Made by a program: the position numbers and the translations under genes
Source: a virus
IMG/VR virus record: IMGVR_UViG_3300007734_000725
Span: 1 to 53,221 of that record
Length of the DNA stretch: 53,221 bases
Direction: 5' to 3' (one strand)
In this document: piece by piece, positions 1 through 53,221 of the stretch
Numbering within the stretch: position 1 is the stretch's first letter
Layout of the letters: each line of letters starts with the position of its first letter
Notes under the pieces: model-generated
Database searches by the model: none
Told to the model about the DNA's origin: nothing
What the model saw: the letters and a program-made list of their open reading frames with translations, nothing else

Positions 1-1
1 A

Positions 2-142
2 GGTGAGATGCGGCAAATCGACAGGCTTGCTGGCAAAGGCGCCATCACTGAGAAGAACGCCGATGCACAGCGCGAACTTCAGCAGATTAAGAAGCAGCGT
101 CTAAGGGAAGGTCTAACTGTTGAGGGGGAGAAACGGAAATAG
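2..142 (+). CDS. C-terminal end of a truncated phage gene
   Basis: An open frame enters from the left edge and stops at TAG 140-142, giving about 46 residues rich in Arg, Lys, Gln and Glu (ends EGEKRK). It looks like a charged, helical C-terminus such as those of large internal virion proteins, but there is too little to name it. It runs convergent to, and overlaps by 56 bases, the next gene on the other strand. A direct join of the right window edge to the left edge does not put the gene at the right edge into this frame, so I cannot claim the two are one gene. Confidence 0.55.
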   Translation, partial: GEMRQIDRLAGKGAITEKNADAQRELQQIKKQRLREGLTVEGEKRK

Positions 143-389
143 TTTTCTGATCCCTAACCCAGATGGCAATACTAGCCGCCGTGTCTCCGGGCATGGCGGC
201 TACTTTTATTGCGATCTCATTTAAGGTATTGTTGCGTGTGTCGGTGGCCAATTCAATGAGGCATTCGATTGCATCGGCCGCCATCTTGGGATTGGTCTTA
301 ACAAAATCTTCGGTCCAGATTTTTTCCAATCGTGCGGGACAGTCACGACCTTCGTTGCAATTGTGATTGCATGGTGGGCAAGTCTTCAT
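87..389 (-). CDS. Small cysteine-rich phage protein, 100 aa
   Basis: Begins MKTCPPCNHNCNEGRDCP, a Cys/His cluster (CxxC-x-H-x-C-x5-C) that could bind a metal, followed by a helical part with Ala/Glu/Leu and an acidic-hydrophobic tail. The start at 389 is chosen because AGAGGA lies 5 bases upstream and the ATG overlaps the stop of the preceding 29-aa gene (ATGA). A longer in-frame reading to a GTG at 521 exists but has no good ribosome site and would cover two better genes. Short Cys-rich proteins of this look are common in phages. The function is unknown. Last gene of the leftward polymerase operon. Confidence 0.7.
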   Translation of the reverse strand: MKTCPPCNHNCNEGRDCPARLEKIWTEDFVKTNPKMAADAIECLIELATDTRNNTLNEIAIKVAAMPGDTAASIAIWVRDQKTISVSPPQQLDLPLDAAS

Positions 390-475
390 GTGATCCTCTG
401 TACAAGTAATATGATCGAAGTCCAAAAGCCAATCAAAGCGGCCAGCATTATTAACCAAATAAATCCTGATCTCAT
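386..475 (-). CDS. Single-pass membrane micropeptide, 29 aa
   Basis: Reads MRSGFIWLIMLAALIGFWTS and continues hydrophobically to QRIT. It is one long hydrophobic helix with an Arg near each end, so a single membrane segment is likely. A very strong ribosome site (GGAGGAGGG) sits just upstream of the ATG. The start overlaps the stop of the ribbon-helix-helix gene and its own stop overlaps the next ATG, which argues strongly for a translated gene despite its length. Function not known; membrane peptides of this kind can inhibit host envelope enzymes or act in lysis timing (inference only). Confidence 0.65.
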   Translation of the reverse strand: MRSGFIWLIMLAALIGFWTSIILLVQRIT

Positions 476-651
476 TGTGCCCTCCTCCACTGTGTGCGCG
501 GCACGTCGGGTTGTTGCGCACGCGTTGAATAAAAATGAATCAAGTAATCAAGCACTTGGTTGTACGTCATCTTGATCCCCAAGTCTGCAGAAAGTTTTTC
601 ACGCATGTCCGCAAGATCTTCGGACACCGTTATCGTAATTCGTTTGTTCAT
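472..651 (-). CDS. Ribbon-helix-helix-type DNA-binding protein, 59 aa
   Basis: Starts MNKRITITVSEDLADMREKL, a short basic beta strand (RITITV) then an amphipathic helix, followed by a second helix (MTYNQVLDYLIHFYS). This is the layout of Arc/MetJ-like ribbon-helix-helix regulators, which bind DNA as dimers through the paired strand. The ATG at 651 overlaps the stop of the preceding 160-aa gene and the stop overlaps the next ATG, so it is translationally coupled on both sides. Likely an operon regulator. Family call is from pattern only. Confidence 0.7.
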   Translation of the reverse strand: MNKRITITVSEDLADMREKLSADLGIKMTYNQVLDYLIHFYSTRAQQPDVPRTQWRRAQ

Positions 652-1130
652 GCTGCCACCGTTAGTTTAACAATCGGCCGGGCTTTGCCACCCCGGATTT
701 CTTTTTCAATAAGATCTAACGCCCGCTCTATGTCAAGCACGGTAGCTGCATCAAGCTGGGCGTCGTGTATTTCCATGGCCAATTTAAGCGCTACCATTTC
801 AGGGCCCCTGCAAATAAAGTGCTCGGTTGCTACGCCTCTCTGGGCTACGGCAAGCAGCGCGTCCTGCGCCTGTTGAATTTCTTTAACCCAGTCTGCGCCC
901 ATGTCCTCGCGAAGACGGGCAAGCGCCTCAACCATATTGAACGCGCCGATTAAAAAATCAATATGCGTTTTGCTTGCGTTGCCTGTGCAAAGAAGATTCA
1001 GCGCTGTGTGATTTTTAATTCGCAAGTCCAACGCTATGTCTACGTCGTCAAACTTCTTAATGCCTGACATGACATAAGCCATGGTGTCAACACGCACGCC
1101 CTTGGGCCTGTACTTGCTGCGCTTTCTCAT
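648..1130 (-). CDS. Conserved phage protein of unknown function, 160 aa
   Basis: A basic N-terminus (MRKRSKYRPKGVRVDTMAYV) leads into a largely helical protein with many Ala, Leu, Asp and Glu. No catalytic motif is visible. It directly follows the DNA polymerase with a TGATG overlap and is itself coupled to the ribbon-helix-helix gene, so it belongs to the replication operon. I have a sense that similar N-termini occur in other phages but cannot assign a role. Confidence 0.75.
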   Translation of the reverse strand: MRKRSKYRPKGVRVDTMAYVMSGIKKFDDVDIALDLRIKNHTALNLLCTGNASKTHIDFLIGAFNMVEALARLREDMGADWVKEIQQAQDALLAVAQRGVATEHFICRGPEMVALKLAMEIHDAQLDAATVLDIERALDLIEKEIRGGKARPIVKLTVAA

Positions 1131-3154
1131 CAGTCAATCTCCTTCATGTAGTAATTGGTTTCAAAGCCGTCGCCGCGCAACGGCAAGCCGGGTGCCCATG
1201 CAATGGCTTTGCCCATAATTGTTTCCGCTATTTTTAAAGTATGGGATTCGGCCCAGCTTACTTCCATGATGACCTCGTCGTGCACCGTGGCCAGTTGTGG
1301 GTAGCCGTACCAGTCCAACGCCAGCATCGACTCGGCCAAACAATCGCGTGCCACTGCTTGCGTGATGTTCTCCACCAGCTTGCCGCCGTACGTAGACAGG
1401 CGCGTCCACTGTTTGGTCTTCTGGTCCTGACCTTCGTATGTCAGTGATCCCGCTCTGGCCGCAATGAACTTGCCGCCCGAGCTGGTCTCTCGCACAAGGT
1501 CCTCAACCTCAATGCGTGGCTTGACGTAAAACAGCTTGCGCTTGCTTGGCAGTTGGATCGTAAGGAACCCGGACTCAAAGGCAAACACCAGTGATGCTTT
1601 CTTGCCAGCAATCCAAAGGGTGACGGCCTTCTTATTCAGCACCGCCTCTTTGGCTGCGCGTTCGCACGCATACCAGAACTGGACGATCTCCGGGTTGGCT
1701 GCACGCCACGCGTCTTTGATAGGCTCAAGCTCATCCTCTGTAAGCCCCATCTCTAACGCGCCCATTGTCTTGAGTGCGCCGGCTCCGCCTTGGTATCCCA
1801 AAGCCAGCTCAGAGATCTTGCCCTTCTGTCGGTACGGACTTTTCTTCGTGACGCTGCCGGCCGGCAAGTTAAACATTTGCTCAGCCGACGCTTCGTAGAT
1901 CTTGCCGTGTGTGGCGAACACATCCAGCCGCCACTGGCACCATGCCATCCAAGCGATCACACGGGCCTCAATGGCGCTGAAGTCGACGATGATGTACCTG
2001 CACCCCTCCCGCGCAACGAACGCCGTCCTAATGAGCTGTGACAGCGTGTCAGGTACATTCCCAAACAGCAGCTCAAGTGTTTCGTAGTCGCGTGCCTTCA
2101 ACAAGTTACGGGCTAAGTCAATGTCGCGCAATTTGTTTTGCGGTAGGTTCTGCACCTGCACCAGACGACCAGCCCATCGACCAGTGCGGTTTGCGCCGTA
2201 GAACTGGGTCAAGCCTTTGACCGCGTCGTCGGTGTCGCACATGGCACGGGCCATGGCGTGGTACTTGGACACGCTGGTCTTGGCCATCTCTTGGCGCAGC
2301 TCCAGCACACGGCGCACCGTCGCACTGTCCGTAGATTCAAGAACCTTGGGCACGCTCTTTTTGGTCAGGTCGATGATCGTGTCGTCGTCCTCCTCGGTCT
2401 GCAACCACTTAAGCAATTGGTCCCGTGAATTGGGGTTGTCTAAACCTGTGAGGGTGATGGCCTCTGCGGTCATCCGCGCTTTGAAAATGTTGTCGCACTC
2501 AATGGCTGCGTTGACCAACTCGCGGTCAACCATCACGCCCTTGTTCATCATGCGTTGATCAAGGTGCCACAACTTCCACTCTTTGTCGGGCACTGGAAAC
2601 TTTGCAATCTTCGTCGCGATCTCGCGCTCTGACTCAACGTCACGCGCACAGTATTCTTTAAACAGCGCCCACTTGTCTGGGTCGTGGTGCCACAAGTTGC
2701 GCACGCGGCCGCCGTTCTTCAATGTCGGTTTGCATGGCAGGCAGAAGTAGCGGATCAGGGCCCAGCCCGATACCAGCTTTTGCTTGTCGGCGCCAAGGCC
2801 TAACACCTTGCCCACGTCACCGAGGCTGCCGGGCAGGCCAAGGTACAACGCATGCACGCTGGTGCAACGCCACTGGGTTTCATCCATTTGTTTTTTAAAA
2901 TGCTTGGTCAAGCAGGCCATCTCAAACGCTGCGTTGTAAGCGGCCTTGTTAACGCTCGGGTCCCACAGGCTACGCTCTACGTGCTGGGGAATCTGCTCGC
3001 CTGCTGCCAAGTCGATAACGTTGACGTCGCTGTCGCCAAACGTATAGGCAAACAACATCACTTCGAAGTTGTCCGACTCGACGTACTTATGCACGCCGCA
3101 CTTTTTCAAGTCGACATCGCTGTACGTCTCAAGGTCAATTCGTAGGGTTGTCAT
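1130..3154 (-). CDS. Family A DNA polymerase with 3'-5' exonuclease domain
   Basis: Replicative DNA polymerase of 674 aa. The N-terminal DnaQ-like exonuclease shows D7-L-E9 (RIDLETYSD), a second motif around NAAFEMACL and the third motif YCARDVESE near residue 215. The polymerase part has motif A (DFSAIEARV, D391), motif B (KGKISELALGYQGG, about 445-458) and motif C (VHDEV, H625/D626), the PolA signature. There is no 5'-3' exonuclease domain, as usual for phage enzymes. The ATG at 3154 has a weak ribosome site and overlaps the small upstream frame. It sits with ssDNA-binding and nuclease genes in one leftward operon, and the primase/helicase is on the other strand, so replication functions are split across the divergent promoter. 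Confidence 0.95.
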   Translation of the reverse strand: MTTLRIDLETYSDVDLKKCGVHKYVESDNFEVMLFAYTFGDSDVNVIDLAAGEQIPQHVERSLWDPSVNKAAYNAAFEMACLTKHFKKQMDETQWRCTSVHALYLGLPGSLGDVGKVLGLGADKQKLVSGWALIRYFCLPCKPTLKNGGRVRNLWHHDPDKWALFKEYCARDVESEREIATKIAKFPVPDKEWKLWHLDQRMMNKGVMVDRELVNAAIECDNIFKARMTAEAITLTGLDNPNSRDQLLKWLQTEEDDDTIIDLTKKSVPKVLESTDSATVRRVLELRQEMAKTSVSKYHAMARAMCDTDDAVKGLTQFYGANRTGRWAGRLVQVQNLPQNKLRDIDLARNLLKARDYETLELLFGNVPDTLSQLIRTAFVAREGCRYIIVDFSAIEARVIAWMAWCQWRLDVFATHGKIYEASAEQMFNLPAGSVTKKSPYRQKGKISELALGYQGGAGALKTMGALEMGLTEDELEPIKDAWRAANPEIVQFWYACERAAKEAVLNKKAVTLWIAGKKASLVFAFESGFLTIQLPSKRKLFYVKPRIEVEDLVRETSSGGKFIAARAGSLTYEGQDQKTKQWTRLSTYGGKLVENITQAVARDCLAESMLALDWYGYPQLATVHDEVIMEVSWAESHTLKIAETIMGKAIAWAPGLPLRGDGFETNYYMKEID

Positions 3155-3242
3155 CTAATTGTTCCAGAAGTAATTGGATCAGGTGCTCGTAATGACGCAC
3201 CAAGATCCAAAGCTCTTCGTTAGTTAGTGGCTTCTGCGCCAT
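3135..3242 (-). CDS. Possible 35-aa gene upstream of the polymerase
   Basis: Reads MAQKPLTNEELWILVRHYEH and continues LIQLLLEQLDDNPTN, a compact amphipathic helical peptide. It overlaps the 3' end of the 65-aa gene by 23 bases and the polymerase start by 20 bases. The ribosome site is weak (purine-rich GCAGCAGA). The sequence looks protein-like and fills the only gap between its neighbours, but it may also be an untranslated spacer. Confidence 0.4.
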   Translation of the reverse strand: MAQKPLTNEELWILVRHYEHLIQLLLEQLDDNPTN

Positions 3243-3417
3243 CTGGTTCTGCTGCTTTTTGCAGCTCGTCCATTTGAAGCATTGCTTGACCACGAATCTC
3301 CATGAAGAGATCCGCAACCTGCTCGTGAGGCAGCTTTGCCAATGCGGCCAACACCAGCTCAACGCCGGCGGGGACCATCTTGATTGTCAAGACAGGGGGT
3401 TTAACTTGCTCGGTCAT
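3220..3417 (-). CDS. Small phage protein, 65 aa
   Basis: MTEQVKPPVLTIKMVPAGVE, then a helical Leu/Ala/Glu segment (LVLAALAKLPHEQVADLFME). The ATG overlaps the stop of the ssDNA-binding protein gene (ATGA). No motif is recognised. The position between the ssDNA-binding protein and the polymerase suggests a replication accessory role (inference). Confidence 0.65.
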   Translation of the reverse strand: MTEQVKPPVLTIKMVPAGVELVLAALAKLPHEQVADLFMEIRGQAMLQMDELQKAAEPDGAEATN

Positions 3418-3956
3418 GATAGGAAGTCGTCCTCAACAGCAGTGAAATCGTCGGACGCATTAGATGCGCCAGCGCCGCCCAGTGGTTCGCCTTCGGCCAG
3501 CTTCTGCACGTTGTTCAAATAAAACTTGATGCCCTTGTTACCGTCGACGTTGTACGCCGCAGGCATGATGGACACACGACCGTAGCAACCACTGTACAAC
3601 TCTGACTTGTCGATGATGTCATTCATCTTCGCGTCAACAACGCTGGGTTTGTTGTACGTGTTGGCGTTGATGAAGTAGTGACCCTTGTACTCAGGGTACT
3701 TGTCGGTGTCACGCTCTGTATCACCGTCACGCAAAGGCGTTTTGAAACTGGCCAAGAACTTAGAACCCCAAATGGTTACGGCCTTGGCATCGGTCTTGAA
3801 CTTGTCAACAGCGCTGTTGATTTTGGTCAACGTCTCTTTGTCTTTCTTGTCAACCAAGATCATGATTGAATAAGAATTCTTTTCATCAGGTGTGAAAACG
3901 TTCTTGGTGAAAGAGAGGCGAACTTTGCCTGTGATAACTTTGTAGTCGGTAGTCAT
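3414..3956 (-). CDS. Phage single-stranded DNA-binding protein (DUF2815 type)
   Basis: 180 aa. The order of segments matches the DUF2815 family: an N-terminal strand region (VITGKVRLSFTKNVF), a central KGHYFINANTYNKPSVVD, then SGCYGRVSIMPAAYNVDGNK and GIKFYLNNVQKLAEGEPLGG, and an acidic tail ending DFTAVEDDFLS. That family is an OB-fold phage ssDNA-binding protein; the acidic tip is typical of SSBs that recruit partners. It is encoded between the nuclease and polymerase genes. The ribosome site is AAAGGA within a leader similar to the 19-bp repeat found at 6685 and 14646. Confidence 0.85.
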   Translation of the reverse strand: MTTDYKVITGKVRLSFTKNVFTPDEKNSYSIMILVDKKDKETLTKINSAVDKFKTDAKAVTIWGSKFLASFKTPLRDGDTERDTDKYPEYKGHYFINANTYNKPSVVDAKMNDIIDKSELYSGCYGRVSIMPAAYNVDGNKGIKFYLNNVQKLAEGEPLGGAGASNASDDFTAVEDDFLS

Positions 3957-3965
3957 GTTTGTCCT

Positions 3966-5138
3966 TTAGACTGGTTTAGAAAAATCATCTAGTGCGGATG
4001 CACGAGATGTAAGTGCTGGCCTCTTGTCCCCTTCGGGTACCAGCGTTGGTTTGCCTTCAGGCTTGGTGATCAGATCACCCAGCACGTCAGCAAATTTCTT
4101 TTTGCCGATCGCCTTCTCCATGGCAGTGATGCCAAGCAGGCTGCGCTCGTATGCAATCTCATCAGGGACCTCGGCTTCACGCAGCGCTTTGGCCACGGCG
4201 TCTTGGTCACTGTACTTGCGATTGCTCCTGCCCTCGACCAGCTTGTAGCCGGGGACCGTCGTACCTTTCTCGGCCTGCTTAAGTGCATGTGCCTTCAGGT
4301 CTGTGAACCAATCGATCACAGCGTCTGCACTGGGCAGCAGCTCGGCGATGCGGTCCACCGTTAATGTGTCCACCGCCGGTGGCAGCGAACTGAACTCTTG
4401 TCTGGCCACAGCAAGCGCGCCCTCTGCACGTGCAGGGCATGTGTACCTAGCTTTGCAAAAGTTGCTTGTGCAATGAGGCCCGGGGACAAACGTGCCCTCG
4501 CCATCCCAAGCCAGCTTGGCTGCCGGCACAACGGCCTCGTCTGCCCACTTAAGCAAGTCGGCTATCGAAAGCTCTTCGCTACTGTAGTTGCCAAGGCGTG
4601 GCTGGAGTACGGTCATGCGCACGCTTTGTATATCGTACAAGTCAGACAATTCGTTGTATGCACCGAGGCCATACAAACGCATTTGACTGTTGCTCTTCGC
4701 GTCAACGAAGATGCCCTTGCCATACTTCAAATCTAGCACCTCAACAAGCTCGTCAGTGATGATCACAAAGTCACCAGTGCCGAAACCTTCTGGCACCCAG
4801 CGGCTGAAGTCAAGCCTGCGCTCAACGTAGAACACCGGGTCCTTGCACCTAGCACGCGCCGCTTCAATGCGCTTGATGCAGTAGTCAACCGACTCGCGCA
4901 CGTAGTCGACAAGCGCTGGCGAATCAAAGTGCATCAGCTCGTTTGGCAAAGGCTCGACCTCGCGGCCAAGGTAGTGCAGCAGCTCCTGCTCAAACACTGC
5001 GTGGGCAAACGTACCTTCGCGGGCAAACTCGCTGCCCTCGTCTGGGAACGCTTCTTCCATGCGCGCGCTTGGCGTGCAGGTCATCCACTTCTCACTGCCC
5101 GATGCGGACAGTTTGGCGTGTGCTAGTTCGATGGTCAT
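3966..5138 (-). CDS. DUF2800 PD-(D/E)XK-type exonuclease
   Basis: 390 aa. Features of the RecB/Cas4-like nuclease fold: N-terminal REGTFAHAVFE helix, GFGTGDFVIITDELVEVLDLKYGKG (D and D-x-K core), then QMRLYGLGAYNEL. A C-terminal Cys cluster (CTSNFCKARYTCP), near residues 228-240, would bind a Fe-S cluster or metal. The family travels with DUF2815 SSBs in phages and is thought to process DNA ends in replication or recombination. Ends in SKPV; its last codons are also part of the leader of the next gene. Overlaps the 76-aa upstream gene by an ATGA. Confidence 0.85.
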   Translation of the reverse strand: MTIELAHAKLSASGSEKWMTCTPSARMEEAFPDEGSEFAREGTFAHAVFEQELLHYLGREVEPLPNELMHFDSPALVDYVRESVDYCIKRIEAARARCKDPVFYVERRLDFSRWVPEGFGTGDFVIITDELVEVLDLKYGKGIFVDAKSNSQMRLYGLGAYNELSDLYDIQSVRMTVLQPRLGNYSSEELSIADLLKWADEAVVPAAKLAWDGEGTFVPGPHCTSNFCKARYTCPARAEGALAVARQEFSSLPPAVDTLTVDRIAELLPSADAVIDWFTDLKAHALKQAEKGTTVPGYKLVEGRSNRKYSDQDAVAKALREAEVPDEIAYERSLLGITAMEKAIGKKKFADVLGDLITKPEGKPTLVPEGDKRPALTSRASALDDFSKPV

Positions 5139-5365
5139 AGCTCGGCGCCCGGCAAAATGATGCGGCTTGGTTCTTCAACTGGGTCCGGCGTCTGCGACCA
5201 CTTGACCGCGTCGGCCATGATTTTTGCAATGTTGTCTTGCATGTACAGGCCAATGATTTCCGCTGTAGTAAATACCAGCTTGTCCTCAGTCATGAAAGGC
5301 TCAACGCTGCCATGAACCATGACCTCGTCTTCCTTGTCCTCAATGATGATCGTTACTTTTGACAT
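5135..5365 (-). CDS. Small acidic phage protein, 76 aa
   Basis: Starts MSKVTIIIEDKEDEVMVHGS and ends SRIILPGAEL. A beta strand pair followed by a helical middle; no catalytic signature. It is coupled on both sides (overlaps of one and four bases), so it is co-translated with the 212-aa protein and the nuclease. Function unknown. Confidence 0.7.
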   Translation of the reverse strand: MSKVTIIIEDKEDEVMVHGSVEPFMTEDKLVFTTAEIIGLYMQDNIAKIMADAVKWSQTPDPVEEPSRIILPGAEL

Positions 5366-6003
5366 TACTTTTTCTCCTCTATGTCATAAAACCAATCGTC
5401 TCCGGCAGCCCACTTGCGCGTGCCGTCAACGGTCCACAATCTTTGCGCTGCTTGAAAGTCTGGAAACTTTGTCTCAGCAGGAATCAAAGACTGGTCGTAC
5501 CACAGGCAACGGTTGTTTGGCTGTGCAGCAAACTGGCCGTTGTCTAGCTGGATAAAGTTAAAGCTCTTGTGCTCTTCAGCCGTCTCGGTGAACCCAGTGT
5601 CCAATGACATTTCATCAGCGCAGAAGTCGACAGTAAACATGTATCGACCAAAGTGCCACTGCTTGTCTTTGCCCAAGAACTTCACGCCCAAGTTACGCAA
5701 ACCAATCTTCTCAACGATTGTGAATCGATAGCCCATACAGTCCCACAATTGCAACGTGTCAATCGGCAAGTAAGGGCCCTGTGAATCCTCTGTGTGCCAA
5801 ACGTACGCATGCAGAGGCAGCTTGTCATACAGCGCGCCGTAGGCAGGCAGCAGCGACTCAATGCGGAACACTTGGCCACGCAAGGCTTTGAGGCTGACCC
5901 AGATGGCCGGCTCCAACTCGCCGTGACCTTTGTGGTCGTTGTACAAAAACTCGCGCTTCACAAAGCACTTGATCGGCGGCAGTGATGCAATGATGTAACT
6001 CAT
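5365..6003 (-). CDS. Conserved phage protein, 212 aa
   Basis: MSYIIASLPPIKCFVKREFL, a mixed alpha/beta protein rich in aromatic residues (YVWHTEDSQGPYLPIDTLQL, LWDCMGYRFTIVEKIG, GKDKQWHFGRYMFTVDFCAD). No known enzyme motif is seen. The N-terminus is fixed by overlap with the stop of the 30-aa zinc peptide and a GAGGAG ribosome site. Likely an early-region host-interaction or metabolic protein, unnamed. Confidence 0.7.
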   Translation of the reverse strand: MSYIIASLPPIKCFVKREFLYNDHKGHGELEPAIWVSLKALRGQVFRIESLLPAYGALYDKLPLHAYVWHTEDSQGPYLPIDTLQLWDCMGYRFTIVEKIGLRNLGVKFLGKDKQWHFGRYMFTVDFCADEMSLDTGFTETAEEHKSFNFIQLDNGQFAAQPNNRCLWYDQSLIPAETKFPDFQAAQRLWTVDGTRKWAAGDDWFYDIEEKK

Positions 6004-6092
6004 TTGATGCTCCTCATAAAGACGTTACACCTAGCGCATTTGTAAATTGGTTGACCCTCGACGGGCTCCCAGCGATGTTGGCACTCGGTCAT
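6000..6092 (-). CDS. Zinc-knuckle micropeptide, 30 aa
   Basis: MTECQHRWEPVEGQPIYKCA then RCNVFMRSIK. It has a CxH pair and a CxxC pair about 13 residues apart, the minimal pattern of a zinc ribbon. The start lies after GGAGGCC ribosome-site sequence and a TAA of the upstream gene, and the stop overlaps the next ATG. Too short for most gene finders but well supported by context. Confidence 0.65.
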   Translation of the reverse strand: MTECQHRWEPVEGQPIYKCARCNVFMRSIK

Positions 6093-6093
6093 G

Positions 6094-6441
6094 TTACGCG
6101 GCCTCCATGTTGCCCAGCAACTCAGCGTAACGCTCGGGCGGCACTGCGCTCAGGTTGGCACAGCCAACAGTCTCAAACAAATCTTTGAGTGGCTTGCCCT
6201 TTTCTTTGTAGGCCACCAGCTTGGCGCGCACTTCCTCAAGCGTGATGGTTGGCGCAGCAGGGGGTGCCTCTGGCTCAGCAGCAGCGGGGGTCGGCGCAGC
6301 CTTGGCTGCCTTTGGCTTCTTGGCCGGCGCATCTTCTTTGGCCACTGGCTCAGCGTCGCTTGCTTCTAAGAGCTTGGTCATAGCCCAAGCCAAGATCTGA
6401 ACGTGGTCTGCGTTCTGGGGTTGAATGGTAATCGTGATCAT
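6094..6441 (-). CDS. Ala/Pro-linker phage protein, 115 aa
   Basis: A short N-terminal domain (MITITIQPQNADHVQILAWA) is joined by a Lys/Ala/Pro-rich linker (residues about 36-66) to a C-terminal helical domain with ITLEEVRAKLVAYKEKGKP and VPPERYAELLGNM. The C-terminal part resembles small phage modules found in ssDNA-binding or recombination accessory proteins, but I cannot name it. The linker suggests a two-domain adaptor. Confidence 0.7.
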   Translation of the reverse strand: MITITIQPQNADHVQILAWAMTKLLEASDAEPVAKEDAPAKKPKAAKAAPTPAAAEPEAPPAAPTITLEEVRAKLVAYKEKGKPLKDLFETVGCANLSAVPPERYAELLGNMEAA

Positions 6442-6455
6442 TTAAAAACTCCTTG

Positions 6456-6677
6456 TTAAACGGGGGTGTTGGAATCGTCGGCCTTGTTGGCTTCAACAAG
6501 GTAAGCGGCCAAGCGCTTGATGCGATCAAGGTGGTATGCTGAAATTCGGCTTGCGTATTCAGCCGTGCTTTGCGATCTAAGTAATTCGCGACGGGCTTCT
6601 TCAAGCTCGCGTGCAGCAAGCTCTATTGCGGTAGGTGTCTTGAAGAAACTCAAGAACCCTTGGAAGATGTCATTCAT
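6456..6677 (-). CDS. Small coiled-coil phage protein, 73 aa
   Basis: MNDIFQGFLSFFKTPTAIEL, then a charged helix (AARELEEARRELLRSQSTAE) with heptad-like spacing. Short proteins with an FFKTPTxxELA start are seen in many phages and are of unknown function. First gene of the leftward polymerase operon, starting just after a 19-bp leader repeat and an AAAGGA ribosome site. Confidence 0.7.
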   Translation of the reverse strand: MNDIFQGFLSFFKTPTAIELAARELEEARRELLRSQSTAEYASRISAYHLDRIKRLAAYLVEANKADDSNTPV

Positions 6678-6684
6678 GGTTTAG

Positions 6685-6703
6685 TCCTTTAGGTTGGTTT
6701 AGA
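6685..6703 (-). repeat. 19-bp leader repeat, copy 1
   Basis: Read on the minus strand this is TCTAAACCAACCTAAAGGA, identical to 14664-14646 and matched at 17 of 19 bases at 3980-3962. Each copy lies directly upstream of a leftward gene and ends in its Shine-Dalgarno sequence. Extended conservation upstream of the ribosome site points to a shared leader signal. Confidence 0.6.
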
Positions 6704-6788
6704 GCGGTGATGATAGCACTGCTTTCATTGCTTTTGTAAAAATAAATTTATTGCATGTTACATGTAAACAACGCTATCATGGCAGCCC
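6704..6788. promoter_or_regulatory. Divergent early promoter region with palindrome
   Basis: Rightward: TTGCAT, 18 bases, TATCAT just before the Cro-like gene. The spacer holds the perfect palindrome TTACATGTAA, a probable repressor operator. Leftward, read on the minus strand: TTACAA, 18 bases, TATCAT, ahead of the 73-aa gene. Both -10 boxes share the context GCTATCATS. Pattern-based prediction; no start sites measured. Confidence 0.55.
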
Positions 6789-7010
6789 ATGACTACAAGT
6801 GAAATCATTAGCCGCTTTGGCGGCCCCGTTAACCTGTCCCACTACCTTGGCATACGCTCTCAAGCCGTGTCACTGTGGGCCAGCAAAGATCGCATACCCA
6901 TGGCACGCGTGCCTGAAATGGTACGCATCTCACGCCTGCTGCGACTTGGCCTGCGTGCTGAAGACATGAGGCCAGACATTGATTGGGACGCTCTCAAGGG
7001 GCGCCGGTGA
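6789..7010 (+). CDS. Cro/YdaS-like HTH repressor, 73 aa
   Basis: MTTSEIISRFGGPVNLSHYL then GIRSQAVSLWASKDRIPMAR, a helix-turn-helix with the GGxxxLAxxLGIxxQAVSxW layout of Cro and YdaS-type regulators, recognition helix about residues 24-34. Short enough to be a single-domain dimeric repressor. It is transcribed away from the polymerase operon, and a palindrome lies in its own promoter, so autoregulation and control of both divergent operons are likely. No partner CI-type repressor or integrase is visible, so a lysogenic switch is not shown. Confidence 0.8.
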   Translation: MTTSEIISRFGGPVNLSHYLGIRSQAVSLWASKDRIPMARVPEMVRISRLLRLGLRAEDMRPDIDWDALKGRR

Positions 7011-7201
7011 TAGAACTTAGATTAGCCTTGTCCCTTCAAGCGATGCGTGCGATTGCTGAAGGGGCGGAGCTGGTGTTTGACGTGGACGAAGAAGGTGTGC
7101 GCGTGTTCATCTCGTGTGACGACGAAGCGGTTAACGCTTTTAACACACAGGTGCAGCGTGCTCTCCTGCACATGTTGCCTATCAGCGGCATGCCAAATTA
7201 A
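7007..7201 (+). CDS. Small phage protein, 64 aa
   Basis: GTG start at 7007 overlaps the stop of the Cro-like gene and has AAGGGG upstream; a longer reading from 6983 would lie inside the repressor gene. Sequence begins VIELRLALSLQAMRAIAEGA with acidic VFDVDEEGVRVFISCDDEAV. No recognised motif. Its 3' end immediately precedes the CGGAT-loop hairpin. Confidence 0.6.
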   Translation: MIELRLALSLQAMRAIAEGAELVFDVDEEGVRVFISCDDEAVNAFNTQVQRALLHMLPISGMPN

Positions 7202-7202
7202 A

Positions 7203-7224
7203 CCGATCCGGCCGGATGCCGGTG
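7203..7224 (+). promoter_or_regulatory. CGGAT-loop RNA hairpin (related to elements A and C)
   Basis: CCGAT is followed by stem CCGGC, loop CGGAT and stem GCCGG, about 10 bases ahead of the AGGAG of the next gene. The same layout (CCGAT, 5-bp stem, CGGAT loop, 5-bp stem, ribosome site) is seen on the minus strand at 13627-13607 and 16022-16004 with different but complementary stem bases. It may be a protein-binding translational operator. Confidence 0.55.
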
Positions 7225-7242
7225 TTGTATTTAGGAGACGAT

Positions 7243-7440
7243 ATGAATTCTCGATCAGAGTATTTCAAAGATCTTATTGCCGACTGCATTCACGCGGTTG
7301 ATCAAATGGAAATCAACGAGGAGCACCAAGGCGTTGTGATTGCAGCGCTGATCCAGTCCGACAGCTACAACGGCCTGCGCAAAGCGATGCTGCAAGCGAT
7401 GAGCCCCACGTTTGTGATGCAGAGGGGTGATCGGTCATGA
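7243..7440 (+). CDS. Small phage protein, 65 aa
   Basis: MNSRSEYFKDLIADCIHAVD, an all-helical acidic protein. The ATG at 7243 follows TTAGGAG at good spacing; upstream in-frame starts would run through the conserved hairpin. Overlaps the primase gene by four bases, so translational coupling with the replication enzyme is likely. Function unknown. Confidence 0.65.
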   Translation: MNSRSEYFKDLIADCIHAVDQMEINEEHQGVVIAALIQSDSYNGLRKAMLQAMSPTFVMQRGDRS

Positions 7441-9746
7441 CACGCCCTGAAGTACTGGCGCTCAGCCTAGACAACATACCCCAAGACCTGCAAGCACTAG
7501 ACCGCTGGGTCCTGTGGAAGAACGTGCAGCGCAGCAAGCCCAACGGCGAGAAGGTCTGGGCCAAGATGCCGCTCTCTGCTAAGGGCGGTGCGGGCAGCTC
7601 GGCAGATGCGACTACGTGGGTCTCGTTTGGTGCGGCCGTTGACGAATACCTGCTTGGCGATTACGACGGTATCGGCATCGTGCTTGGCGGCACCCTGCAC
7701 GGCATCGACTTAGACGACTGCCGAGACCCGGTCACGGGGGTGTTGTCGGATTTGGCACAAGAAACTCTTGACAGGGTCGAGGGTTACGCCGAAGTGTCGC
7801 CGTCCGGCACTGGCCTGAAAATCTTCACACAGACAAACCTCGACGGCAGTCGCACGAAAAAAGAGGCCGGCGTTGAGCTGTACAAAGACGGCCGGTATTT
7901 CACAGTGACTGGCCATGCAATCAACGGACACGCGTCTCTGCCGGTGCTGCCGCAAGACCTAGGCTGGATGATTGCAAAGGTGTGGGACGAACAGATGGGC
8001 GAGGCAGGCAGCGAGGACGCATTCGCCAACCTGAAGTCTACGCTCGATGGGTGGGAGCTTGACCGCGTGGTCGACGAAGTGCTCGTACACCTTGACCCTG
8101 ACGTGGGCTACGGCGAGTGGCTTAAGGTCGGTGCTGCACTGCACCATCAGAGCGGCGGCGATCCGGAGTGGCTCGACGCATGGGACAACTGGTCGGCTGG
8201 CTCTGGCAAGTGGATCGACGGCTACTGCGCCGAGAAGTGGGAGAGCTTTAGTACGGGGCGCGCGACTGGACGTGGCGCCGTGACGCTGGCGTCTCTGCTG
8301 CACATGACCAAAGACAAGCGCGATGTGGCCAAGCTGGACAAGCGCGATGTGGCCATGGCTGCGGTGATGGACATGGTCGAGAAGTGCACAGAAATAAGGG
8401 ACTTGCAAGAGAAGATCGCTGCTGGCATTGCACACACTGCAGAAGTGTCGGACGTGGAGCGCGAACAGATCGCTGTTGCAATCCAGTTAAAGGCCAAGGA
8501 CCTAGGCACGAAGCTGCCTTTGTCGACTGTACGGGGGTGGGTTCGGGCGCGCGTGAAGGTGACCGGCGGCTTCGTTAACCTGAACGACGACGGCTACCCA
8601 CTGTGCACACTGGACAACTTCTACGTGCTCATGGACAAGCTGGGTTATGGGGTCCGATACAACGTGATCAAGAAAGCAATTGAGCTGCTCATACCGGGGA
8701 GCGCATTCACACGTGACAACAGGGACAACGCGGCCATATCGCACGTCCTGTCTGAGTGCGAGAAGGTCCGCATGTCGACCAAGCACGTCTCTCAATTTCT
8801 GATCACTCTTGCAGACAAGAACCAATACAACCCAGTGGCCACGTGGATCGATAGCTTGGGGTGGGACGGAGTGTCGCGGCTTGAAGACTTCTATGCCACT
8901 GTACGGGGGCCAGCCAGCGGGGCGCAGATAAAGAAAAGCCGCATGCGCAAGTGGCTCATCCAAGCGGTGGCTGCAGCGTTTAGCCCTGATGGCATTGCAG
9001 GGCAGGGCATCTTGACTTTCGTTGGACCGCAGAACATTGGCAAGACAACTTGGTTCCAGAGGCTGGCGCCGGCCTCACTTGACGCGATCCTGACAGGCCA
9101 CACTTTGGACATGCGATCGAAGGACTCGATCTTTATCGCCCTGTCCTACTGGATTGTGGAGCTGGGTGAGCTTGACGCGACGTTCTCAAAGTCTGAGATC
9201 AGCGCGCTGAAGTCATTCACGACACAGGCCATGGACAAGCTGCGCCGGCCATACGCTGCAACCGAATCGAACTTTGGGCGCCGCACCGTGTTTGGTGGAA
9301 CGGTCAACGAATCCCAGTATTTAAACGACCCGACTGGCAATCGCAGGTTCTGGTCGATCGAGGTGGACGGGTTTGATTTGGACAGTGGGATCGACATGCA
9401 GCAGCTTTGGGCTGAGATCAAAACGCTGTGGGAAAAGGGTGAGAGCTGGGTCTTGAACATGCGGGAGATGGGCGAGTTGAACATCCATAACGAAGAATTT
9501 ACGGTGGTCGATCCGATCGAGGAGCGCTTGGCGGCCGCCTTTAACTGGTCGGAATTTGGGCTTGGAAACGATTTGTGGGTGACGGCAACCGATGCGCTGA
9601 TGAAGATTGGTGTGCGAGATCCGTCAAAAGGGCAGACGATTACGGCCGGCAGGGCATTGAAAAAGTTGAACGGAGGTCAGCGCAAAAAGACAAATGGCCG
9701 TGTGGTTTTCTTGGTTCCTGCCGATGAACCAGAATTTACAGGGTAA
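7437..9746 (+). CDS. Primase-polymerase / VapE-type helicase fusion
   Basis: 769 aa. The N-terminal part is a prim-pol-like domain with LHGIDLDDC (D-x-D metal site) and SPSGTGLKIF, as in the NrS-1-type replicative primases. A PriCT-2-like segment follows (GYGEWLKVGAALHHQSGGDP, about residues 222-265). The C-terminal part is a virulence-associated E (VapE) SF3-like ATPase: Walker A GPQNIGKT at 530-537, acidic ELGELD and the conserved NESQYLNDPTGNRRFW. The combination makes primers and unwinds DNA at the fork. Its stop lies inside the first iteron of the probable origin. Confidence 0.9.
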   Translation: MTRPEVLALSLDNIPQDLQALDRWVLWKNVQRSKPNGEKVWAKMPLSAKGGAGSSADATTWVSFGAAVDEYLLGDYDGIGIVLGGTLHGIDLDDCRDPVTGVLSDLAQETLDRVEGYAEVSPSGTGLKIFTQTNLDGSRTKKEAGVELYKDGRYFTVTGHAINGHASLPVLPQDLGWMIAKVWDEQMGEAGSEDAFANLKSTLDGWELDRVVDEVLVHLDPDVGYGEWLKVGAALHHQSGGDPEWLDAWDNWSAGSGKWIDGYCAEKWESFSTGRATGRGAVTLASLLHMTKDKRDVAKLDKRDVAMAAVMDMVEKCTEIRDLQEKIAAGIAHTAEVSDVEREQIAVAIQLKAKDLGTKLPLSTVRGWVRARVKVTGGFVNLNDDGYPLCTLDNFYVLMDKLGYGVRYNVIKKAIELLIPGSAFTRDNRDNAAISHVLSECEKVRMSTKHVSQFLITLADKNQYNPVATWIDSLGWDGVSRLEDFYATVRGPASGAQIKKSRMRKWLIQAVAAAFSPDGIAGQGILTFVGPQNIGKTTWFQRLAPASLDAILTGHTLDMRSKDSIFIALSYWIVELGELDATFSKSEISALKSFTTQAMDKLRRPYAATESNFGRRTVFGGTVNESQYLNDPTGNRRFWSIEVDGFDLDSGIDMQQLWAEIKTLWEKGESWVLNMREMGELNIHNEEFTVVDPIEERLAAAFNWSEFGLGNDLWVTATDALMKIGVRDPSKGQTITAGRALKKLNGGQRKKTNGRVVFLVPADEPEFTG

Positions 9747-9956
9747 TAGGGGCCTATTACCCTGCCTATTACCCTGCCCTATTACCCTGACTTAAGTCTT
9801 TGAAATCATTAAAGAATATAGTAGTTAGGGTAATAAGGGTAATAGAAAAAGATATACATATTTTAGGAAGATGATACTTGACAGTTGTGGCAAATGTTAG
9901 TGTTTGCCAGAGGTATATATAGGGAATCCATTGCCCTTTAATGCCCTATTACCCTG
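9739..9956. repeat. Iteron cluster, probable replication origin
   Basis: The 12-mer CCTATTACCCTG occurs forward at 9753, 9765, 9778 and 9945. Inverted copies lie at 9739-9750 (perfect) and 9827-9845 (two abutting, partial). The first pair is a 12-bp inverted repeat with a 2-bp spacer. Between the clusters are AT-rich DNA and a perfect 7-bp hairpin (TGGCAAA / TTTGCCA, 9888-9909) followed by TATATATA. Iterons, an AT-rich stretch and a hairpin between primase and nuclease genes fit an origin where an initiator binds. Some may also act as operators. Confidence 0.65.
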
Positions 9957-9970
9957 CACTGGAAAAAGAG

Positions 9971-10237
9971 ATGTTGGAAAAGAAAATCGAGGAGAGGCTT
10001 AGGAAAAAAGCAAAGGAGGCTGGTGGGCTGGCGGCCAAGTGGGTGTCGCCGTCCATGAGCGGGGTGCCGGACCGGATTGTTTTTCTGCCGGGGGGCAAGA
10101 TTATTTTTGTGGAACTAAAGCGGCCGGGCGAAAAGCCAACGCCGCTTCAGGACCGGATCATTGAAATGCTGAGGGGGCTGGGCGCCGATGTGCGCGTGGT
10201 CGACTCGATGGAGAAGGTAGATGAAATTTTCCGCTAG
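9971..10237 (+). CDS. VRR-NUC domain nuclease
   Basis: About 88 aa. MLEKKIEERLRKKAKEAGGL, then GVPDRIVFLPGGKIIFVELK and the motif K-R-P-G-E-K-P-T-x-L-Q. This is the VRR-NUC (PD-(D/E)XK) core: D of GxPD and ExK of VELK. Phage versions are stand-alone nucleases paired with a SNF2 helicase, as here. The start at 9971 has GGA 7 bases upstream; an alternative ATG at 9941 would add MPYYPALEKE, encoded by an iteron copy, and has no close ribosome site. Either start keeps the whole domain. Confidence 0.85.
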   Translation: MLEKKIEERLRKKAKEAGGLAAKWVSPSMSGVPDRIVFLPGGKIIFVELKRPGEKPTPLQDRIIEMLRGLGADVRVVDSMEKVDEIFR

Positions 10238-11534
10238 ACCGGCGCAAGCCGTGACGATTCAGAGAATGCTGGATGAGACTTACCAGTTGATTGCGCTTCG
10301 CATGGGGGCTGGAAAGACGGTGGCGACCTTGACCGCTGTCCAGAGGCTGGGTTTGAAGACCCTTGTGGTGGCGCCTAAAAGGGTCGCAGAGCTCGTGTGG
10401 CACACGGAAGCGAGTAAGTGGGACCACCTATCAGGCCTACGTGTATCGAAGGTCCTAGGCCCCATTGCGGCCCGGCTAGAGGCATTGATGGCTGACGCGG
10501 ACGTCTACGTGATCAACCGGGAGAACTTTCGGTGGTTGGTCGATCTGGTCAAAGAGAGCAAACAGCCTTGGCCCTTTGAGTGCGTGGTGATCGATGAGAA
10601 CAGAGGGTTTAAGGACCGGGCCAGCAAAGCGTGGCAGGCGCTGAAATCGGTTCGCAGCCAAATCCAAAAGCTGTACATCCTTACAGGTACGCCAGATCCC
10701 AACGGCGATCTGTTGGATCTGTGGGCCCAGATCAGCGTCATGGACAACGGCAAGAGACTGGGCACCGGCATCACCAAGTACCGGGACAAGTGGTACGTGC
10801 CAGACAAACGCAATGGCCAGACGATCTACAGCTGGAGGCTCAAGAAAGGCGCAAGGCAGGAGATCCAAGATGCGGTAAGGGATGTGATGGTCAGCGTGGA
10901 CAGCGGCGTTGAGATGCCAAAGCGGATCGACAACGTGGTCCAAGTGACGTTTGACATGAAGAGGTATCGGGAGATGGAGGCAACCATGGTGAGCGGGGCC
11001 GTGATGGCGGTCAATGCTGCAGTGCTGGCAGGCAAGCTGGGCCAGATGGCCAACGGCGCGGTGTACGACGACAACCGGTTTGTGCACCCGATACATGATG
11101 CCAAGCTGGATGCACTCGAAGAGATCTTGGATCAAGGTGAGCCGGTGCTTTGTTTTACGGCGTACGTGCACGACATGGGCCGGATCAAGTCAAGGTTTCC
11201 AGACGCGGTTCAGTTTGACGGAGAGCCATCCTTAGCCCGCTGGCAGGCCGGAGAGATCAAGTTGATGGTGATGCACCCAGCAAGCGGCGGCCACGGCGTG
11301 GACGGCCTTCAGGTGGGCGGCAATGTGGCTGTTTGGTTTGGCCTGCCTTTTAGCTTGGACCTGTACGAGCAGGCCACCGCAAGGCTTCACAGGCCCGGCC
11401 AAAAGAATGAGGTTGTTGTGCACCACCTTGTGGCGGTGGGCACAATCGACGAGAGAATCATGGCGGTGCTTGCAAGCAAGGGCAACATGCAGCAAGCATT
11501 GATTGACGCAGTCAACGAAGCAAAGGGGAAGTAA
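10221..11534 (+). CDS. SNF2-type superfamily 2 DNA helicase
   Basis: 437 aa. Motif I MGAGKT (28-33), motif II VIDEN (D125-E126), motif III LTGTP, and C-terminal motifs GVDGLQVGG and QATARLHRPGQ (motif VI). The family acts as a translocase or helicase in phage replication and recombination and is regularly next to a VRR-NUC gene. Here the usual DES/DEL after the Walker B aspartate is DEN followed by RGFK, a mild variation. Overlaps the nuclease gene by 17 bases. Confidence 0.9.
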   Translation: MKFSARPAQAVTIQRMLDETYQLIALRMGAGKTVATLTAVQRLGLKTLVVAPKRVAELVWHTEASKWDHLSGLRVSKVLGPIAARLEALMADADVYVINRENFRWLVDLVKESKQPWPFECVVIDENRGFKDRASKAWQALKSVRSQIQKLYILTGTPDPNGDLLDLWAQISVMDNGKRLGTGITKYRDKWYVPDKRNGQTIYSWRLKKGARQEIQDAVRDVMVSVDSGVEMPKRIDNVVQVTFDMKRYREMEATMVSGAVMAVNAAVLAGKLGQMANGAVYDDNRFVHPIHDAKLDALEEILDQGEPVLCFTAYVHDMGRIKSRFPDAVQFDGEPSLARWQAGEIKLMVMHPASGGHGVDGLQVGGNVAVWFGLPFSLDLYEQATARLHRPGQKNEVVVHHLVAVGTIDERIMAVLASKGNMQQALIDAVNEAKGK

Positions 11535-11992
11535 TGTTCAAAGAGCGATTAACCAAAGCGCAAGTGTCCAAGAACCTGAGCGAGGTTCCTGTCAATGAGA
11601 TTGGCGACATCGATTTGGTGAGGGCTTGTGGGATGGCCGGCGCAAACAATCCGCTGGGGCTTGCGATCTGGCGGTGGCGGTATGCAGGAGACACACGTGA
11701 AGTGTTCCATATCGCAGAGACCTTGGTTGAGATGGGCAACTCTCCTTTGGTGGTCTACAACGTGATGCACCACCTGTCCAAAGACGTGTGCCCTGTGTGC
11801 CATGGCAGGGGTTACAGCGTGATCAAAGGCGCGCCGGTCCTAAGCGATGAGATTTGTCTGGACTGCAAGGGCGCAGGACGGAAAGAACTAAAAGGCGAAG
11901 CAGAAACGAAATTGGCCGCCGCAATCACCCGCATGGAGCAGGAGATCGCAGCGGCCATCATGAAGAAGCTAGCTAGACAGATTGAGTTCTGA
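11534..11992 (+). CDS. DnaJ-like zinc-finger protein, 152 aa
   Basis: A helical N-terminus (MFKERLTKAQVSKNLSEVPV) precedes a two-knuckle zinc motif CPVCHGRG ... CLDCKGAG near residues 87-115, then a charged coiled C-terminus. CxxCxGxG pairs occur in DnaJ and in Q-type late antiterminators; the location at the end of the early rightward operon would suit an antiterminator acting on late leaders, but that is inference. Start overlaps the helicase stop (TAATG). The last 20 bases overlap the convergent HTH gene. Confidence 0.6.
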   Translation: MFKERLTKAQVSKNLSEVPVNEIGDIDLVRACGMAGANNPLGLAIWRWRYAGDTREVFHIAETLVEMGNSPLVVYNVMHHLSKDVCPVCHGRGYSVIKGAPVLSDEICLDCKGAGRKELKGEAETKLAAAITRMEQEIAAAIMKKLARQIEF

Positions 11993-12368
11993 TTACTTGG
12001 TTGCAGCAAGGGCAAACGTCCTTGTCTTCACGGCGTTTGATAGCGCGGTGAACTGCGGACTGGTTAACGCCAATAGCTTTGGCTGCGGCGTAGACCGACA
12101 TGCTGTCTTTCTCAACGAGATCAACAGCCATCATGGTCCGTGACTTAGTGGCAGGGTCAAGGTCTTTCTCCTTGGCCCAAACAGCTACCGCAGTCTCGGG
12201 CCATTCATCAGGCCTAGTTGTGTAAGCTGAAGCAGAGATCTGGCCAGCGTTGTCCCAAGCAACAAGGTATTTGGTGAGCGGGTTCTCTGACGTTTCTCGA
12301 AGTTTCTTTTTAAGATTTTCTGACCAGCCGTTGATTTGTAAAAACTCGTCAAGAGTTTGATGTTTCAT
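11973..12368 (-). CDS. HTH DNA-binding protein with C-terminal CxxC, 131 aa
   Basis: Start MKHQTLDEFLQINGWSENLK at 12368, with AAAGGA upstream and overlap with the stop of the zinc peptide. The C-terminal half has SVYAAAKAIGVNQSAVHRAI, a psq/Hin-like helix-turn-helix, then VCPCCNQVI that may bind metal. It probably regulates transcription of the leftward small-gene region, of which it is the last gene. The 3' end overlaps the convergent zinc-finger gene. Confidence 0.7.
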   Translation of the reverse strand: MKHQTLDEFLQINGWSENLKKKLRETSENPLTKYLVAWDNAGQISASAYTTRPDEWPETAVAVWAKEKDLDPATKSRTMMAVDLVEKDSMSVYAAAKAIGVNQSAVHRAIKRREDKDVCPCCNQVIRTQSV

Positions 12369-12493
12369 TTGGATTTCCTTTGTATGTATTTGGCCCAGCA
12401 AGTAGCACATAGCCACTTGATTCCTGAGATTTCACAGCCGCCTTCAGTCAGCCGGTTCTTTTGACATGTTGTGCACTTTCGCCAAGCGGTCAT
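12365..12493 (-). CDS. Zinc-ribbon micropeptide, 42 aa
   Basis: MTAWRKCTTCQKNRLTEGGC and GIKWLCATCWAKYIQRKSK. Two CxxC pairs plus one extra Cys give a clear zinc-ribbon pattern in a frame different from both flanking genes. Its stop overlaps the HTH gene start (ATGA) and its 5' part lies inside the 63-aa gene. No strong ribosome site is seen, so translational coupling to the upstream gene is likely. Confidence 0.55.
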   Translation of the reverse strand: MTAWRKCTTCQKNRLTEGGCEISGIKWLCATCWAKYIQRKSK

Positions 12494-12635
12494 CTTTGTA
12501 TTCTTTCAAAAGTTTTTTAGCCCGGTTCTTAATCCGTTGCCGAGCCCGGGAAGTCTCGGCCGATCCATCGTAGTCAGGCATGGCAAGCAAGGCCTCAAGG
12601 GCCTTGACAAGGTCATCAATCAAAACGGCCTCCAT
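12444..12635 (-). CDS. Small charged phage protein, 63 aa
   Basis: MEAVLIDDLVKALEALLAMP, then a basic helix (ARQRIKNRAKKLLKEYKDDR). The start is preceded by GGACCTCATGGT-type purine-rich sequence within the membrane peptide gene. Two-helix layout, no known motif. Overlaps neighbours on both sides, as is typical in this cassette. Confidence 0.55.
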   Translation of the reverse strand: MEAVLIDDLVKALEALLAMPDYDGSAETSRARQRIKNRAKKLLKEYKDDRLAKVHNMSKEPAD

Positions 12636-12700
12636 ACCATGAGGTCCATGAAAAGGACGACAAGCCCGAGGGCGTAAAGGGTTGCGTATGCGTAGTTCAT
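12620..12700 (-). CDS. Membrane micropeptide, 26 aa
   Basis: MNYAYATLYALGLVVLFMDL then MVWRPF: one hydrophobic helix, likely a single membrane span. The ATG at 12700 overlaps the stop of the 117-aa gene and AAAGG lies upstream. Supported mainly by coupling and composition. Confidence 0.5.
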   Translation of the reverse strand: MNYAYATLYALGLVVLFMDLMVWRPF

Positions 12701-13050
12701 GGCTTTACCTTTCCCAATAAAAGCTGTTCTTCGTAAGCAAGCGAAACGATCTGATCCATTTTTGCGTCGATGGCAGTTTCAGTTGCAGCAGACACCAAGA
12801 AGTTGTATCCGTAGTTCTGCTTGATCTCCCGGGGCACACCGGGTATGCGAAACACGGTGCTGAATTCACGAGCCCGATTGCACAGGCCGTTGTTGTACAG
12901 GTCGTAATAGCAATTCACGGCCTTGCGAAACTTCTCAAGGTATTTGTTGGTCACCTTGTTGTCAGGCACCTCACCAAAACTTGGCAGCAGTTTTTCAAGC
13001 GCATCTGCCTCGGCCTGATACAGGCCTTTGCTTTCCCAGTACGTACTCAT
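12697..13050 (-). CDS. Phage protein of unknown function, 117 aa
   Basis: MSTYWESKGLYQAEADALEK; helical, with a Tyr/Asn-rich middle (FRKAVNCYYDLYNNGLCNRA). AAGGAG 5 bases upstream fixes the start at 13050, and the ATG overlaps the stop of the 68-aa gene. No motif known to me. Sits with several other early small proteins. Confidence 0.7.
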   Translation of the reverse strand: MSTYWESKGLYQAEADALEKLLPSFGEVPDNKVTNKYLEKFRKAVNCYYDLYNNGLCNRAREFSTVFRIPGVPREIKQNYGYNFLVSAATETAIDAKMDQIVSLAYEEQLLLGKVKP

Positions 13051-13253
13051 GCGAGCTCCTTCTGTTTCAATTTCATTTGGCGATCGCGCAAGGCGTCGAT
13101 CTCCGCCCAAAGCCTGACCGCGTAGTCAGGGTTGATGTCTTCACCCCAGATCTTCAGGGTGTCGTGGCAGTCGAGCAAAGCCCGGCGGCAAGTGTAGAAG
13201 TCGTAGTCCTTTACCTTGTTGGTAAAGACGGCGTAATAGTTGTTGTAGTTCAT
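13047..13253 (-). CDS. Small phage protein, 68 aa
   Basis: MNYNNYYAVFTNKVKDYDFY with two Cys (CRRALLDC), ending in a basic helix (DRQMKLKQKELA). Good ribosome site AGAAGGAAG and ATGA overlaps at both ends. Function unknown. Confidence 0.65.
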   Translation of the reverse strand: MNYNNYYAVFTNKVKDYDFYTCRRALLDCHDTLKIWGEDINPDYAVRLWAEIDALRDRQMKLKQKELA

Positions 13254-13588
13254 GCAACTTCCTTCTGAGCATAAAACTCAAAAACTCTTTCTTTGATCTC
13301 AGCCCAGCGCGCAACGGCGCGGGCCTGTTGAGCAGCAACGTTCTTGTCGGTGCAGCGAACCTTCTTGCCAATCTCAAGGACCTTGAAGTAATCGGCAAAG
13401 ATGGCAGTCGTCACAATGCCGGGCTGGTTTACAAAACCAATGCTGGCGTAGGTGGCCAAGTCACCAGAAGAATTCTTTGATGTGGTGATCTCAAGCTGAG
13501 CAGTGCGGCCGTTCAAAGGGAAGGTCTCTTTGGTTTCAGCCCTCCAGCTTTTGTTGCCCCAGCGCTCACGGCGAATAAGTGTTTCCAT
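13250..13588 (-). CDS. Phage protein downstream of RNA element A, 112 aa
   Basis: METLIRRERWGNKSWRAETK; a basic start, then beta-rich RTAQLEITTSKNSSGDLATY and a helical C-terminus (AAQQARAVARWAEIKERVFE). The start follows TTTTGGAGATTGACC, whose ribosome site lies about 9 bases downstream of the CGGAT-loop hairpin of element A. Function unknown; its translation may be controlled by that element. Confidence 0.7.
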   Translation of the reverse strand: METLIRRERWGNKSWRAETKETFPLNGRTAQLEITTSKNSSGDLATYASIGFVNQPGIVTTAIFADYFKVLEIGKKVRCTDKNVAAQQARAVARWAEIKERVFEFYAQKEVA

Positions 13589-13606
13589 GGTCAATCTCCA
13601 AAAGGT

Positions 13607-13681
13607 TCTGACATCCGGTCAGATCGGTTGTGCAATCGCACTGCATAGAGCACCCAGCGGGTGCCCTACACGCTACGATCA
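13607..13681 (-). ncRNA. Three-hairpin intercistronic RNA element A
   Basis: Fills the gap between the DUF932 stop and the next ribosome site. On the minus strand, in order: the stop TGA in TGATCGTAGCGTG; a 6-bp GC stem (GCACCC/GGGTGC, 13664-13650); GTGC-GATT-GCAC (13641-13630); then CCGAT and stem TCTGAC, loop CGGAT, stem GTCAGA (13623-13607). Elements B and C share order, spacing and flanking words while stem bases covary. Likely a structured mRNA element; role unknown. Confidence 0.65.
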
Positions 13682-14635
13682 GGCAGGCATCAAAGCAGCC
13701 AGAGCGCGCTGCTTGAGGTCAGCGCCAGCGCCCCACTGAGAAGCCACAAAGCGGTTCTCGTCAGAGCGAGCACGGACGTGGTGGTCAGCGTACTCTGTGA
13801 ACGCGTTGAGCAAGCCCCAACGTGTACCCATCACGCCGTCCATCTGAGCGCCCATGCCGGCGCCGTTGAACAACGACAGGACTTTCTTGAAGCCAGCAGC
13901 TTCGCGAACTTTCTCGCCGTTGCCAAAGACGTTGGCGGTGATCTCGCCGGCCTCTTCTTCGAGCAACTCGATGTTGGCCAACTTGACAACGTTGTGGCGG
14001 AAGGCGTCCCAAGCAGCAGTGTTCAGGCCCATGAATTCCTTGACGGATTCTGGATCAAACACAGAGCGGTGAGTAACCTTGATTGTTGACTTCTCAGCCA
14101 GCGCCATGGCCAGTGTGTTTTTGCACACAGTGCGCACGGTGGTACGACGTACCTCAGTGGCCAACGATCCGTCAGCGCTTGTGCTGATCAAGATGTAGCC
14201 GCCGATCTTGTCTGCTACCGAAGTAGGAGCAGCTTCGCCGATCTTGGCTGTTGCCCAGAAGCGCTTGCCACCGTAGATGGTTCCTGCTGCAGACAATTCC
14301 AAGCCACCAGCGCGGGCAATGTCGCGGAAGAATTCCACAACATCACCGGGCTGAACAACTTGGTAGCGATTGGACACAACACCGAGCGGCGCCTTTGTGT
14401 CAGAGCGGAACAGAACGTGTTGTTCTGGCAACTCTAACTGTGAGCCGTCGAAGTCAGTGTTGTAGCGAACGATACCGCGCTTGATCTTCCAGTCCATGCC
14501 AGCGGCTACGCGCCAAGCATCGAGGCTAGTGCCATCTTCGAGTGCTTGACCCAAACCGTGCCATGGTGTTCCGTCCGAAGCGAGGTATGCAAATTCGACG
14601 CGGCCATCAGCGTGAGTGGTGAGTTCGTGAGACAT
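13679..14635 (-). CDS. DUF932 / phage-plasmid-like protein
   Basis: 318 aa, MSHELTTHADGRVEFAYLAS then GTPWHGLGQAL, GVVSNRYQVVQPGDVVEFFR and VRTVCKNTLAMAL. This is the DUF932 (TIGR03299-like) family seen in phages and plasmids and of unknown biochemical role. It is by far the largest gene in the leftward small-gene region. It is flanked by RNA elements on both sides: B just upstream of its start, A at its stop. The leader contains the 19-bp repeat with AAAGGA. Confidence 0.85.
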   Translation of the reverse strand: MSHELTTHADGRVEFAYLASDGTPWHGLGQALEDGTSLDAWRVAAGMDWKIKRGIVRYNTDFDGSQLELPEQHVLFRSDTKAPLGVVSNRYQVVQPGDVVEFFRDIARAGGLELSAAGTIYGGKRFWATAKIGEAAPTSVADKIGGYILISTSADGSLATEVRRTTVRTVCKNTLAMALAEKSTIKVTHRSVFDPESVKEFMGLNTAAWDAFRHNVVKLANIELLEEEAGEITANVFGNGEKVREAAGFKKVLSLFNGAGMGAQMDGVMGTRWGLLNAFTEYADHHVRARSDENRFVASQWGAGADLKQRALAALMPA

Positions 14636-14645
14636 GATTAAATTT

Positions 14646-14664
14646 CCTTTAGGTTGGTTTAGAT
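14646..14664 (-). repeat. 19-bp leader repeat, copy 2
   Basis: Identical on the minus strand to 6703-6685 (TCTAAACCAACCTAAAGGA). It lies between RNA element B and the DUF932 start and includes the ribosome site. Confidence 0.6.
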
Positions 14665-14666
14665 AC

Positions 14667-14729
14667 TGGCGTTAGCCAGAGTGCGGATCGCACTGCACAG
14701 GGCACGTCATGCCCTGCACGCTGTGATCA
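14667..14729 (-). ncRNA. Three-hairpin intercistronic RNA element B
   Basis: Minus strand, in order: TGATCACAGCGTG beginning at the stop codon of the 70-aa gene; a GC-rich stem near 14720-14698; AGTGCG-ATC-CGCACT (14695-14681); and CTGGC-TAAC-GCCAG (14680-14667). Same order and boundaries as elements A and C. The last loop is TAAC instead of CGGAT and the CCGAT flank is missing. Followed by the 19-bp leader repeat. Confidence 0.6.
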
Positions 14730-14939
14730 GCCACGCATCTCGCGGAATATCAAAGCCTTGGCCTTGTTGAGGTATTGCCGGGCAGACTCAACGTCGCCAA
14801 AGGCCATCATCTCTTGAGCGTCAGACATCAAACCAGCGACCACCATCAAAGGGCCAGCGGTTTTGTAAGTGATCGAATCTTCAACGCTGTCGATGAAGTC
14901 GTCGATCATGCAGCCGTACATTCTTATTTCGTTGTTCAT
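14727..14939 (-). CDS. Small phage protein, 70 aa
   Basis: MNNEIRMYGCMIDDFIDSVE, all helical and acidic, with MSDAQEMMAFGDVESARQYL. The ATG at 14939 has AAAGGA upstream; longer in-frame readings overlap the 62-aa gene. Function unknown. Confidence 0.65.
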   Translation of the reverse strand: MNNEIRMYGCMIDDFIDSVEDSITYKTAGPLMVVAGLMSDAQEMMAFGDVESARQYLNKAKALIFREMRG

Positions 14940-14940
14940 T

Positions 14941-15129
14941 TCAATTCCTTTCAAGGCAAGCAGTGTAGGTAGCGGGGCCGTTGGTGAAGCCGCAGTTGTC
15001 GTTGTATTCACGACGAACGATTTTGATCGCGTTGCTGCGGCTGGTAGCACTGACAGGCGTCGTGTAGGGGTTGCAATTCCAAGATATAAACTTGGGCATC
15101 ACAGTCACAAGGTAGGTGCGAAAGATCAT
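14941..15129 (-). CDS. Small phage protein, 62 aa
   Basis: MIFRTYLVTVMPKFISWNCN then SATSRSNAIKIVRREYNDNC. A beta strand followed by a basic helix, a pattern seen in short phage proteins that begin with RTYLVT. GGAGG precedes the ATG, which overlaps the stop of the 60-aa gene. Function unknown. Confidence 0.65.
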   Translation of the reverse strand: MIFRTYLVTVMPKFISWNCNPYTTPVSATSRSNAIKIVRREYNDNCGFTNGPATYTACLERN

Positions 15130-15308
15130 ATCGCCTCCACTCTTGTGTAACCTTCTTCTTCCAGAATGCGACGGAAGGTCATAGCCAAACCACTTTCGAT
15201 TTTGAAAGTCTCGAAAGCACCAGTCACAGGGCTTACAGCCCGGAGCTCTTTTGGATAGTACGGAAAGCTCATTGAACCGTAGGTTTCATAAAACTCAGCG
15301 CGTGTCAT
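15126..15308 (-). CDS. Small phage protein, 60 aa
   Basis: MTRAEFYETYGSMSFPYYPK and SGLAMTFRRILEEEGYTRVE. AGGAGG lies 7 bases upstream of the ATG at 15308. Mixed alpha/beta, no motif. Part of a chain of short genes with strong ribosome sites. Confidence 0.65.
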   Translation of the reverse strand: MTRAEFYETYGSMSFPYYPKELRAVSPVTGAFETFKIESGLAMTFRRILEEEGYTRVEAI

Positions 15309-15309
15309 T

Positions 15310-15480
15310 TCAAACCTCCTCAGTAAAAGACAATGCGGTTTCGATCGCCTCTGCGCGATCTGTGGTGAAGTAGTCCGCCTCTGCAAGGTAGACGCCTTCG
15401 CGATAAAACTTCACAACGAATTCTTCGTATTCGAATTCGTAGAACACGGTGGCCGAAGGGGCCCTAAAAACAACTCTCAT
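15310..15480 (-). CDS. Small acidic phage protein, 56 aa
   Basis: MRVVFRAPSATVFYEFEYEE then FVVKFYREGVYLAEADYFTT. Beta-rich with aromatic residues; GAGGAG ribosome site upstream of 15480. A longer frame reaching back to 15669 overlaps another gene and has no ribosome site. Function unknown. Confidence 0.6.
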   Translation of the reverse strand: MRVVFRAPSATVFYEFEYEEFVVKFYREGVYLAEADYFTTDRAEAIETALSFTEEV

Positions 15481-15490
15481 GATGCACTCC

Positions 15491-15685
15491 TCAATCAAAC
15501 TCGCACCCCACTTCGATGGGTGCGTTGTTAAGCGCTTCGGCGTAAAGCCGGGCGTCGTATTCAGCGTCAGGTCCGTAAAAACTTTCAATGATGGGCGAAA
15601 TATTCGAACCAGCAATTGATTTGTAAACGAACCAGCAAGGCAGGCGATCGTCGTCGCCCGGGCAGTCATCGACTTTGTATTCCAT
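15491..15685 (-). CDS. Small acidic phage protein, 64 aa
   Basis: MEYKVDDCPGDDDRLPCWFV and IIESFYGPDAEYDARLYAEA. Strongly acidic, with two Cys. ATG at 15685 follows AGGGTGG; a GTG three codons upstream is possible. Function unknown; acidic small early proteins can mimic DNA, but nothing specific shows that here. Confidence 0.6.
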   Translation of the reverse strand: MEYKVDDCPGDDDRLPCWFVYKSIAGSNISPIIESFYGPDAEYDARLYAEALNNAPIEVGCEFD

Positions 15686-15696
15686 GACTGCCACCC

Positions 15697-15984
15697 TTAT
15701 GCTTTGCGAGCAGTGACTTTGACACTGATCACTTTGCTGACTCTTTCGACTTGGCTGACCAAGTCACCTAGCAGCTCTTCGACCTTGCGTGGGTCGTAGC
15801 TGGTGCGGTCCTGCTTAACCACAACAGCGCTGAACACCTCGCCGTCGTAGCTATCCAAACCACCTTCTTTCAAACGCAATTTGATTGCGTCAGCTTCCTT
15901 GGTCAAGCGGCTGATGTCAGCCAGCAAGATACCCAAGGTATCGATGTCGTCGGCGGTAATCGCCTGAATGATTGCTTTTGCCAT
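15697..15984 (-). CDS. Phage protein downstream of RNA element C, 95 aa
   Basis: MAKAIIQAITADDIDTLGIL, a helical pair (LADISRLTKEADAIKLRLKE) then GGLDSYDGEVFSAVVVKQDR and a C-terminal helix. The ATG at 15984 follows TTTGGAG at 7 bases, just downstream of element C. The charged helical pair suggests a coiled coil. Function unknown. Confidence 0.65.
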   Translation of the reverse strand: MAKAIIQAITADDIDTLGILLADISRLTKEADAIKLRLKEGGLDSYDGEVFSAVVVKQDRTSYDPRKVEELLGDLVSQVERVSKVISVKVTARKA

Positions 15985-16003
15985 GATGATCTCCAAAGGC
16001 ACA

Positions 16004-16075
16004 CCAGCATCCGGCTGGATCGGAGTGTTAATCACACTGCACTACACCCTGTCACGGTGCAGCACGCTGGGATTA
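16004..16075 (-). ncRNA. Three-hairpin intercistronic RNA element C
   Basis: Minus strand, in order: TAATCCCAGCGTG starting at the stop of the 31-aa gene; CACC/GGTG stem (16059-16045); AGTGT-GATTA-ACACT (16038-16024); CCGAT then CCAGC-CGGAT-GCTGG (16018-16004). Stem 2 (AGTGT/ACACT) and stem 3 (CCAGC/GCTGG) differ from those of A and B on both sides, so pairing is kept. Lies 8-10 bases upstream of the next ribosome site. Confidence 0.65.
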
Positions 16076-16168
16076 AGAGTTGAGCCACTCTTCAAAAGAT
16101 TTGATGGGCAAGCCGAGCGACTTGGCACAGGCCACATAGATTTGATAACGCGATTGCAAAGTTTCCAT
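16073..16168 (-). CDS. Micropeptide, 31 aa
   Basis: METLQSRYQIYVACAKSLGL then PIKSFEEWLNS. An amphipathic helix with a strong ribosome site (TTTGGAG). The stop codon is the first base triplet of RNA element C. Short phage proteins ending in SFEEWL are plausible but I cannot name a family. Confidence 0.6.
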   Translation of the reverse strand: METLQSRYQIYVACAKSLGLPIKSFEEWLNS

Positions 16169-16170
16169 AA

Positions 16171-16380
16171 TTAACTCCAAACAGAATAAGGTTCGCCACC
16201 GCTGAGCGCGATGTCGTACGGTGAAAAGACTGGGATAAACCGACGAGCATTGCAGGTCAAGTTGACCGCGTTGTCGTAGAAGTCTTCGCGCAGGGTGTCG
16301 AGGCGTTTACCACCCAGCTCAACCAGCGGCATGTACAACTTGACAAGCTGGACAACGATCGGTTCGTTGCGGTATCTCAT
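16171..16380 (-). CDS. Small phage protein, 69 aa
   Basis: MRYRNEPIVVQLVKLYMPLV then LDTLREDFYDNAVNLTCNAR. AAAGGA precedes the ATG. Mixed helical protein with a basic start; no motif recognised. Confidence 0.65.
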   Translation of the reverse strand: MRYRNEPIVVQLVKLYMPLVELGGKRLDTLREDFYDNAVNLTCNARRFIPVFSPYDIALSGGEPYSVWS

Positions 16381-16391
16381 AGTAATTTCCT

Positions 16392-16571
16392 TTATGCGGG
16401 AGCAAACATTGCACGACCTTCGCGCATAAACACGCGAAGAGCCACGGCTTCTCTGTTGTCCAACTCATCGTTGTCCAACATCTCTCTCATCACGATCACG
16501 GTGTCGAGCAAGCTCATACCGTAGATTTCGCGTCTGTCGTTGATGATTTGGATTGCAGTAGTGATGTTCAT
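16392..16571 (-). CDS. Small phage protein, 59 aa
   Basis: MNITTAIQIINDRREIYGMS then LLDTVIVMREMLDNDELDNR. An all-helical acidic protein with CAGGAG upstream of the ATG at 16571. It falls just below usual length cut-offs but has good codon pattern, ribosome site and spacing. Confidence 0.65.
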   Translation of the reverse strand: MNITTAIQIINDRREIYGMSLLDTVIVMREMLDNDELDNREAVALRVFMREGRAMFAPA

Positions 16572-16583
16572 AGTGATCTCCTG

Positions 16584-16778
16584 TTAAACCTGAGCAGCAA
16601 CATAAGCGTTGCTGTATTGAATTTCAAAGCCAAGGGCCTTGATGTCAGCAACTTGCTGAGCGTTAAAAGTTTTGGCGCCAATCAACTTGGCGAGCCGCAA
16701 AGCAGTGGCGTTGTTTGGATCAGGGTAGATCTTGGGAACGCCGTAAACAATTTTGATGGTAAGAAAAACAACTGGCAT
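16584..16778 (-). CDS. Small phage protein, 64 aa
   Basis: MPVVFLTIKIVYGVPKIYPD then TALRLAKLIGAKTFNAQQVA. Beta-hairpin start then helices. TTGGAG precedes the ATG at 16778; the longer frame upstream overlaps the first gene of the operon. Function unknown. Confidence 0.65.
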   Translation of the reverse strand: MPVVFLTIKIVYGVPKIYPDPNNATALRLAKLIGAKTFNAQQVADIKALGFEIQYSNAYVAAQV

Positions 16779-16794
16779 ATCAATCTCCAAAAAG

Positions 16795-17058
16795 TTAGAC
16801 CAAATCAAGGTCCTTGATGTCTTGGCCCGAAGCCAAACGACCGTTAGCAGCAATGCTGTACTCAATCTGAGCAAGCGTTGGCTTGTAGCAGTCACCGTAG
16901 TCTGTCCACTGGCCACTCATACGCTTGCCTTCGAACCAAACAACGTAAATGTTGAAGCCCCGAATTGCAGCTACGGTGTAGACCTGAGCGTCAGCGTGTG
17001 GGCCGCGCACAATCAATTGACCAAGGTAAAGCTGCTTGAGAGTTAATCTACTTGCCAT
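16795..17058 (-). CDS. First gene of leftward small-gene operon, 87 aa
   Basis: MASRLTLKQLYLGQLIVRGP then AAIRGFNIYVVWFEGKRMSG. Beta-rich middle, helical C-terminus, AGGAG upstream. Closest gene to the leftward promoter at 17341-17314, separated by a leader of about 250 bases. Function unknown. Confidence 0.7.
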   Translation of the reverse strand: MASRLTLKQLYLGQLIVRGPHADAQVYTVAAIRGFNIYVVWFEGKRMSGQWTDYGDCYKPTLAQIEYSIAANGRLASGQDIKDLDLV

Positions 17059-17313
17059 TTAAAACTCCTAAAAATATCAAGCTGTCACGGCCGCCTGAAT
17101 ACGCCGCCAATGCCAAGCACGCTTGGCATTAGTTGTGGGCGGGGGATTACCAACGTGCCCGATTAAGGACCTTTACGTACCGGTTTAGCTCACCGCCTCA
17201 AGACTCTTGCCCTCGTGGACTCTGTCTAACCAGAACATCTCTCGGTCGTCTGGAACGTATCCCCTAGTCGGTTGGGTGGGGAAGCAAACAAAGAACAATC
17301 AACCGACAACTCA
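17059..17313 (-). other. Long leader of the leftward operon with a 9-bp hairpin
   Basis: About 255 bases with no convincing gene. Contains a perfect hairpin, AATGCCAAG loop CGTG stem CTTGGCATT (minus strand, 17130-17109), and GC-rich sequence around it. The hairpin loop repeats the AGCGTG word found at the start of RNA elements A-C. A 17-codon frame starting at the ATG near 17248 has no proper ribosome site. Likely a structured 5' leader. Confidence 0.45.
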
Positions 17314-17341
17314 AATGTAGCACAGTGACAGGCACTGTCAA
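17314..17341 (-). promoter_or_regulatory. Leftward sigma70-like promoter
   Basis: Minus strand: consensus TTGACA (17341-17336), 16 bases, TACATT (17319-17314). Directly beside the operator-like palindromes. It would drive the small-gene operon from 17058 leftward. Confidence 0.6.
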
Positions 17342-17355
17342 CTACTTTTTTAAAT

Positions 17356-17416
17356 GTTGCGCAAATACAACTAAAATAATTTAAAAGCGTTGTTTTTATG
17401 CAACTAAAAATAGTTG
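17356..17416. promoter_or_regulatory. Three palindromic operator-like sites
   Basis: GTTGCGCAAATACAAC (17356-17371), GTTGTTTTTATGCAAC (17389-17404) and CAACTAAAAATAGTTG (17401-17416) are 16-bp sites with GTTG/CAAC arms and 8 central bases. The first two are exactly 33 bases apart, about three helix turns. They lie between the leftward and rightward promoters, so a dimeric repressor or activator may choose between early and late transcription. Confidence 0.5.
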
Positions 17417-17427
17417 AGTTTTCCCAC

Positions 17428-17456
17428 TTGACCCGAAAATCTGGTTGGTATATTCT
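17428..17456 (+). promoter_or_regulatory. Late promoter 1
   Basis: TTGACC, 17 bases, TATTCT, followed by CTGCG-TG-CGCAG (17457-17468) where the transcript should begin. First of three late promoters with the same layout (also 25189 and 40759). Confidence 0.55.
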
Positions 17457-17501
17457 CTGCGTGCGCAGGTGTGCCCGCTCAAAGGCAAACAAACCCCTAA
17501 G

Positions 17502-17528
17502 AAAAGCCGTCAATTCATGCGGCTTTTT
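17502..17528 (+). terminator. Leader terminator before the first late gene
   Basis: AAAAGCCG, 10-base loop, CGGCTTTT and a T run. It lies between promoter 1 and the ribosome site of the first late gene, so it would end a short leader RNA unless read through. Confidence 0.6.
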
Positions 17529-17545
17529 GCACATTTGGAGCCCTC

Positions 17546-17788
17546 ATGGCCAAGACAATTACTATCGAAATGGCTGATGACGGCACGGTCATGGTTTCAA
17601 GCAGCGAAGGCGGTGAGCCTTATATGTGCGAGAGCATCGATGAGTGCCGTCAATACGTGGACAATATGCTGGCTGAAGAAGCCGGCGAGAGCCCACAAGA
17701 ACAAACCATGGAAGGCCCCGAGGAGTACGGCCAGATGTGGAATGAAGAAGCGGCCAGCCGCAAACCCCAACCGGGCCTGATGGCCTAA
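17546..17788 (+). CDS. First late gene, acidic protein of 80 aa
   Basis: MAKTITIEMADDGTVMVSSS then ESIDECRQYVDNMLAEEAGE. A beta strand start and acidic helices with a Met/Gly/Pro-rich tail. GGAG lies 6 bases upstream. Function unknown; position ahead of packaging genes suggests an assembly accessory. Confidence 0.7.
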   Translation: MAKTITIEMADDGTVMVSSSEGGEPYMCESIDECRQYVDNMLAEEAGESPQEQTMEGPEEYGQMWNEEAASRKPQPGLMA

Positions 17789-17804
17789 TCTCAAGGAGCT
17801 ACAC

Positions 17805-18059
17805 ATGCAAGACTATTCAAACCCAGAATCACGTAACAAAATGCGCGCAGCAGGCGGCATGACAGGCAACGCGGCCAAGATGCCCGGCGCTGCTATTGGC
17901 GGTGGCGGCAACCAGACGCAAGGCGCTGGCGAGATCCCCGGCAAAGTGTCCGTGCCAATGCCCGGCACCAACACCACACAGCCCGCGTTCAAGAAAGAAG
18001 GCGGCGCGGTCAAGGCACCCGTTGGATTCAACAACGGCATCATCAACGGAATGATCTAA
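17805..18059 (+). CDS. Gly-rich small phage protein, 84 aa
   Basis: MQDYSNPESRNKMRAAGGMT then a Gly/Ala/Pro-rich low-complexity body ending FNNGIINGMI. Probably disordered. AAGGAG upstream; its TAA overlaps the next ATG. Function unknown. Confidence 0.65.
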   Translation: MQDYSNPESRNKMRAAGGMTGNAAKMPGAAIGGGGNQTQGAGEIPGKVSVPMPGTNTTQPAFKKEGGAVKAPVGFNNGIINGMI

Positions 18060-18238
18060 TGCCAAGCCCAGCCAAGCCCGGCTTGTACGCCAACATCCAA
18101 GCCAAGAGGGCACGTATAGCCTCTGGCTCGGGTGAGCGTATGCGCCAGCCCGGCGATAAGGGCGCACCCAGCAAGGCTGACTTTGACGAGTCGGCCAAGA
18201 CGGCTAAGGTTGGCCTGATCAAAAAGGCTATGAGGTGA
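18059..18238 (+). CDS. Basic small phage protein, 59 aa
   Basis: MPSPAKPGLYANIQAKRARI then ASGSGERMRQPGDKGAPSKA and a short helix DESAKTAK. This KPGLYANIxAKRxRIxxGSGExMRxPG pattern is familiar from many phages, always near packaging genes; role not known. It is coupled to both neighbours by overlaps (TAATG and GTGA). Confidence 0.75.
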   Translation: MPSPAKPGLYANIQAKRARIASGSGERMRQPGDKGAPSKADFDESAKTAKVGLIKKAMR

Positions 18239-18555
18239 AGAGCCCCGCTTGGCAACGCAAAGAAGGCAAGGCGCCGTCAGGCGGCTTGAACGAGAAGGGC
18301 CGCGCCAGCGCAAAGGCTGAGGGGATGAACCTCAAAGCTCCAGTCAAAGCCGGCGACAATCCTCGCCGCGCTTCCTTCTTGGCGCGCATGGGCAATATGC
18401 CCGGCCCTGAACGCAAAGACGGTGAGCCAACGCGCTTGCTGCTCAGTCTCAATGCTTGGGGTGCCAGCAGCAAAGCTGACGCCAAGAGCAAGGCCAAGGC
18501 GATCAGCGCGCGCAACGAAGGCCTTGTGCGAGGAGCAATGAAGAATGGCAAGTAG
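18235..18555 (+). CDS. DUF6321-like basic protein, 106 aa
   Basis: GTG start at 18235. Begins VKSPAWQRKEGKAPSGGLNE then KGRASAKAEG and NPRRASFLARMGNMPGPERK. The SPAWQRKEGKxxxGGLNxKGR signature is that of small basic phage proteins classed as DUF6321. Probably nucleic-acid binding given the charge; position next to the terminase suggests a packaging-related job (inference). Overlaps the terminase small subunit gene by 11 bases. Confidence 0.75.
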   Translation: MKSPAWQRKEGKAPSGGLNEKGRASAKAEGMNLKAPVKAGDNPRRASFLARMGNMPGPERKDGEPTRLLLSLNAWGASSKADAKSKAKAISARNEGLVRGAMKNGK

Positions 18556-19009
18556 ACGAAACCCAAGTCGCAACGCCGACCTAGCCGGGGCGCCACCAAA
18601 GCTGGCGACCATGGACGATCTGGCGTTTCCGACAGCAGCTAAGACTGGCCGTGCTCATCCAGTGAGCAAGAGCGCCAGCACAAGCCGCGCGCCGCACCGT
18701 ATCAACCTTCGCGCTGTTGCAGAAGCATGCATTGAAGAGGGGCTCGACCCAGCCGTTGAGATCGCCAAGGCCTTGAAGGCCACGATCCCAATGATGCGTG
18801 GTGGCCATCAGGTGCTGGACAACGAAGGCAAGGCGGTCATGGTGCCGCTGCTTGACGTTGACACGCGCATGCGAACGCTCAACGAGTTTCTGCAATACAC
18901 GCAGCCAAAGCTGAAAAGCATTGAGGTCAAGATGTCCGGCACGCTGGACCTGACCAGTGAGCAGCTGGACAACCGACTGAACATGCTGCTTGCAAAGGCT
19001 GCGAGATGA
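18545..19009 (+). CDS. Putative terminase small subunit
   Basis: 154 aa. Disordered basic N-terminus, then NLRAVAEACIEEGLDPAVEI and ALKATIPMMRGG, and a helical C-terminus with LNEFLQYTQPKLKSIEVKMS and LTSEQLDNRLNMLLAKA. Position directly before, and four-base overlap with, the large subunit gene, plus the helical layout, support a small terminase role in DNA recognition. The LDLTSEQLDNRLNML ending resembles that of other phage small terminases. Called by context rather than a diagnostic motif. Confidence 0.65.
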   Translation: MASRRNPSRNADLAGAPPKLATMDDLAFPTAAKTGRAHPVSKSASTSRAPHRINLRAVAEACIEEGLDPAVEIAKALKATIPMMRGGHQVLDNEGKAVMVPLLDVDTRMRTLNEFLQYTQPKLKSIEVKMSGTLDLTSEQLDNRLNMLLAKAAR

Positions 19010-20475
19010 TCCAGCTCGACCGCATCGACACAGCGCTGCTGGATGACGATGAGAAGCGCGAGCTGTACGAGCTGCTGCGCCTGAAAGACATCAGGGCCAA
19101 GCGCAATCGCTTGTTGACCTATGCGCCGTACAAGAAGCAAATCGAATTTCACAATGCTGGTGCTGACTTCCGCGAACGATTGTTCATGGCAGGCAACCAG
19201 CTTGGCAAGACGTGGGCCGGGGCCTTTGAGGTCGCGATGCACACGACAGGCCGCTATCCATCATGGTGGAAGGGCAAGCGATACAACTACGCCATTCGGT
19301 GCATGGTTGGATCCGAATCGGCCGAGTTGACCCGCAAGGGTATTCAGCGCTTGCTGCTCGGGCCCCCAGAGATGCGGGAGGAGTGGGGCACAGGCGCCAT
19401 TCCGTTTGACTGTGTGCGCGACACCAGCATGAAGCAGGGCGTGCCCGATGCAGTCTCAAGCATTGTGGTCCGCCACGAATGCGGCGAAGATAGCGTGATC
19501 CAGTTCAACAGCTACGACCAAGGCCGCACCAAGTGGCAGGCCGACACTGTGGACTTGGTGTGGTTCGATGAGGAGCCACCGTTGTCGATTTACTCAGAGG
19601 GCTTGACCCGTACTCAGGCAACAGCCGGTCAGGTCTTCGTGACCTTCACGCCGTTGCTCGGCATGTCCGAGGTTGTCAAGCGATACCTGCTGGAGAAACC
19701 AGCTGGGTCCAATGTGACCAACATGACGATCAGCGACGCCGAGCACTACACGCCCGAGCAGGCTGCAGCGATCATCGCCAGCTACCCTGAGCATGAACGC
19801 GAAGCACGTGCCAAGGGCATTCCCATTTTGGGATCTGGCCGTGTGTTTCCCGTGGTCGAAGAGGCCATCAAGATCAGGGCGTTCCCGATCCCGCCTCACT
19901 GGTCGCGTATTGCGGCGATTGACTTTGGTGTCGATCACCCTACCGCCGTCGTGTGGATGGCTTGGGACAAAGACAGCGATACGCTTTATGTGACTGACTG
20001 CTACAGACGCAGCGAACCGGGCATTGCTGGCCACTCAATGGCCGTACGAGCGCGCGGCGAGTGGGTGCCAATGGCTTGGCCCCATGACGGCTTGCAGCGC
20101 GATAAGGGCGGTTCTGGCGAACAGCTGGCCAAGCAGTACAAGGACCAAGGCTTGAACATGATGCCCAATCGGGCTACGTTTGAGGATGGCAGCAACGGCG
20201 TTGAGGCCGGCTTGTCCGAGATGCTGACACGCATGCAGACCATGCGCTTGCGCGTGTTCTCGCATTTGGAAGACTGGTTTGAAGAATTCAGGCTGTACCA
20301 CCGTAAAGACGGTATGGTCGTTAAAATCAGCGATGACTTGATGTCCGCAACAAGGTACGCCATGATGATGCGGCGCTTTGCCAAGACGCAAGAAGAAGCC
20401 GAGGGCCGCATGCGTTCTAGCCGCATGGCCCCGACGCTTGAGTTCAACGTATTCGACCCGGTCACCGGGTATTGA
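19006..20475 (+). CDS. Terminase large subunit
   Basis: 489 aa packaging motor. ATPase: Walker A GNQLGKT (63-69), Walker B LVWFDEEP (D188, E189). Nuclease: AAIDFGVDHPTAV with D306, then VTDCYRR and a later acidic site in the HRKDGMVVKISDDLM region. Cuts concatemeric DNA and pumps it into the procapsid with the portal. Similar in size to P22-type large subunits. The packaging mode (headful or site-specific) cannot be read from here. Confidence 0.93.
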   Translation: MIQLDRIDTALLDDDEKRELYELLRLKDIRAKRNRLLTYAPYKKQIEFHNAGADFRERLFMAGNQLGKTWAGAFEVAMHTTGRYPSWWKGKRYNYAIRCMVGSESAELTRKGIQRLLLGPPEMREEWGTGAIPFDCVRDTSMKQGVPDAVSSIVVRHECGEDSVIQFNSYDQGRTKWQADTVDLVWFDEEPPLSIYSEGLTRTQATAGQVFVTFTPLLGMSEVVKRYLLEKPAGSNVTNMTISDAEHYTPEQAAAIIASYPEHEREARAKGIPILGSGRVFPVVEEAIKIRAFPIPPHWSRIAAIDFGVDHPTAVVWMAWDKDSDTLYVTDCYRRSEPGIAGHSMAVRARGEWVPMAWPHDGLQRDKGGSGEQLAKQYKDQGLNMMPNRATFEDGSNGVEAGLSEMLTRMQTMRLRVFSHLEDWFEEFRLYHRKDGMVVKISDDLMSATRYAMMMRRFAKTQEEAEGRMRSSRMAPTLEFNVFDPVTGY

Positions 20476-20499
20476 TTAACCTTAACAGAGGAAACTTTC

Positions 20500-20863
20500 A
20501 TGGCTACTATCACACCAACAATTGACCGCGATTCAGTGCCCGGCGCCGTACTGGCTACATGGGCCGCCATGGCTACCGGCGACGTCGGCGCGGGCGTGCC
20601 CATTGCCTATGCAGCTGACTTAACCGGCCAAGTGACCGGCACCTTTGGCGGCGGCACGATTACGTGGCAAGGGTCCAATGACAACACCAACTGGCACCCG
20701 TTGACCCGAGGCAGTTGGAACGGACATGGCTTACACCTCTGCTGCTGTGCACACTGCCAACGAAAACCCAGCGTGGGTTCGTCCCGCAGTTACCAGCGGC
20801 ACAAGCGTTGTAATCAAAGGCGTGATGGCCATCCACGCACGCTACGCCAAAGCACCTTACTAA
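20500..20863 (+). CDS. Small head protein gene with a +1 frameshift
   Basis: Starts MATITPTIDRDSVPGAVLAT; beta-rich GTFGGGTITWQGSNDNTNW follows. After HPLT near 20705 the zero frame turns into Cys/Arg/His-rich nonsense ending at 20868. The +1 frame carries a sensible continuation: PEAVGTDMAYTSAAVHTANE, NPAWVRPAVTSGTSVVIKGV, ending KAPY with TAA at 20861-20863. The switch falls at TTG ACC CGA. Either one base is missing or added (assembly or mutation) or a programmed +1 shift at a slow CGA codon. Position between terminase and portal suggests a decoration or structural role. Confidence 0.7.
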
Positions 20864-20880
20864 GCTGAGGACTGAACCCC

Positions 20881-23109
20881 ATGGAAATCCAACCACAACA
20901 AATCGACGTCGAGGTCGAGTACGAAGACCAAGAAGAGCGGATGCGCAAGAGGGCCGAGAAGCTGCAATCCTTCGGCTCTTCGCTTGGTGGCCAACGTGAC
21001 GAATGGATTCGTTCGCGCGGCTCCTACGGCGTTGACAAGCGTTGGATCGAAGACGAGGATCAGTACAACGGCAAAGACAACATAGCCAAGGCGGCCAGCC
21101 AGATGATGACCAGCGTGGAGCAGGGCTACCCTGTGACCACGCAGATGGCCAAGCCCCACCGCTCGACGGTGTTCATTGGCATGACGCGCCAGAAGACCAA
21201 TGCTGCCGAAGCTCGCCTTGCAGACATCCTGCTACCAACGGACGATCGCAACTGGGGCATCCAGCCTACGCCGGACCCACAGTTGATGGGCATGAGCAAA
21301 GACAACAAAGCGGCCATGGACCAACAGGGCCAGCCGGTCATGGACGATAACGGGCAGCCAGCCCGCGTGCGTGACGTTGTCAAGGCAGTGCTTGAGGTGG
21401 CCAACAAGAAGGCCGAGGCCATGCAGACCGAGATCGAAGATCAGCTGGTCGAATGCAATTACAACGGCGAGTTGCGCAAGATGATCCACGACGCCGCCGT
21501 GCTTGGCACCGGCGTGGTCAAAGGACCTATCGTCACCAACCGCACACGCAAGGCTTGGCAGCCTATCACCGACAGCACGGGCCAGACGGTCCATCAAGTT
21601 GAGATCGTGCAAGAGATCAGCCCCGCTTCATTCCGCGTTGACCCGCGCAACGTATGGCCAGATCCCGGTTGCGGTGAGTCTGTGCACAACGGCAAGGGCA
21701 TCTATGAGCGCGAACAGATTACAGCCAAACAGATCCGCGACCTTGCCAAGCAGCCCGGCTTCCTAAAGGCCCAGCTGCGCAAGGTGCTGGAAGAGGGGCC
21801 TAAGCAGTCCGCTACTTTGCGCGAGTTGACGGACGAAGATCAGCGCGACATGACCCGCCTGACCTACGAGATGTGGACCTATTGGGGCGAAGTAGATCAC
21901 GACGACCTTGAGTCTGCCGGCGTTGGCGTAGGCGAGAAGGACGAGCTTCGCACCATCAGCGCGTGCGTTGTCATGATCAACAACACTGTGGTCAAAGCGT
22001 TTATGAACCCACTGGAAGGTGGCGACATACCTTATGACTTCTACGTCTGGGAGAAAGTTGCTGGCACGATCTGGGGCTACGGCATTCCATACCTTATGCG
22101 CTCACAGCAGAAAGTCTTGAACGCAGCGTGGCGCCAGATGATGGACAACGCTGGCGTGTCCAGTGGCCCACAGATTGTCATCAAACCCGGAGCTATCCAG
22201 CCAGCGGACAAACAGTGGCAACTGTCAGCCCGCAAGATCTGGTATGCAACCGACGACATCGACGATGTGCGCAAAGCGTTCTCGACCTTTGAGTTCAACT
22301 CGCATCAAAACGAATTGGCCGGCATCATTAAGATGGCCACCGAGTTAGCAGATGCGGAGACCGGCGTGCCTACGATCATGCAGGGCGAGAAGGGCGCAGC
22401 GCCCGACACCGTTGGCGGTATGCAGATGTTGATGAACAGCGCCAACGTGGTTTTGCGCAGGCTCGTCAAACAGTTTGATGACATGGTCACCAAGCCCCAT
22501 ATTCGTCGCTACTACGACTACAACATGATGTACAACGAGGACGAAGAGATCAAGGGCGACTTCACAATCGACGCCCGTGGTTCTAGTGCCTTGGTGGTCC
22601 GTGACATTCAGAATCAATCGTTCTTGAACTTGCTTGCAGCTGGAGCTAATCCAATCTACGGCATGTACCTTGACACACAGAAGCTGTTCGAGAAAGCCTT
22701 GCAGGCCCAGCATATCGATCCAGCCGAAGTGTTCAAGCCAGAGGAAGAGATTGAGCAAATCAAAGAAGCACAGAAGCAGGCAGCGGCTCAAGGCCCAGCA
22801 CCCGACCCAGCCTTGGCTGTGGCTCAGGTTCGTGCGCAGGCAGAGATGCAGAAGGTCCAAGCCCAGAACCAAGGCGACTTGCAAGAGCTTCAGGTGCGCC
22901 AGCAAATTGCTGCGCAAGAGGCCGACCTGCACATCATGCAATTACAGATGACACGCGAGATCGAGATGTTGAAGTTGTCTAACTCGCAGAACATCAGCCT
23001 TGAGAAAATCAAGGCTCAACTGGCCGACACCGCCATGAAGGAGCGCAGCCGTAAAGAGCTGTTTGCTGCTGAGCGCGACTTAGCCCTTAAGACTGGCTCA
23101 GGAATATAA
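20881..23109 (+). CDS. Portal protein
   Basis: 742 aa. MEIQPQQIDVEVEYEDQEER, with the body showing the portal pattern FRVDPRNVWPDPGC, YDFYVWEKVAGTIWGYGIPY, LMRSQQKVLNAAWRQMMDNA and QGEKGAAPDTVGGMQMLMNS. The C-terminal 110 residues are a Gln/Ala-rich coiled coil (PALAVAQVRAQAEMQKVQAQ), as in long P22-like portals with a barrel. The dodecameric ring is the DNA gate and terminase dock. The length and position after the terminase fit well. Confidence 0.9.
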   Translation: MEIQPQQIDVEVEYEDQEERMRKRAEKLQSFGSSLGGQRDEWIRSRGSYGVDKRWIEDEDQYNGKDNIAKAASQMMTSVEQGYPVTTQMAKPHRSTVFIGMTRQKTNAAEARLADILLPTDDRNWGIQPTPDPQLMGMSKDNKAAMDQQGQPVMDDNGQPARVRDVVKAVLEVANKKAEAMQTEIEDQLVECNYNGELRKMIHDAAVLGTGVVKGPIVTNRTRKAWQPITDSTGQTVHQVEIVQEISPASFRVDPRNVWPDPGCGESVHNGKGIYEREQITAKQIRDLAKQPGFLKAQLRKVLEEGPKQSATLRELTDEDQRDMTRLTYEMWTYWGEVDHDDLESAGVGVGEKDELRTISACVVMINNTVVKAFMNPLEGGDIPYDFYVWEKVAGTIWGYGIPYLMRSQQKVLNAAWRQMMDNAGVSSGPQIVIKPGAIQPADKQWQLSARKIWYATDDIDDVRKAFSTFEFNSHQNELAGIIKMATELADAETGVPTIMQGEKGAAPDTVGGMQMLMNSANVVLRRLVKQFDDMVTKPHIRRYYDYNMMYNEDEEIKGDFTIDARGSSALVVRDIQNQSFLNLLAAGANPIYGMYLDTQKLFEKALQAQHIDPAEVFKPEEEIEQIKEAQKQAAAQGPAPDPALAVAQVRAQAEMQKVQAQNQGDLQELQVRQQIAAQEADLHIMQLQMTREIEMLKLSNSQNISLEKIKAQLADTAMKERSRKELFAAERDLALKTGSGI

Positions 23110-23121
23110 GGAGAATATCTC

Positions 23122-24546
23122 ATGGCTACAAGCGACGAAGCATACGCGCTTTATACCAAAGCTAGAACCGACGCCACTAAGGCGGCGCAAGCCCTTCTTG
23201 ATTTCTCAGGCCCCGGCGGATCTGCGACACAAGCGTCTATGGATAAAGCCAATGCGCTACAAAACAGGGCTGGCTCTGACGCATTAGCAGCCATTGGTTA
23301 CTATGCAGATGCTAACGGTGAGATGGTTAAGGGAACAAAACCCACAACAACTACTGACGCAGCTGCCACTACTGGCACAGCCGTCGGCTACACCGGTTTT
23401 ACCGCTGGACAATCAAACAGCCCGCCAGCCGGGGTGGATATGAGGACCATGATTGAAAGAACTACTGGCAAGGCCTTTGACAGTTCTTTCTATAGCGGGC
23501 CTGATGCCGACGCAAACCTTGCCTTACTTACCCGAATCTCAAACGCGCTGTATGGCGACGTCGGCGCCAACATAGACGCGCGCAACTGGACCGCCATCAT
23601 GGCCTCCAGCAACCCGCTTAAGGCGGCTGAAGACGCCCTTGCGGCCATGTACAGCGACAAGGCTTATTTAACCGCTAACACGCAGTACGTGATGAACCAA
23701 GGTTACTTGCCAGAGCAAGCAGACTACACATACCAGCAAATGGCTGACCGCGTGGGTTCTACGTACACACCTACATGGGTAGAGGGCACGAAGTTTGAGG
23801 GGGTTGACCCGGCTACCAAGCAGCCAAAAATGGATACGGCAACGTATCTTAAGAACGTCAGCAGCATGGCGCCTGACCAGCTTGCATCCTACACAGCCAC
23901 ACGTTGGAACCAATGGGGCGGCAATCCAACAACCAAGAAGAGCGGCGTAATTGATACGGGTACGTCTGCAAGCTCCGTGTTTACACCCGCAACAACTGCT
24001 GGCCAAATAACCGGAACGAGTAACGTTACGCCCGGGGCAGTTATTGGAACAAGTAATGTTACGCCCGGAACAAGCACTGTTACGCCCGGCAGCACGGGCA
24101 GCACAGGCCTTATTACCGGGGCCACAACAGCTAACTCAACTGCGGCAGCTACCCCGCAAACTGCGCCTACACAACTTAATACGCCCACAGCGGCGGGCGG
24201 CACCGGCTTGGTGACGGGGGCTAATACCCTTACGCCCGGCACATTCAACCTACCCAACACAACGATAGGCAATGTCAACAGTGGCGGTTTGATTTCAGGT
24301 GTGCAGCAGCAACTAACCACTCAGAACGCGCAGGTCGGTTTGCCTACGGGCGTGACGGCAAAGGTCGGCGCAATGGGCAACAACACAGGCGGCGCAAGCA
24401 TGACGCCCTACAACCCGTACGGTTTCACCGGCTCAATGGCCGGCACAGGCGCGCAGCAGAACTGGTACAACGCCAAGACTGGCCAGCGCTACACAGCGCC
24501 CGTCGGCTCATGGACGCCACCTAGCGCGGACTGGACCCGTGCATGA
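23122..24546 (+). CDS. Thr/Gly-rich structural protein, 474 aa
   Basis: A helical N-terminus (MATSDEAYALYTKARTDATK) and middle with AEDALAAMYSDKAYLTANTQ. Then a low-complexity region from about residue 280 with short repeats of TSNVTPG and TGL(V/I)TGA. The C-terminus has TPYNPYGFTGSMAGTGAQQN. Probably a virion component, but no family is recognised. Overlaps the next gene by four bases. Confidence 0.65.
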   Translation: MATSDEAYALYTKARTDATKAAQALLDFSGPGGSATQASMDKANALQNRAGSDALAAIGYYADANGEMVKGTKPTTTTDAAATTGTAVGYTGFTAGQSNSPPAGVDMRTMIERTTGKAFDSSFYSGPDADANLALLTRISNALYGDVGANIDARNWTAIMASSNPLKAAEDALAAMYSDKAYLTANTQYVMNQGYLPEQADYTYQQMADRVGSTYTPTWVEGTKFEGVDPATKQPKMDTATYLKNVSSMAPDQLASYTATRWNQWGGNPTTKKSGVIDTGTSASSVFTPATTAGQITGTSNVTPGAVIGTSNVTPGTSTVTPGSTGSTGLITGATTANSTAAATPQTAPTQLNTPTAAGGTGLVTGANTLTPGTFNLPNTTIGNVNSGGLISGVQQQLTTQNAQVGLPTGVTAKVGAMGNNTGGASMTPYNPYGFTGSMAGTGAQQNWYNAKTGQRYTAPVGSWTPPSADWTRA

Positions 24547-25169
24547 GCGTATTAGCTCGCGACCTTGATGCGTATAACCGCGCCCTCACCGCCTACCAGC
24601 GGCGAGTGGGCGGGTACAACCGCAGCGTTGATAAATACAACGATTCAATGGTGCGTGACGCCAACGGCAACATATTGATCCAAGGAATGGGCGGCGGCTC
24701 GTCAGGTACCGATGCAAGCGATGCTACGCCAGACACGGCGTATCTGATGGCTGTTGATACAACGGGCAAGGTCATTGCGGCTAAACCCGCCGAGGGCTTT
24801 AATGAAAGCGCCTACGGCACGTCGGCCATTGAGGGCAATACTGGGTACCGCATGCTGCGTCAAAACCCCATAGGCACGGCAGACAACAAGCCTATCTACC
24901 AAGAAAAGCCAGAGGAATGGACCGAAGAATTTAAAGGCAACGCGCCTGATCCCACGTACGCCCAAGTTAAGAAAGCAGGTACTGCGTCCTTGGCTGCCCA
25001 AGAGGCCGGGCTAATTGGCGAGGTGATCAAGGGTGGCGGGCTTAAGACCAGCGGCGGCGGGTTTATTCGCAGCCGCATGGCCAGTGGGGACGAGATTGCC
25101 GAGGAGGCCGCATCCGTGGCCGGCGGCGGTGGAAAACCGGGCACAAAAACATCAACTGTGACCCGTTAA
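24543..25169 (+). CDS. Virion-associated protein of unknown function, 208 aa
   Basis: MSVLARDLDAYNRALTAYQR then RVGGYNRSVDKYNDSMVRDA. The N-terminal Tyr/Asn-rich helix resembles those found in small phage structural proteins. A Gly-rich C-terminus (GGGLKTSGGGFIRSRMASGD) looks flexible. Coupled to the preceding gene and followed by late promoter 2. Confidence 0.6.
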   Translation: MSVLARDLDAYNRALTAYQRRVGGYNRSVDKYNDSMVRDANGNILIQGMGGGSSGTDASDATPDTAYLMAVDTTGKVIAAKPAEGFNESAYGTSAIEGNTGYRMLRQNPIGTADNKPIYQEKPEEWTEEFKGNAPDPTYAQVKKAGTASLAAQEAGLIGEVIKGGGLKTSGGGFIRSRMASGDEIAEEAASVAGGGGKPGTKTSTVTR

Positions 25170-25188
25170 AAATGAATAAATTTAACTG

Positions 25189-25216
25189 TTGCATATTACC
25201 CACAACTTGTTATAGA
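25189..25216 (+). promoter_or_regulatory. Late promoter 2
   Basis: TTGCAT, 16 bases, TATAGA, in an AT-rich gap. The transcript would start with a 7-bp hairpin, TTTGGGC/GCCCAAA (25222-25242), and reach the terminator at 25250. Confidence 0.55.
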
Positions 25217-25249
25217 ATTTCTTTGGGCGAAGTGCGCCCAAAATTTACC

Positions 25250-25275
25250 AAAGCCAGCCACCGAGCTGGCTTTTT
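25250..25275 (+). terminator. Intrinsic terminator ahead of the 66-aa gene
   Basis: A perfect 9-bp stem AAAGCCAGC/GCTGGCTTT with a 6-base loop, then TTCT. It ends just before the ATG at 25278. It could stop readthrough from the upstream genes or attenuate the promoter 2 transcript. Confidence 0.7.
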
Positions 25276-25277
25276 CT

Positions 25278-25478
25278 ATGACTGATTACTCATCAAGCAC
25301 ATGGCATGTTTTGCGCAAGTGGGCAGAGGCCCAGCTTGAGCAGGCCAGAACCAAGAACGACGCTGTCGCCCTCTCCGACAATGAGACAGCTGCGTTGCGC
25401 GGTGAGATACGCATGCTAAAAAGATTTCTCGACTTGCCCAATGCGGCAACTCGGGGTGTGGTGGTCGAGCCGGATTAA
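25278..25478 (+). CDS. Small helical protein before the scaffold gene, 66 aa
   Basis: MTDYSSSTWHVLRKWAEAQL then EQARTKNDAVALSDNETAAL. Amphipathic helices typical of small head-assembly accessory proteins of unknown role. The ATG sits directly beside the terminator T run with no Shine-Dalgarno sequence, so initiation is unusual. The frame is otherwise well formed. Confidence 0.65.
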   Translation: MTDYSSSTWHVLRKWAEAQLEQARTKNDAVALSDNETAALRGEIRMLKRFLDLPNAATRGVVVEPD

Positions 25479-25536
25479 ATCCCGCTTGGCCTTTTTAGTG
25501 GACTGTTGAAAGACGGTCTTTATTTGGAGAGCAAAA

Positions 25537-26424
25537 GTGGAAGAAAACCAACTGTCTTCGGAAGAAGCGCAAAACCTATGGAATGAAGAGGCATCTAAGC
25601 TAAATGCCGACGATGATACGTCCGCATCTGAGCTTTTAGCCACCGCGCCGGAAACGCCGCAGGACTTCGAACCAGAACAAGCGCAAGTCGAACCGGAACA
25701 GCCGGAAGATCCTCTTGCCGGGCTATCGCCAACGGTGCGTGCCAAGTTGGCACAAATCGATGAGTTAGCACAGGCAAATGCTCAATTGCTGCACCATGTC
25801 AAAACGACCGAGGGTCGCGTGGCAGCGATGCAACGAGAAGCTCAGCAGGCACGTCAAGCAGCAATGCAAGAAGCGCCTACGCAGACAGCTATCGTCAGCG
25901 CCGCCAAGAACCCAGAGAAGTGGGAGCAGCTCAAGCAGGATTTCCCCGAGTGGGCAGGAGCGATGGAGGAATACGTCGCATCGAAGGTGGGAGGCCAGCA
26001 GCAACAAAGTTTGACACCCGAACAGGTAACAGGCTACGTGCAGCAGCAGGTCGCACAAACCCGCGCTGAGATGGGGCGCCTCATGGAAGAAGCGCGAATT
26101 GAAGGTAAGTACGAGAACTGGCGCGATACGGTCAACACGACTGAATTCGCGCAATGGTTTACCGTGCAGTCACCTGAGACTCGGGCCCTCGCTGACAGCT
26201 CGGCAGCTAGAGACGCGATCAAGATGCTTGACTTGTTCAATACATCTAAATCGGTTTCGGCTACGGACATCAAGCAAGAGCGCGGAGCACGTCTCGCTGC
26301 AGCCGCGACAACTCGAACTGGCCAGACACCGCCGCCTAAAACACTTGGCGACATGTCACCAGCTGAACTGTGGAACTACGAAGCCAAGAAACGTGAGCGA
26401 GAGCTCAAAGAACGCGGCTACTAA
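25537..26424 (+). CDS. Capsid scaffolding protein
   Basis: 295 aa, GTG start with GGAGAG upstream. Acidic, Gln/Ala-rich and helical: VEENQLSSEEAQNLWNEEAS, an extended PEDPLAG linker, coiled coil (NAQLLHHVKTTEGRVAAMQR) and a basic C-terminus (WNYEAKKRERELKERGY) that would bind coat subunits. Length, composition and position just before the coat gene are those of phage scaffold proteins. Removed from the mature head in related phages. Confidence 0.8.
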   Translation: MEENQLSSEEAQNLWNEEASKLNADDDTSASELLATAPETPQDFEPEQAQVEPEQPEDPLAGLSPTVRAKLAQIDELAQANAQLLHHVKTTEGRVAAMQREAQQARQAAMQEAPTQTAIVSAAKNPEKWEQLKQDFPEWAGAMEEYVASKVGGQQQQSLTPEQVTGYVQQQVAQTRAEMGRLMEEARIEGKYENWRDTVNTTEFAQWFTVQSPETRALADSSAARDAIKMLDLFNTSKSVSATDIKQERGARLAAAATTRTGQTPPPKTLGDMSPAELWNYEAKKRERELKERGY

Positions 26425-26452
26425 ATCAATTTTCAAAAAAGGAAACTAGACC

Positions 26453-27511
26453 ATGTCTATTCAAAATTACGGCACCGTAGCATCGCGAAATCTAATCCGC
26501 GCTGCTCAAGGTATGCTTGAACACGCACAGCCCATCACTGTTTTGGGCGACTTCGGTACTCAACGCGAGATGCCCCAGAACTCGACAGACACCTTGGTGT
26601 TCCGTCGTACTCTGCCTTTCGGCGCCTCTACTTCAGGTACAACAATCGAGAACTCTTCTCGCTATGTTGGTACTCCTGACATCACCGCTTCCAACTTCGT
26701 GTTGGCTGAGGGTGTGACACCTAACGCAAACACGATCTCTTTCCAAGACGTGTCTGTTCAGTTGCAACAATATGGCGTGCTTTTTAAGTACTCCAGCAAA
26801 GTTGAGCAGTTGTACGAAGACGACATCCCCGGCGAAATGGTCAAGCTCACAGGCGAGACATTGGCTGAGGTGATGGAGATGGTTCGTTACGGTGTGTTGA
26901 AGGCTGGCTCTACTGTGATCTATGCAAACGGTTCTAGCCGCTCTGCAATCAACACAGCTATCAGCTTGAACGCAATTCGTAAAGCAGCCCGTACGCTTGA
27001 GTCCAACCGTTCACGCCGCGTGACCAGCCGTCTGGCTCCCGGTGTTAACTTTGGCACTCGCGCTGTGCAGCCCGCATACGTTATCTTCTGCCACACTGAC
27101 GCTGTCAGCGACATCCGTAACTTGCCCGGCTTCACCCGCGTGGAAGAGTACGGTTCATTCAAGCCAATCCATGACCGCGAAATCGGCGCTTGCGAAGACT
27201 TCCGTTTCATCAGCTCACCCCTGTTGAAATCCTTTGCTGCTGCTGGTTCTGCAACCTTGAACGGCATGTTGTCTGTTGGCGCTGCTAACGTTGACGTGTA
27301 TCCCTTCATCATCATTGGTGAAGACTGCTGGGGCCAAGTCGCTCTCAAGGGCATGTCTGCCATCAAGCCTGTGGTCCTCAAAGCCTCACAGACCAACCAC
27401 GCCAACCCATTGGGCCAATTCGGCTACGTGGGCGCTTCTACATGGTTCGCGACTGTGCGTCTGAACGACGCCTTCATGGCCCGTATCGAAGCTGGTGTGA
27501 CCGCTCTGTAA
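26453..27511 (+). CDS. Major capsid protein, N4-gp56 family
   Basis: 352 aa. MSIQNYGTVASRNLIRAAQG then MLEHAQPITVLGDFGTQREM, the start pattern of the N4-gp56 coat family (HK97 fold). The core includes TLVFRRTLPF, VTPNANTISFQDVSVQLQQY and DIPGEMVKLTGETLAEVMEM; the C-terminal part includes AQPAYVIFCHTDAVSDIRNL-like FCHTDAVSDIR and VGASTWFATVRLNDAFMARI. Codons are strongly biased as expected for the most abundant virion protein. Forms the icosahedral shell on the scaffold. Confidence 0.93.
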   Translation: MSIQNYGTVASRNLIRAAQGMLEHAQPITVLGDFGTQREMPQNSTDTLVFRRTLPFGASTSGTTIENSSRYVGTPDITASNFVLAEGVTPNANTISFQDVSVQLQQYGVLFKYSSKVEQLYEDDIPGEMVKLTGETLAEVMEMVRYGVLKAGSTVIYANGSSRSAINTAISLNAIRKAARTLESNRSRRVTSRLAPGVNFGTRAVQPAYVIFCHTDAVSDIRNLPGFTRVEEYGSFKPIHDREIGACEDFRFISSPLLKSFAAAGSATLNGMLSVGAANVDVYPFIIIGEDCWGQVALKGMSAIKPVVLKASQTNHANPLGQFGYVGASTWFATVRLNDAFMARIEAGVTAL

Positions 27512-27519
27512 TGACCAGT

Positions 27520-27536
27520 CGGGGCTTTATGCCCCG
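27520..27536 (+). other. Hairpin after the coat gene
   Basis: CGGGGC, loop TTTAT, GCCCCG in the 50-base gap behind the capsid gene. No T run follows, so it is more likely an mRNA-stabilising or processing hairpin than a terminator. Confidence 0.4.
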
Positions 27537-27561
27537 GCGTCTTAACTAAAAGGAACACATC

Positions 27562-28032
27562 ATGCAATCGAACTACTGGAAACTTCTAAACGAAGACCGT
27601 TTGAACGACGTATCCGCATTGTCTGTTACGGCTCCCATCTTGGGTCCCGTTGCAAACGCTACGCTTGCTGCCGCGTCATCACTGACAGCGGCGGACAGCG
27701 GCGAGACATATTTTTTGTCTTCGGCTACTGAATTCGTAACTACTCTGCCCTTGCCTGCTGCGGGTTTGACCTACACTTTCATTGTGGCTGCGGCACCTTC
27801 TGGTGCCAGCTACACGGTTGTGACTAACGCCAGCGCCAATATCATCAAGGGCCAAGCGTACCCCGCTTCTGGCGCCGCTGGTGACACTGGCACAGCCGAC
27901 GACACCATCTCTTTTGTAGATGGCCAGTCGGTTGCAGGCGACCGCGTAACTGTCATTAGTGATGGCACAAGTTGGTTTGCCTACGCGCATTGCGCAGTGG
28001 CTGCTGGCGTGACATTTACTCAGGCTTCTTAA
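27562..28032 (+). CDS. Beta-rich head protein, possible decoration, 156 aa
   Basis: MQSNYWKLLNEDRLNDVSAL, then a beta-rich Ala/Thr/Val body (SGETYFLSSATEFVTTLPLP, DTISFVDGQSVAGDRVTVIS) resembling decoration or fibre beta sandwiches. AAAGGA ribosome site. Position right behind the coat gene supports a capsid surface role. Family not recognised. Confidence 0.65.
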   Translation: MQSNYWKLLNEDRLNDVSALSVTAPILGPVANATLAAASSLTAADSGETYFLSSATEFVTTLPLPAAGLTYTFIVAAAPSGASYTVVTNASANIIKGQAYPASGAAGDTGTADDTISFVDGQSVAGDRVTVISDGTSWFAYAHCAVAAGVTFTQAS

Positions 28033-28058
28033 TAATCTTTTTCCTAAAGGAATAAATC

Positions 28059-28496
28059 ATGTCATACAACATCGAACAAGCCAATAGTGGCTATCTCTCG
28101 CTGACCGCTGCCGGCCTAGCCGAAGGCACTAACAGTGCAACTTTTAAGACTGTTAACACCTTGACTTTTACAAGCAATGGTATTTTTAAGTCTAAGGCTG
28201 CTACTGACAACTTGACATTCACTGCCGGTACAGCTTTGGCTGCATCACAGGCTTGCTTGTTTGCAGTGTGGATTACATCTGGCGGCACGGTATCGACCTC
28301 GCAAGGTCCTATCGTTGCAGCAGGCGATCCATGCCCAGTGCCCGGTCAGGTTACAGCCGGTACAACTTTGGTCGGTTTGATCAAAGTCACTACCAGTTCT
28401 GCCGTTACGTTCACGCCAGCTACTACCGATCTGTCTGCCTCCGGCATCACAGCCGCGTACTCTGATTGCATGGACATGCCCGGCTCAGCCCAGTAA
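28059..28496 (+). CDS. Beta-rich head-associated protein, 145 aa
   Basis: MSYNIEQANSGYLSLTAAGL with Thr/Val/Ala strands (TFKTVNTLTFTSNGIFKSKA, AGTTLVGLIKVTTSSAVTFT). Likely a capsid decoration or spike-base protein by composition and place between the coat and adaptor genes. Followed closely by a strong terminator, so it may be the last gene of the highly expressed head transcript. Confidence 0.65.
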   Translation: MSYNIEQANSGYLSLTAAGLAEGTNSATFKTVNTLTFTSNGIFKSKAATDNLTFTAGTALAASQACLFAVWITSGGTVSTSQGPIVAAGDPCPVPGQVTAGTTLVGLIKVTTSSAVTFTPATTDLSASGITAAYSDCMDMPGSAQ

Positions 28497-28524
28497 GTTG
28501 CCATCTCTCCTAACGGAGGGTTTC

Positions 28525-28553
28525 GCAGGTTGCCTTCGGGCAGCCTGCTTTTT
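28525..28553 (+). terminator. Strong intrinsic terminator after the head genes
   Basis: A 10-bp stem GCAGGTTGCC/GGCAGCCTGC with a TTCG tetraloop and five T. Its place behind coat and decoration genes would lower transcription of the following adaptor genes relative to coat. Confidence 0.8.
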
Positions 28554-28591
28554 GGCAAACTAATTTTTTTAAACCTAACGGAGAATAGAAG

Positions 28592-29014
28592 ATGGCAAAA
28601 AAAGAAGTAGTCGCAGGAATTGAAATCATTGACGACACACCAACAGTTGATCCAGTTTCCCAAGTTGTAGATTTTCGTGAGCTTGCAGCAAGCGAAGCAT
28701 TCATGAACGAAATGGTTGAAGTCATGGTGCACGCTAGCACTGACGAAAACCAATCTCCTCATGTAATTCTTAATTGCAATGGAACTAATCAACCAATCAT
28801 GCGCGGCGTGCCAATGCGCGTTCGTCGCAAGTATGTCGAGATCTTGGCACGTATGAAGGAAACTAAATACAGCCAAGTAACTCGCAACCCAGCAGCGCCC
28901 GATCAAATCGACATGATTGCGCGCCATGGTTTGGCTTATCCTTTTGAGTTGATGCACGACGACAATCCTCGCGGACGTGCATGGCTTCAAAACGTTTTGG
29001 CTGAACCCGCTTAA
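28592..29014 (+). CDS. Conserved phage head-region protein, 140 aa
   Basis: MAKKEVVAGIEIIDDTPTVD, then NQPIMRGVPMRVRRKYVEIL and a C-terminal ELMHDDNPRGRAWLQNVL. The RGVPMRVRRKYVE block looks conserved and basic. Location between coat and adaptor genes suggests a connector or head accessory role. GGAG ribosome site. Confidence 0.65.
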   Translation: MAKKEVVAGIEIIDDTPTVDPVSQVVDFRELAASEAFMNEMVEVMVHASTDENQSPHVILNCNGTNQPIMRGVPMRVRRKYVEILARMKETKYSQVTRNPAAPDQIDMIARHGLAYPFELMHDDNPRGRAWLQNVLAEPA

Positions 29015-29029
29015 ACACGGGGTGACCTA

Positions 29030-29722
29030 GTGAACTATCTCCAGCTTATCAACCGGCTGCGCGTGGAGTGCGGCGTCTCCGGCGCCAGCACGCCGCTGAT
29101 CACCGTTACTGGTTTGACCGGCGAATCCTACCGGATGGCAAGCTGGATCAATAGTGCTTGGGTCGATGTGCAAACGGCCAAAGAAGACTGGCAGTGGATG
29201 CGTTATCCAGTGCAATTCAACACGGTCACACAACAACAAATTTACACCCCCACCGAAGCCGGTGTGGGGTCTACTTTTGGAAACTGGAAACGCGATAGTT
29301 GGCGCGCTTCGTCTGTAGGACAAAACTACAAAGACGAGCAGCTGATGAACTACATGGACTACACGACGTTCCGCAACCTGTACATGTACGGGAATATGCG
29401 TACAACGTATGCGCGCCCAGTAGTCGTCACGATTGACCCAGATAAGAACTTAGGCTTCGGCTCAATACCAGATCAGCCCTACGTCATTGTGGGCGAGTAC
29501 TATGTTCAGCCGACAGAGTTTGTTGATGCTACGGACGCACCGCCCAGCGTGTTTCCTACGCGCTTTCAGATGATGATTGTTTACAGAGCCATGATGTTTT
29601 ACGGCGGTTATGAATCAGCGCCAGAAGTCTATCAACGTGGCGAATTTGAATTTAAGCGATTGATGAACCGACTGGACATCGATCAGCTGCCAACAGTCGT
29701 CAGCGGCCCGCCCCTTGCATAA
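29030..29722 (+). CDS. Head-tail adaptor-like protein, 230 aa
   Basis: GTG start. MNYLQLINRLRVECGVSGAS then SYRMASWINSAWVDVQTAKE and DWQWMRYPVQFNTVTQQQIY. Helical N-terminus followed by a beta domain (KNLGFGSIPDQPYVIVGEYY) and a helical C-terminus (MMIVYRAMMFYGGYESAPEV). Such proteins attach the tail to the portal in podoviruses (gp4/gp11-like adaptor). The call rests on layout and position. Confidence 0.65.
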   Translation: MNYLQLINRLRVECGVSGASTPLITVTGLTGESYRMASWINSAWVDVQTAKEDWQWMRYPVQFNTVTQQQIYTPTEAGVGSTFGNWKRDSWRASSVGQNYKDEQLMNYMDYTTFRNLYMYGNMRTTYARPVVVTIDPDKNLGFGSIPDQPYVIVGEYYVQPTEFVDATDAPPSVFPTRFQMMIVYRAMMFYGGYESAPEVYQRGEFEFKRLMNRLDIDQLPTVVSGPPLA

Positions 29723-29731
29723 GGCGCACAA

Positions 29732-31777
29732 ATGCAGCTGACCACGCCTAAAGTCAATTACGATCTAATCCGCCTTAACGGCGGCTTGGATCAGGTTACC
29801 CCAACACTTTCTTTGCCCCCGGGCGTAGCGCGACGCGCTGCTAATTTTGAGTGTTCAATCACTGGCGGCTACACACGCATTGCGGGCTATGAGCGTTTTG
29901 ATGGGCGGCCCAGTCCGTCGTCTGCTACTTACAACATTTTGGTTTGCACGTTTACGGGCACGGTTACTGTTGGCCAAACGGTTACCGGATCTATATCGGC
30001 AGCTACCGGTAGAGTAATTGCTGTTACCGTTGCGTCGGTGGTTATTACCCGTGAGACCGGAAACTTTGTAGTTAACGATGTTTTAAACAACGGCGCCGGT
30101 ACTGTGGCCACCGTTACGGCGGTTCAAGGCGTGTCGGCCGATGGACTGACCGACGCAACATATCAAAACCTTGCGGCCGACAATTACCGAGCTGACATTA
30201 CCGCTGTGCCCGGATCGGGCTCCGTTCTTGGTGTAGCCTATTACAACGGCGTCTGCTACGCGTGGCGTAATAACGCCGGCGGTACTGCTGCCGTGATGCA
30301 CCGGTCAAGCAGCTCTGGCTGGGTTGCGGTTACTCTTGGCAAGACCATGTCGTTTGATAGCGGCATTCTTGCTATACCAGACGGCTCTACCCTAACCGGT
30401 CAAAGCAGCGGGGCCACGGGCGTGGTTGCGCGCACAGTGCTTGAGGACGGTAGCTGGGCAGCGCACGACGCTTCAGGCCAATTGATCTTGTCCAGCACTA
30501 CCGGCACGTTTACCGTGGGCGAGAATTTGCGAATTGGGGCGACGGTTTACGCGCACGTTTTAACGGTGCCCGTACAAATTACTTTGGCGGTCGGCGGCCG
30601 GTACGAAACCACCGTTGCAAATTTTGGCGGCGGCACAGCAAATTACAAGTTGTATGGAGCAAGCGGTGTAAACAGTGCCTTTGAGTTTGATGGTACAACC
30701 TATGTGCCAATTAGGACCGGCATGGCTGTTGACACACCTTTACACATTTGCTTTCACAAACAACATTTGTTTTTGAGTTTTGGCGCCTCTGTGCAATTTT
30801 CAGCTCTTGGCTACCCTTACCAGTGGACGCCGTTGCTGGGCGCTGGCGAAATTGCAATGAACGGTGAAGTTACTAACATGCTGGTGCTGCCGGGCGATCA
30901 GTCAAGCGGCGCTTTAGGCGTTTACACACGAAGCGACACCTCGGTGCTGTACGGCACAAGCTCCGCAAATTTTAGTTTGTCTACATTTAACAGCGGCACG
31001 GGTGCTATTGCATACACGGCGCAGAACATGGACCAAGCGTATGTGTTGGACGACAGGGGCATTATTAGTCTGGGCACATCGCTGAACTTTGGTAACTTTG
31101 TGCCGGCGTCGTTGACCATGAACATTCCTAAATTTATCGAGCAGCACCGAGGACTGGCTGTTGGCAGTACGGTCAACCGAGACAAGGGCCAGTACCGGGT
31201 GTTCTTTTCAGACGGAACAGGCCTTTACATGACAATCCTAAACGGCCAAGTTTTGGGCAGTATGCCAATACAGTTTGCGCACAACATTAACTGTTCCGTT
31301 GACAGCGAAGCGCCTAGCGGCGGCACGGTCCAATTCTTTGGTTCGACTAATGGGTACGTGTACCAAATGGATTTAGGTACGAGCTTTGACGGCGACTTTA
31401 TTCCGGCCAACATAAACTTGGTTTACAACTCAACAAAATCGCCTCGAATTTTAAAACGTTATCGCAAAGCTGCTGTAGAGTTGTCGGGGGATTCCTACGC
31501 CGAAATTCAATTTGGTTATGACCTTGGCTACCGTACAGCAGCATTGACCCAGCCCGATGATGCCTCATACCAAAACGACTTGAGATCAAGCTACTGGGAC
31601 GACATGAGTTGGGACAATTTTGTGTGGGATGGGTCTGACATATCTCCGTCTGAGATTGAAGTTACGGGAACCGCCGAAAACATGGCCATTCGCGTTTCTA
31701 CAAACTCTGATCTTTTTGAGCCTTTTACGGTGAATAACATTATTGTGCACTACACCCTACGCCGAGGACTTCGATGA
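29732..31777 (+). CDS. Tail nozzle / gp10-like stabilisation protein
   Basis: 681 aa, nearly all beta. MQLTTPKVNYDLIRLNGGLD then LPPGVARRAANFECSITGGY, a start seen in podovirus tail proteins that form a beta-propeller nozzle (P22 gp10- and T7 gp12-like). Internal segments such as GLAVGSTVNRDKGQYRVFFS and FVWDGSDISPSEIEVTGTAE fit a propeller protein. It overlaps the fibre gene by four bases. Family assigned by pattern and position. Confidence 0.7.
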   Translation: MQLTTPKVNYDLIRLNGGLDQVTPTLSLPPGVARRAANFECSITGGYTRIAGYERFDGRPSPSSATYNILVCTFTGTVTVGQTVTGSISAATGRVIAVTVASVVITRETGNFVVNDVLNNGAGTVATVTAVQGVSADGLTDATYQNLAADNYRADITAVPGSGSVLGVAYYNGVCYAWRNNAGGTAAVMHRSSSSGWVAVTLGKTMSFDSGILAIPDGSTLTGQSSGATGVVARTVLEDGSWAAHDASGQLILSSTTGTFTVGENLRIGATVYAHVLTVPVQITLAVGGRYETTVANFGGGTANYKLYGASGVNSAFEFDGTTYVPIRTGMAVDTPLHICFHKQHLFLSFGASVQFSALGYPYQWTPLLGAGEIAMNGEVTNMLVLPGDQSSGALGVYTRSDTSVLYGTSSANFSLSTFNSGTGAIAYTAQNMDQAYVLDDRGIISLGTSLNFGNFVPASLTMNIPKFIEQHRGLAVGSTVNRDKGQYRVFFSDGTGLYMTILNGQVLGSMPIQFAHNINCSVDSEAPSGGTVQFFGSTNGYVYQMDLGTSFDGDFIPANINLVYNSTKSPRILKRYRKAAVELSGDSYAEIQFGYDLGYRTAALTQPDDASYQNDLRSSYWDDMSWDNFVWDGSDISPSEIEVTGTAENMAIRVSTNSDLFEPFTVNNIIVHYTLRRGLR

Positions 31778-33906
31778 GCAATCCGTACTATACCCACACC
31801 ACCTATCCAACGCCCAACTCGCCGGGCTCATCGGCATCGTTGCGCAATGAGCTAGAGAACATCACCCTTGGTTTTGATTTGTTGCCGACTTTGGCCGCCA
31901 ACGGTTACAAAGTTGCAATGGTCAATTCCGCAGGCACGGCGCTGATTGCTTCGGCTGCTTTGCAGGCTTTGGCCATCACGTCTTCAACAATCAATAGCAC
32001 AACGATTGGCGCCTCAAGCCCGAGCACCGGTGCCTTCACTACTGTCAGCGCAACGACCTTTACCGGGGCTGTTGTAGGCAACGCGTCGACGGCGACTGCT
32101 TTGGCTACGGCCAGAACAATTGGCGGCACCAGCTTTGACGGTACGGCTAATGTCACGTCTTTTCCCGCGCCCGGTGCTATTGGCAACGCAACCCCAAACA
32201 CCGGGGCTTTTACCACCCTTAGTGCAACAGGGGCCACCACGCTATCTGCTGCTTTAACTTATGGTGGCGTAACCCTTAGTAATGCAGTCACCGGAACTGG
32301 AAATATGGTGCTATCCACCAGCCCAGTTCTTGTAACCCCCAATCTTGGTACACCTAGCACCTTGGTTGGAACAAACATCACAGGTACTGCAGCGGGCCTT
32401 ACTGCGGGTAATGTCACGACCAATGCCAACCTAACTGGTGAGGTAACCTCAGTAGGTAATGCAGCAACGCTAACTAATGCTTCTGTGATTGGCAAGGTGC
32501 TAACAGGTTATGTATCTGGCGCGGGAACGGTTGCGGCCACTGATTCAATTTTGCAAGCCATTCAAAAATTAAATGGCAATGCTGCAACTATTCCAAATTT
32601 AACGGGCGCAATTACTTCCGTTGGAAATGCCACATCCCTTGGCTCTTTTAGTTCAGCTAACCTTTTGGGTGCTCTAACAGATGAGACCGGCACAGGGTCT
32701 GCGGTATTTGCCACAAGTCCAACTCTAGTTACACCTATTCTCGGTACACCAACAAGTGCGACTTTGACCAATGCCACAGGGCTTCCAATTTCAACCGGCG
32801 TGTCTGGCCTAGGTACAGGCGTAGCAACGGCTCTAGCGGTTAATGTAGGCTCTTCTGGCGCACCTTTGGTCAATGGTGGTGTGCTTGGTACGCCATCTAG
32901 CGGAACTGCGACGAACCTCACGGGTCTACCAATCTCAACTGGCGTAAGTGGTTTAGGTACGGGTATAGCAACTTTCCTAGCAACCCCTTCAAGTGCAAAC
33001 CTAATCTCTGCTGTAACAGATGAAACTGGCACAGGATCGTTAGTCTTTGCCACAAGTCCAACTCTAGTTACACCTATTCTTGGTACACCAACAAGTGCGA
33101 CTTTGACCAATGCAACTGGTTTGCCTCTGACAACTGGCGTAACAGGTCAGCTCCCTGTTGCCAATGGTGGAACAGGAACAGCAACTCCTAGTATCGTTGC
33201 GGGTACAAACGTAACTGTTACTGGTACATGGCCTAATCAGACTATTAACTCCACAGCAAGCGGAACTGGCGATGTTGTTGGCCCTGCCTCCTCAACAGAT
33301 AATGCTTTTGCTCGTTTTGATAGCACTACAGGTAAGTTGCTTCAGAACTCTACTGGTGCGACATTGAGTGATACTGGTGCGGCTGTGTTTACAGGGGCCT
33401 TAGATGTTCTTGGGAACTCAACTGCTGGCTCTAATTTAAAGCTGTATGAAGACACAGATAACGGCACAAACTATGTGTCATTTAAAGCACCAGACACCAT
33501 TGCTGCCAATGTAACTTGGACACTCCCTGCTGCTGATGGAACAAGCGCACAAGTCTTGTCAACCAATGGCACAGGAACTTTGTCATGGGCTACTGCGGGT
33601 GGAACAGTATCTCTGTCTAACGACACCTCCACAGCCACTAACGTCTATCCTTTGTTTGCAGATGCAACATCTGGTACGGCTACAACGCTGTACACTGGCA
33701 ATGCTAAGTTGCTGTACAAACCAAGCACTGGTGAACTTGCTTCTTCGGTTATCAATGCAAGCAATGGTATTGTGGTGAACAGCCAAACAGTATCTGTAAG
33801 TTACACGATAGCAACAGGAAGTTCGGGCATGTCTTCTGGTCCCGTCACTGTGGCATCCGGTCAATCAGTCACAATTTCTAGCGGTTCACGCTGGGTTGTT
33901 TTGTAA
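31774..33906 (+). CDS. Large tail fibre, Thr/Ala/Gly repeat protein
   Basis: 710 aa. A short virion-binding N-terminus (MSNPYYTHTTYPTPNSPGSS) precedes long Ala/Thr/Gly beta-repeats with units like FATSPTLVTPILGTPTSATL and ATGLPISTGVSGLGTG. Two 68-bp DNA repeats (32707, 33046) differ at one base. C-terminus has NGTNYVSFKAPDTIAANVTW, common to phage fibres. Probably trimeric and host-binding. The downstream part is clearly AT-richer than the head genes, a sign of recombination or transfer. Confidence 0.75.
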   Translation: MSNPYYTHTTYPTPNSPGSSASLRNELENITLGFDLLPTLAANGYKVAMVNSAGTALIASAALQALAITSSTINSTTIGASSPSTGAFTTVSATTFTGAVVGNASTATALATARTIGGTSFDGTANVTSFPAPGAIGNATPNTGAFTTLSATGATTLSAALTYGGVTLSNAVTGTGNMVLSTSPVLVTPNLGTPSTLVGTNITGTAAGLTAGNVTTNANLTGEVTSVGNAATLTNASVIGKVLTGYVSGAGTVAATDSILQAIQKLNGNAATIPNLTGAITSVGNATSLGSFSSANLLGALTDETGTGSAVFATSPTLVTPILGTPTSATLTNATGLPISTGVSGLGTGVATALAVNVGSSGAPLVNGGVLGTPSSGTATNLTGLPISTGVSGLGTGIATFLATPSSANLISAVTDETGTGSLVFATSPTLVTPILGTPTSATLTNATGLPLTTGVTGQLPVANGGTGTATPSIVAGTNVTVTGTWPNQTINSTASGTGDVVGPASSTDNAFARFDSTTGKLLQNSTGATLSDTGAAVFTGALDVLGNSTAGSNLKLYEDTDNGTNYVSFKAPDTIAANVTWTLPAADGTSAQVLSTNGTGTLSWATAGGTVSLSNDTSTATNVYPLFADATSGTATTLYTGNAKLLYKPSTGELASSVINASNGIVVNSQTVSVSYTIATGSSGMSSGPVTVASGQSVTISSGSRWVVL
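32707..33113 (+). repeat. 68-bp direct repeats within the large fibre gene
   Basis: Copies at 32707-32774 and 33046-33113 differ at one position. Each encodes the same FATSPTLVTPILGTPTSATL module, spaced 339 bases (113 codons), so the frame is kept if they recombine. Confidence 0.7.
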
Positions 33907-33915
33907 GGAAATTTT

Positions 33916-35589
33916 ATGAGTTCAATAGTTATTGCTGGCGACACATCGGGCAGCGTCACGCTACAAGCCCCTGCGGTGGCGGGGACAACAACTTTAAATC
34001 TTCCGTCTACAACAGGAACAATAGCACTTACATCGGGTCTGCCTTCTGCCGCTACGCCTACTGCATTGGGTACTGTGTATGGCAAGCAAACGACAAGCGG
34101 TGGGACACCTTATTTAACTGCTATTGGATATAATGCCGCTAGTTCTACTACTGGAGTTGGCGCAACTGCTGTTGGTGTAGAAGCGTTATATACAAACTCT
34201 ACTGGCGCACGAAGTACCGCTATGGGGTATAGGGCTGGTTACTCAAATACTGGTGATAATAATTTATTTATTGGCAATCAATCAGGTTTTACTAACACAA
34301 CAGGAACTGCAAACTCTTTTGTAGGTGGGATGGATTCTAATAATTGGCCTCCCGGTTACTACAACACAACTGGAAGCAACAATAGCGCATTTGGTGGTGG
34401 GGCATTAAGGGCAAACACCACAGGTTCAAATAATACCGCAGTCGGAACAGATGCTTTGCACCTTAACACCACAGCATCTAACAACACTGCCGTAGGTTAT
34501 GCCGCATTAGATGCAAATACAACTGGTGTTGAAAATACCGCTGTTGGTTTTAATGCGTTAGGGGCTACCACTACGGGTCAATATGATGTAGGTGTTGGCG
34601 CATATGCACTTGCACTTAACACCACGGGAAGTAACAATGTTGGGGTTGGTTATGGCGCACTTGTTGGCAATACCACGGCATCAGACAACACCTCTACTGG
34701 TTATTATGCCCTTCAAGCTAATACAACAGGGGCAAACAACACGGCTGTTGGGTCTCAAGCCGCTTACACAAATACAACGGGTGCTAACAATGTTGCTATT
34801 GGAGGTTTAGCTCTTACCTCTAACACCACGGCTAGTTACAACAATGCAATGGGGTATCAAGCGCTTAAATTTAACACCACAGGAAGTGAAAATACGGCTA
34901 CTGGCAATGGTGCAATGTTTACAAACACCACTGGTTCTTATTGTGCGGCTCATGGGGCGGCGGCTCTTTACAATAATACCACCGGCACAAGCAACACTGG
35001 TTTGGGATACCTAGCGGGGTATAACGTCACAACTGGAACTGACAACACATTTGTCGGAAGAAGTGCAGGTTCTAATTTAACAACAGGTTCGTATTCAATT
35101 TATATTGGGCAAGGCGCTCAACCATCTTCCGCTGGTAACTCATCAGAACTTGTAATAGGGGCGCAAGCCGTAGGTAAAGGAAGCGGAACAAGTTTAATTT
35201 ATGGTGGTAGTGGTGGTGCTTATCAGGGTAACAACTCATCTACATGGTCAACAACTTCTGACCAAAGACTGAAGAAAAACATTGTTGACAATACAGTTGG
35301 CTTAAATGCAATCAACTCTATTCGAGTACGCAACTTTGAGTATCGTTTGCCCGATGAAGTTGATGCCGAACTCAAGCCAACTGACGCAATCAAAAAGTCT
35401 GGTGTTCAACTTGGTGTAATTGCTCAAGAACTGCAAGCCGTTCTGCCTGAGTGCGTAAAGACTGAATCAACTGGTGTTATGTCTGTAGATACCGATAACC
35501 TAACTTGGTACATGATAAATGCCATCAAGGAACAGCAAGCCTTAATCACTACGTTGACAGAACGTATCACAGCGTTAGAAGGAGCCTAA
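33916..35589 (+). CDS. Tail fibre with YadA/Hep_Hag repeats and S74 chaperone, 557 aa
   Basis: The middle (about 60-420) is a run of roughly 14-residue repeats of the type NTTGSNNTAVGYxAL, the left-handed beta-roll of trimeric autotransporter heads. The C-terminus is a peptidase S74 intramolecular chaperone: SDQRLKKNI with Ser448 as predicted self-cleavage site, then [50 protein letters not shown] and a coiled tip. The chaperone drives trimer folding and is cut off. Paralogue of the gene at 36657. Confidence 0.88.
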   Translation: MSSIVIAGDTSGSVTLQAPAVAGTTTLNLPSTTGTIALTSGLPSAATPTALGTVYGKQTTSGGTPYLTAIGYNAASSTTGVGATAVGVEALYTNSTGARSTAMGYRAGYSNTGDNNLFIGNQSGFTNTTGTANSFVGGMDSNNWPPGYYNTTGSNNSAFGGGALRANTTGSNNTAVGTDALHLNTTASNNTAVGYAALDANTTGVENTAVGFNALGATTTGQYDVGVGAYALALNTTGSNNVGVGYGALVGNTTASDNTSTGYYALQANTTGANNTAVGSQAAYTNTTGANNVAIGGLALTSNTTASYNNAMGYQALKFNTTGSENTATGNGAMFTNTTGSYCAAHGAAALYNNTTGTSNTGLGYLAGYNVTTGTDNTFVGRSAGSNLTTGSYSIYIGQGAQPSSAGNSSELVIGAQAVGKGSGTSLIYGGSGGAYQGNNSSTWSTTSDQRLKKNIVDNTVGLNAINSIRVRNFEYRLPDEVDAELKPTDAIKKSGVQLGVIAQELQAVLPECVKTESTGVMSVDTDNLTWYMINAIKEQQALITTLTERITALEGA

Positions 35590-35591
35590 TC

Positions 35592-36377
35592 ATGGCAAGC
35601 ATAATCAATGCAGCAACATCAGGTGGGCTAGTCACCACTGCTGACACATCGGGCATCTTACAACTGCAAACGGCAGGGACTACTGCTGTGACTGTGGATG
35701 CTTCACAAAGAGTTGGTATTGGAACTACAACTCCTGCAAAACCTTTAAATATTGCTAGTTCTGCTACTACTGAGGTTTGGATTGAATCAACTAGCACTCA
35801 AAAAGCAATTTTAAGTTTGTCTGCGGGTGACACTTCGGTTGGTATCACATCTACATACAACTCAGGTGGTTCAGCACCTAGACCATTTATTTTTTACAAT
35901 GTTAGTACACCACTTCTTCAGTTTGATTTAGGTAAATCGATTGCACTTCAAGGTGCAACACCTGCAACAGGCACAGGCATCACATTCCCTGCAACTCAAT
36001 CAGCATCTACAGACGCTAATACCTTAGATGACTATGAGGAGGGGACTTGGACACCAACTGTTACTCTAAACACTGGAACTGCTACAGCTTACACAATTGG
36101 AACTGCAACTTATACAAAAACAGGAAGAGTGGTTGTTGTTATAGGCTCAATAATTGGCACTAATGGAACTTTTGGTAGTACAAATAGTTATGCACGAATG
36201 ACAGGGTTACCCTTTACTTGTGCTACACGGGTTGGTACAGGGTCTGGTGGAAATAGCAGTAATTTAAATAATGGTGTAGCAACAACATTTGCTTATTCAA
36301 CAACAGTAGATGTAGCTTTTACATCTGGCGTTACTAGCACCAATGAGTTTGCTTTTACAGCAACTTATTTCGTTTAA
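35592..36377 (+). CDS. Tail fibre/tailspike-associated protein, 261 aa
   Basis: MASIINAATSGGLVTTADTS then GILQLQTAGTTAVTVDASQR and VGIGTTTPAKPLNIASS, a fibre N-terminal unit often followed by S74 in phages, here ending in a beta domain (RVVVVIGSIIGTNGTFGSTN) without the chaperone. DANTLDDYEEGTWTPTVT is a recurring phage fibre module. AAGGAG at 35582 fixes the start. It may be a receptor-binding tip. Confidence 0.75.
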   Translation: MASIINAATSGGLVTTADTSGILQLQTAGTTAVTVDASQRVGIGTTTPAKPLNIASSATTEVWIESTSTQKAILSLSAGDTSVGITSTYNSGGSAPRPFIFYNVSTPLLQFDLGKSIALQGATPATGTGITFPATQSASTDANTLDDYEEGTWTPTVTLNTGTATAYTIGTATYTKTGRVVVVIGSIIGTNGTFGSTNSYARMTGLPFTCATRVGTGSGGNSSNLNNGVATTFAYSTTVDVAFTSGVTSTNEFAFTATYFV

Positions 36378-36390
36378 TTGAAAGCACAAT

Positions 36391-36654
36391 ATGTCTTTAA
36401 CTAAAACTACCACAGTCGATCAAATTACAGTAACCGAGAACGGCATCGTTCTCTATCGTGAGGCTACACGCATCATGGAAGATGGCAACCAAATCAGCCA
36501 AACATTCCATCGTTCAAGCCTCACACCCGCACAAGACTTGACAGGCGTTCCCGATAATGTCGTTGCAATCTGCAATGCGGCTTGGACTGCTGAGGTGGTA
36601 GCGGCTTATCAAGCGGCACAGGCTGCGGCTGAAGCGGCACGACAAGGAGCTTAA
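36391..36654 (+). CDS. Small tail-region protein, 87 aa
   Basis: [20 protein letters not shown] then [20 protein letters not shown] and an Ala-rich C-terminal helix. The pattern, a beta stretch followed by [20 protein letters not shown], is common for small proteins interleaved with fibre genes; a chaperone or fibre attachment role is possible. The DNA is still AT-rich. Confidence 0.65.
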
Positions 36655-36656
36655 TC

Positions 36657-38069
36657 ATGGCAGTAACAATATCAGGCGACACAGGTATATCCCTTGCCAC
36701 AGGCGTAAGTGGCAACCTACCTGTTACAAATCTAAACTCAGGAACATCAGCATCATCTAGCACATTCTGGCGTGGTGATGGTTCATGGGCAACACCAGCA
36801 AGTGGTGCTTCTGCCGCTACGCCTACTGCGTTGGGTACTGTGTATGGAAATACTCCAACAGCATCTACTGCAAATATGTCAGTTGGTTATCAAGCGGCAA
36901 ATGCTTTAACTACTGCTTATGGAGTAACTGCGGTTGGTTATCAAGTATTAAAAGCCAACACAACAGGATTTTCTAATACAGCGATGGGTGAACAATCAAT
37001 GTTCACAAATATAGCTGGAAATTACAACGCTGGTTTTGGTGGATACACTTTATATTCAAACACAACTGGTCAATACAATGCGGGTCTTTCTTATAGCGCA
37101 TTGGCAACCAATACAACTGGTTCATATAACACGGCTGTTGGTGCGGCCGCACTTAACCTAAACACCACAGCATCTAACAATGTAGCTTTAGGTTATCAAG
37201 CACTTTATGCAAATACAACAGGTTCTTATAATGTTTGCGGTGGAAATCTTGCGCTTGTTGGTAATACTACGGGTAGTGAAAATACGGCTTTTGGTAATTC
37301 TTCAATGTATTCCAACACCACTGCTTCAAATAATGTAGCGTATGGTGCGGCATCTCTTTATACCAACAGTACAGGAACAAGCAATACGGCTATAGGCTAT
37401 GCGGCTTTGTATACCAATACTGGTAGTTACAACACGGCACTTGGATATCAGGCTTTAAATTCAAATACCTCAAATAATAACAACACGGGTATTGGAAATG
37501 AATCTTTAAAAACAGCAACTGGTGCATCAAATACAGGTTGTGGAGATAGGTCTGGGTATGGACTTACATCAGGCAGTTATAACTGTTTTTTTGGTCACTA
37601 TGCTTATGGTTCTGCCGCAGGGAATAGCAACGAAATTGTTATTGGATATAACTCAGTTGGCAAGGGCGGCTCTACTGGCTTTATTAACCCCGGTAGTGGC
37701 GGTGTATATCAAGGCAATAATGGGGCAACATGGTCTGTAACTTCTGACCAGCGTCTAAAGAAAAACATAGTTGATAACAATATTGGCTTGAGTGTAATTA
37801 ACTCAATTCGTGTTCGCAACTTTGAATATCGTGTTGCAGAAGAAGTTACAGAATTGCCAGCACATAGTGTTATATCAAAACAAGGTGTTCAACTTGGTGT
37901 GATTGCTCAAGAATTACAAGCAGTTTTGCCCGAGTGCGTAAAGACTGAATCTACTGGTGTGATGACTGTAGACCAAGACAATCTAACTTGGTACATGATT
38001 AACGCCATTAAAGAACTTAAAGCAGAAAACGATTCTCTTAAGGCACGACTTGATGCCGCTAATCTTTAA
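36657..38069 (+). CDS. Second YadA-repeat, S74-ended tail fibre, 470 aa
   Basis: [20 protein letters not shown], a linker [20 protein letters not shown] shared with the 557-aa fibre, then [11 protein letters not shown]-type repeats and the S74 end with SDQRLKKNI (Ser363), [29 protein letters not shown] and a coiled tip. Paralogous to the gene at 33916 but diverged at DNA level, so duplication is not recent or the copy was acquired. May provide an alternative receptor specificity. Confidence 0.88.
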
Positions 38070-38078
38070 AGGAAAATT

Positions 38079-38291
38079 ATGATTGATACACAAACCCCCG
38101 AACAAATTGCCAAGCACTACTCTGCCGCAATGGATAGCGTAAACCTAATCAATGATGGCAAGCCAGAAAACATGACTGATGCTGATTGGGCTGATTGCCT
38201 ATCACGCAACAAAGAACATTTGAAAATCATGTTGGCTAAAGACTATTGGACAAATGAGAATCTTGCACCATTGCAAGCCGCTTCTGTCTAG
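38079..38291 (+). CDS. Small acidic protein after the fibres, 70 aa
   Basis: MIDTQTPEQIAKHYSAAMDS then NMTDADWADCLSRNKEHLKI and MLAKDYWTNENLAPLQAASV. Helical and acidic; AAAGGA upstream. Could be a fibre chaperone or accessory; no family known to me. Confidence 0.65.
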   Translation: MIDTQTPEQIAKHYSAAMDSVNLINDGKPENMTDADWADCLSRNKEHLKIMLAKDYWTNENLAPLQAASV

Positions 38292-38293
38292 TC

Positions 38294-38491
38294 ATGGAAG
38301 CAGACGTCGATAAAAGGCTTGCCGTGCACGAAGCCATTTGCGCGGAGCGATACAACAGCATAGAGAATTCTTTGCGTTCTGGGGATAGGCGCATGACCAA
38401 GATTGAGTACTTATTGTACGTAGTGATCTTGGCCGTGTTGCTTGGTCCCGGCGTCGCAGCAGAAGTCTTTAAAAAGATATTTGGAATATGA
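38294..38491 (+). CDS. Single-pass membrane protein, lysis-region candidate, 65 aa
   Basis: MEADVDKRLAVHEAICAERY, a charged N-terminal helix, then KIEYLLYVVILAVLLGPGVA as a membrane segment and a short basic tail. Layout resembles XhlA-type hemolysin/holin-associated proteins (N-terminal coiled helix, C-terminal transmembrane helix). First gene of the membrane/lysis cluster. Assignment is by pattern. Confidence 0.6.
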   Translation: MEADVDKRLAVHEAICAERYNSIENSLRSGDRRMTKIEYLLYVVILAVLLGPGVAAEVFKKIFGI

Positions 38492-38492
38492 C

Positions 38493-38585
38493 ATGTGGGA
38501 CTGGGCTGAGGCAATCATTGCAGCGGCCGCAATTATCTGTTTTGTAATTGCCTGTTCTTACATAATTGTTTGGGCGTATCCGTGA
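38493..38585 (+). CDS. Membrane micropeptide, 30 aa
   Basis: MWDWAEAIIAAAAIICFVIA then CSYIIVWAYP. Nearly all hydrophobic with two Trp at the start, one likely membrane span. It fits exactly between neighbouring genes and its TGA overlaps the next GTG start. Possibly an antiholin or small holin partner (inference). Confidence 0.6.
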   Translation: MWDWAEAIIAAAAIICFVIACSYIIVWAYP

Positions 38586-38872
38586 AATGGCTGGCAGCAC
38601 TTGTTCTCACTCTTGCCCTTCACTCTACAAGCAAAGACTTGTGCAGCGTGCGTGAGTTTTATGGGATAGCCTACACAATTCACAACCCAACTGAGCGCCA
38701 TCAACAAATGTCAATGTGGCTTACAAATCATCTGCACTTATGTAAAAGTACCGACTTTGTAGTAATTTGGAATAACTTATCCGAGTGGGCGGGTGCTGCT
38801 GATAGCGCAGAGTTAAGGCATAAAGTCATTCAGGGGTACAAGAACGCAATTGAACGGGAGAAGAAAAAGTGA
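38582..38872 (+). CDS. Secreted protein with signal peptide, 96 aa
   Basis: GTG start at 38582, overlapping the previous stop. VKWLAALVLTLALHSTSKDL is a classic signal peptide with a short basic n-region; the mature part has two Cys (C21-type DLC and HLC) and many aromatic residues (MSMWLTNHLHLCKSTDFVVI). Likely exported to the periplasm. Not a spanin by the usual criteria (no lipobox). Ends in a charged helix. Confidence 0.65.
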   Translation: MKWLAALVLTLALHSTSKDLCSVREFYGIAYTIHNPTERHQQMSMWLTNHLHLCKSTDFVVIWNNLSEWAGAADSAELRHKVIQGYKNAIEREKKK

Positions 38873-39108
38873 TTCCGCCACTAAACAAATGGTATCCAAT
38901 GGTAGCGGCGGCAGACTACCCGACCAAAGCAGATGCTCTTGAGCGCAGGGCCGCGCGCCTTGACGAAGAATACAAGCAAGCGTTGAAGATGAAAAAAGAA
39001 ATAAACAAAATTCAAGACCTTGAGTTTGAGTTGTACGTTAAAAAAGCAGAACAAAACCAACTTAGCCTAGAGATTTTTACTAACCGTAAATTGGACCTGT
39101 ACGCATAA
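38869..39108 (+). CDS. Coiled-coil protein, 79 aa
   Basis: GTG start. VIPPLNKWYPMVAAADYPTK then a long charged helix (LDEEYKQALKMKKEINKIQD) consistent with a coiled coil. Coupled to both neighbours. Function unknown. Confidence 0.6.
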   Translation: MIPPLNKWYPMVAAADYPTKADALERRAARLDEEYKQALKMKKEINKIQDLEFELYVKKAEQNQLSLEIFTNRKLDLYA

Positions 39109-39836
39109 TGGTTACAAAGAAACCCCCAGCAAAAGTGGCGCCTGTTAAACGGCGTACACCCAAGCCCAAAGCAGAGCAAACAATCAATGTGTCCGTTGCT
39201 GCGCCAGCGCCTGTAAAAGCTGAGGCCAAGAAAGACGACAGCGCTCTTGGAAAAGTCATAGGTTTGATTGAATGGGTTGATAACCCCTTTAAGTTGTTTA
39301 CCGTCATCCTGCTTTCGTTCCTTGCGTTTGCTGGATATTTTGCATGGGACTCACGTCAGGTCATTCTTCACGCCATCACCAACCAAGACAAGATGCCCCA
39401 GCTGGCCAAGCAAGAGAGCTTGCTTGCCCCAGCCCGTGGTTTGCTAAAAGATGTCGATGGTTTAGTTGTGCTGATTCACAAAGCCAATCTAGCAACCAAC
39501 AGCCGCACCACTGTGCTTGCGTTGAACGCCGACGGCTCACGAGAGAAAGCCATGGAGGGCACGGTGACGTCTCTCTTTAACGCCAGCGCAGACCGCAACG
39601 CCGCCATGGTGGCCATGCTAAACAACGAAATTCTCTGCGAAGAATTTAACCCGTCATCCAAGGTGGGTGAGTGGGGTGCAAAGCAAGGTGTCAAGTTCAT
39701 GTGCCGTGGATCTATCCCACCAGACTTAGGTAAGTTTGCAGGGTATATAGCGATCGGATTTAAGGAAAAGCCAGAAGATATTGCGGCTCTAAAAACACGC
39801 ATCAATTTGGCAGCAACTGATTTATCGGAGGAATAA
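39108..39836 (+). CDS. Membrane-anchored phage protein, 242 aa
   Basis: A basic, Pro/Lys/Ala-rich cytoplasmic tail (MVTKKPPAKVAPVKRRTPKP), one membrane segment (LFTVILLSFLAFAGYFAWDS, about 63-82) and a soluble C-terminal domain of about 160 aa with two Cys. N-in, C-out topology would place the domain in the periplasm. It may help host envelope disruption or superinfection control; not named. Confidence 0.65.
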   Translation: MVTKKPPAKVAPVKRRTPKPKAEQTINVSVAAPAPVKAEAKKDDSALGKVIGLIEWVDNPFKLFTVILLSFLAFAGYFAWDSRQVILHAITNQDKMPQLAKQESLLAPARGLLKDVDGLVVLIHKANLATNSRTTVLALNADGSREKAMEGTVTSLFNASADRNAAMVAMLNNEILCEEFNPSSKVGEWGAKQGVKFMCRGSIPPDLGKFAGYIAIGFKEKPEDIAALKTRINLAATDLSEE

Positions 39837-39838
39837 TT

Positions 39839-40333
39839 ATGTTTGATGTTTTAAGTGGTGGTATTCTGGGTTCCGTCTTTGGCGGTCTGTTTCGTATGGC
39901 CCCCGAGGTGCTCAAGTTTTTTGATAAGAAGAACGAGCGCCAACACGAACTGCTAATGTTCTCTCGCCAGTGCGAACTGGAAACGCTGCGTGGACAACAG
40001 AAGCTAGCTGAGATTGGCGCGCAGCGCGAAGCCGCTATTGACGTAGGTGTCATGGATGCGTTTCAGTCTGCCATAGAACAACAAGCCACAATGGTCAAAG
40101 CCGCTGGTGGTTGGGCCGCGTCTTTATCCGCATCAGTCAGGCCGGTCGTTACGTACTGGGTCCTGTTTGTGTGGAGCTTCATCCACGTGTGGTTTGCGTG
40201 GAACGCATGGATCACTGGCGCGCCTCCCGTAGAAGTGTTCAAGATAATGATGTCGCCAGACTTCTCGGCATTGCTGGCTGGAACAATTAACTTTTGGTTC
40301 CTTGATCGTACCTTGGCTAAGCGTGGGTTATGA
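39839..40333 (+). CDS. Putative holin, 164 aa
   Basis: MFDVLSGGILGSVFGGLFRM then a charged helix KNERQHELLMFSRQCELETL, and two C-terminal membrane segments (VVTYWVLFVWSFIHVWFAW; FSALLAGTINFWFLDRTLA). The FDKKNERxHEL pattern with C-terminal hydrophobic helices is familiar from phage holin-like proteins next to endolysins. It overlaps the endolysin start by four bases, which is strong context. Would permeabilise the inner membrane at lysis. Confidence 0.7.
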   Translation: MFDVLSGGILGSVFGGLFRMAPEVLKFFDKKNERQHELLMFSRQCELETLRGQQKLAEIGAQREAAIDVGVMDAFQSAIEQQATMVKAAGGWAASLSASVRPVVTYWVLFVWSFIHVWFAWNAWITGAPPVEVFKIMMSPDFSALLAGTINFWFLDRTLAKRGL

Positions 40334-40779
40334 ACCTAGAACTAGCCGCTGCTTTGTGCCGTCAATTTGCGGGCTACCGCTCTAAGCCGTACCTATGTCC
40401 GGCCGGAGTGGCCACGATCGGCTACGGCTCAACGTACTACGCGGACAAGCGCAAGGTGACTTTAGAAGACGCGCCAATGGATGAGCCAACGGCACGAGCG
40501 CTGTTGATGATTGAGCTTGAGCACACGTACCTACCGGGTGTTTTGCGCAACTGCCCCGGCCTAATTACTGACGTTCGCAAGTGCAACGCGCTGGTGGACT
40601 TTGCCTACAATTTGGGGACCGGACGTCTCCAGACTTCTACCCTGAAGCGCAAGGTCAACGCCCAAGATTGGGAGGGCGCCAAAGAACAACTCATGCTTTG
40701 GACCAAAGGCGGCGGTAAAGTATTGCCCGGTCTTTTAAAACGCAGGCAAGCAGAATGCTTGTTGTTAAACGATTCTTGA
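40330..40779 (+). CDS. Endolysin, GH24 lysozyme-like, catalytic Glu replaced
   Basis: 149 aa. LCRQFAGYRSKPYLCPAGVA then TIGYGSTYY matches the GH24 (T4-lysozyme-like) active-site region, followed by ALVDFAYNLGTGRLQTSTL and a GLLKRRQAE end. In the family the helix reads FEG with the catalytic Glu; here it is F13-A14-G15 (codon GCG at 40369). The second and third positions are Cys23 and Thr29, as in E-C-T enzymes. Either a one-base error, a mutant, or an altered enzyme. No signal peptide; depends on the holin. Confidence 0.85.
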   Translation: MNLELAAALCRQFAGYRSKPYLCPAGVATIGYGSTYYADKRKVTLEDAPMDEPTARALLMIELEHTYLPGVLRNCPGLITDVRKCNALVDFAYNLGTGRLQTSTLKRKVNAQDWEGAKEQLMLWTKGGGKVLPGLLKRRQAECLLLNDS

Positions 40780-40787
40780 CGTAAAAT
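40759..40787 (+). promoter_or_regulatory. Late promoter 3
   Basis: TTGTTG, 17 bases, TAAAAT, lying over the end of the endolysin gene. Would transcribe the internal virion protein genes through a two-hairpin leader. Confidence 0.5.
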
Positions 40788-40789
40788 CT

Positions 40790-40836
40790 TTGCGGGGCCC
40801 CTGCGCCCGCAAGAGGCCGCCTAGAGCGGCTTTCTC
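40790..40836 (+). terminator. Two-hairpin leader with terminator-like second stem
   Basis: TTGCGGG/CCCGCAA (40790-40812) then GCCGC-CTAGA-GCGGC followed by TTTCTC (40816-40836). Layout equals the leaders at 17457-17528 and 25222-25275, though the T run is weak here, so termination may be inefficient. Confidence 0.5.
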
Positions 40837-40851
40837 ATTTGTGGAGCAAAT

Positions 40852-42051
40852 ATGGCTATAGCAAACAACCCGTTCGCTTTAAACACCACATCAGGGGCGA
40901 CCCTGCTTGGCGCAGCCACGGGCGCCATTGCCGCACCGCAGGCTACTGGCTACAACGCAGCGACCGCTGGCGCAGCCGGCTACACGGCCAAAGACGCTAA
41001 TCCTTTTGGATACAACGCCAGCACAATGACTGGCCAAGGATACGACGCCGGTTCGCGTACAGCGGCCGGGTATGACGCTTCTACAGCCCTTGGCACAGAC
41101 TGGACCGTTGGCAACAATCAAACAGTTCAAGGTCAAATAGGCGGCATCATTGCTGCCAACTCGCCTTTGCTTCAGCAAGCGCGTGCTAACTCTTTGGCCC
41201 AAATGAACCAACGCGGACTGGTCAATTCCAGCATGGCTTTGGGCGAAGGACAAAAAGCCGTTATCAATACTGCGCTGCCAATTGCCACGCAAGACGCGTC
41301 CACTTACGCCAACGCCGCTCAGGTTAACGCCAACGCCGCAAACCAGCGGGCGCAATTTAACGCTGGCCAAACTAATCAAGCCCTTGGTTTTACAGCCGGC
41401 GCTCAGAATCAAGCTGGCTCAGAAAATCTGGCTGCAGAAAATCAAGCTCTTGGTTTTACCGCAACAGCGGCCAATCAAGCTGCTTTACAAAATCAAGCCG
41501 CAGCAAATCAAGCTATGCAGTTTGGCGCAAACACTGCCAGCCAAACTTCTTTGGCTAATACCAATGCGGCCAATACGGCGGCCCAGTTTACAGCGGGCGC
41601 AACCAATCAAGCTGCGGCAACAAATGCCGCTGCTCAGAACGCTGCTGCTCAATTTACAGCGGCTAACCAGACCGACGTGTCTAAGCAATACGCCACTGCT
41701 TTGAACAGCACCGTTCAGAACATGATGGACCAATCGATGAAGTACGCGCTGTCCAATGCTGACGCGCAAACAAAGATTGAGCTGCAAAACATTGACGCTT
41801 CGACCCGCGCATCTTTGGCCCAGACTGAAGCCCTGTACAAAAATCAAATGCAGGCATCGGCCAGCACCAATGAGATTTTCCAGCAAGTGTCTAAGAACAT
41901 TGCTGACATCATGGCCAACCCCGATCTGGAAACCGCAGCAAAACAAACAGCCGTTGATTCACAGCAAACTTATTTGCAGAATTCGCTTAAGATTCTTAGC
42001 GCCACCTCTGGTATTAGCGGCTTAAAAGATCTGATAACTTGGTCGAAATGA
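40852..42051 (+). CDS. Repeat-rich internal virion/ejection protein, 399 aa
   Basis: N-terminal YxA-type repeats (TGYNAATAGAAGYTAK, GQGYDAGSRTAAGYDAST), then an Asn/Gln/Ala-rich helical region of repeated NQA and QFxAG words (about 155-285) and a C-terminal coiled domain. Strong Ala/Gln/Asn bias without aromatic residues is typical of internal head or ejection proteins. First gene after promoter 3. Family not recognised. Confidence 0.65.
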   Translation: MAIANNPFALNTTSGATLLGAATGAIAAPQATGYNAATAGAAGYTAKDANPFGYNASTMTGQGYDAGSRTAAGYDASTALGTDWTVGNNQTVQGQIGGIIAANSPLLQQARANSLAQMNQRGLVNSSMALGEGQKAVINTALPIATQDASTYANAAQVNANAANQRAQFNAGQTNQALGFTAGAQNQAGSENLAAENQALGFTATAANQAALQNQAAANQAMQFGANTASQTSLANTNAANTAAQFTAGATNQAAATNAAAQNAAAQFTAANQTDVSKQYATALNSTVQNMMDQSMKYALSNADAQTKIELQNIDASTRASLAQTEALYKNQMQASASTNEIFQQVSKNIADIMANPDLETAAKQTAVDSQQTYLQNSLKILSATSGISGLKDLITWSK

Positions 42052-42437
42052 CGCGTGAAGCCCTTCTCGAACCGATCATCTCTTCGGTCCGTAAGGGCAC
42101 GTCGCTGTCGCGCTACACGATTCTGGATTACTTTGCAGACTGGGATGTTCTCCCGTTTGATTTTGATGGGCAACACGTTTGGACCATGGTGGCCAAAGGG
42201 ACCGAAGTTCATTTTGCGCTTGCGCCCGGGTGGAAACCCAAGGCCAGCATGCGTGGGGCGGTCAGGTCTTTTCTTAAACCGGTGATTGAAAGACATGGGT
42301 TTTTGACTACGCGTGTAGCGCACGGGCGCGCGGCACAAAAAGAATTTGTAAAACGAATTGGCTTTAAGCCTACTTGGAAAGACGGGGACGTTGAGTATTA
42401 TCTGCTTGGCAGCCTACCCTTTGAGAGGAAAATATGA
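42048..42437 (+). CDS. gp13-like acetyltransferase-fold virion protein, 129 aa
   Basis: ATG at 42048 overlaps the previous stop (ATGA). MTREALLEPIISSVRKGTSL ... HVWTMVAKGTEVHFALAPGW ... AAQKEFVKRIGFKPTWKDGD. The F-x-K-R-x-G-F-x-P-T ending resembles GNAT folds as in T7 internal virion protein A, which lack known enzyme activity. The neighbours on both sides are internal virion candidates. Confidence 0.6.
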   Translation: MTREALLEPIISSVRKGTSLSRYTILDYFADWDVLPFDFDGQHVWTMVAKGTEVHFALAPGWKPKASMRGAVRSFLKPVIERHGFLTTRVAHGRAAQKEFVKRIGFKPTWKDGDVEYYLLGSLPFERKI

Positions 42438-43462
42438 TCAAGAAAATCTACATGTCTCGGGCTGAAACCCGGGCAATGGCAGCTGAGCATCCTATCGGCG
42501 ATCCCACCGGCGGCCCAGCCTACGGTGAGAAAAACGATCCGATCAGCGCGGCCATTTCAATTGGCACAATGTTTGCTACGGCCGAAGCCGGCTTTGCTGC
42601 TATGACGGTAATGCAAGGCATCACGTTTGCTGGCGCAGCGGTGAGCTTGGTTGGTAATATCACTGGCAACAAGAGCTTGATGAAGCTGGGTGCCATTGCT
42701 GGTATTGCTGGCGGCATAGGTGCTTTTGCTGAAAGCCAAGGCTTGTTTAGCTCCGGCAATCTTGGCGAATCTTTGGGTATGACCACCTCGATTCCTGACG
42801 AAGCCTTACGAGGTTCTGTGGCTGCCGGCGCTCAAACCCCTGTAGTTAACGGCGCTCAAACTAACCCCGTCGTCGACGCTGCTTCGGCGCCGTCTGTTGT
42901 AAATAATCAGCCCCTTAACGTCAACGCGCCCGGTGGTGGGGCCAATCCTCTTAACGCAGGCCCCGGCGGCTTTGCGTCAGAAAACGTGCAGGCTTTGACA
43001 CCGGCCCAACTTAACGCGCCTACGGCCAACACCTTTGGCCAGACACCCGGCCCAGCGGGCCCTAACGCTGTGGCCCCAGCGGGTCCCGGTTTTGTAGACT
43101 CTATCAAAGCCGGCAACTACGGCCAAGCCTTGAGCACCGCCGGCGGCAACGCCATGGACTTGTTGAAGAACAATCCAACTGGTGCCTACGTTGCAGCCCA
43201 AGCTGTTGGCGCTGTGGCCAACGTGCTCAGCGGCAAGACTGGTGCAGAGCTTGAGGCATTAAAAGCCAACACCGGATACGCCAACGCAAAGGCTTTGGAA
43301 GTGCAAGAAGCAATTGCCAAAGAACAACGGCGCCGTGCAAACCTTGCAAACGGTTACGCTAATGTCAAGATGGGTACCATGGCGGTAAATTCCAACGCTA
43401 ACATTACCCAGCCTTGGCAACAACAGGCTCCCGCTGGTTTGATTACCGGCGCACGCGGTTAA
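42434..43462 (+). CDS. Internal virion protein with hydrophobic segment, 342 aa
   Basis: MIKKIYMSRAETRAMAAEHP then a Gly/Ala hydrophobic stretch (GFAAMTVMQGITFAGAAVSL ... LMKLGAIAGIAGGIGAF, about 48-95) that could enter a membrane, an Asn/Pro/Ala-rich linker, and a helical C-terminus (NAKALEVQEAIAKEQRRRAN). Compatible with T7 gp14-like ejection proteins that line a channel through the envelope. Inference from layout. Confidence 0.65.
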   Translation: MIKKIYMSRAETRAMAAEHPIGDPTGGPAYGEKNDPISAAISIGTMFATAEAGFAAMTVMQGITFAGAAVSLVGNITGNKSLMKLGAIAGIAGGIGAFAESQGLFSSGNLGESLGMTTSIPDEALRGSVAAGAQTPVVNGAQTNPVVDAASAPSVVNNQPLNVNAPGGGANPLNAGPGGFASENVQALTPAQLNAPTANTFGQTPGPAGPNAVAPAGPGFVDSIKAGNYGQALSTAGGNAMDLLKNNPTGAYVAAQAVGAVANVLSGKTGAELEALKANTGYANAKALEVQEAIAKEQRRRANLANGYANVKMGTMAVNSNANITQPWQQQAPAGLITGARG

Positions 43463-43472
43463 GGAGAACATT

Positions 43473-43973
43473 ATGGCAACAGGACTAATTCAAGACGAGA
43501 TGGGTCGCCCAGAAGGCGACGACTTAACCAAAGAATCGGTTGAGGAAAATATCAAAATGCCGCCTGAGTTACAGGAGGCTTACGAGCGCGTGGTCATTGC
43601 TGGCATGAAAGTGATGTTCTCTAAAGAAAGTCACAAAGTCATGCTTGAAGAATTGCAGCGTGAAGGCCCTATGGACCAGCGCCTTGGTAAAGGTATTGCT
43701 GGCTTGATGTTGCTTTTGTTTAAAGAATCAAATGAAACAATGCCCCCGGCCGTAATCATTCCAGCTGGTATGAAGTTGATGATGGAAGCCGTAGACTTCA
43801 TGCGTGAGACCGACCTTGGCCAACCAACCAATGCTGAGATTGGCGGCGGCATGCAAATTATGATCTCAACAATCTTAGAAAAGTTTGGCGTTGCGCCAGA
43901 CAAAATGGAACAGATGTTGAACCAGTACAGCAACGAAAACATTCCGGCTGCACCGCAGCAGATGGGAGCTTGA
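43473..43973 (+). CDS. Virion-associated helical protein, 166 aa
   Basis: MATGLIQDEMGRPEGDDLTK ... KMPPELQEAYERVVIAGMKV. Met-rich amphipathic helices throughout (GKGIAGLMLLLFKESNETMP). A pattern seen in small proteins beside phage ejection proteins. GGAGAA ribosome site; the next gene begins two bases after its stop. Function unknown. Confidence 0.65.
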   Translation: MATGLIQDEMGRPEGDDLTKESVEENIKMPPELQEAYERVVIAGMKVMFSKESHKVMLEELQREGPMDQRLGKGIAGLMLLLFKESNETMPPAVIIPAGMKLMMEAVDFMRETDLGQPTNAEIGGGMQIMISTILEKFGVAPDKMEQMLNQYSNENIPAAPQQMGA

Positions 43974-43974
43974 T

Positions 43975-44757
43975 ATGGGTATCGCTGGCTTGATTGCTGC
44001 CGCTGTAGGCGGGGCTGCTGAAGGCTACGGCAAGGGCGCCGACATGGAAATGAAAAAGCAAAGTGAGCTGGATCTAAGGAAACAGCTTATGGATGCTGAG
44101 ACTGAAAGGCAGTTGCGTGTTGACGAGATCAAACGCGGCCGCGACATTACTGAGGAAACTCGTAAGATGTCTCCAGAGTACATTGCTCAAACCGTTGCTG
44201 CTGATTTGGCAAAAACTCAAGGGGGTCTTGCAAACCGCAAAACGGTGGCTCCTCAAGCAGCTGAGGTCGCAACCTCCGAGTACACCGCTAACAAACCTTT
44301 GGATATAACCAAAGCAGCGGATGCCGTTACCGCCAAGATTACAGAAACAACCTCGCTTTCGGGAAACAAAGACTATCTCAAAGGCGAGGCAGCTTTGAAC
44401 GAAGCCAAAGGCGCAGCCGGTATCAAGGCCGCTCAGATCCGCGCAGACTCTATCAAGGATCGTGCGGTTTCAGGCGGCGGTGGTGCTGTCAAAGTGCGCA
44501 GCACATACACCGATGATTCAGGCCAGAAGATTGCAGTCTTGTCTGACGGTACTACCAAGGTCCTTGGCAAGGCAGCTGACTACGATAAGACCTTGTCCAA
44601 CTTGGTTACCAAGATGGCCAAAGATGATTACAAGTTTGCTAAATTGCCGGAGGCTGAAAAGCGCAAGCAAGCTGAAGAGCGCTTGCGTGGTCAGATCGTT
44701 GTGCCTAGCAGCGGTCGAGACTTGTCTAAATACGAACGCGACGCAACCGCAGACTAA
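43975..44757 (+). CDS. Helical virion protein, 260 aa
   Basis: MGIAGLIAAAVGGAAEGYGK, a short hydrophobic Gly/Ala helix that could insert into membrane, then a charged helical domain (MKKQSELDLRKQLMDAETER) and YTDDSGQKIAVLSDGTTKV, a small beta segment. C-terminus charged. Likely an ejection protein partner located before the giant polyvalent gene. Confidence 0.65.
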   Translation: MGIAGLIAAAVGGAAEGYGKGADMEMKKQSELDLRKQLMDAETERQLRVDEIKRGRDITEETRKMSPEYIAQTVAADLAKTQGGLANRKTVAPQAAEVATSEYTANKPLDITKAADAVTAKITETTSLSGNKDYLKGEAALNEAKGAAGIKAAQIRADSIKDRAVSGGGGAVKVRSTYTDDSGQKIAVLSDGTTKVLGKAADYDKTLSNLVTKMAKDDYKFAKLPEAEKRKQAEERLRGQIVVPSSGRDLSKYERDATAD

Positions 44758-44765
44758 GGACCCAC

Positions 44766-47700
44766 ATGGCATTTGACGTCAAAGGTGCTTTAAAGGACGG
44801 ATATAGCCCGGCCGAAATCGCTGATTACCTTGCCAGCAAAAGAAACTTCGACGTTGCCGCCGCCCGCAAGGACGGCGTTAGCGACGACGAAATTATTAGC
44901 CATTTGGTAAGCCGGGTTGATGCCCCCAAAGCTGCGCCTGTGGAAGAAGCGCCCGCTGTGCCTGCGGCTGCCCGTGCGCCTGCGCCCGCTCCCGCGCCTG
45001 CTAAACCAGCCGATACCCGTGGCGTCTTGCAAAAAGTCAAAGACTTTGTCACGCCAGAATACAAGAGTGTGTTGGACACAGCGGCGCCTCCAACGGCGCA
45101 AGAACAACAAGCCGAGATCGACAAGCGCCTGAGTTACGGCGCAGGTCCAGTTAGCAAAGGCACTGTTGCCCAAGCTGATCTGGTCCGCAGCGGCATAACT
45201 CGGACAGAAGACGAGCGCGTCAAACAAGTAGCGCAGGAGATGGACCTGCGGGGCGAAGAATCTATTGGCGGGTTAATTGAGCGCGCTAAGAGGCCTGAGA
45301 ATGTAGCCGCCGCGCGAGACGCAAAAGCTGAAGAATTCCGTACCGCTGGGCAGTGGGCCTTTGATACATTGGTTTCCGCACCCGCTCAGTTTGGCGCGTC
45401 GTTTCTTAGCTTGCCCGTCAACATCATTGCGCCAAGCAGCGCCATTGGCGAAACACTTCGCAAAGCGCAAAAAGATTTTAAAGATCTTGAGTCAGATCAA
45501 CTTAAAGCTCGCCAAGCTCGCATGGCCGCCCGGGTCAATAACGAAGAAGGCTTTATCAATCAGTACGCAACAGTTGTTGGCGAGCTGGTGTCTAGCCCGT
45601 CAATGGCTTTGCAAGAAACGGTCAAGCAGGCCGGTTACTTCTTGGGTGTGCTTGGTTTGGCCAGAGCTGGAAGTGCGGCTGCCGGCGGCTTGGTTGGCCT
45701 TGCTGGCCGCGCAAGCCCGACGCTGGCGTTGGGCGAGGCTATCAGCGGTGGGGCTATTAAAACCGGCGCTCAAATAGCAGGGGCTGCCGTGGGCGGACGT
45801 ACGGCTTCCATGCTTATGGCCGGTGGTGACGCCGCAGGGTCTACTTACGAAGCACTGACAGACCCCAATAAAACACCGCTTAAAGAGTGGCAAAAGAACG
45901 AAGACTACCAACGCTTGACTGCCGGGGGGATGTCTAGCAAAGACGCAATCAAAGAACTTGCTACAACAAAAGCGCGCATTGCCGCTGCAATTGTGGCGCC
46001 GCTTGGCCTTTTTGGTTATGCCGGTGCTGAGGCTGCCATAGTTTCTCGGGGTATTGCCAAGTCTTTAAACCAGCGACTGGCAACCCAAAGCGGCGCAAAG
46101 ATTTTTGGCAAAGAACTTGTTGGCGAAAACATTGAAGAGATGGGAACTCAGCTGGGTAGCAACGTTGTTACCCAAACCGTAAACCCAAATCAAGATTTGT
46201 TAGAAGGTGTGGCCGAAGCCGGCGCTACCGCTACGGTAACCTCTGGCCCGTTCGCTGCGCTTGCAGCCAGAAACGAATACAAACAAGCTCTTGCTGGCCA
46301 ACCCGGGGGCGCGCAGTTTGCAGGCTCGGACCAAGCGGCTCGCTACTTACTTAATCCCCAGACTTACGACGCCCGGTTGATCAGCCCACTGGAAACGTCG
46401 GACCCGTCGCGCATCTTGCAATCGACATCGGTTGACGACGCGGTTGCATCGGCAAATGAATTGGCTGGATCGCTGGAGATCACCCCCGGCCCAGTCGCGC
46501 CAGCACCTTTAGGACCCATAGACACGTTGGGCCGGGTTGAGCCAACGTTTGATCCCAACGCCCCTCTGGCCCCACTGCCCGCCCTTGACACTATGCAGGC
46601 CCTTACCCTGCCTGAGCCAAGTGTTGCTACCGAACAACAGTTTGGTTTGGACAAGTTGCGTTTGAATGCGCCACGCCCACAAAAGATTCAAGGTGTTGCG
46701 GTTTCGCAACTGTCTGACGACCAGCTTCAAACCATTGCAACCGACGAATCCGTCCCCGCAATCACCCGCAGGGGCGCGTCAGTTGAGCTTACAGCGCGTC
46801 AAGCCGAAGGGGCTGGTACTACCCCAGCCACTGGACTTACAAACGCCCCTAGCGTACCATTGGCCAATGCACCAACCGACCAAAACGCAGGCATCATTGC
46901 CGACAAAACTCTTACCCTCCCAGAATCGGAAATGTCTGGTGCCGCAATTGCGCCAGTGGGAGGAGAGTCTGCCGCAGCCGGAGCTAGAGCAACTGCACAA
47001 GCTGCTATCGACAGGTGGGCTACTTCCAACGGTGTAGAAAGCCCGGCGATCTTTAACGCGTCTCCAGCAAATCTGGACAGCGCGATCAATGAAATTGCTC
47101 AGGCTTTAAACAGCCAATTCAGTGGTAGGGTTTACGCTTATAACGACGATCGCTCTAACGCCATAAACGGCGTGGCCATTGGCGGCACAGCCTTTATCAA
47201 TACCGCCAACGTTGACACCAACGTTGCGCGCACGGGCCTTCATGAATTCCACCACACGATTGAACAGCTTGCAAAGCTGGAAACCAATCAAGGCCTGACC
47301 GACACGCCGGCGCAGCGGTACGTGGCCAGCATGAACGGTGTCTTTGATGACATGACCGATGTGGGTAAGCGCGCATACCTTGAAAACTTCTTGCTGAAAG
47401 AAGAGCTGGATGCAATTGCAGATCCTGTTGCGCGAGAGCAACGCCTGCAAGAAGCTATGGCCGGCAAGACCATACGGTCTGAAATGACTGCCGACTTCCT
47501 AGGCAACAGGGCTACAGACAAGAAATTCTGGGAAGACGTGGCGGCTGCTGACCCACAAGGCTTTAAAGGTTTTGTCGACAGATGGATTAAGATCATTGAC
47601 AATTTGATCGACACGCTTAAAGGCACGGCAACTCAAGGCGGGAAAGAATCTGCCAAGGTCGACACCTACTTGCGCGATTTGAACAAGGCAAAAGCAATAG

Positions 47701-50700
47701 CCCGCGACGCCCTCGTTGCGTATAACAAAGGAATTCAAAATGGAAGCATTAACGTTGCAGCAGGTCAAGACGTATCAGGGCCTACAGCGTCAGCTCGACA
47801 ACTCGCTGGTGGAGATGGGGGCAGTCAAGCCCCAGAATACGGAACAGCCCGCGAAGGCGCCGTCTCCGTTATCGGCCGGCACTACTCAACCGAAGCCCGC
47901 ACTTCGTTAAATGGAGCTTATTATGGGACTGGTCTCAAAGGTGCAGAGCGCGATCGACTGGACGGTAGCCCAGATCCTCGCCTCAAAAATCGCGTTTACT
48001 TCTATGTTGACCAAGGCGCCGGCGTCCGACCCGAAGCCGGAGTCGGAGGCATCGCCCACGAAGTCCGACTCAACAACATCTACGACCCCAAAACGCAGAT
48101 ACTTCCGGTCAAAGGAAACTTCAACGCCTTCGAATCCGCAGTAATCAATGGAGGTTTTGACGGCTATATTGCTCCCTTTGGAAACAATCAAGCGGCCGTC
48201 GTCCTGCTGGGCCCGCGCCACTCTGCCGTACCCGTGCGATCCTTGGGTCGCGTGGCCGGTGCCCCAGCCCCTACACCAGCCGAACCTACGACGCTGAAGA
48301 AGGGGCTTCTTTCCAAAGAGCTGGCCATCATCGAGGCTTCCCGTGTACCGGGTGCCCGTGTTGCTGCTGGCAATCTGGAGATCCCCGTTGCTTCACGCGA
48401 CGCAGCCAACACAGAACTGGAACGCATCGGCAGCGATGTTAGGTTTAGCAAGAAGCCCGCAAAGGCAGCGCCTGCTAGGGTTATGTTTGAGGTTGCCCCC
48501 GATCCTAACAATACCGAGCTTACCGCTCGTTGGGACGCGGTGCCCTTTGAACGCAAGATTGAGATCAGCCAAAGGGTTGCTGAGAAGATCATGCCTCAAG
48601 TGTTTAAGCTCGCCGGCGTTAGGGCTAAGATGACCACGCAGTTGGGCGGCTATCTTGAAAAAACAAGTCCTTCGTTTGCTGCGCTTGTCCCAAGCACGGC
48701 GTCTGCTGAGCAGCTTATGGATGTTGCGCGGCTGGGCGGGTTTGGTTTAGCCCAAGACAGCATGATGGTCTTAGATTCCAAACCTTTTGAAGGCTCATTC
48801 CCCACAGGTTTGATCACAATCACGTTGCCAGAAAACATGGTCGATCAAAAATCAGTCGACGCCGTTTATCAAGACTTGCGGCAGGTGTCGCCAGAAAACA
48901 TCAGTGGCCACACAACAGTTGGACAAGAGATGGTTTTGGCCGTTCCTTCTGCTAGTATGGACGACCTTGCATCAAAAATAGAAAGCGTTCTTGGCAGTCG
49001 TCCAGAGAGCTTTATTTTAAAAACCGGGGATGGCCAGATGGCCTTCCCATCCAAAGAGGAGTATGACTATGGTCAAGAGGGAACAGGGTCTCCCGAGCTT
49101 CTTGCAAAACGGGCAGAGGCTCGTCGCATCCGCGAAGAAGCCAGCGCCGCCATCGAAGCCGAACTCGCCAAAGATGAAAGTACCGGTGGGCGCAAAATAG
49201 ACACAGGCGTTTATCGCTCTGTTGCAGACGCCTTCGGCCTTTCCCAAGCAGAGTACAACGCCAGTGCTCTGCCCCTGATGCTGGGCGGCGTGAAGGACAA
49301 GATCTTCCGCGCTCCCAAAATTGGCGGCATTCCAGAAACCATTCAGTGGCTGGACCAGCGATACCAAGATTCAGGCATGCCAACCCTTGACATCAACAAG
49401 GCCGAGGACCGCGCGACCTTGGCCAAGCTGATGGCGGCCGAAGCCGTTGGCGCAATTCGAAGCGCTGGCAACGCAGTCGAATGGTACGACGAGACCATTG
49501 ACAAAATGCTAAGCATCATGTCGGTCAAGTACCCGGAGCTGAACACGGACCCTGACGCGCGCAATGCTTTCTTGATCGCCGTTGCCATCTCTTCTCAGAA
49601 AATGGATGTTGAATCCAATCTGACTTTTGCTTCCAGCCAGTACGAAGCCTTTCGCACAACAGGCAAATTCCCTGAGATTGGCCAAGGCACGGCCATCCCA
49701 GCCATGGTCAAAAACTTTGCATTGGCCAACAAGGTGATGGCTGACATGGGCCCGACCCTGTTGCGCCGGTTCTTGCAAACTGAATTCACCAAGCGTGAAT
49801 TAGAGACTGCTGGATTTCCAATTGGCTCCGAGTCAATGGACGAGAAAATGCTTGGCTCGGCCATCTTTGGACCCAAAATTGGATTTGGCTTTTACAGTAA
49901 CCTGACCGGCAACTTTGAACCAATCACCATGGACATGTGGTTCATGCGTTTTGTTGGCCGTCTAAGCGGCACCCTGCTGGCTTTTGACCCGGTCCTGTTT
50001 CCAAAGCAAGTGGCCAAGCTCCGTGCCGCTTTAAACGAAACCGGAGATTCAAGCCGTGGCGTTTATGCCGCAGACCTTAAGCCAGAAGATGTTGCTGCCG
50101 CGCAAGAAACCGACGAAGGCGCAATTGCTTTGGCGCGTAAAATAAACACCTTGCACAACCGGCAGTTCATCAAAGAACGTGAAGCATTTAACTCTGGCGC
50201 CCGCATCAAAACCGCTTTGGTAGGTGCGTCCAACTCGATCATTAAGTCTTCTGACAAGCCTACTGATGCACCGTCCAGCGGCGGTGAGCGCCAGCGCCTG
50301 CGTGACGTGACTCGACAGATGGTGGCTTTGGTTGAGGAGCAGACAGGTAATCGTGTGCCACCAGCGGCGTTGCAAGCGTTGGTCTGGTATCCAGAACAGG
50401 AGCTTTATAAAAAGCTGGGCGTTGATCTTGCAGTCACTAGCCAAGACTATGCGGGTGCGGCACAATTACTACTTAAGAAAGAAGGCTTTGATGAAAAACA
50501 AATCAGCGCAGCAGCCGAATCTGGACCAAGACAAGCACGACAAGTGGCTGGAAAGCAGGACGCCGGAACAACTGGACAGACTGGCCAGCCGACTGGGCGC
50601 ACTGGCCCGATCCAAGGAGAAGAGCGGGAAACTTTCATTGCAGCCCGAGTCCCCCTCAAAGACATCTTCGTTGGATTAGAAAAACGTGGCCTTGCCAAGG

Positions 50701-50825
50701 CTAACACGGAGGCTATGATTGCGCGTCGGTCAGATGCGGCCCAGATCCAATACATGCAGGACAATTTCCTCGACATCCTCGACGAGCTGGACACATCTGG
50801 CTTAGTCGAAATCAATTGCAAATAA
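44766..50825 (+). CDS. Giant polyvalent internal virion protein with metallopeptidase motif, 2019 aa
   Basis: N-terminus has two FDVxxAxKDGxSxxEI repeats (3-50), then a Pro/Ala linker. A Gly/Ala hydrophobic region (about 285-360) may insert into membrane. H826-E-F-H-H830 fits a zincin metallopeptidase (HExxH) as in MPTase-PolyVal. From H1039: RHYSTEARTSLNGAYYGTGL then KGAERDRL and RVYFYVDQGAGVRPEAGVGG, a polyvalent-associated domain seen in phage proteins. Near 1720 there is GPKIGFGFYSNLTGNFEPIT followed by D-M-W, another recurring phage motif. Such proteins are packaged and injected with DNA to attack host barriers. Exact activities unproven. Confidence 0.8.
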   Translation: MAFDVKGALKDGYSPAEIADYLASKRNFDVAAARKDGVSDDEIISHLVSRVDAPKAAPVEEAPAVPAAARAPAPAPAPAKPADTRGVLQKVKDFVTPEYKSVLDTAAPPTAQEQQAEIDKRLSYGAGPVSKGTVAQADLVRSGITRTEDERVKQVAQEMDLRGEESIGGLIERAKRPENVAAARDAKAEEFRTAGQWAFDTLVSAPAQFGASFLSLPVNIIAPSSAIGETLRKAQKDFKDLESDQLKARQARMAARVNNEEGFINQYATVVGELVSSPSMALQETVKQAGYFLGVLGLARAGSAAAGGLVGLAGRASPTLALGEAISGGAIKTGAQIAGAAVGGRTASMLMAGGDAAGSTYEALTDPNKTPLKEWQKNEDYQRLTAGGMSSKDAIKELATTKARIAAAIVAPLGLFGYAGAEAAIVSRGIAKSLNQRLATQSGAKIFGKELVGENIEEMGTQLGSNVVTQTVNPNQDLLEGVAEAGATATVTSGPFAALAARNEYKQALAGQPGGAQFAGSDQAARYLLNPQTYDARLISPLETSDPSRILQSTSVDDAVASANELAGSLEITPGPVAPAPLGPIDTLGRVEPTFDPNAPLAPLPALDTMQALTLPEPSVATEQQFGLDKLRLNAPRPQKIQGVAVSQLSDDQLQTIATDESVPAITRRGASVELTARQAEGAGTTPATGLTNAPSVPLANAPTDQNAGIIADKTLTLPESEMSGAAIAPVGGESAAAGARATAQAAIDRWATSNGVESPAIFNASPANLDSAINEIAQALNSQFSGRVYAYNDDRSNAINGVAIGGTAFINTANVDTNVARTGLHEFHHTIEQLAKLETNQGLTDTPAQRYVASMNGVFDDMTDVGKRAYLENFLLKEELDAIADPVAREQRLQEAMAGKTIRSEMTADFLGNRATDKKFWEDVAAADPQGFKGFVDRWIKIIDNLIDTLKGTATQGGKESAKVDTYLRDLNKAKAIARDALVAYNKGIQNGSINVAAGQDVSGPTASARQLAGGDGGSQAPEYGTAREGAVSVIGRHYSTEARTSLNGAYYGTGLKGAERDRLDGSPDPRLKNRVYFYVDQGAGVRPEAGVGGIAHEVRLNNIYDPKTQILPVKGNFNAFESAVINGGFDGYIAPFGNNQAAVVLLGPRHSAVPVRSLGRVAGAPAPTPAEPTTLKKGLLSKELAIIEASRVPGARVAAGNLEIPVASRDAANTELERIGSDVRFSKKPAKAAPARVMFEVAPDPNNTELTARWDAVPFERKIEISQRVAEKIMPQVFKLAGVRAKMTTQLGGYLEKTSPSFAALVPSTASAEQLMDVARLGGFGLAQDSMMVLDSKPFEGSFPTGLITITLPENMVDQKSVDAVYQDLRQVSPENISGHTTVGQEMVLAVPSASMDDLASKIESVLGSRPESFILKTGDGQMAFPSKEEYDYGQEGTGSPELLAKRAEARRIREEASAAIEAELAKDESTGGRKIDTGVYRSVADAFGLSQAEYNASALPLMLGGVKDKIFRAPKIGGIPETIQWLDQRYQDSGMPTLDINKAEDRATLAKLMAAEAVGAIRSAGNAVEWYDETIDKMLSIMSVKYPELNTDPDARNAFLIAVAISSQKMDVESNLTFASSQYEAFRTTGKFPEIGQGTAIPAMVKNFALANKVMADMGPTLLRRFLQTEFTKRELETAGFPIGSESMDEKMLGSAIFGPKIGFGFYSNLTGNFEPITMDMWFMRFVGRLSGTLLAFDPVLFPKQVAKLRAALNETGDSSRGVYAADLKPEDVAAAQETDEGAIALARKINTLHNRQFIKEREAFNSGARIKTALVGASNSIIKSSDKPTDAPSSGGERQRLRDVTRQMVALVEEQTGNRVPPAALQALVWYPEQELYKKLGVDLAVTSQDYAGAAQLLLKKEGFDEKQISAAAESGPRQARQVAGKQDAGTTGQTGQPTGRTGPIQGEERETFIAARVPLKDIFVGLEKRGLAKANTEAMIARRSDAAQIQYMQDNFLDILDELDTSGLVEINCK

Positions 50826-50834
50826 GGGTTTACC

Positions 50835-51326
50835 ATGACACCAACAATGATCATCTCCGCTGACATCAAGCGCATGCTTGACGACGCAATCCACGCTGAG
50901 CTTTACGCAGCAAACCTGTACAAGCACATTGCCAATCAGGTGCAGCGCCTTGGCTACCTTGGCGCAATGAAATTCTTTTTGAAAGAAAGCGAAGCCGAGT
51001 TAAATCACTACCAACTGCACGCCCAATTTCAAAACGACGTGGGCACTGTGGCCAAGGTCCCGATGATTGAAGCCATGACCGATTCGGTCAAGTCTTTTTC
51101 TGACGCCATGGAACTGGCTTATGAAACTGAGCTTGAGTTGTACAACACCTACAAAAATATGTACTCTCAGACCAGTAGCGACCCCGTGGTTCAGCAATTC
51201 CTGCTTCAGTTCTTGGAGCTACAGCGCACCAGCGTTGGTGAGTATGGCGATTTGCTTGCCCGTATCCAGTTAGTGGATGGCGACAAGGCAGGCATGCTCT
51301 TGATCGATCAGGAGCTGGGAGCCTGA
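50835..51326 (+). CDS. Ferritin-like iron-binding protein, 163 aa
   Basis: Four-helix layout and length match bacterial ferritin (about 165 aa). HAELYAANLYKHIANQV (E22), ESEAELNHYQLHAQF (E55, H58), AYETELELYNTY (E99) and the ending MLLIDQEL line up with E17, E50/H53, E94 and the LYFIDKEL tail of E. coli FtnA. The Gln127/Glu130 ligands are not clearly kept. Ferritins oxidise and store Fe(II) as 24-mers. Here the gene lies between two injected-type proteins, so it may be a virion part or act on host iron or peroxide (inference). Confidence 0.8.
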   Translation: MTPTMIISADIKRMLDDAIHAELYAANLYKHIANQVQRLGYLGAMKFFLKESEAELNHYQLHAQFQNDVGTVAKVPMIEAMTDSVKSFSDAMELAYETELELYNTYKNMYSQTSSDPVVQQFLLQFLELQRTSVGEYGDLLARIQLVDGDKAGMLLIDQELGA

Positions 51327-51330
51327 CCAC

Positions 51331-53221
51331 ATGGCAACCTGTAAATACACGTTCATTGGTGCTGACGGTAAGAGCACCACGGTTGAGGGTATACCCGCCC
51401 TTAAAGAATTCCTGCTTCAAGGCGGGCTTGAACAATACTTGCCCGGTCGTGCAGCAGAAATGCTGGCGCCTAAAGCTGACGACGATGTCGGCACCCCTTT
51501 TGACGTAGCTTTTAGCGGCCGACAAACGCCGGCTAAAGATTGGCCCCGGGCAGAAGAGCCCGGCGAGTTTGAAGCCAAACCCGGTGACTCCATTACCGTG
51601 GTCCGCTTGGCCAACATGGAAGGCCTTGGAAACGCGAACGCCGCCAGTGTCCAAGGCTTGGCCAGCTACATCTCTATGATTGACGACGACGAGACCGGCG
51701 CTGGATCAGAGGGCGTCAACTCAGACAACATCTACGTGTACAAAGTCAAAGTTCCTGAAAGCGGCTTTGGTGAATACAACTTGATGCGCGGTGGCAAGAC
51801 CGTGTCTGGTAAAGGCTCTGAAAAAGATGGCCGCCAAGAAGCCCGCTATGGCGGCTACTGGTATTCATTTACCGAAGGCACAGAAGCCGATCTCCTTGCC
51901 ACCGTTCCTTTGGCCAACGTGCGCAAAGCGGCTGCAGTCATTGAAAGGGAGCGAGAAGACGCAGCACCTTGGAACAAAGGTCCCATGACCGATGAGCAAG
52001 CGGCTACGCTTAAAGGTAACTTTGATCGCATTGGCACCGAGGCAGGGACCAAAGCGTTGCGTGACGCGTTTGCTGGCGCAGGCATAAGCCTTAGCCGCCG
52101 CGAACAAAAGAACGCCGCTGCGAGCCGCGTATCCAACGTCAGTTCTGATCGATTCAAACGCACCGACGAATTGCAGCAAGCCGTCACTGACTTGCAAGAA
52201 GGCAAGATTACCCAAGACGAATACAACGCCATGGTCGACAACCTTCGCCCGGTTTATCCGTACGAAAAAGTCCCTGCGCTTACAACCCCGGCCGACGCTA
52301 AATATGCCTTGGCCAATGGCCGTGGTCAAAGCCTAGAGAAGGCGGCCAAGTACGGCCTGCCATCAGACACCTTGGCCAAAGGCGACTTTGCCCAGCTACG
52401 CTTGGACATCCCTTCGTACCAAGAGCACGACGCATGGGTGGTCAGTGTGCACACACCCAAGTCCACCAACCGTCAAGTGCAAGCAGCCTACGACGCAGGC
52501 ACTGTCATTGGATACGAATCTGCAGCAGCAATGACCGACGCAACTTTTGGCATGAACCAAAAGGCGGCAACCAAGATTGCACAGGGTACAAGCAAGGGCA
52601 CGATTGCCACCATACTTGGAAAGTGGAAACCAATCAGCAACCAAGCCGCAAAGGTTCGGGCTGATGCTGCTATCAAGGACCCGGCTTGGACACAGGTGGG
52701 CATGGACCCATTCCGCCACAGTTACTTTTACGATCGCGACACAATGCGCCCAGTGCTGAGCGCCGATGAAGTGATTCAGCTCGGCCCTTTGGTGTTGGCC
52801 AAAAACGCCACCTTCAGCGAAGACGGCAAAGACATCACCGGCGCGCCAATTGCTTTTAGTCCTAGGGAAGGCGGCAGTCTTAACTCCAAACTTGAGCAGC
52901 TCATTCTGTCTGACTTTGGTGGCGCTGTTCGGCAGTACGCCGAAATTGAGGGGACCGAGAAGGGTAAGAAGATTGACGTCGACCTTATCCGCAACCTGTC
53001 CCCCGAGTACCGTGCAGACCGCAGCCTTGCACCACAAGTGCATGAGGCGTCCAGTGCATTCAGTCAGATGCTGTACGACCAACGGCTTGAAGAGTCTAGG
53101 CCGGGCGGCGTGATCACGTTTATGTCCGGTGGCGGCGGCGCGGGTAAGTCTTCAGCCGAAGCCCTGCTTAAGCCTATACTTGACGAATCGCACACAATCT
53201 TTGACGGCACGCTGTCCAGCA
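51331..53221 (+). CDS. Polyvalent protein with P-loop zeta-toxin-like domain (truncated by window)
   Basis: Open frame of at least 630 aa running off the right edge. The N-terminus (MATCKYTFIGADGKSTTVEG then LLQGGLEQYLPGR) and the block VGMDPFRHSYFYDRDTMRPV then DEVIQLGPLVLAKNATF are typical of phage polyvalent proteins of the PLxRFG kind. At 590-630 comes GGVITFMSGGGGAGKSSAEA (Walker A 601-607) and SHTIFDGTLSS, as in zeta-toxin kinases that phosphorylate UDP-GlcNAc. The rest of the kinase is outside the window, so activity cannot be judged. GGGAG lies upstream of the ATG. Confidence 0.8.
   Translation, partial: MATCKYTFIGADGKSTTVEGIPALKEFLLQGGLEQYLPGRAAEMLAPKADDDVGTPFDVAFSGRQTPAKDWPRAEEPGEFEAKPGDSITVVRLANMEGLGNANAASVQGLASYISMIDDDETGAGSEGVNSDNIYVYKVKVPESGFGEYNLMRGGKTVSGKGSEKDGRQEARYGGYWYSFTEGTEADLLATVPLANVRKAAAVIEREREDAAPWNKGPMTDEQAATLKGNFDRIGTEAGTKALRDAFAGAGISLSRREQKNAAASRVSNVSSDRFKRTDELQQAVTDLQEGKITQDEYNAMVDNLRPVYPYEKVPALTTPADAKYALANGRGQSLEKAAKYGLPSDTLAKGDFAQLRLDIPSYQEHDAWVVSVHTPKSTNRQVQAAYDAGTVIGYESAAAMTDATFGMNQKAATKIAQGTSKGTIATILGKWKPISNQAAKVRADAAIKDPAWTQVGMDPFRHSYFYDRDTMRPVLSADEVIQLGPLVLAKNATFSEDGKDITGAPIAFSPREGGSLNSKLEQLILSDFGGAVRQYAEIEGTEKGKKIDVDLIRNLSPEYRADRSLAPQVHEASSAFSQMLYDQRLEESRPGGVITFMSGGGGAGKSSAEALLKPILDESHTIFDGTLSS

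What the first reader, a model, noticed from the sequence alone, without database searches (positions are those of the whole stretch)
50835..51326. Phage-encoded ferritin-like protein placed among injected virion proteins
The protein keeps most di-iron ligands (E22, E55, H58, E99) and the ferritin C-terminal signature, at the normal length, and sits between two polyvalent genes in the late virion cluster. Ferritin genes are rare in phages. A role in iron in tails, peroxide defence or host iron capture is conceivable. The partly changed ferroxidase site (no clear Gln127/Glu130) suggests altered function.
Basis: partly seen in the sequence, partly recalled or inferred. Interest (0 to 1): 0.78.

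Follow-up and report, generated by a model that had tools for sequence, protein, structure and literature searches.

The report
Phage ferritin between two injected giants
An uncultured phage carries a real ferritin gene with an intact iron-oxidising site, always wedged between genes for head or injected proteins, and in most relatives the two giant proteins on either side contain exactly one cysteine each, at the end facing the ferritin gene, which hints that the three work as one injected assembly.

Summary
The ORF at 50835-51326 (163 aa) is a true ferritin. It scores 58 bits to Pfam PF00210 (cut-off 24.5). Its AlphaFold model (pLDDT 92) has five helices and matches E. coli FtnA at TM 0.94. 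E22, E55, H58, E99 and Q130 are invariant in 84/84 viral relatives. The bacterial third-site glutamates are lost, and E130 becomes S/A, as in eukaryotic H-type ferritins.

It belongs to a monophyletic viral family (about 150 IMG/VR contigs) with no clear relative in cultured phages. Every context examined is a head or ejection one: after the portal or a minor-head gene, beside one giant, or, most often, between two giant ORFs. The giants (about 500-3000 aa) are cysteine-free, like ejected proteins of N4, T7 and P22, except for one Cys in the last 1-4 residues of the upstream giant and one in the first 3-7 residues of the downstream giant (69/69 and 74/75). Single-giant phages lack it.

Best reading: a ferroxidase-competent ferritin dedicated to the ejection apparatus, serving two injected proteins joined end to end through their terminal cysteines. 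Virion location, iron chemistry and the disulfide are inferred, not shown.

The parts
50835..51326 (+). Ferritin (FtnA-type fold, 163 aa, stop included); diiron ligands E22, E55, H58, E99, Q130, plus Y29
44766..50825 (+). Upstream giant ORF, 2019 aa, polyvalent-like, predicted ejected protein; one Cys in the whole protein; HExxH motif at residue 826 (47241)
50649..50822 (+). Conserved C-terminal tag of the upstream giant (58 aa), ending ...VEINCK
50817..50819 (+). Codon of the only cysteine of the upstream giant (residue 2018 of 2019)
51331..53221 (+). Downstream giant ORF, cut by the window end (630 aa seen; about 550-2050 aa in relatives); L5-gp82-like domain and zeta-toxin-like P-loop at 53128; one Cys
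51331..51468 (+). Conserved N-terminal tag of the downstream giant (about 46 aa), MATCKYTF..., weakly predicted beta-hairpin plus helix
51340..51342 (+). Codon of the only cysteine seen in the downstream giant (residue 4)
42434..44757 (+). Three smaller cysteine-free late ORFs (342, 166, 260 aa) directly upstream, probable small ejection proteins

Best explanation
The gene encodes a phage-specific, ferroxidase-competent ferritin that belongs to the phage's protein-ejection apparatus, not to host iron metabolism. It is translated from one operon with two giant proteins that are injected into the host ahead of the DNA. I propose that the C-terminal tag of the first giant and the N-terminal tag of the second meet, at or near the ferritin, and are joined through their single cysteines, most simply as a disulfide, into one end-to-end chain that can be threaded through the tail and falls apart in the reducing host cytoplasm. 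The ferritin would act as assembly hub and/or supply the local oxidation (Fe(II) + O2 giving peroxide) that the reducing cytoplasm of the producer cell would otherwise prevent. Shown by computation: ferritin fold, intact and invariant A/B diiron ligands, fixed gene position, conserved tags, single-cysteine rule. Inferred: virion location, ejection of the giants, contact between ferritin and tags. Speculative: the disulfide and its oxidation by the ferritin.
For: Diiron ligands E22/E55/H58/E99/Q130 are 84/84 invariant down to 38% pairwise identity. Fold TM 0.94 to FtnA. 66 distinct two-giant cassettes have gaps of -16 to +20 and -26 to +10 nt. No tag-bearing giant was found away from the ferritin except at contig ends or in one rearranged contig. 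Upstream giants have 0 Cys in 56,547 aa outside the last 10 residues; downstream giants 2 in 41,806 aa; other ORFs have 10.1 per 1000 aa. Exactly one Cys in 69/69 upstream and 74/75 downstream giants (one of the 74 has a miscalled start). Tags are homologous between near and far lineages (hhalign 97% and 88%; cross-controls under 1%), while the bulk of the giants differs and domains move between upstream and downstream proteins. Ejected proteins of N4, T7 and P22 are also Cys-free. The terminal Cys is absent where there is only one giant: L141/L155, the L084 contig, and ferritin-less phages DC33, ctEw122, an H. pullorum prophage and ctwe8250. In other lineages the ferritin follows the portal or a minor-head gene.
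Against: No virion proteomics and no cultured member. The ferritin itself is not cysteine-depleted (7.5 per 1000), so it may not be ejected. A 24-mer cage (about 12 nm, from general knowledge) could not pass the tail intact. Portal-adjacent members of the family lack the Cys-tagged giants, so the ferritin cannot exist only for them. Bacterial ferritins make little free peroxide (general knowledge), so oxidation of the cysteines by the ferritin is weakly grounded. Two cysteines could instead bind a metal or a third partner. The ferritin-less phages that carry homologous giants are few (four).
Confidence: 0.4

Rival explanations
1. The ferritin is packaged or expressed as a protector: it removes Fe(II) and peroxide so that packaged DNA and the long unfolded injected proteins are not damaged, much as ferritin-like cargo does in HK97-fold encapsulins or Dps does on DNA. 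The terminal cysteines have some other purpose.
For: Intact ferroxidase site in all 84 relatives; head-module position in unrelated phage lineages; other phages carry Dps and Mn-catalase, read as oxidative-stress enzymes (PMC8008677).
Against: Does not explain why the tags and single cysteines face the ferritin gene, nor the fixed position between two giants. The reported phage Dps of Lactobacillus phages lies near replication genes, not in the ejection operon (PMC6669764).
Confidence: 0.3
2. It is a structural core or portal-associated assembly factor in which the metal site is kept mainly for folding and stability; no redox chemistry matters.
For: Directly after the portal or a minor-head gene in several lineages; many phage-specific invariant residues in helix D outside the metal site, such as R131, G135, Y137, D139.
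Against: All five metal ligands are invariant while bundle residues vary, which suggests use of the metal and not packing alone; the third iron site was lost but A/B kept.
Confidence: 0.17
3. It is an ordinary auxiliary metabolic gene: a captured bacterial ferritin that stores iron or tunes host iron during infection.
For: Classical FtnA fold and intact ferroxidase site.
Against: Never seen outside a head/ejection context here; the viral family is one clade on a very long branch (3.98 changes per site) from cellular FtnA; no FtnA-type ferritin in 100 other genomes of the putative host family.
Confidence: 0.09
4. Iron carried in tails for siderophore-receptor binding (Ferrojan Horse).
For: Iron-binding protein fold encoded in the late operon.
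Against: Gene is next to portal, minor-head and injected-protein genes, not tail fibres; a ferritin subunit is not a receptor-binding protein.
Confidence: 0.03

Closest known systems
Bacterial non-heme ferritin FtnA (E. coli 1EUM, T. maritima 1Z4A)
   Same: Fold (TM 0.94), length, helix E, A/B ferroxidase ligands E, E, H, E, Q and the nearby Tyr
   Different: 18-22% identity; third-site glutamates (E49, E126, E129) and E130 lost; many phage-specific invariants in helix D; not in a cellular iron regulon
Eukaryotic H-chain type ferritin
   Same: Diiron site of E, E, H, E, Q with Ser/Ala in place of bacterial E130
   Different: Equally distant in sequence; phage gene, no eukaryotic context
Phage Dps and Mn-catalase (Gratiaviridae and others, PMC8008677; Lactobacillus plantarum phages, PMC6669764)
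   Same: Ferritin-superfamily proteins carried by phages
   Different: Different families; read there as oxidative-stress enzymes; the Lactobacillus Dps lies near replication genes, not in the ejection operon
Encapsulin with ferritin-like cargo (PMC6668986, PMC5012862)
   Same: Ferritin-superfamily enzyme linked to an HK97-type shell
   Different: EncFtn is a two-helix protein housed in an encapsulin shell; here a full ferritin in a phage head operon, packaging not shown
Ejected virion proteins: N4 vRNAP, T7 gp14-16, P22 gp7/16/20; polyvalent proteins (PMC5512222)
   Same: Giants flanking the ferritin are large, lie in the late operon and are cysteine-free
   Different: Two giants, each with one terminal Cys in a conserved tag and a ferritin gene between them; the polyvalent-protein survey does not mention ferritin

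Membership tests
Ferritin (FtnA-type, PF00210) | Four-helix bundle plus C-terminal helix E, about 165 aa | tested here: met
Ferritin (FtnA-type, PF00210) | Ferroxidase A/B ligands E, E, H, E, Q | tested here: met
   84/84 viral relatives; same residues in 13/13 cellular FtnA
Ferritin (FtnA-type, PF00210) | Bacterial third iron site (E49, E126, E129) and E130 | tested here: not met
   Viral D/variable, I/L, T/K and S/A; this excludes the FtnA subtype, not ferritin in general
Ferritin (FtnA-type, PF00210) | 24-subunit cage that oxidises Fe(II) and stores an iron core | not testable with these tools
   Needs protein
Dps | No helix E, short helix in the BC loop, inter-subunit ferroxidase site | tested here: not met
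   Helix E present, no BC helix, intra-subunit ligands; closest folds are FtnA-type
Bacterioferritin | Second ligand set with His in helix D (ExxH) | tested here: not met
   Q130 and S133 instead; heme ligand not examined
Rubrerythrin | Rubredoxin-like Cys4 iron domain | tested here: not met
   No cysteine in the window protein; Pfam rubrerythrin only 28.9 bits against 58.4 for ferritin
Ejected virion proteins (for the two giants) | Late-operon position and cysteine-free sequence as in N4, T7, P22 | tested here: met
   met except for the one terminal Cys; an empirical marker, not a formal definition
Ejected virion proteins (for the two giants) | Present in virion and found in the host cell after adsorption | not testable with these tools
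   Needs virions
Polyvalent proteins (for the two giants) | Several unrelated effector domains in one chain next to virion genes | tested here: inconclusive
   Zeta-toxin-like, L5-gp82-like and HExxH features, head-morphogenesis hit in a relative, but few recognised domains in the window proteins

The most novel reading that the evidence does not exclude
A disulfide-coupled protein train: two injected giants, purged of all other cysteines, are linked C-terminus to N-terminus by one disulfide, and a phage-specific ferritin encoded between them is the dedicated hub and oxidant that makes the link in the reducing cytoplasm; the host's reducing cytoplasm releases the effectors after injection.
Probability: 0.18. 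Interest if true: 0.93.

Novelty: new variant of a known kind. Interest (0 to 1): 0.76.

Why it matters
Ferritin-superfamily genes in phages are usually read as stress or iron genes. Here a full ferritin is locked into the head/ejection operon of several phage lineages with its catalytic site intact, which suggests iron or redox chemistry in virion assembly or protein ejection. The single-cysteine rule of the flanking giants is a sharp, cheap-to-test pattern: it marks ejected proteins by sequence alone and points to a specific covalent or metal link between them. How proteins of 1000-3000 residues get through a channel of about 35 A is an open question; an end-to-end link with a defined release trigger would be a new element of the answer.

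Tried and rejected
Cultured-phage homologues by tblastn with five queries: none convincing; three fecal scaffolds branch with cellular ferritins and not with the viral family, and the Staphylococcus record is an unverified, unannotated contig from wastewater. Plasmids: none. Ferritin fused to other domains: none found. Recent capture from the putative host: rejected. Degenerate ferroxidase site: rejected. Terminal 'INC' as a mere by-product of an overlapping RNA signal: not supported, because the Cys also persists where the junction DNA is unrelated (L083, L053, L125). Apparent exceptions to tag-ferritin linkage were contig ends, matches at a contig edge with the ferritin in fact adjacent, or one rearranged contig (L054/L162). 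Literature search for phage ferritin in ejection operons or for the cysteine rule found nothing in the held library. The N4 vRNAP paper does not mention cysteine. From memory and not checked: older N4 work may have noted that vRNAP lacks cysteines.

Full report
Observation. The ORF at 50835-51326 (+) is 163 aa. Pfam gives Ferritin PF00210 at 58.4 bits against a cut-off of 24.5, and Rubrerythrin at 28.9. PHROG gives only phrog_16594, function unknown. A profile of 14 viral relatives matches solved ferritins over their whole length at E about 4e-16. AlphaFold2 on 21 homologues gives pLDDT 92 and pTM 0.86 with helices A9-38, B42-68, C88-112, D117-146 and E151-162. Foldseek finds E. coli FtnA and T. 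maritima ferritin at TM 0.94, rmsd 1.0, 18-22% identity. The window is a virus record of 53,221 bases. It has a DNA polymerase, exonuclease and primase-helicase region, terminase (19006), SU10-type portal (20881), capsid (26453) and tail genes, followed by the late stretch that holds the ferritin. The fold claim is therefore confirmed.

The metal site. In pairwise and profile alignments and in a joint alignment with cellular FtnA, Q130 aligns with the ferroxidase glutamine. In 84 distinct viral relatives, down to 38% pairwise identity, E22, E55, H58, E99 and Q130 are invariant; Y29 is Y in 75 and W in 9. The positions of FtnA E49, E126, E129 and E130 are all Glu in 13 cellular FtnA sequences but are variable, I/L, T/K and S/A in the viral family. 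The A/B ferroxidase centre is thus complete, the bacterial third site is gone, and the E130 position resembles eukaryotic H-chains. dN/dS against near relatives is 0.02-0.08.

The family. Scans of IMG/VR found 53, 113 and 150 relatives with increasingly diverse queries. No clear relative was found in 50,697 cultured-phage records or in plasmids. Two hits in bacterial assemblies are phage-like contigs in a Burkholderiales and a Rhodoferax MAG, which hints at freshwater Burkholderiales hosts; mis-binning is possible. In 100 other genomes of that host family no FtnA-type ferritin was found; 22 of 299 Pseudomonadota genomes have one, at 81 bits or less against more than 200 for phage relatives. 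A maximum-likelihood tree makes the viral sequences one clade (100/100) on a branch of 3.98 changes per site from cellular FtnA. It is an old viral family, not a recent capture.

Context. In most relatives the ferritin lies between two giant ORFs; in 66 distinct cassettes the upstream gaps run from -16 to +20 nt and the downstream gaps from -26 to +10 nt. In the window the start codon of the downstream ORF follows ferritin codons that read CAGGAGCTGGGAGCC, a plausible ribosome-binding site. In other lineages, with unrelated portals, the ferritin directly follows the portal gene (L113 phrog_6547, L073 phrog_21) or lies next after it across 0.3 kb (L052 phrog_12082), or follows a minor-head/DNA-pilot gene (L149 phrog_220), and in L111 it precedes a gene with a head-scaffold match. 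In L141/L155 it follows a single giant. No member was seen in a metabolic context.

The tags and the single cysteines. The upstream giant always ends in a conserved module of about 58 aa, typically ending (V/I)xINC(K/D), and the downstream giant always begins with a module of about 45 aa, MAxCxYxF...GxxxIxGxxxxKAFL. Very distant lineages keep recognisable versions: hhalign probability 97% for the N-tag and 88% for the C-tag, with cross-controls below 1%. Between the tags the giants differ widely, and one domain found in a downstream giant (L002) occurs at 56% identity in an upstream giant (L062). In lineages thinned by ferritin identity, 33 upstream giants have 0 Cys in 56,547 aa outside the last ten residues, and 35 downstream giants have 2 Cys in 41,806 aa outside the first ten (both in L090); other ORFs of 200 aa or more in the same loci have 10.1 per 1000. 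Over all distinct cassettes, 69/69 upstream and 74/75 downstream giants have exactly one Cys, at the end facing the ferritin gene (one downstream case had a miscalled start, and some giants are cut by contig ends). In the window these are codons 50817-50819 and 51340-51342.

Controls. Proven ejected proteins are cysteine-free: N4 vRNAP 0 in 3500 aa, N4 66-kDa and 16.5-kDa proteins 0, T7 gp15 and gp16 0, P22 gp7, gp20 and gp16 0; portals and the P22 tailspike do contain Cys, though the N4 major coat protein has none. Three smaller ORFs directly upstream of the upstream giant are cysteine-free in nearly all relatives examined. The giants therefore look like ejected proteins. The terminal Cys is absent where there is only one giant: L141/L155, the L084 contig, whose giant has 0 Cys and whose ferritin is beside the portal, and four ferritin-less phage records with homologous single giants (DC33 3125 aa with one internal Cys; ctEw122, an H. 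pullorum prophage and ctwe8250 with none). The ferritin itself is not cysteine-depleted (61 of 84 have 1-5), so it may stay in the capsid or in the producer cell.

Mechanism. Shown by computation: a ferritin fold with intact, invariant ferroxidase ligands; a head/ejection context in every member examined; conserved tags; one terminal Cys in each giant. Inferred: both giants are injected and the tag ends meet at or near the ferritin, which co-translational assembly from the operon would favour. Speculative: the two cysteines form a disulfide that joins the chains C-terminus to N-terminus for threading, with release in the reducing host cytoplasm, and the ferritin supplies the oxidation. The main rival is a protective ferroxidase packaged with DNA and proteins, as in encapsulins. 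The isolated N-tag gives only a modest model (pLDDT 73; two strands then helices).

Prior art. Dps and Mn-catalase in gut phages (PMC8008677), Dps-like genes near replication genes in Lactobacillus phages (PMC6669764), a ferritin-like signature gene in a Clostridium phage group (PMC4981718), and a few predicted viral ferritins in BFVD. The polyvalent-protein survey does not mention ferritin. I found no report of a ferritin in an ejection operon nor of the one-cysteine rule, but the library excludes most subscription journals. Verdict: the ferritin is real and catalytically plausible; the cassette is a new variant of known parts, with a testable and unusual pattern.

Noticed in passing
L274, L275, L276 (N4, T7, P22): Ejected proteins of three model phages are almost entirely cysteine-free; T7 gp14 has a single Cys at residue 2. 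Cysteine depletion could be a sequence marker for ejected proteins.
   Followed up: partly
window 42434-44757: Three ORFs upstream of the giant have no cysteine and no database match; probable small ejection proteins.
   Followed up: partly
window 51331-53221 and L002:10497-15260: Downstream giant carries an L5 gp82-like domain and a zeta-toxin-like kinase domain, likely an effector acting on the bacterial host.
   Followed up: no
L054 / L162 (contig IMGVR_UViG_3300020044_004730): Ferritin gene broken and the upstream giant inverted relative to the downstream tag: assembly artefact or inversion.
   Followed up: partly
L007:10001-10471: Ferritin with an in-frame 7-residue deletion in helix B; the bridging Glu and the His are kept.
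   Followed up: no
BFVD hits A0A6J7XDU5, A0A6J5RFH1 and others: Weak structural matches named prohead protease or long Dps proteins (300-760 aa) in uncultured phages: ferritin-like domains may be fused to head-maturation proteins elsewhere.
   Followed up: no
L287 (PQ492659.1, Limnohabitans phage DC33): Filed as Inoviridae, but a 39-kb genome with a 3125-aa giant and a podovirus-like layout; the taxonomy looks wrong.
   Followed up: no
L090 downstream giant: Only cassette giant with extra cysteines (residues 233 and 1948).
   Followed up: no
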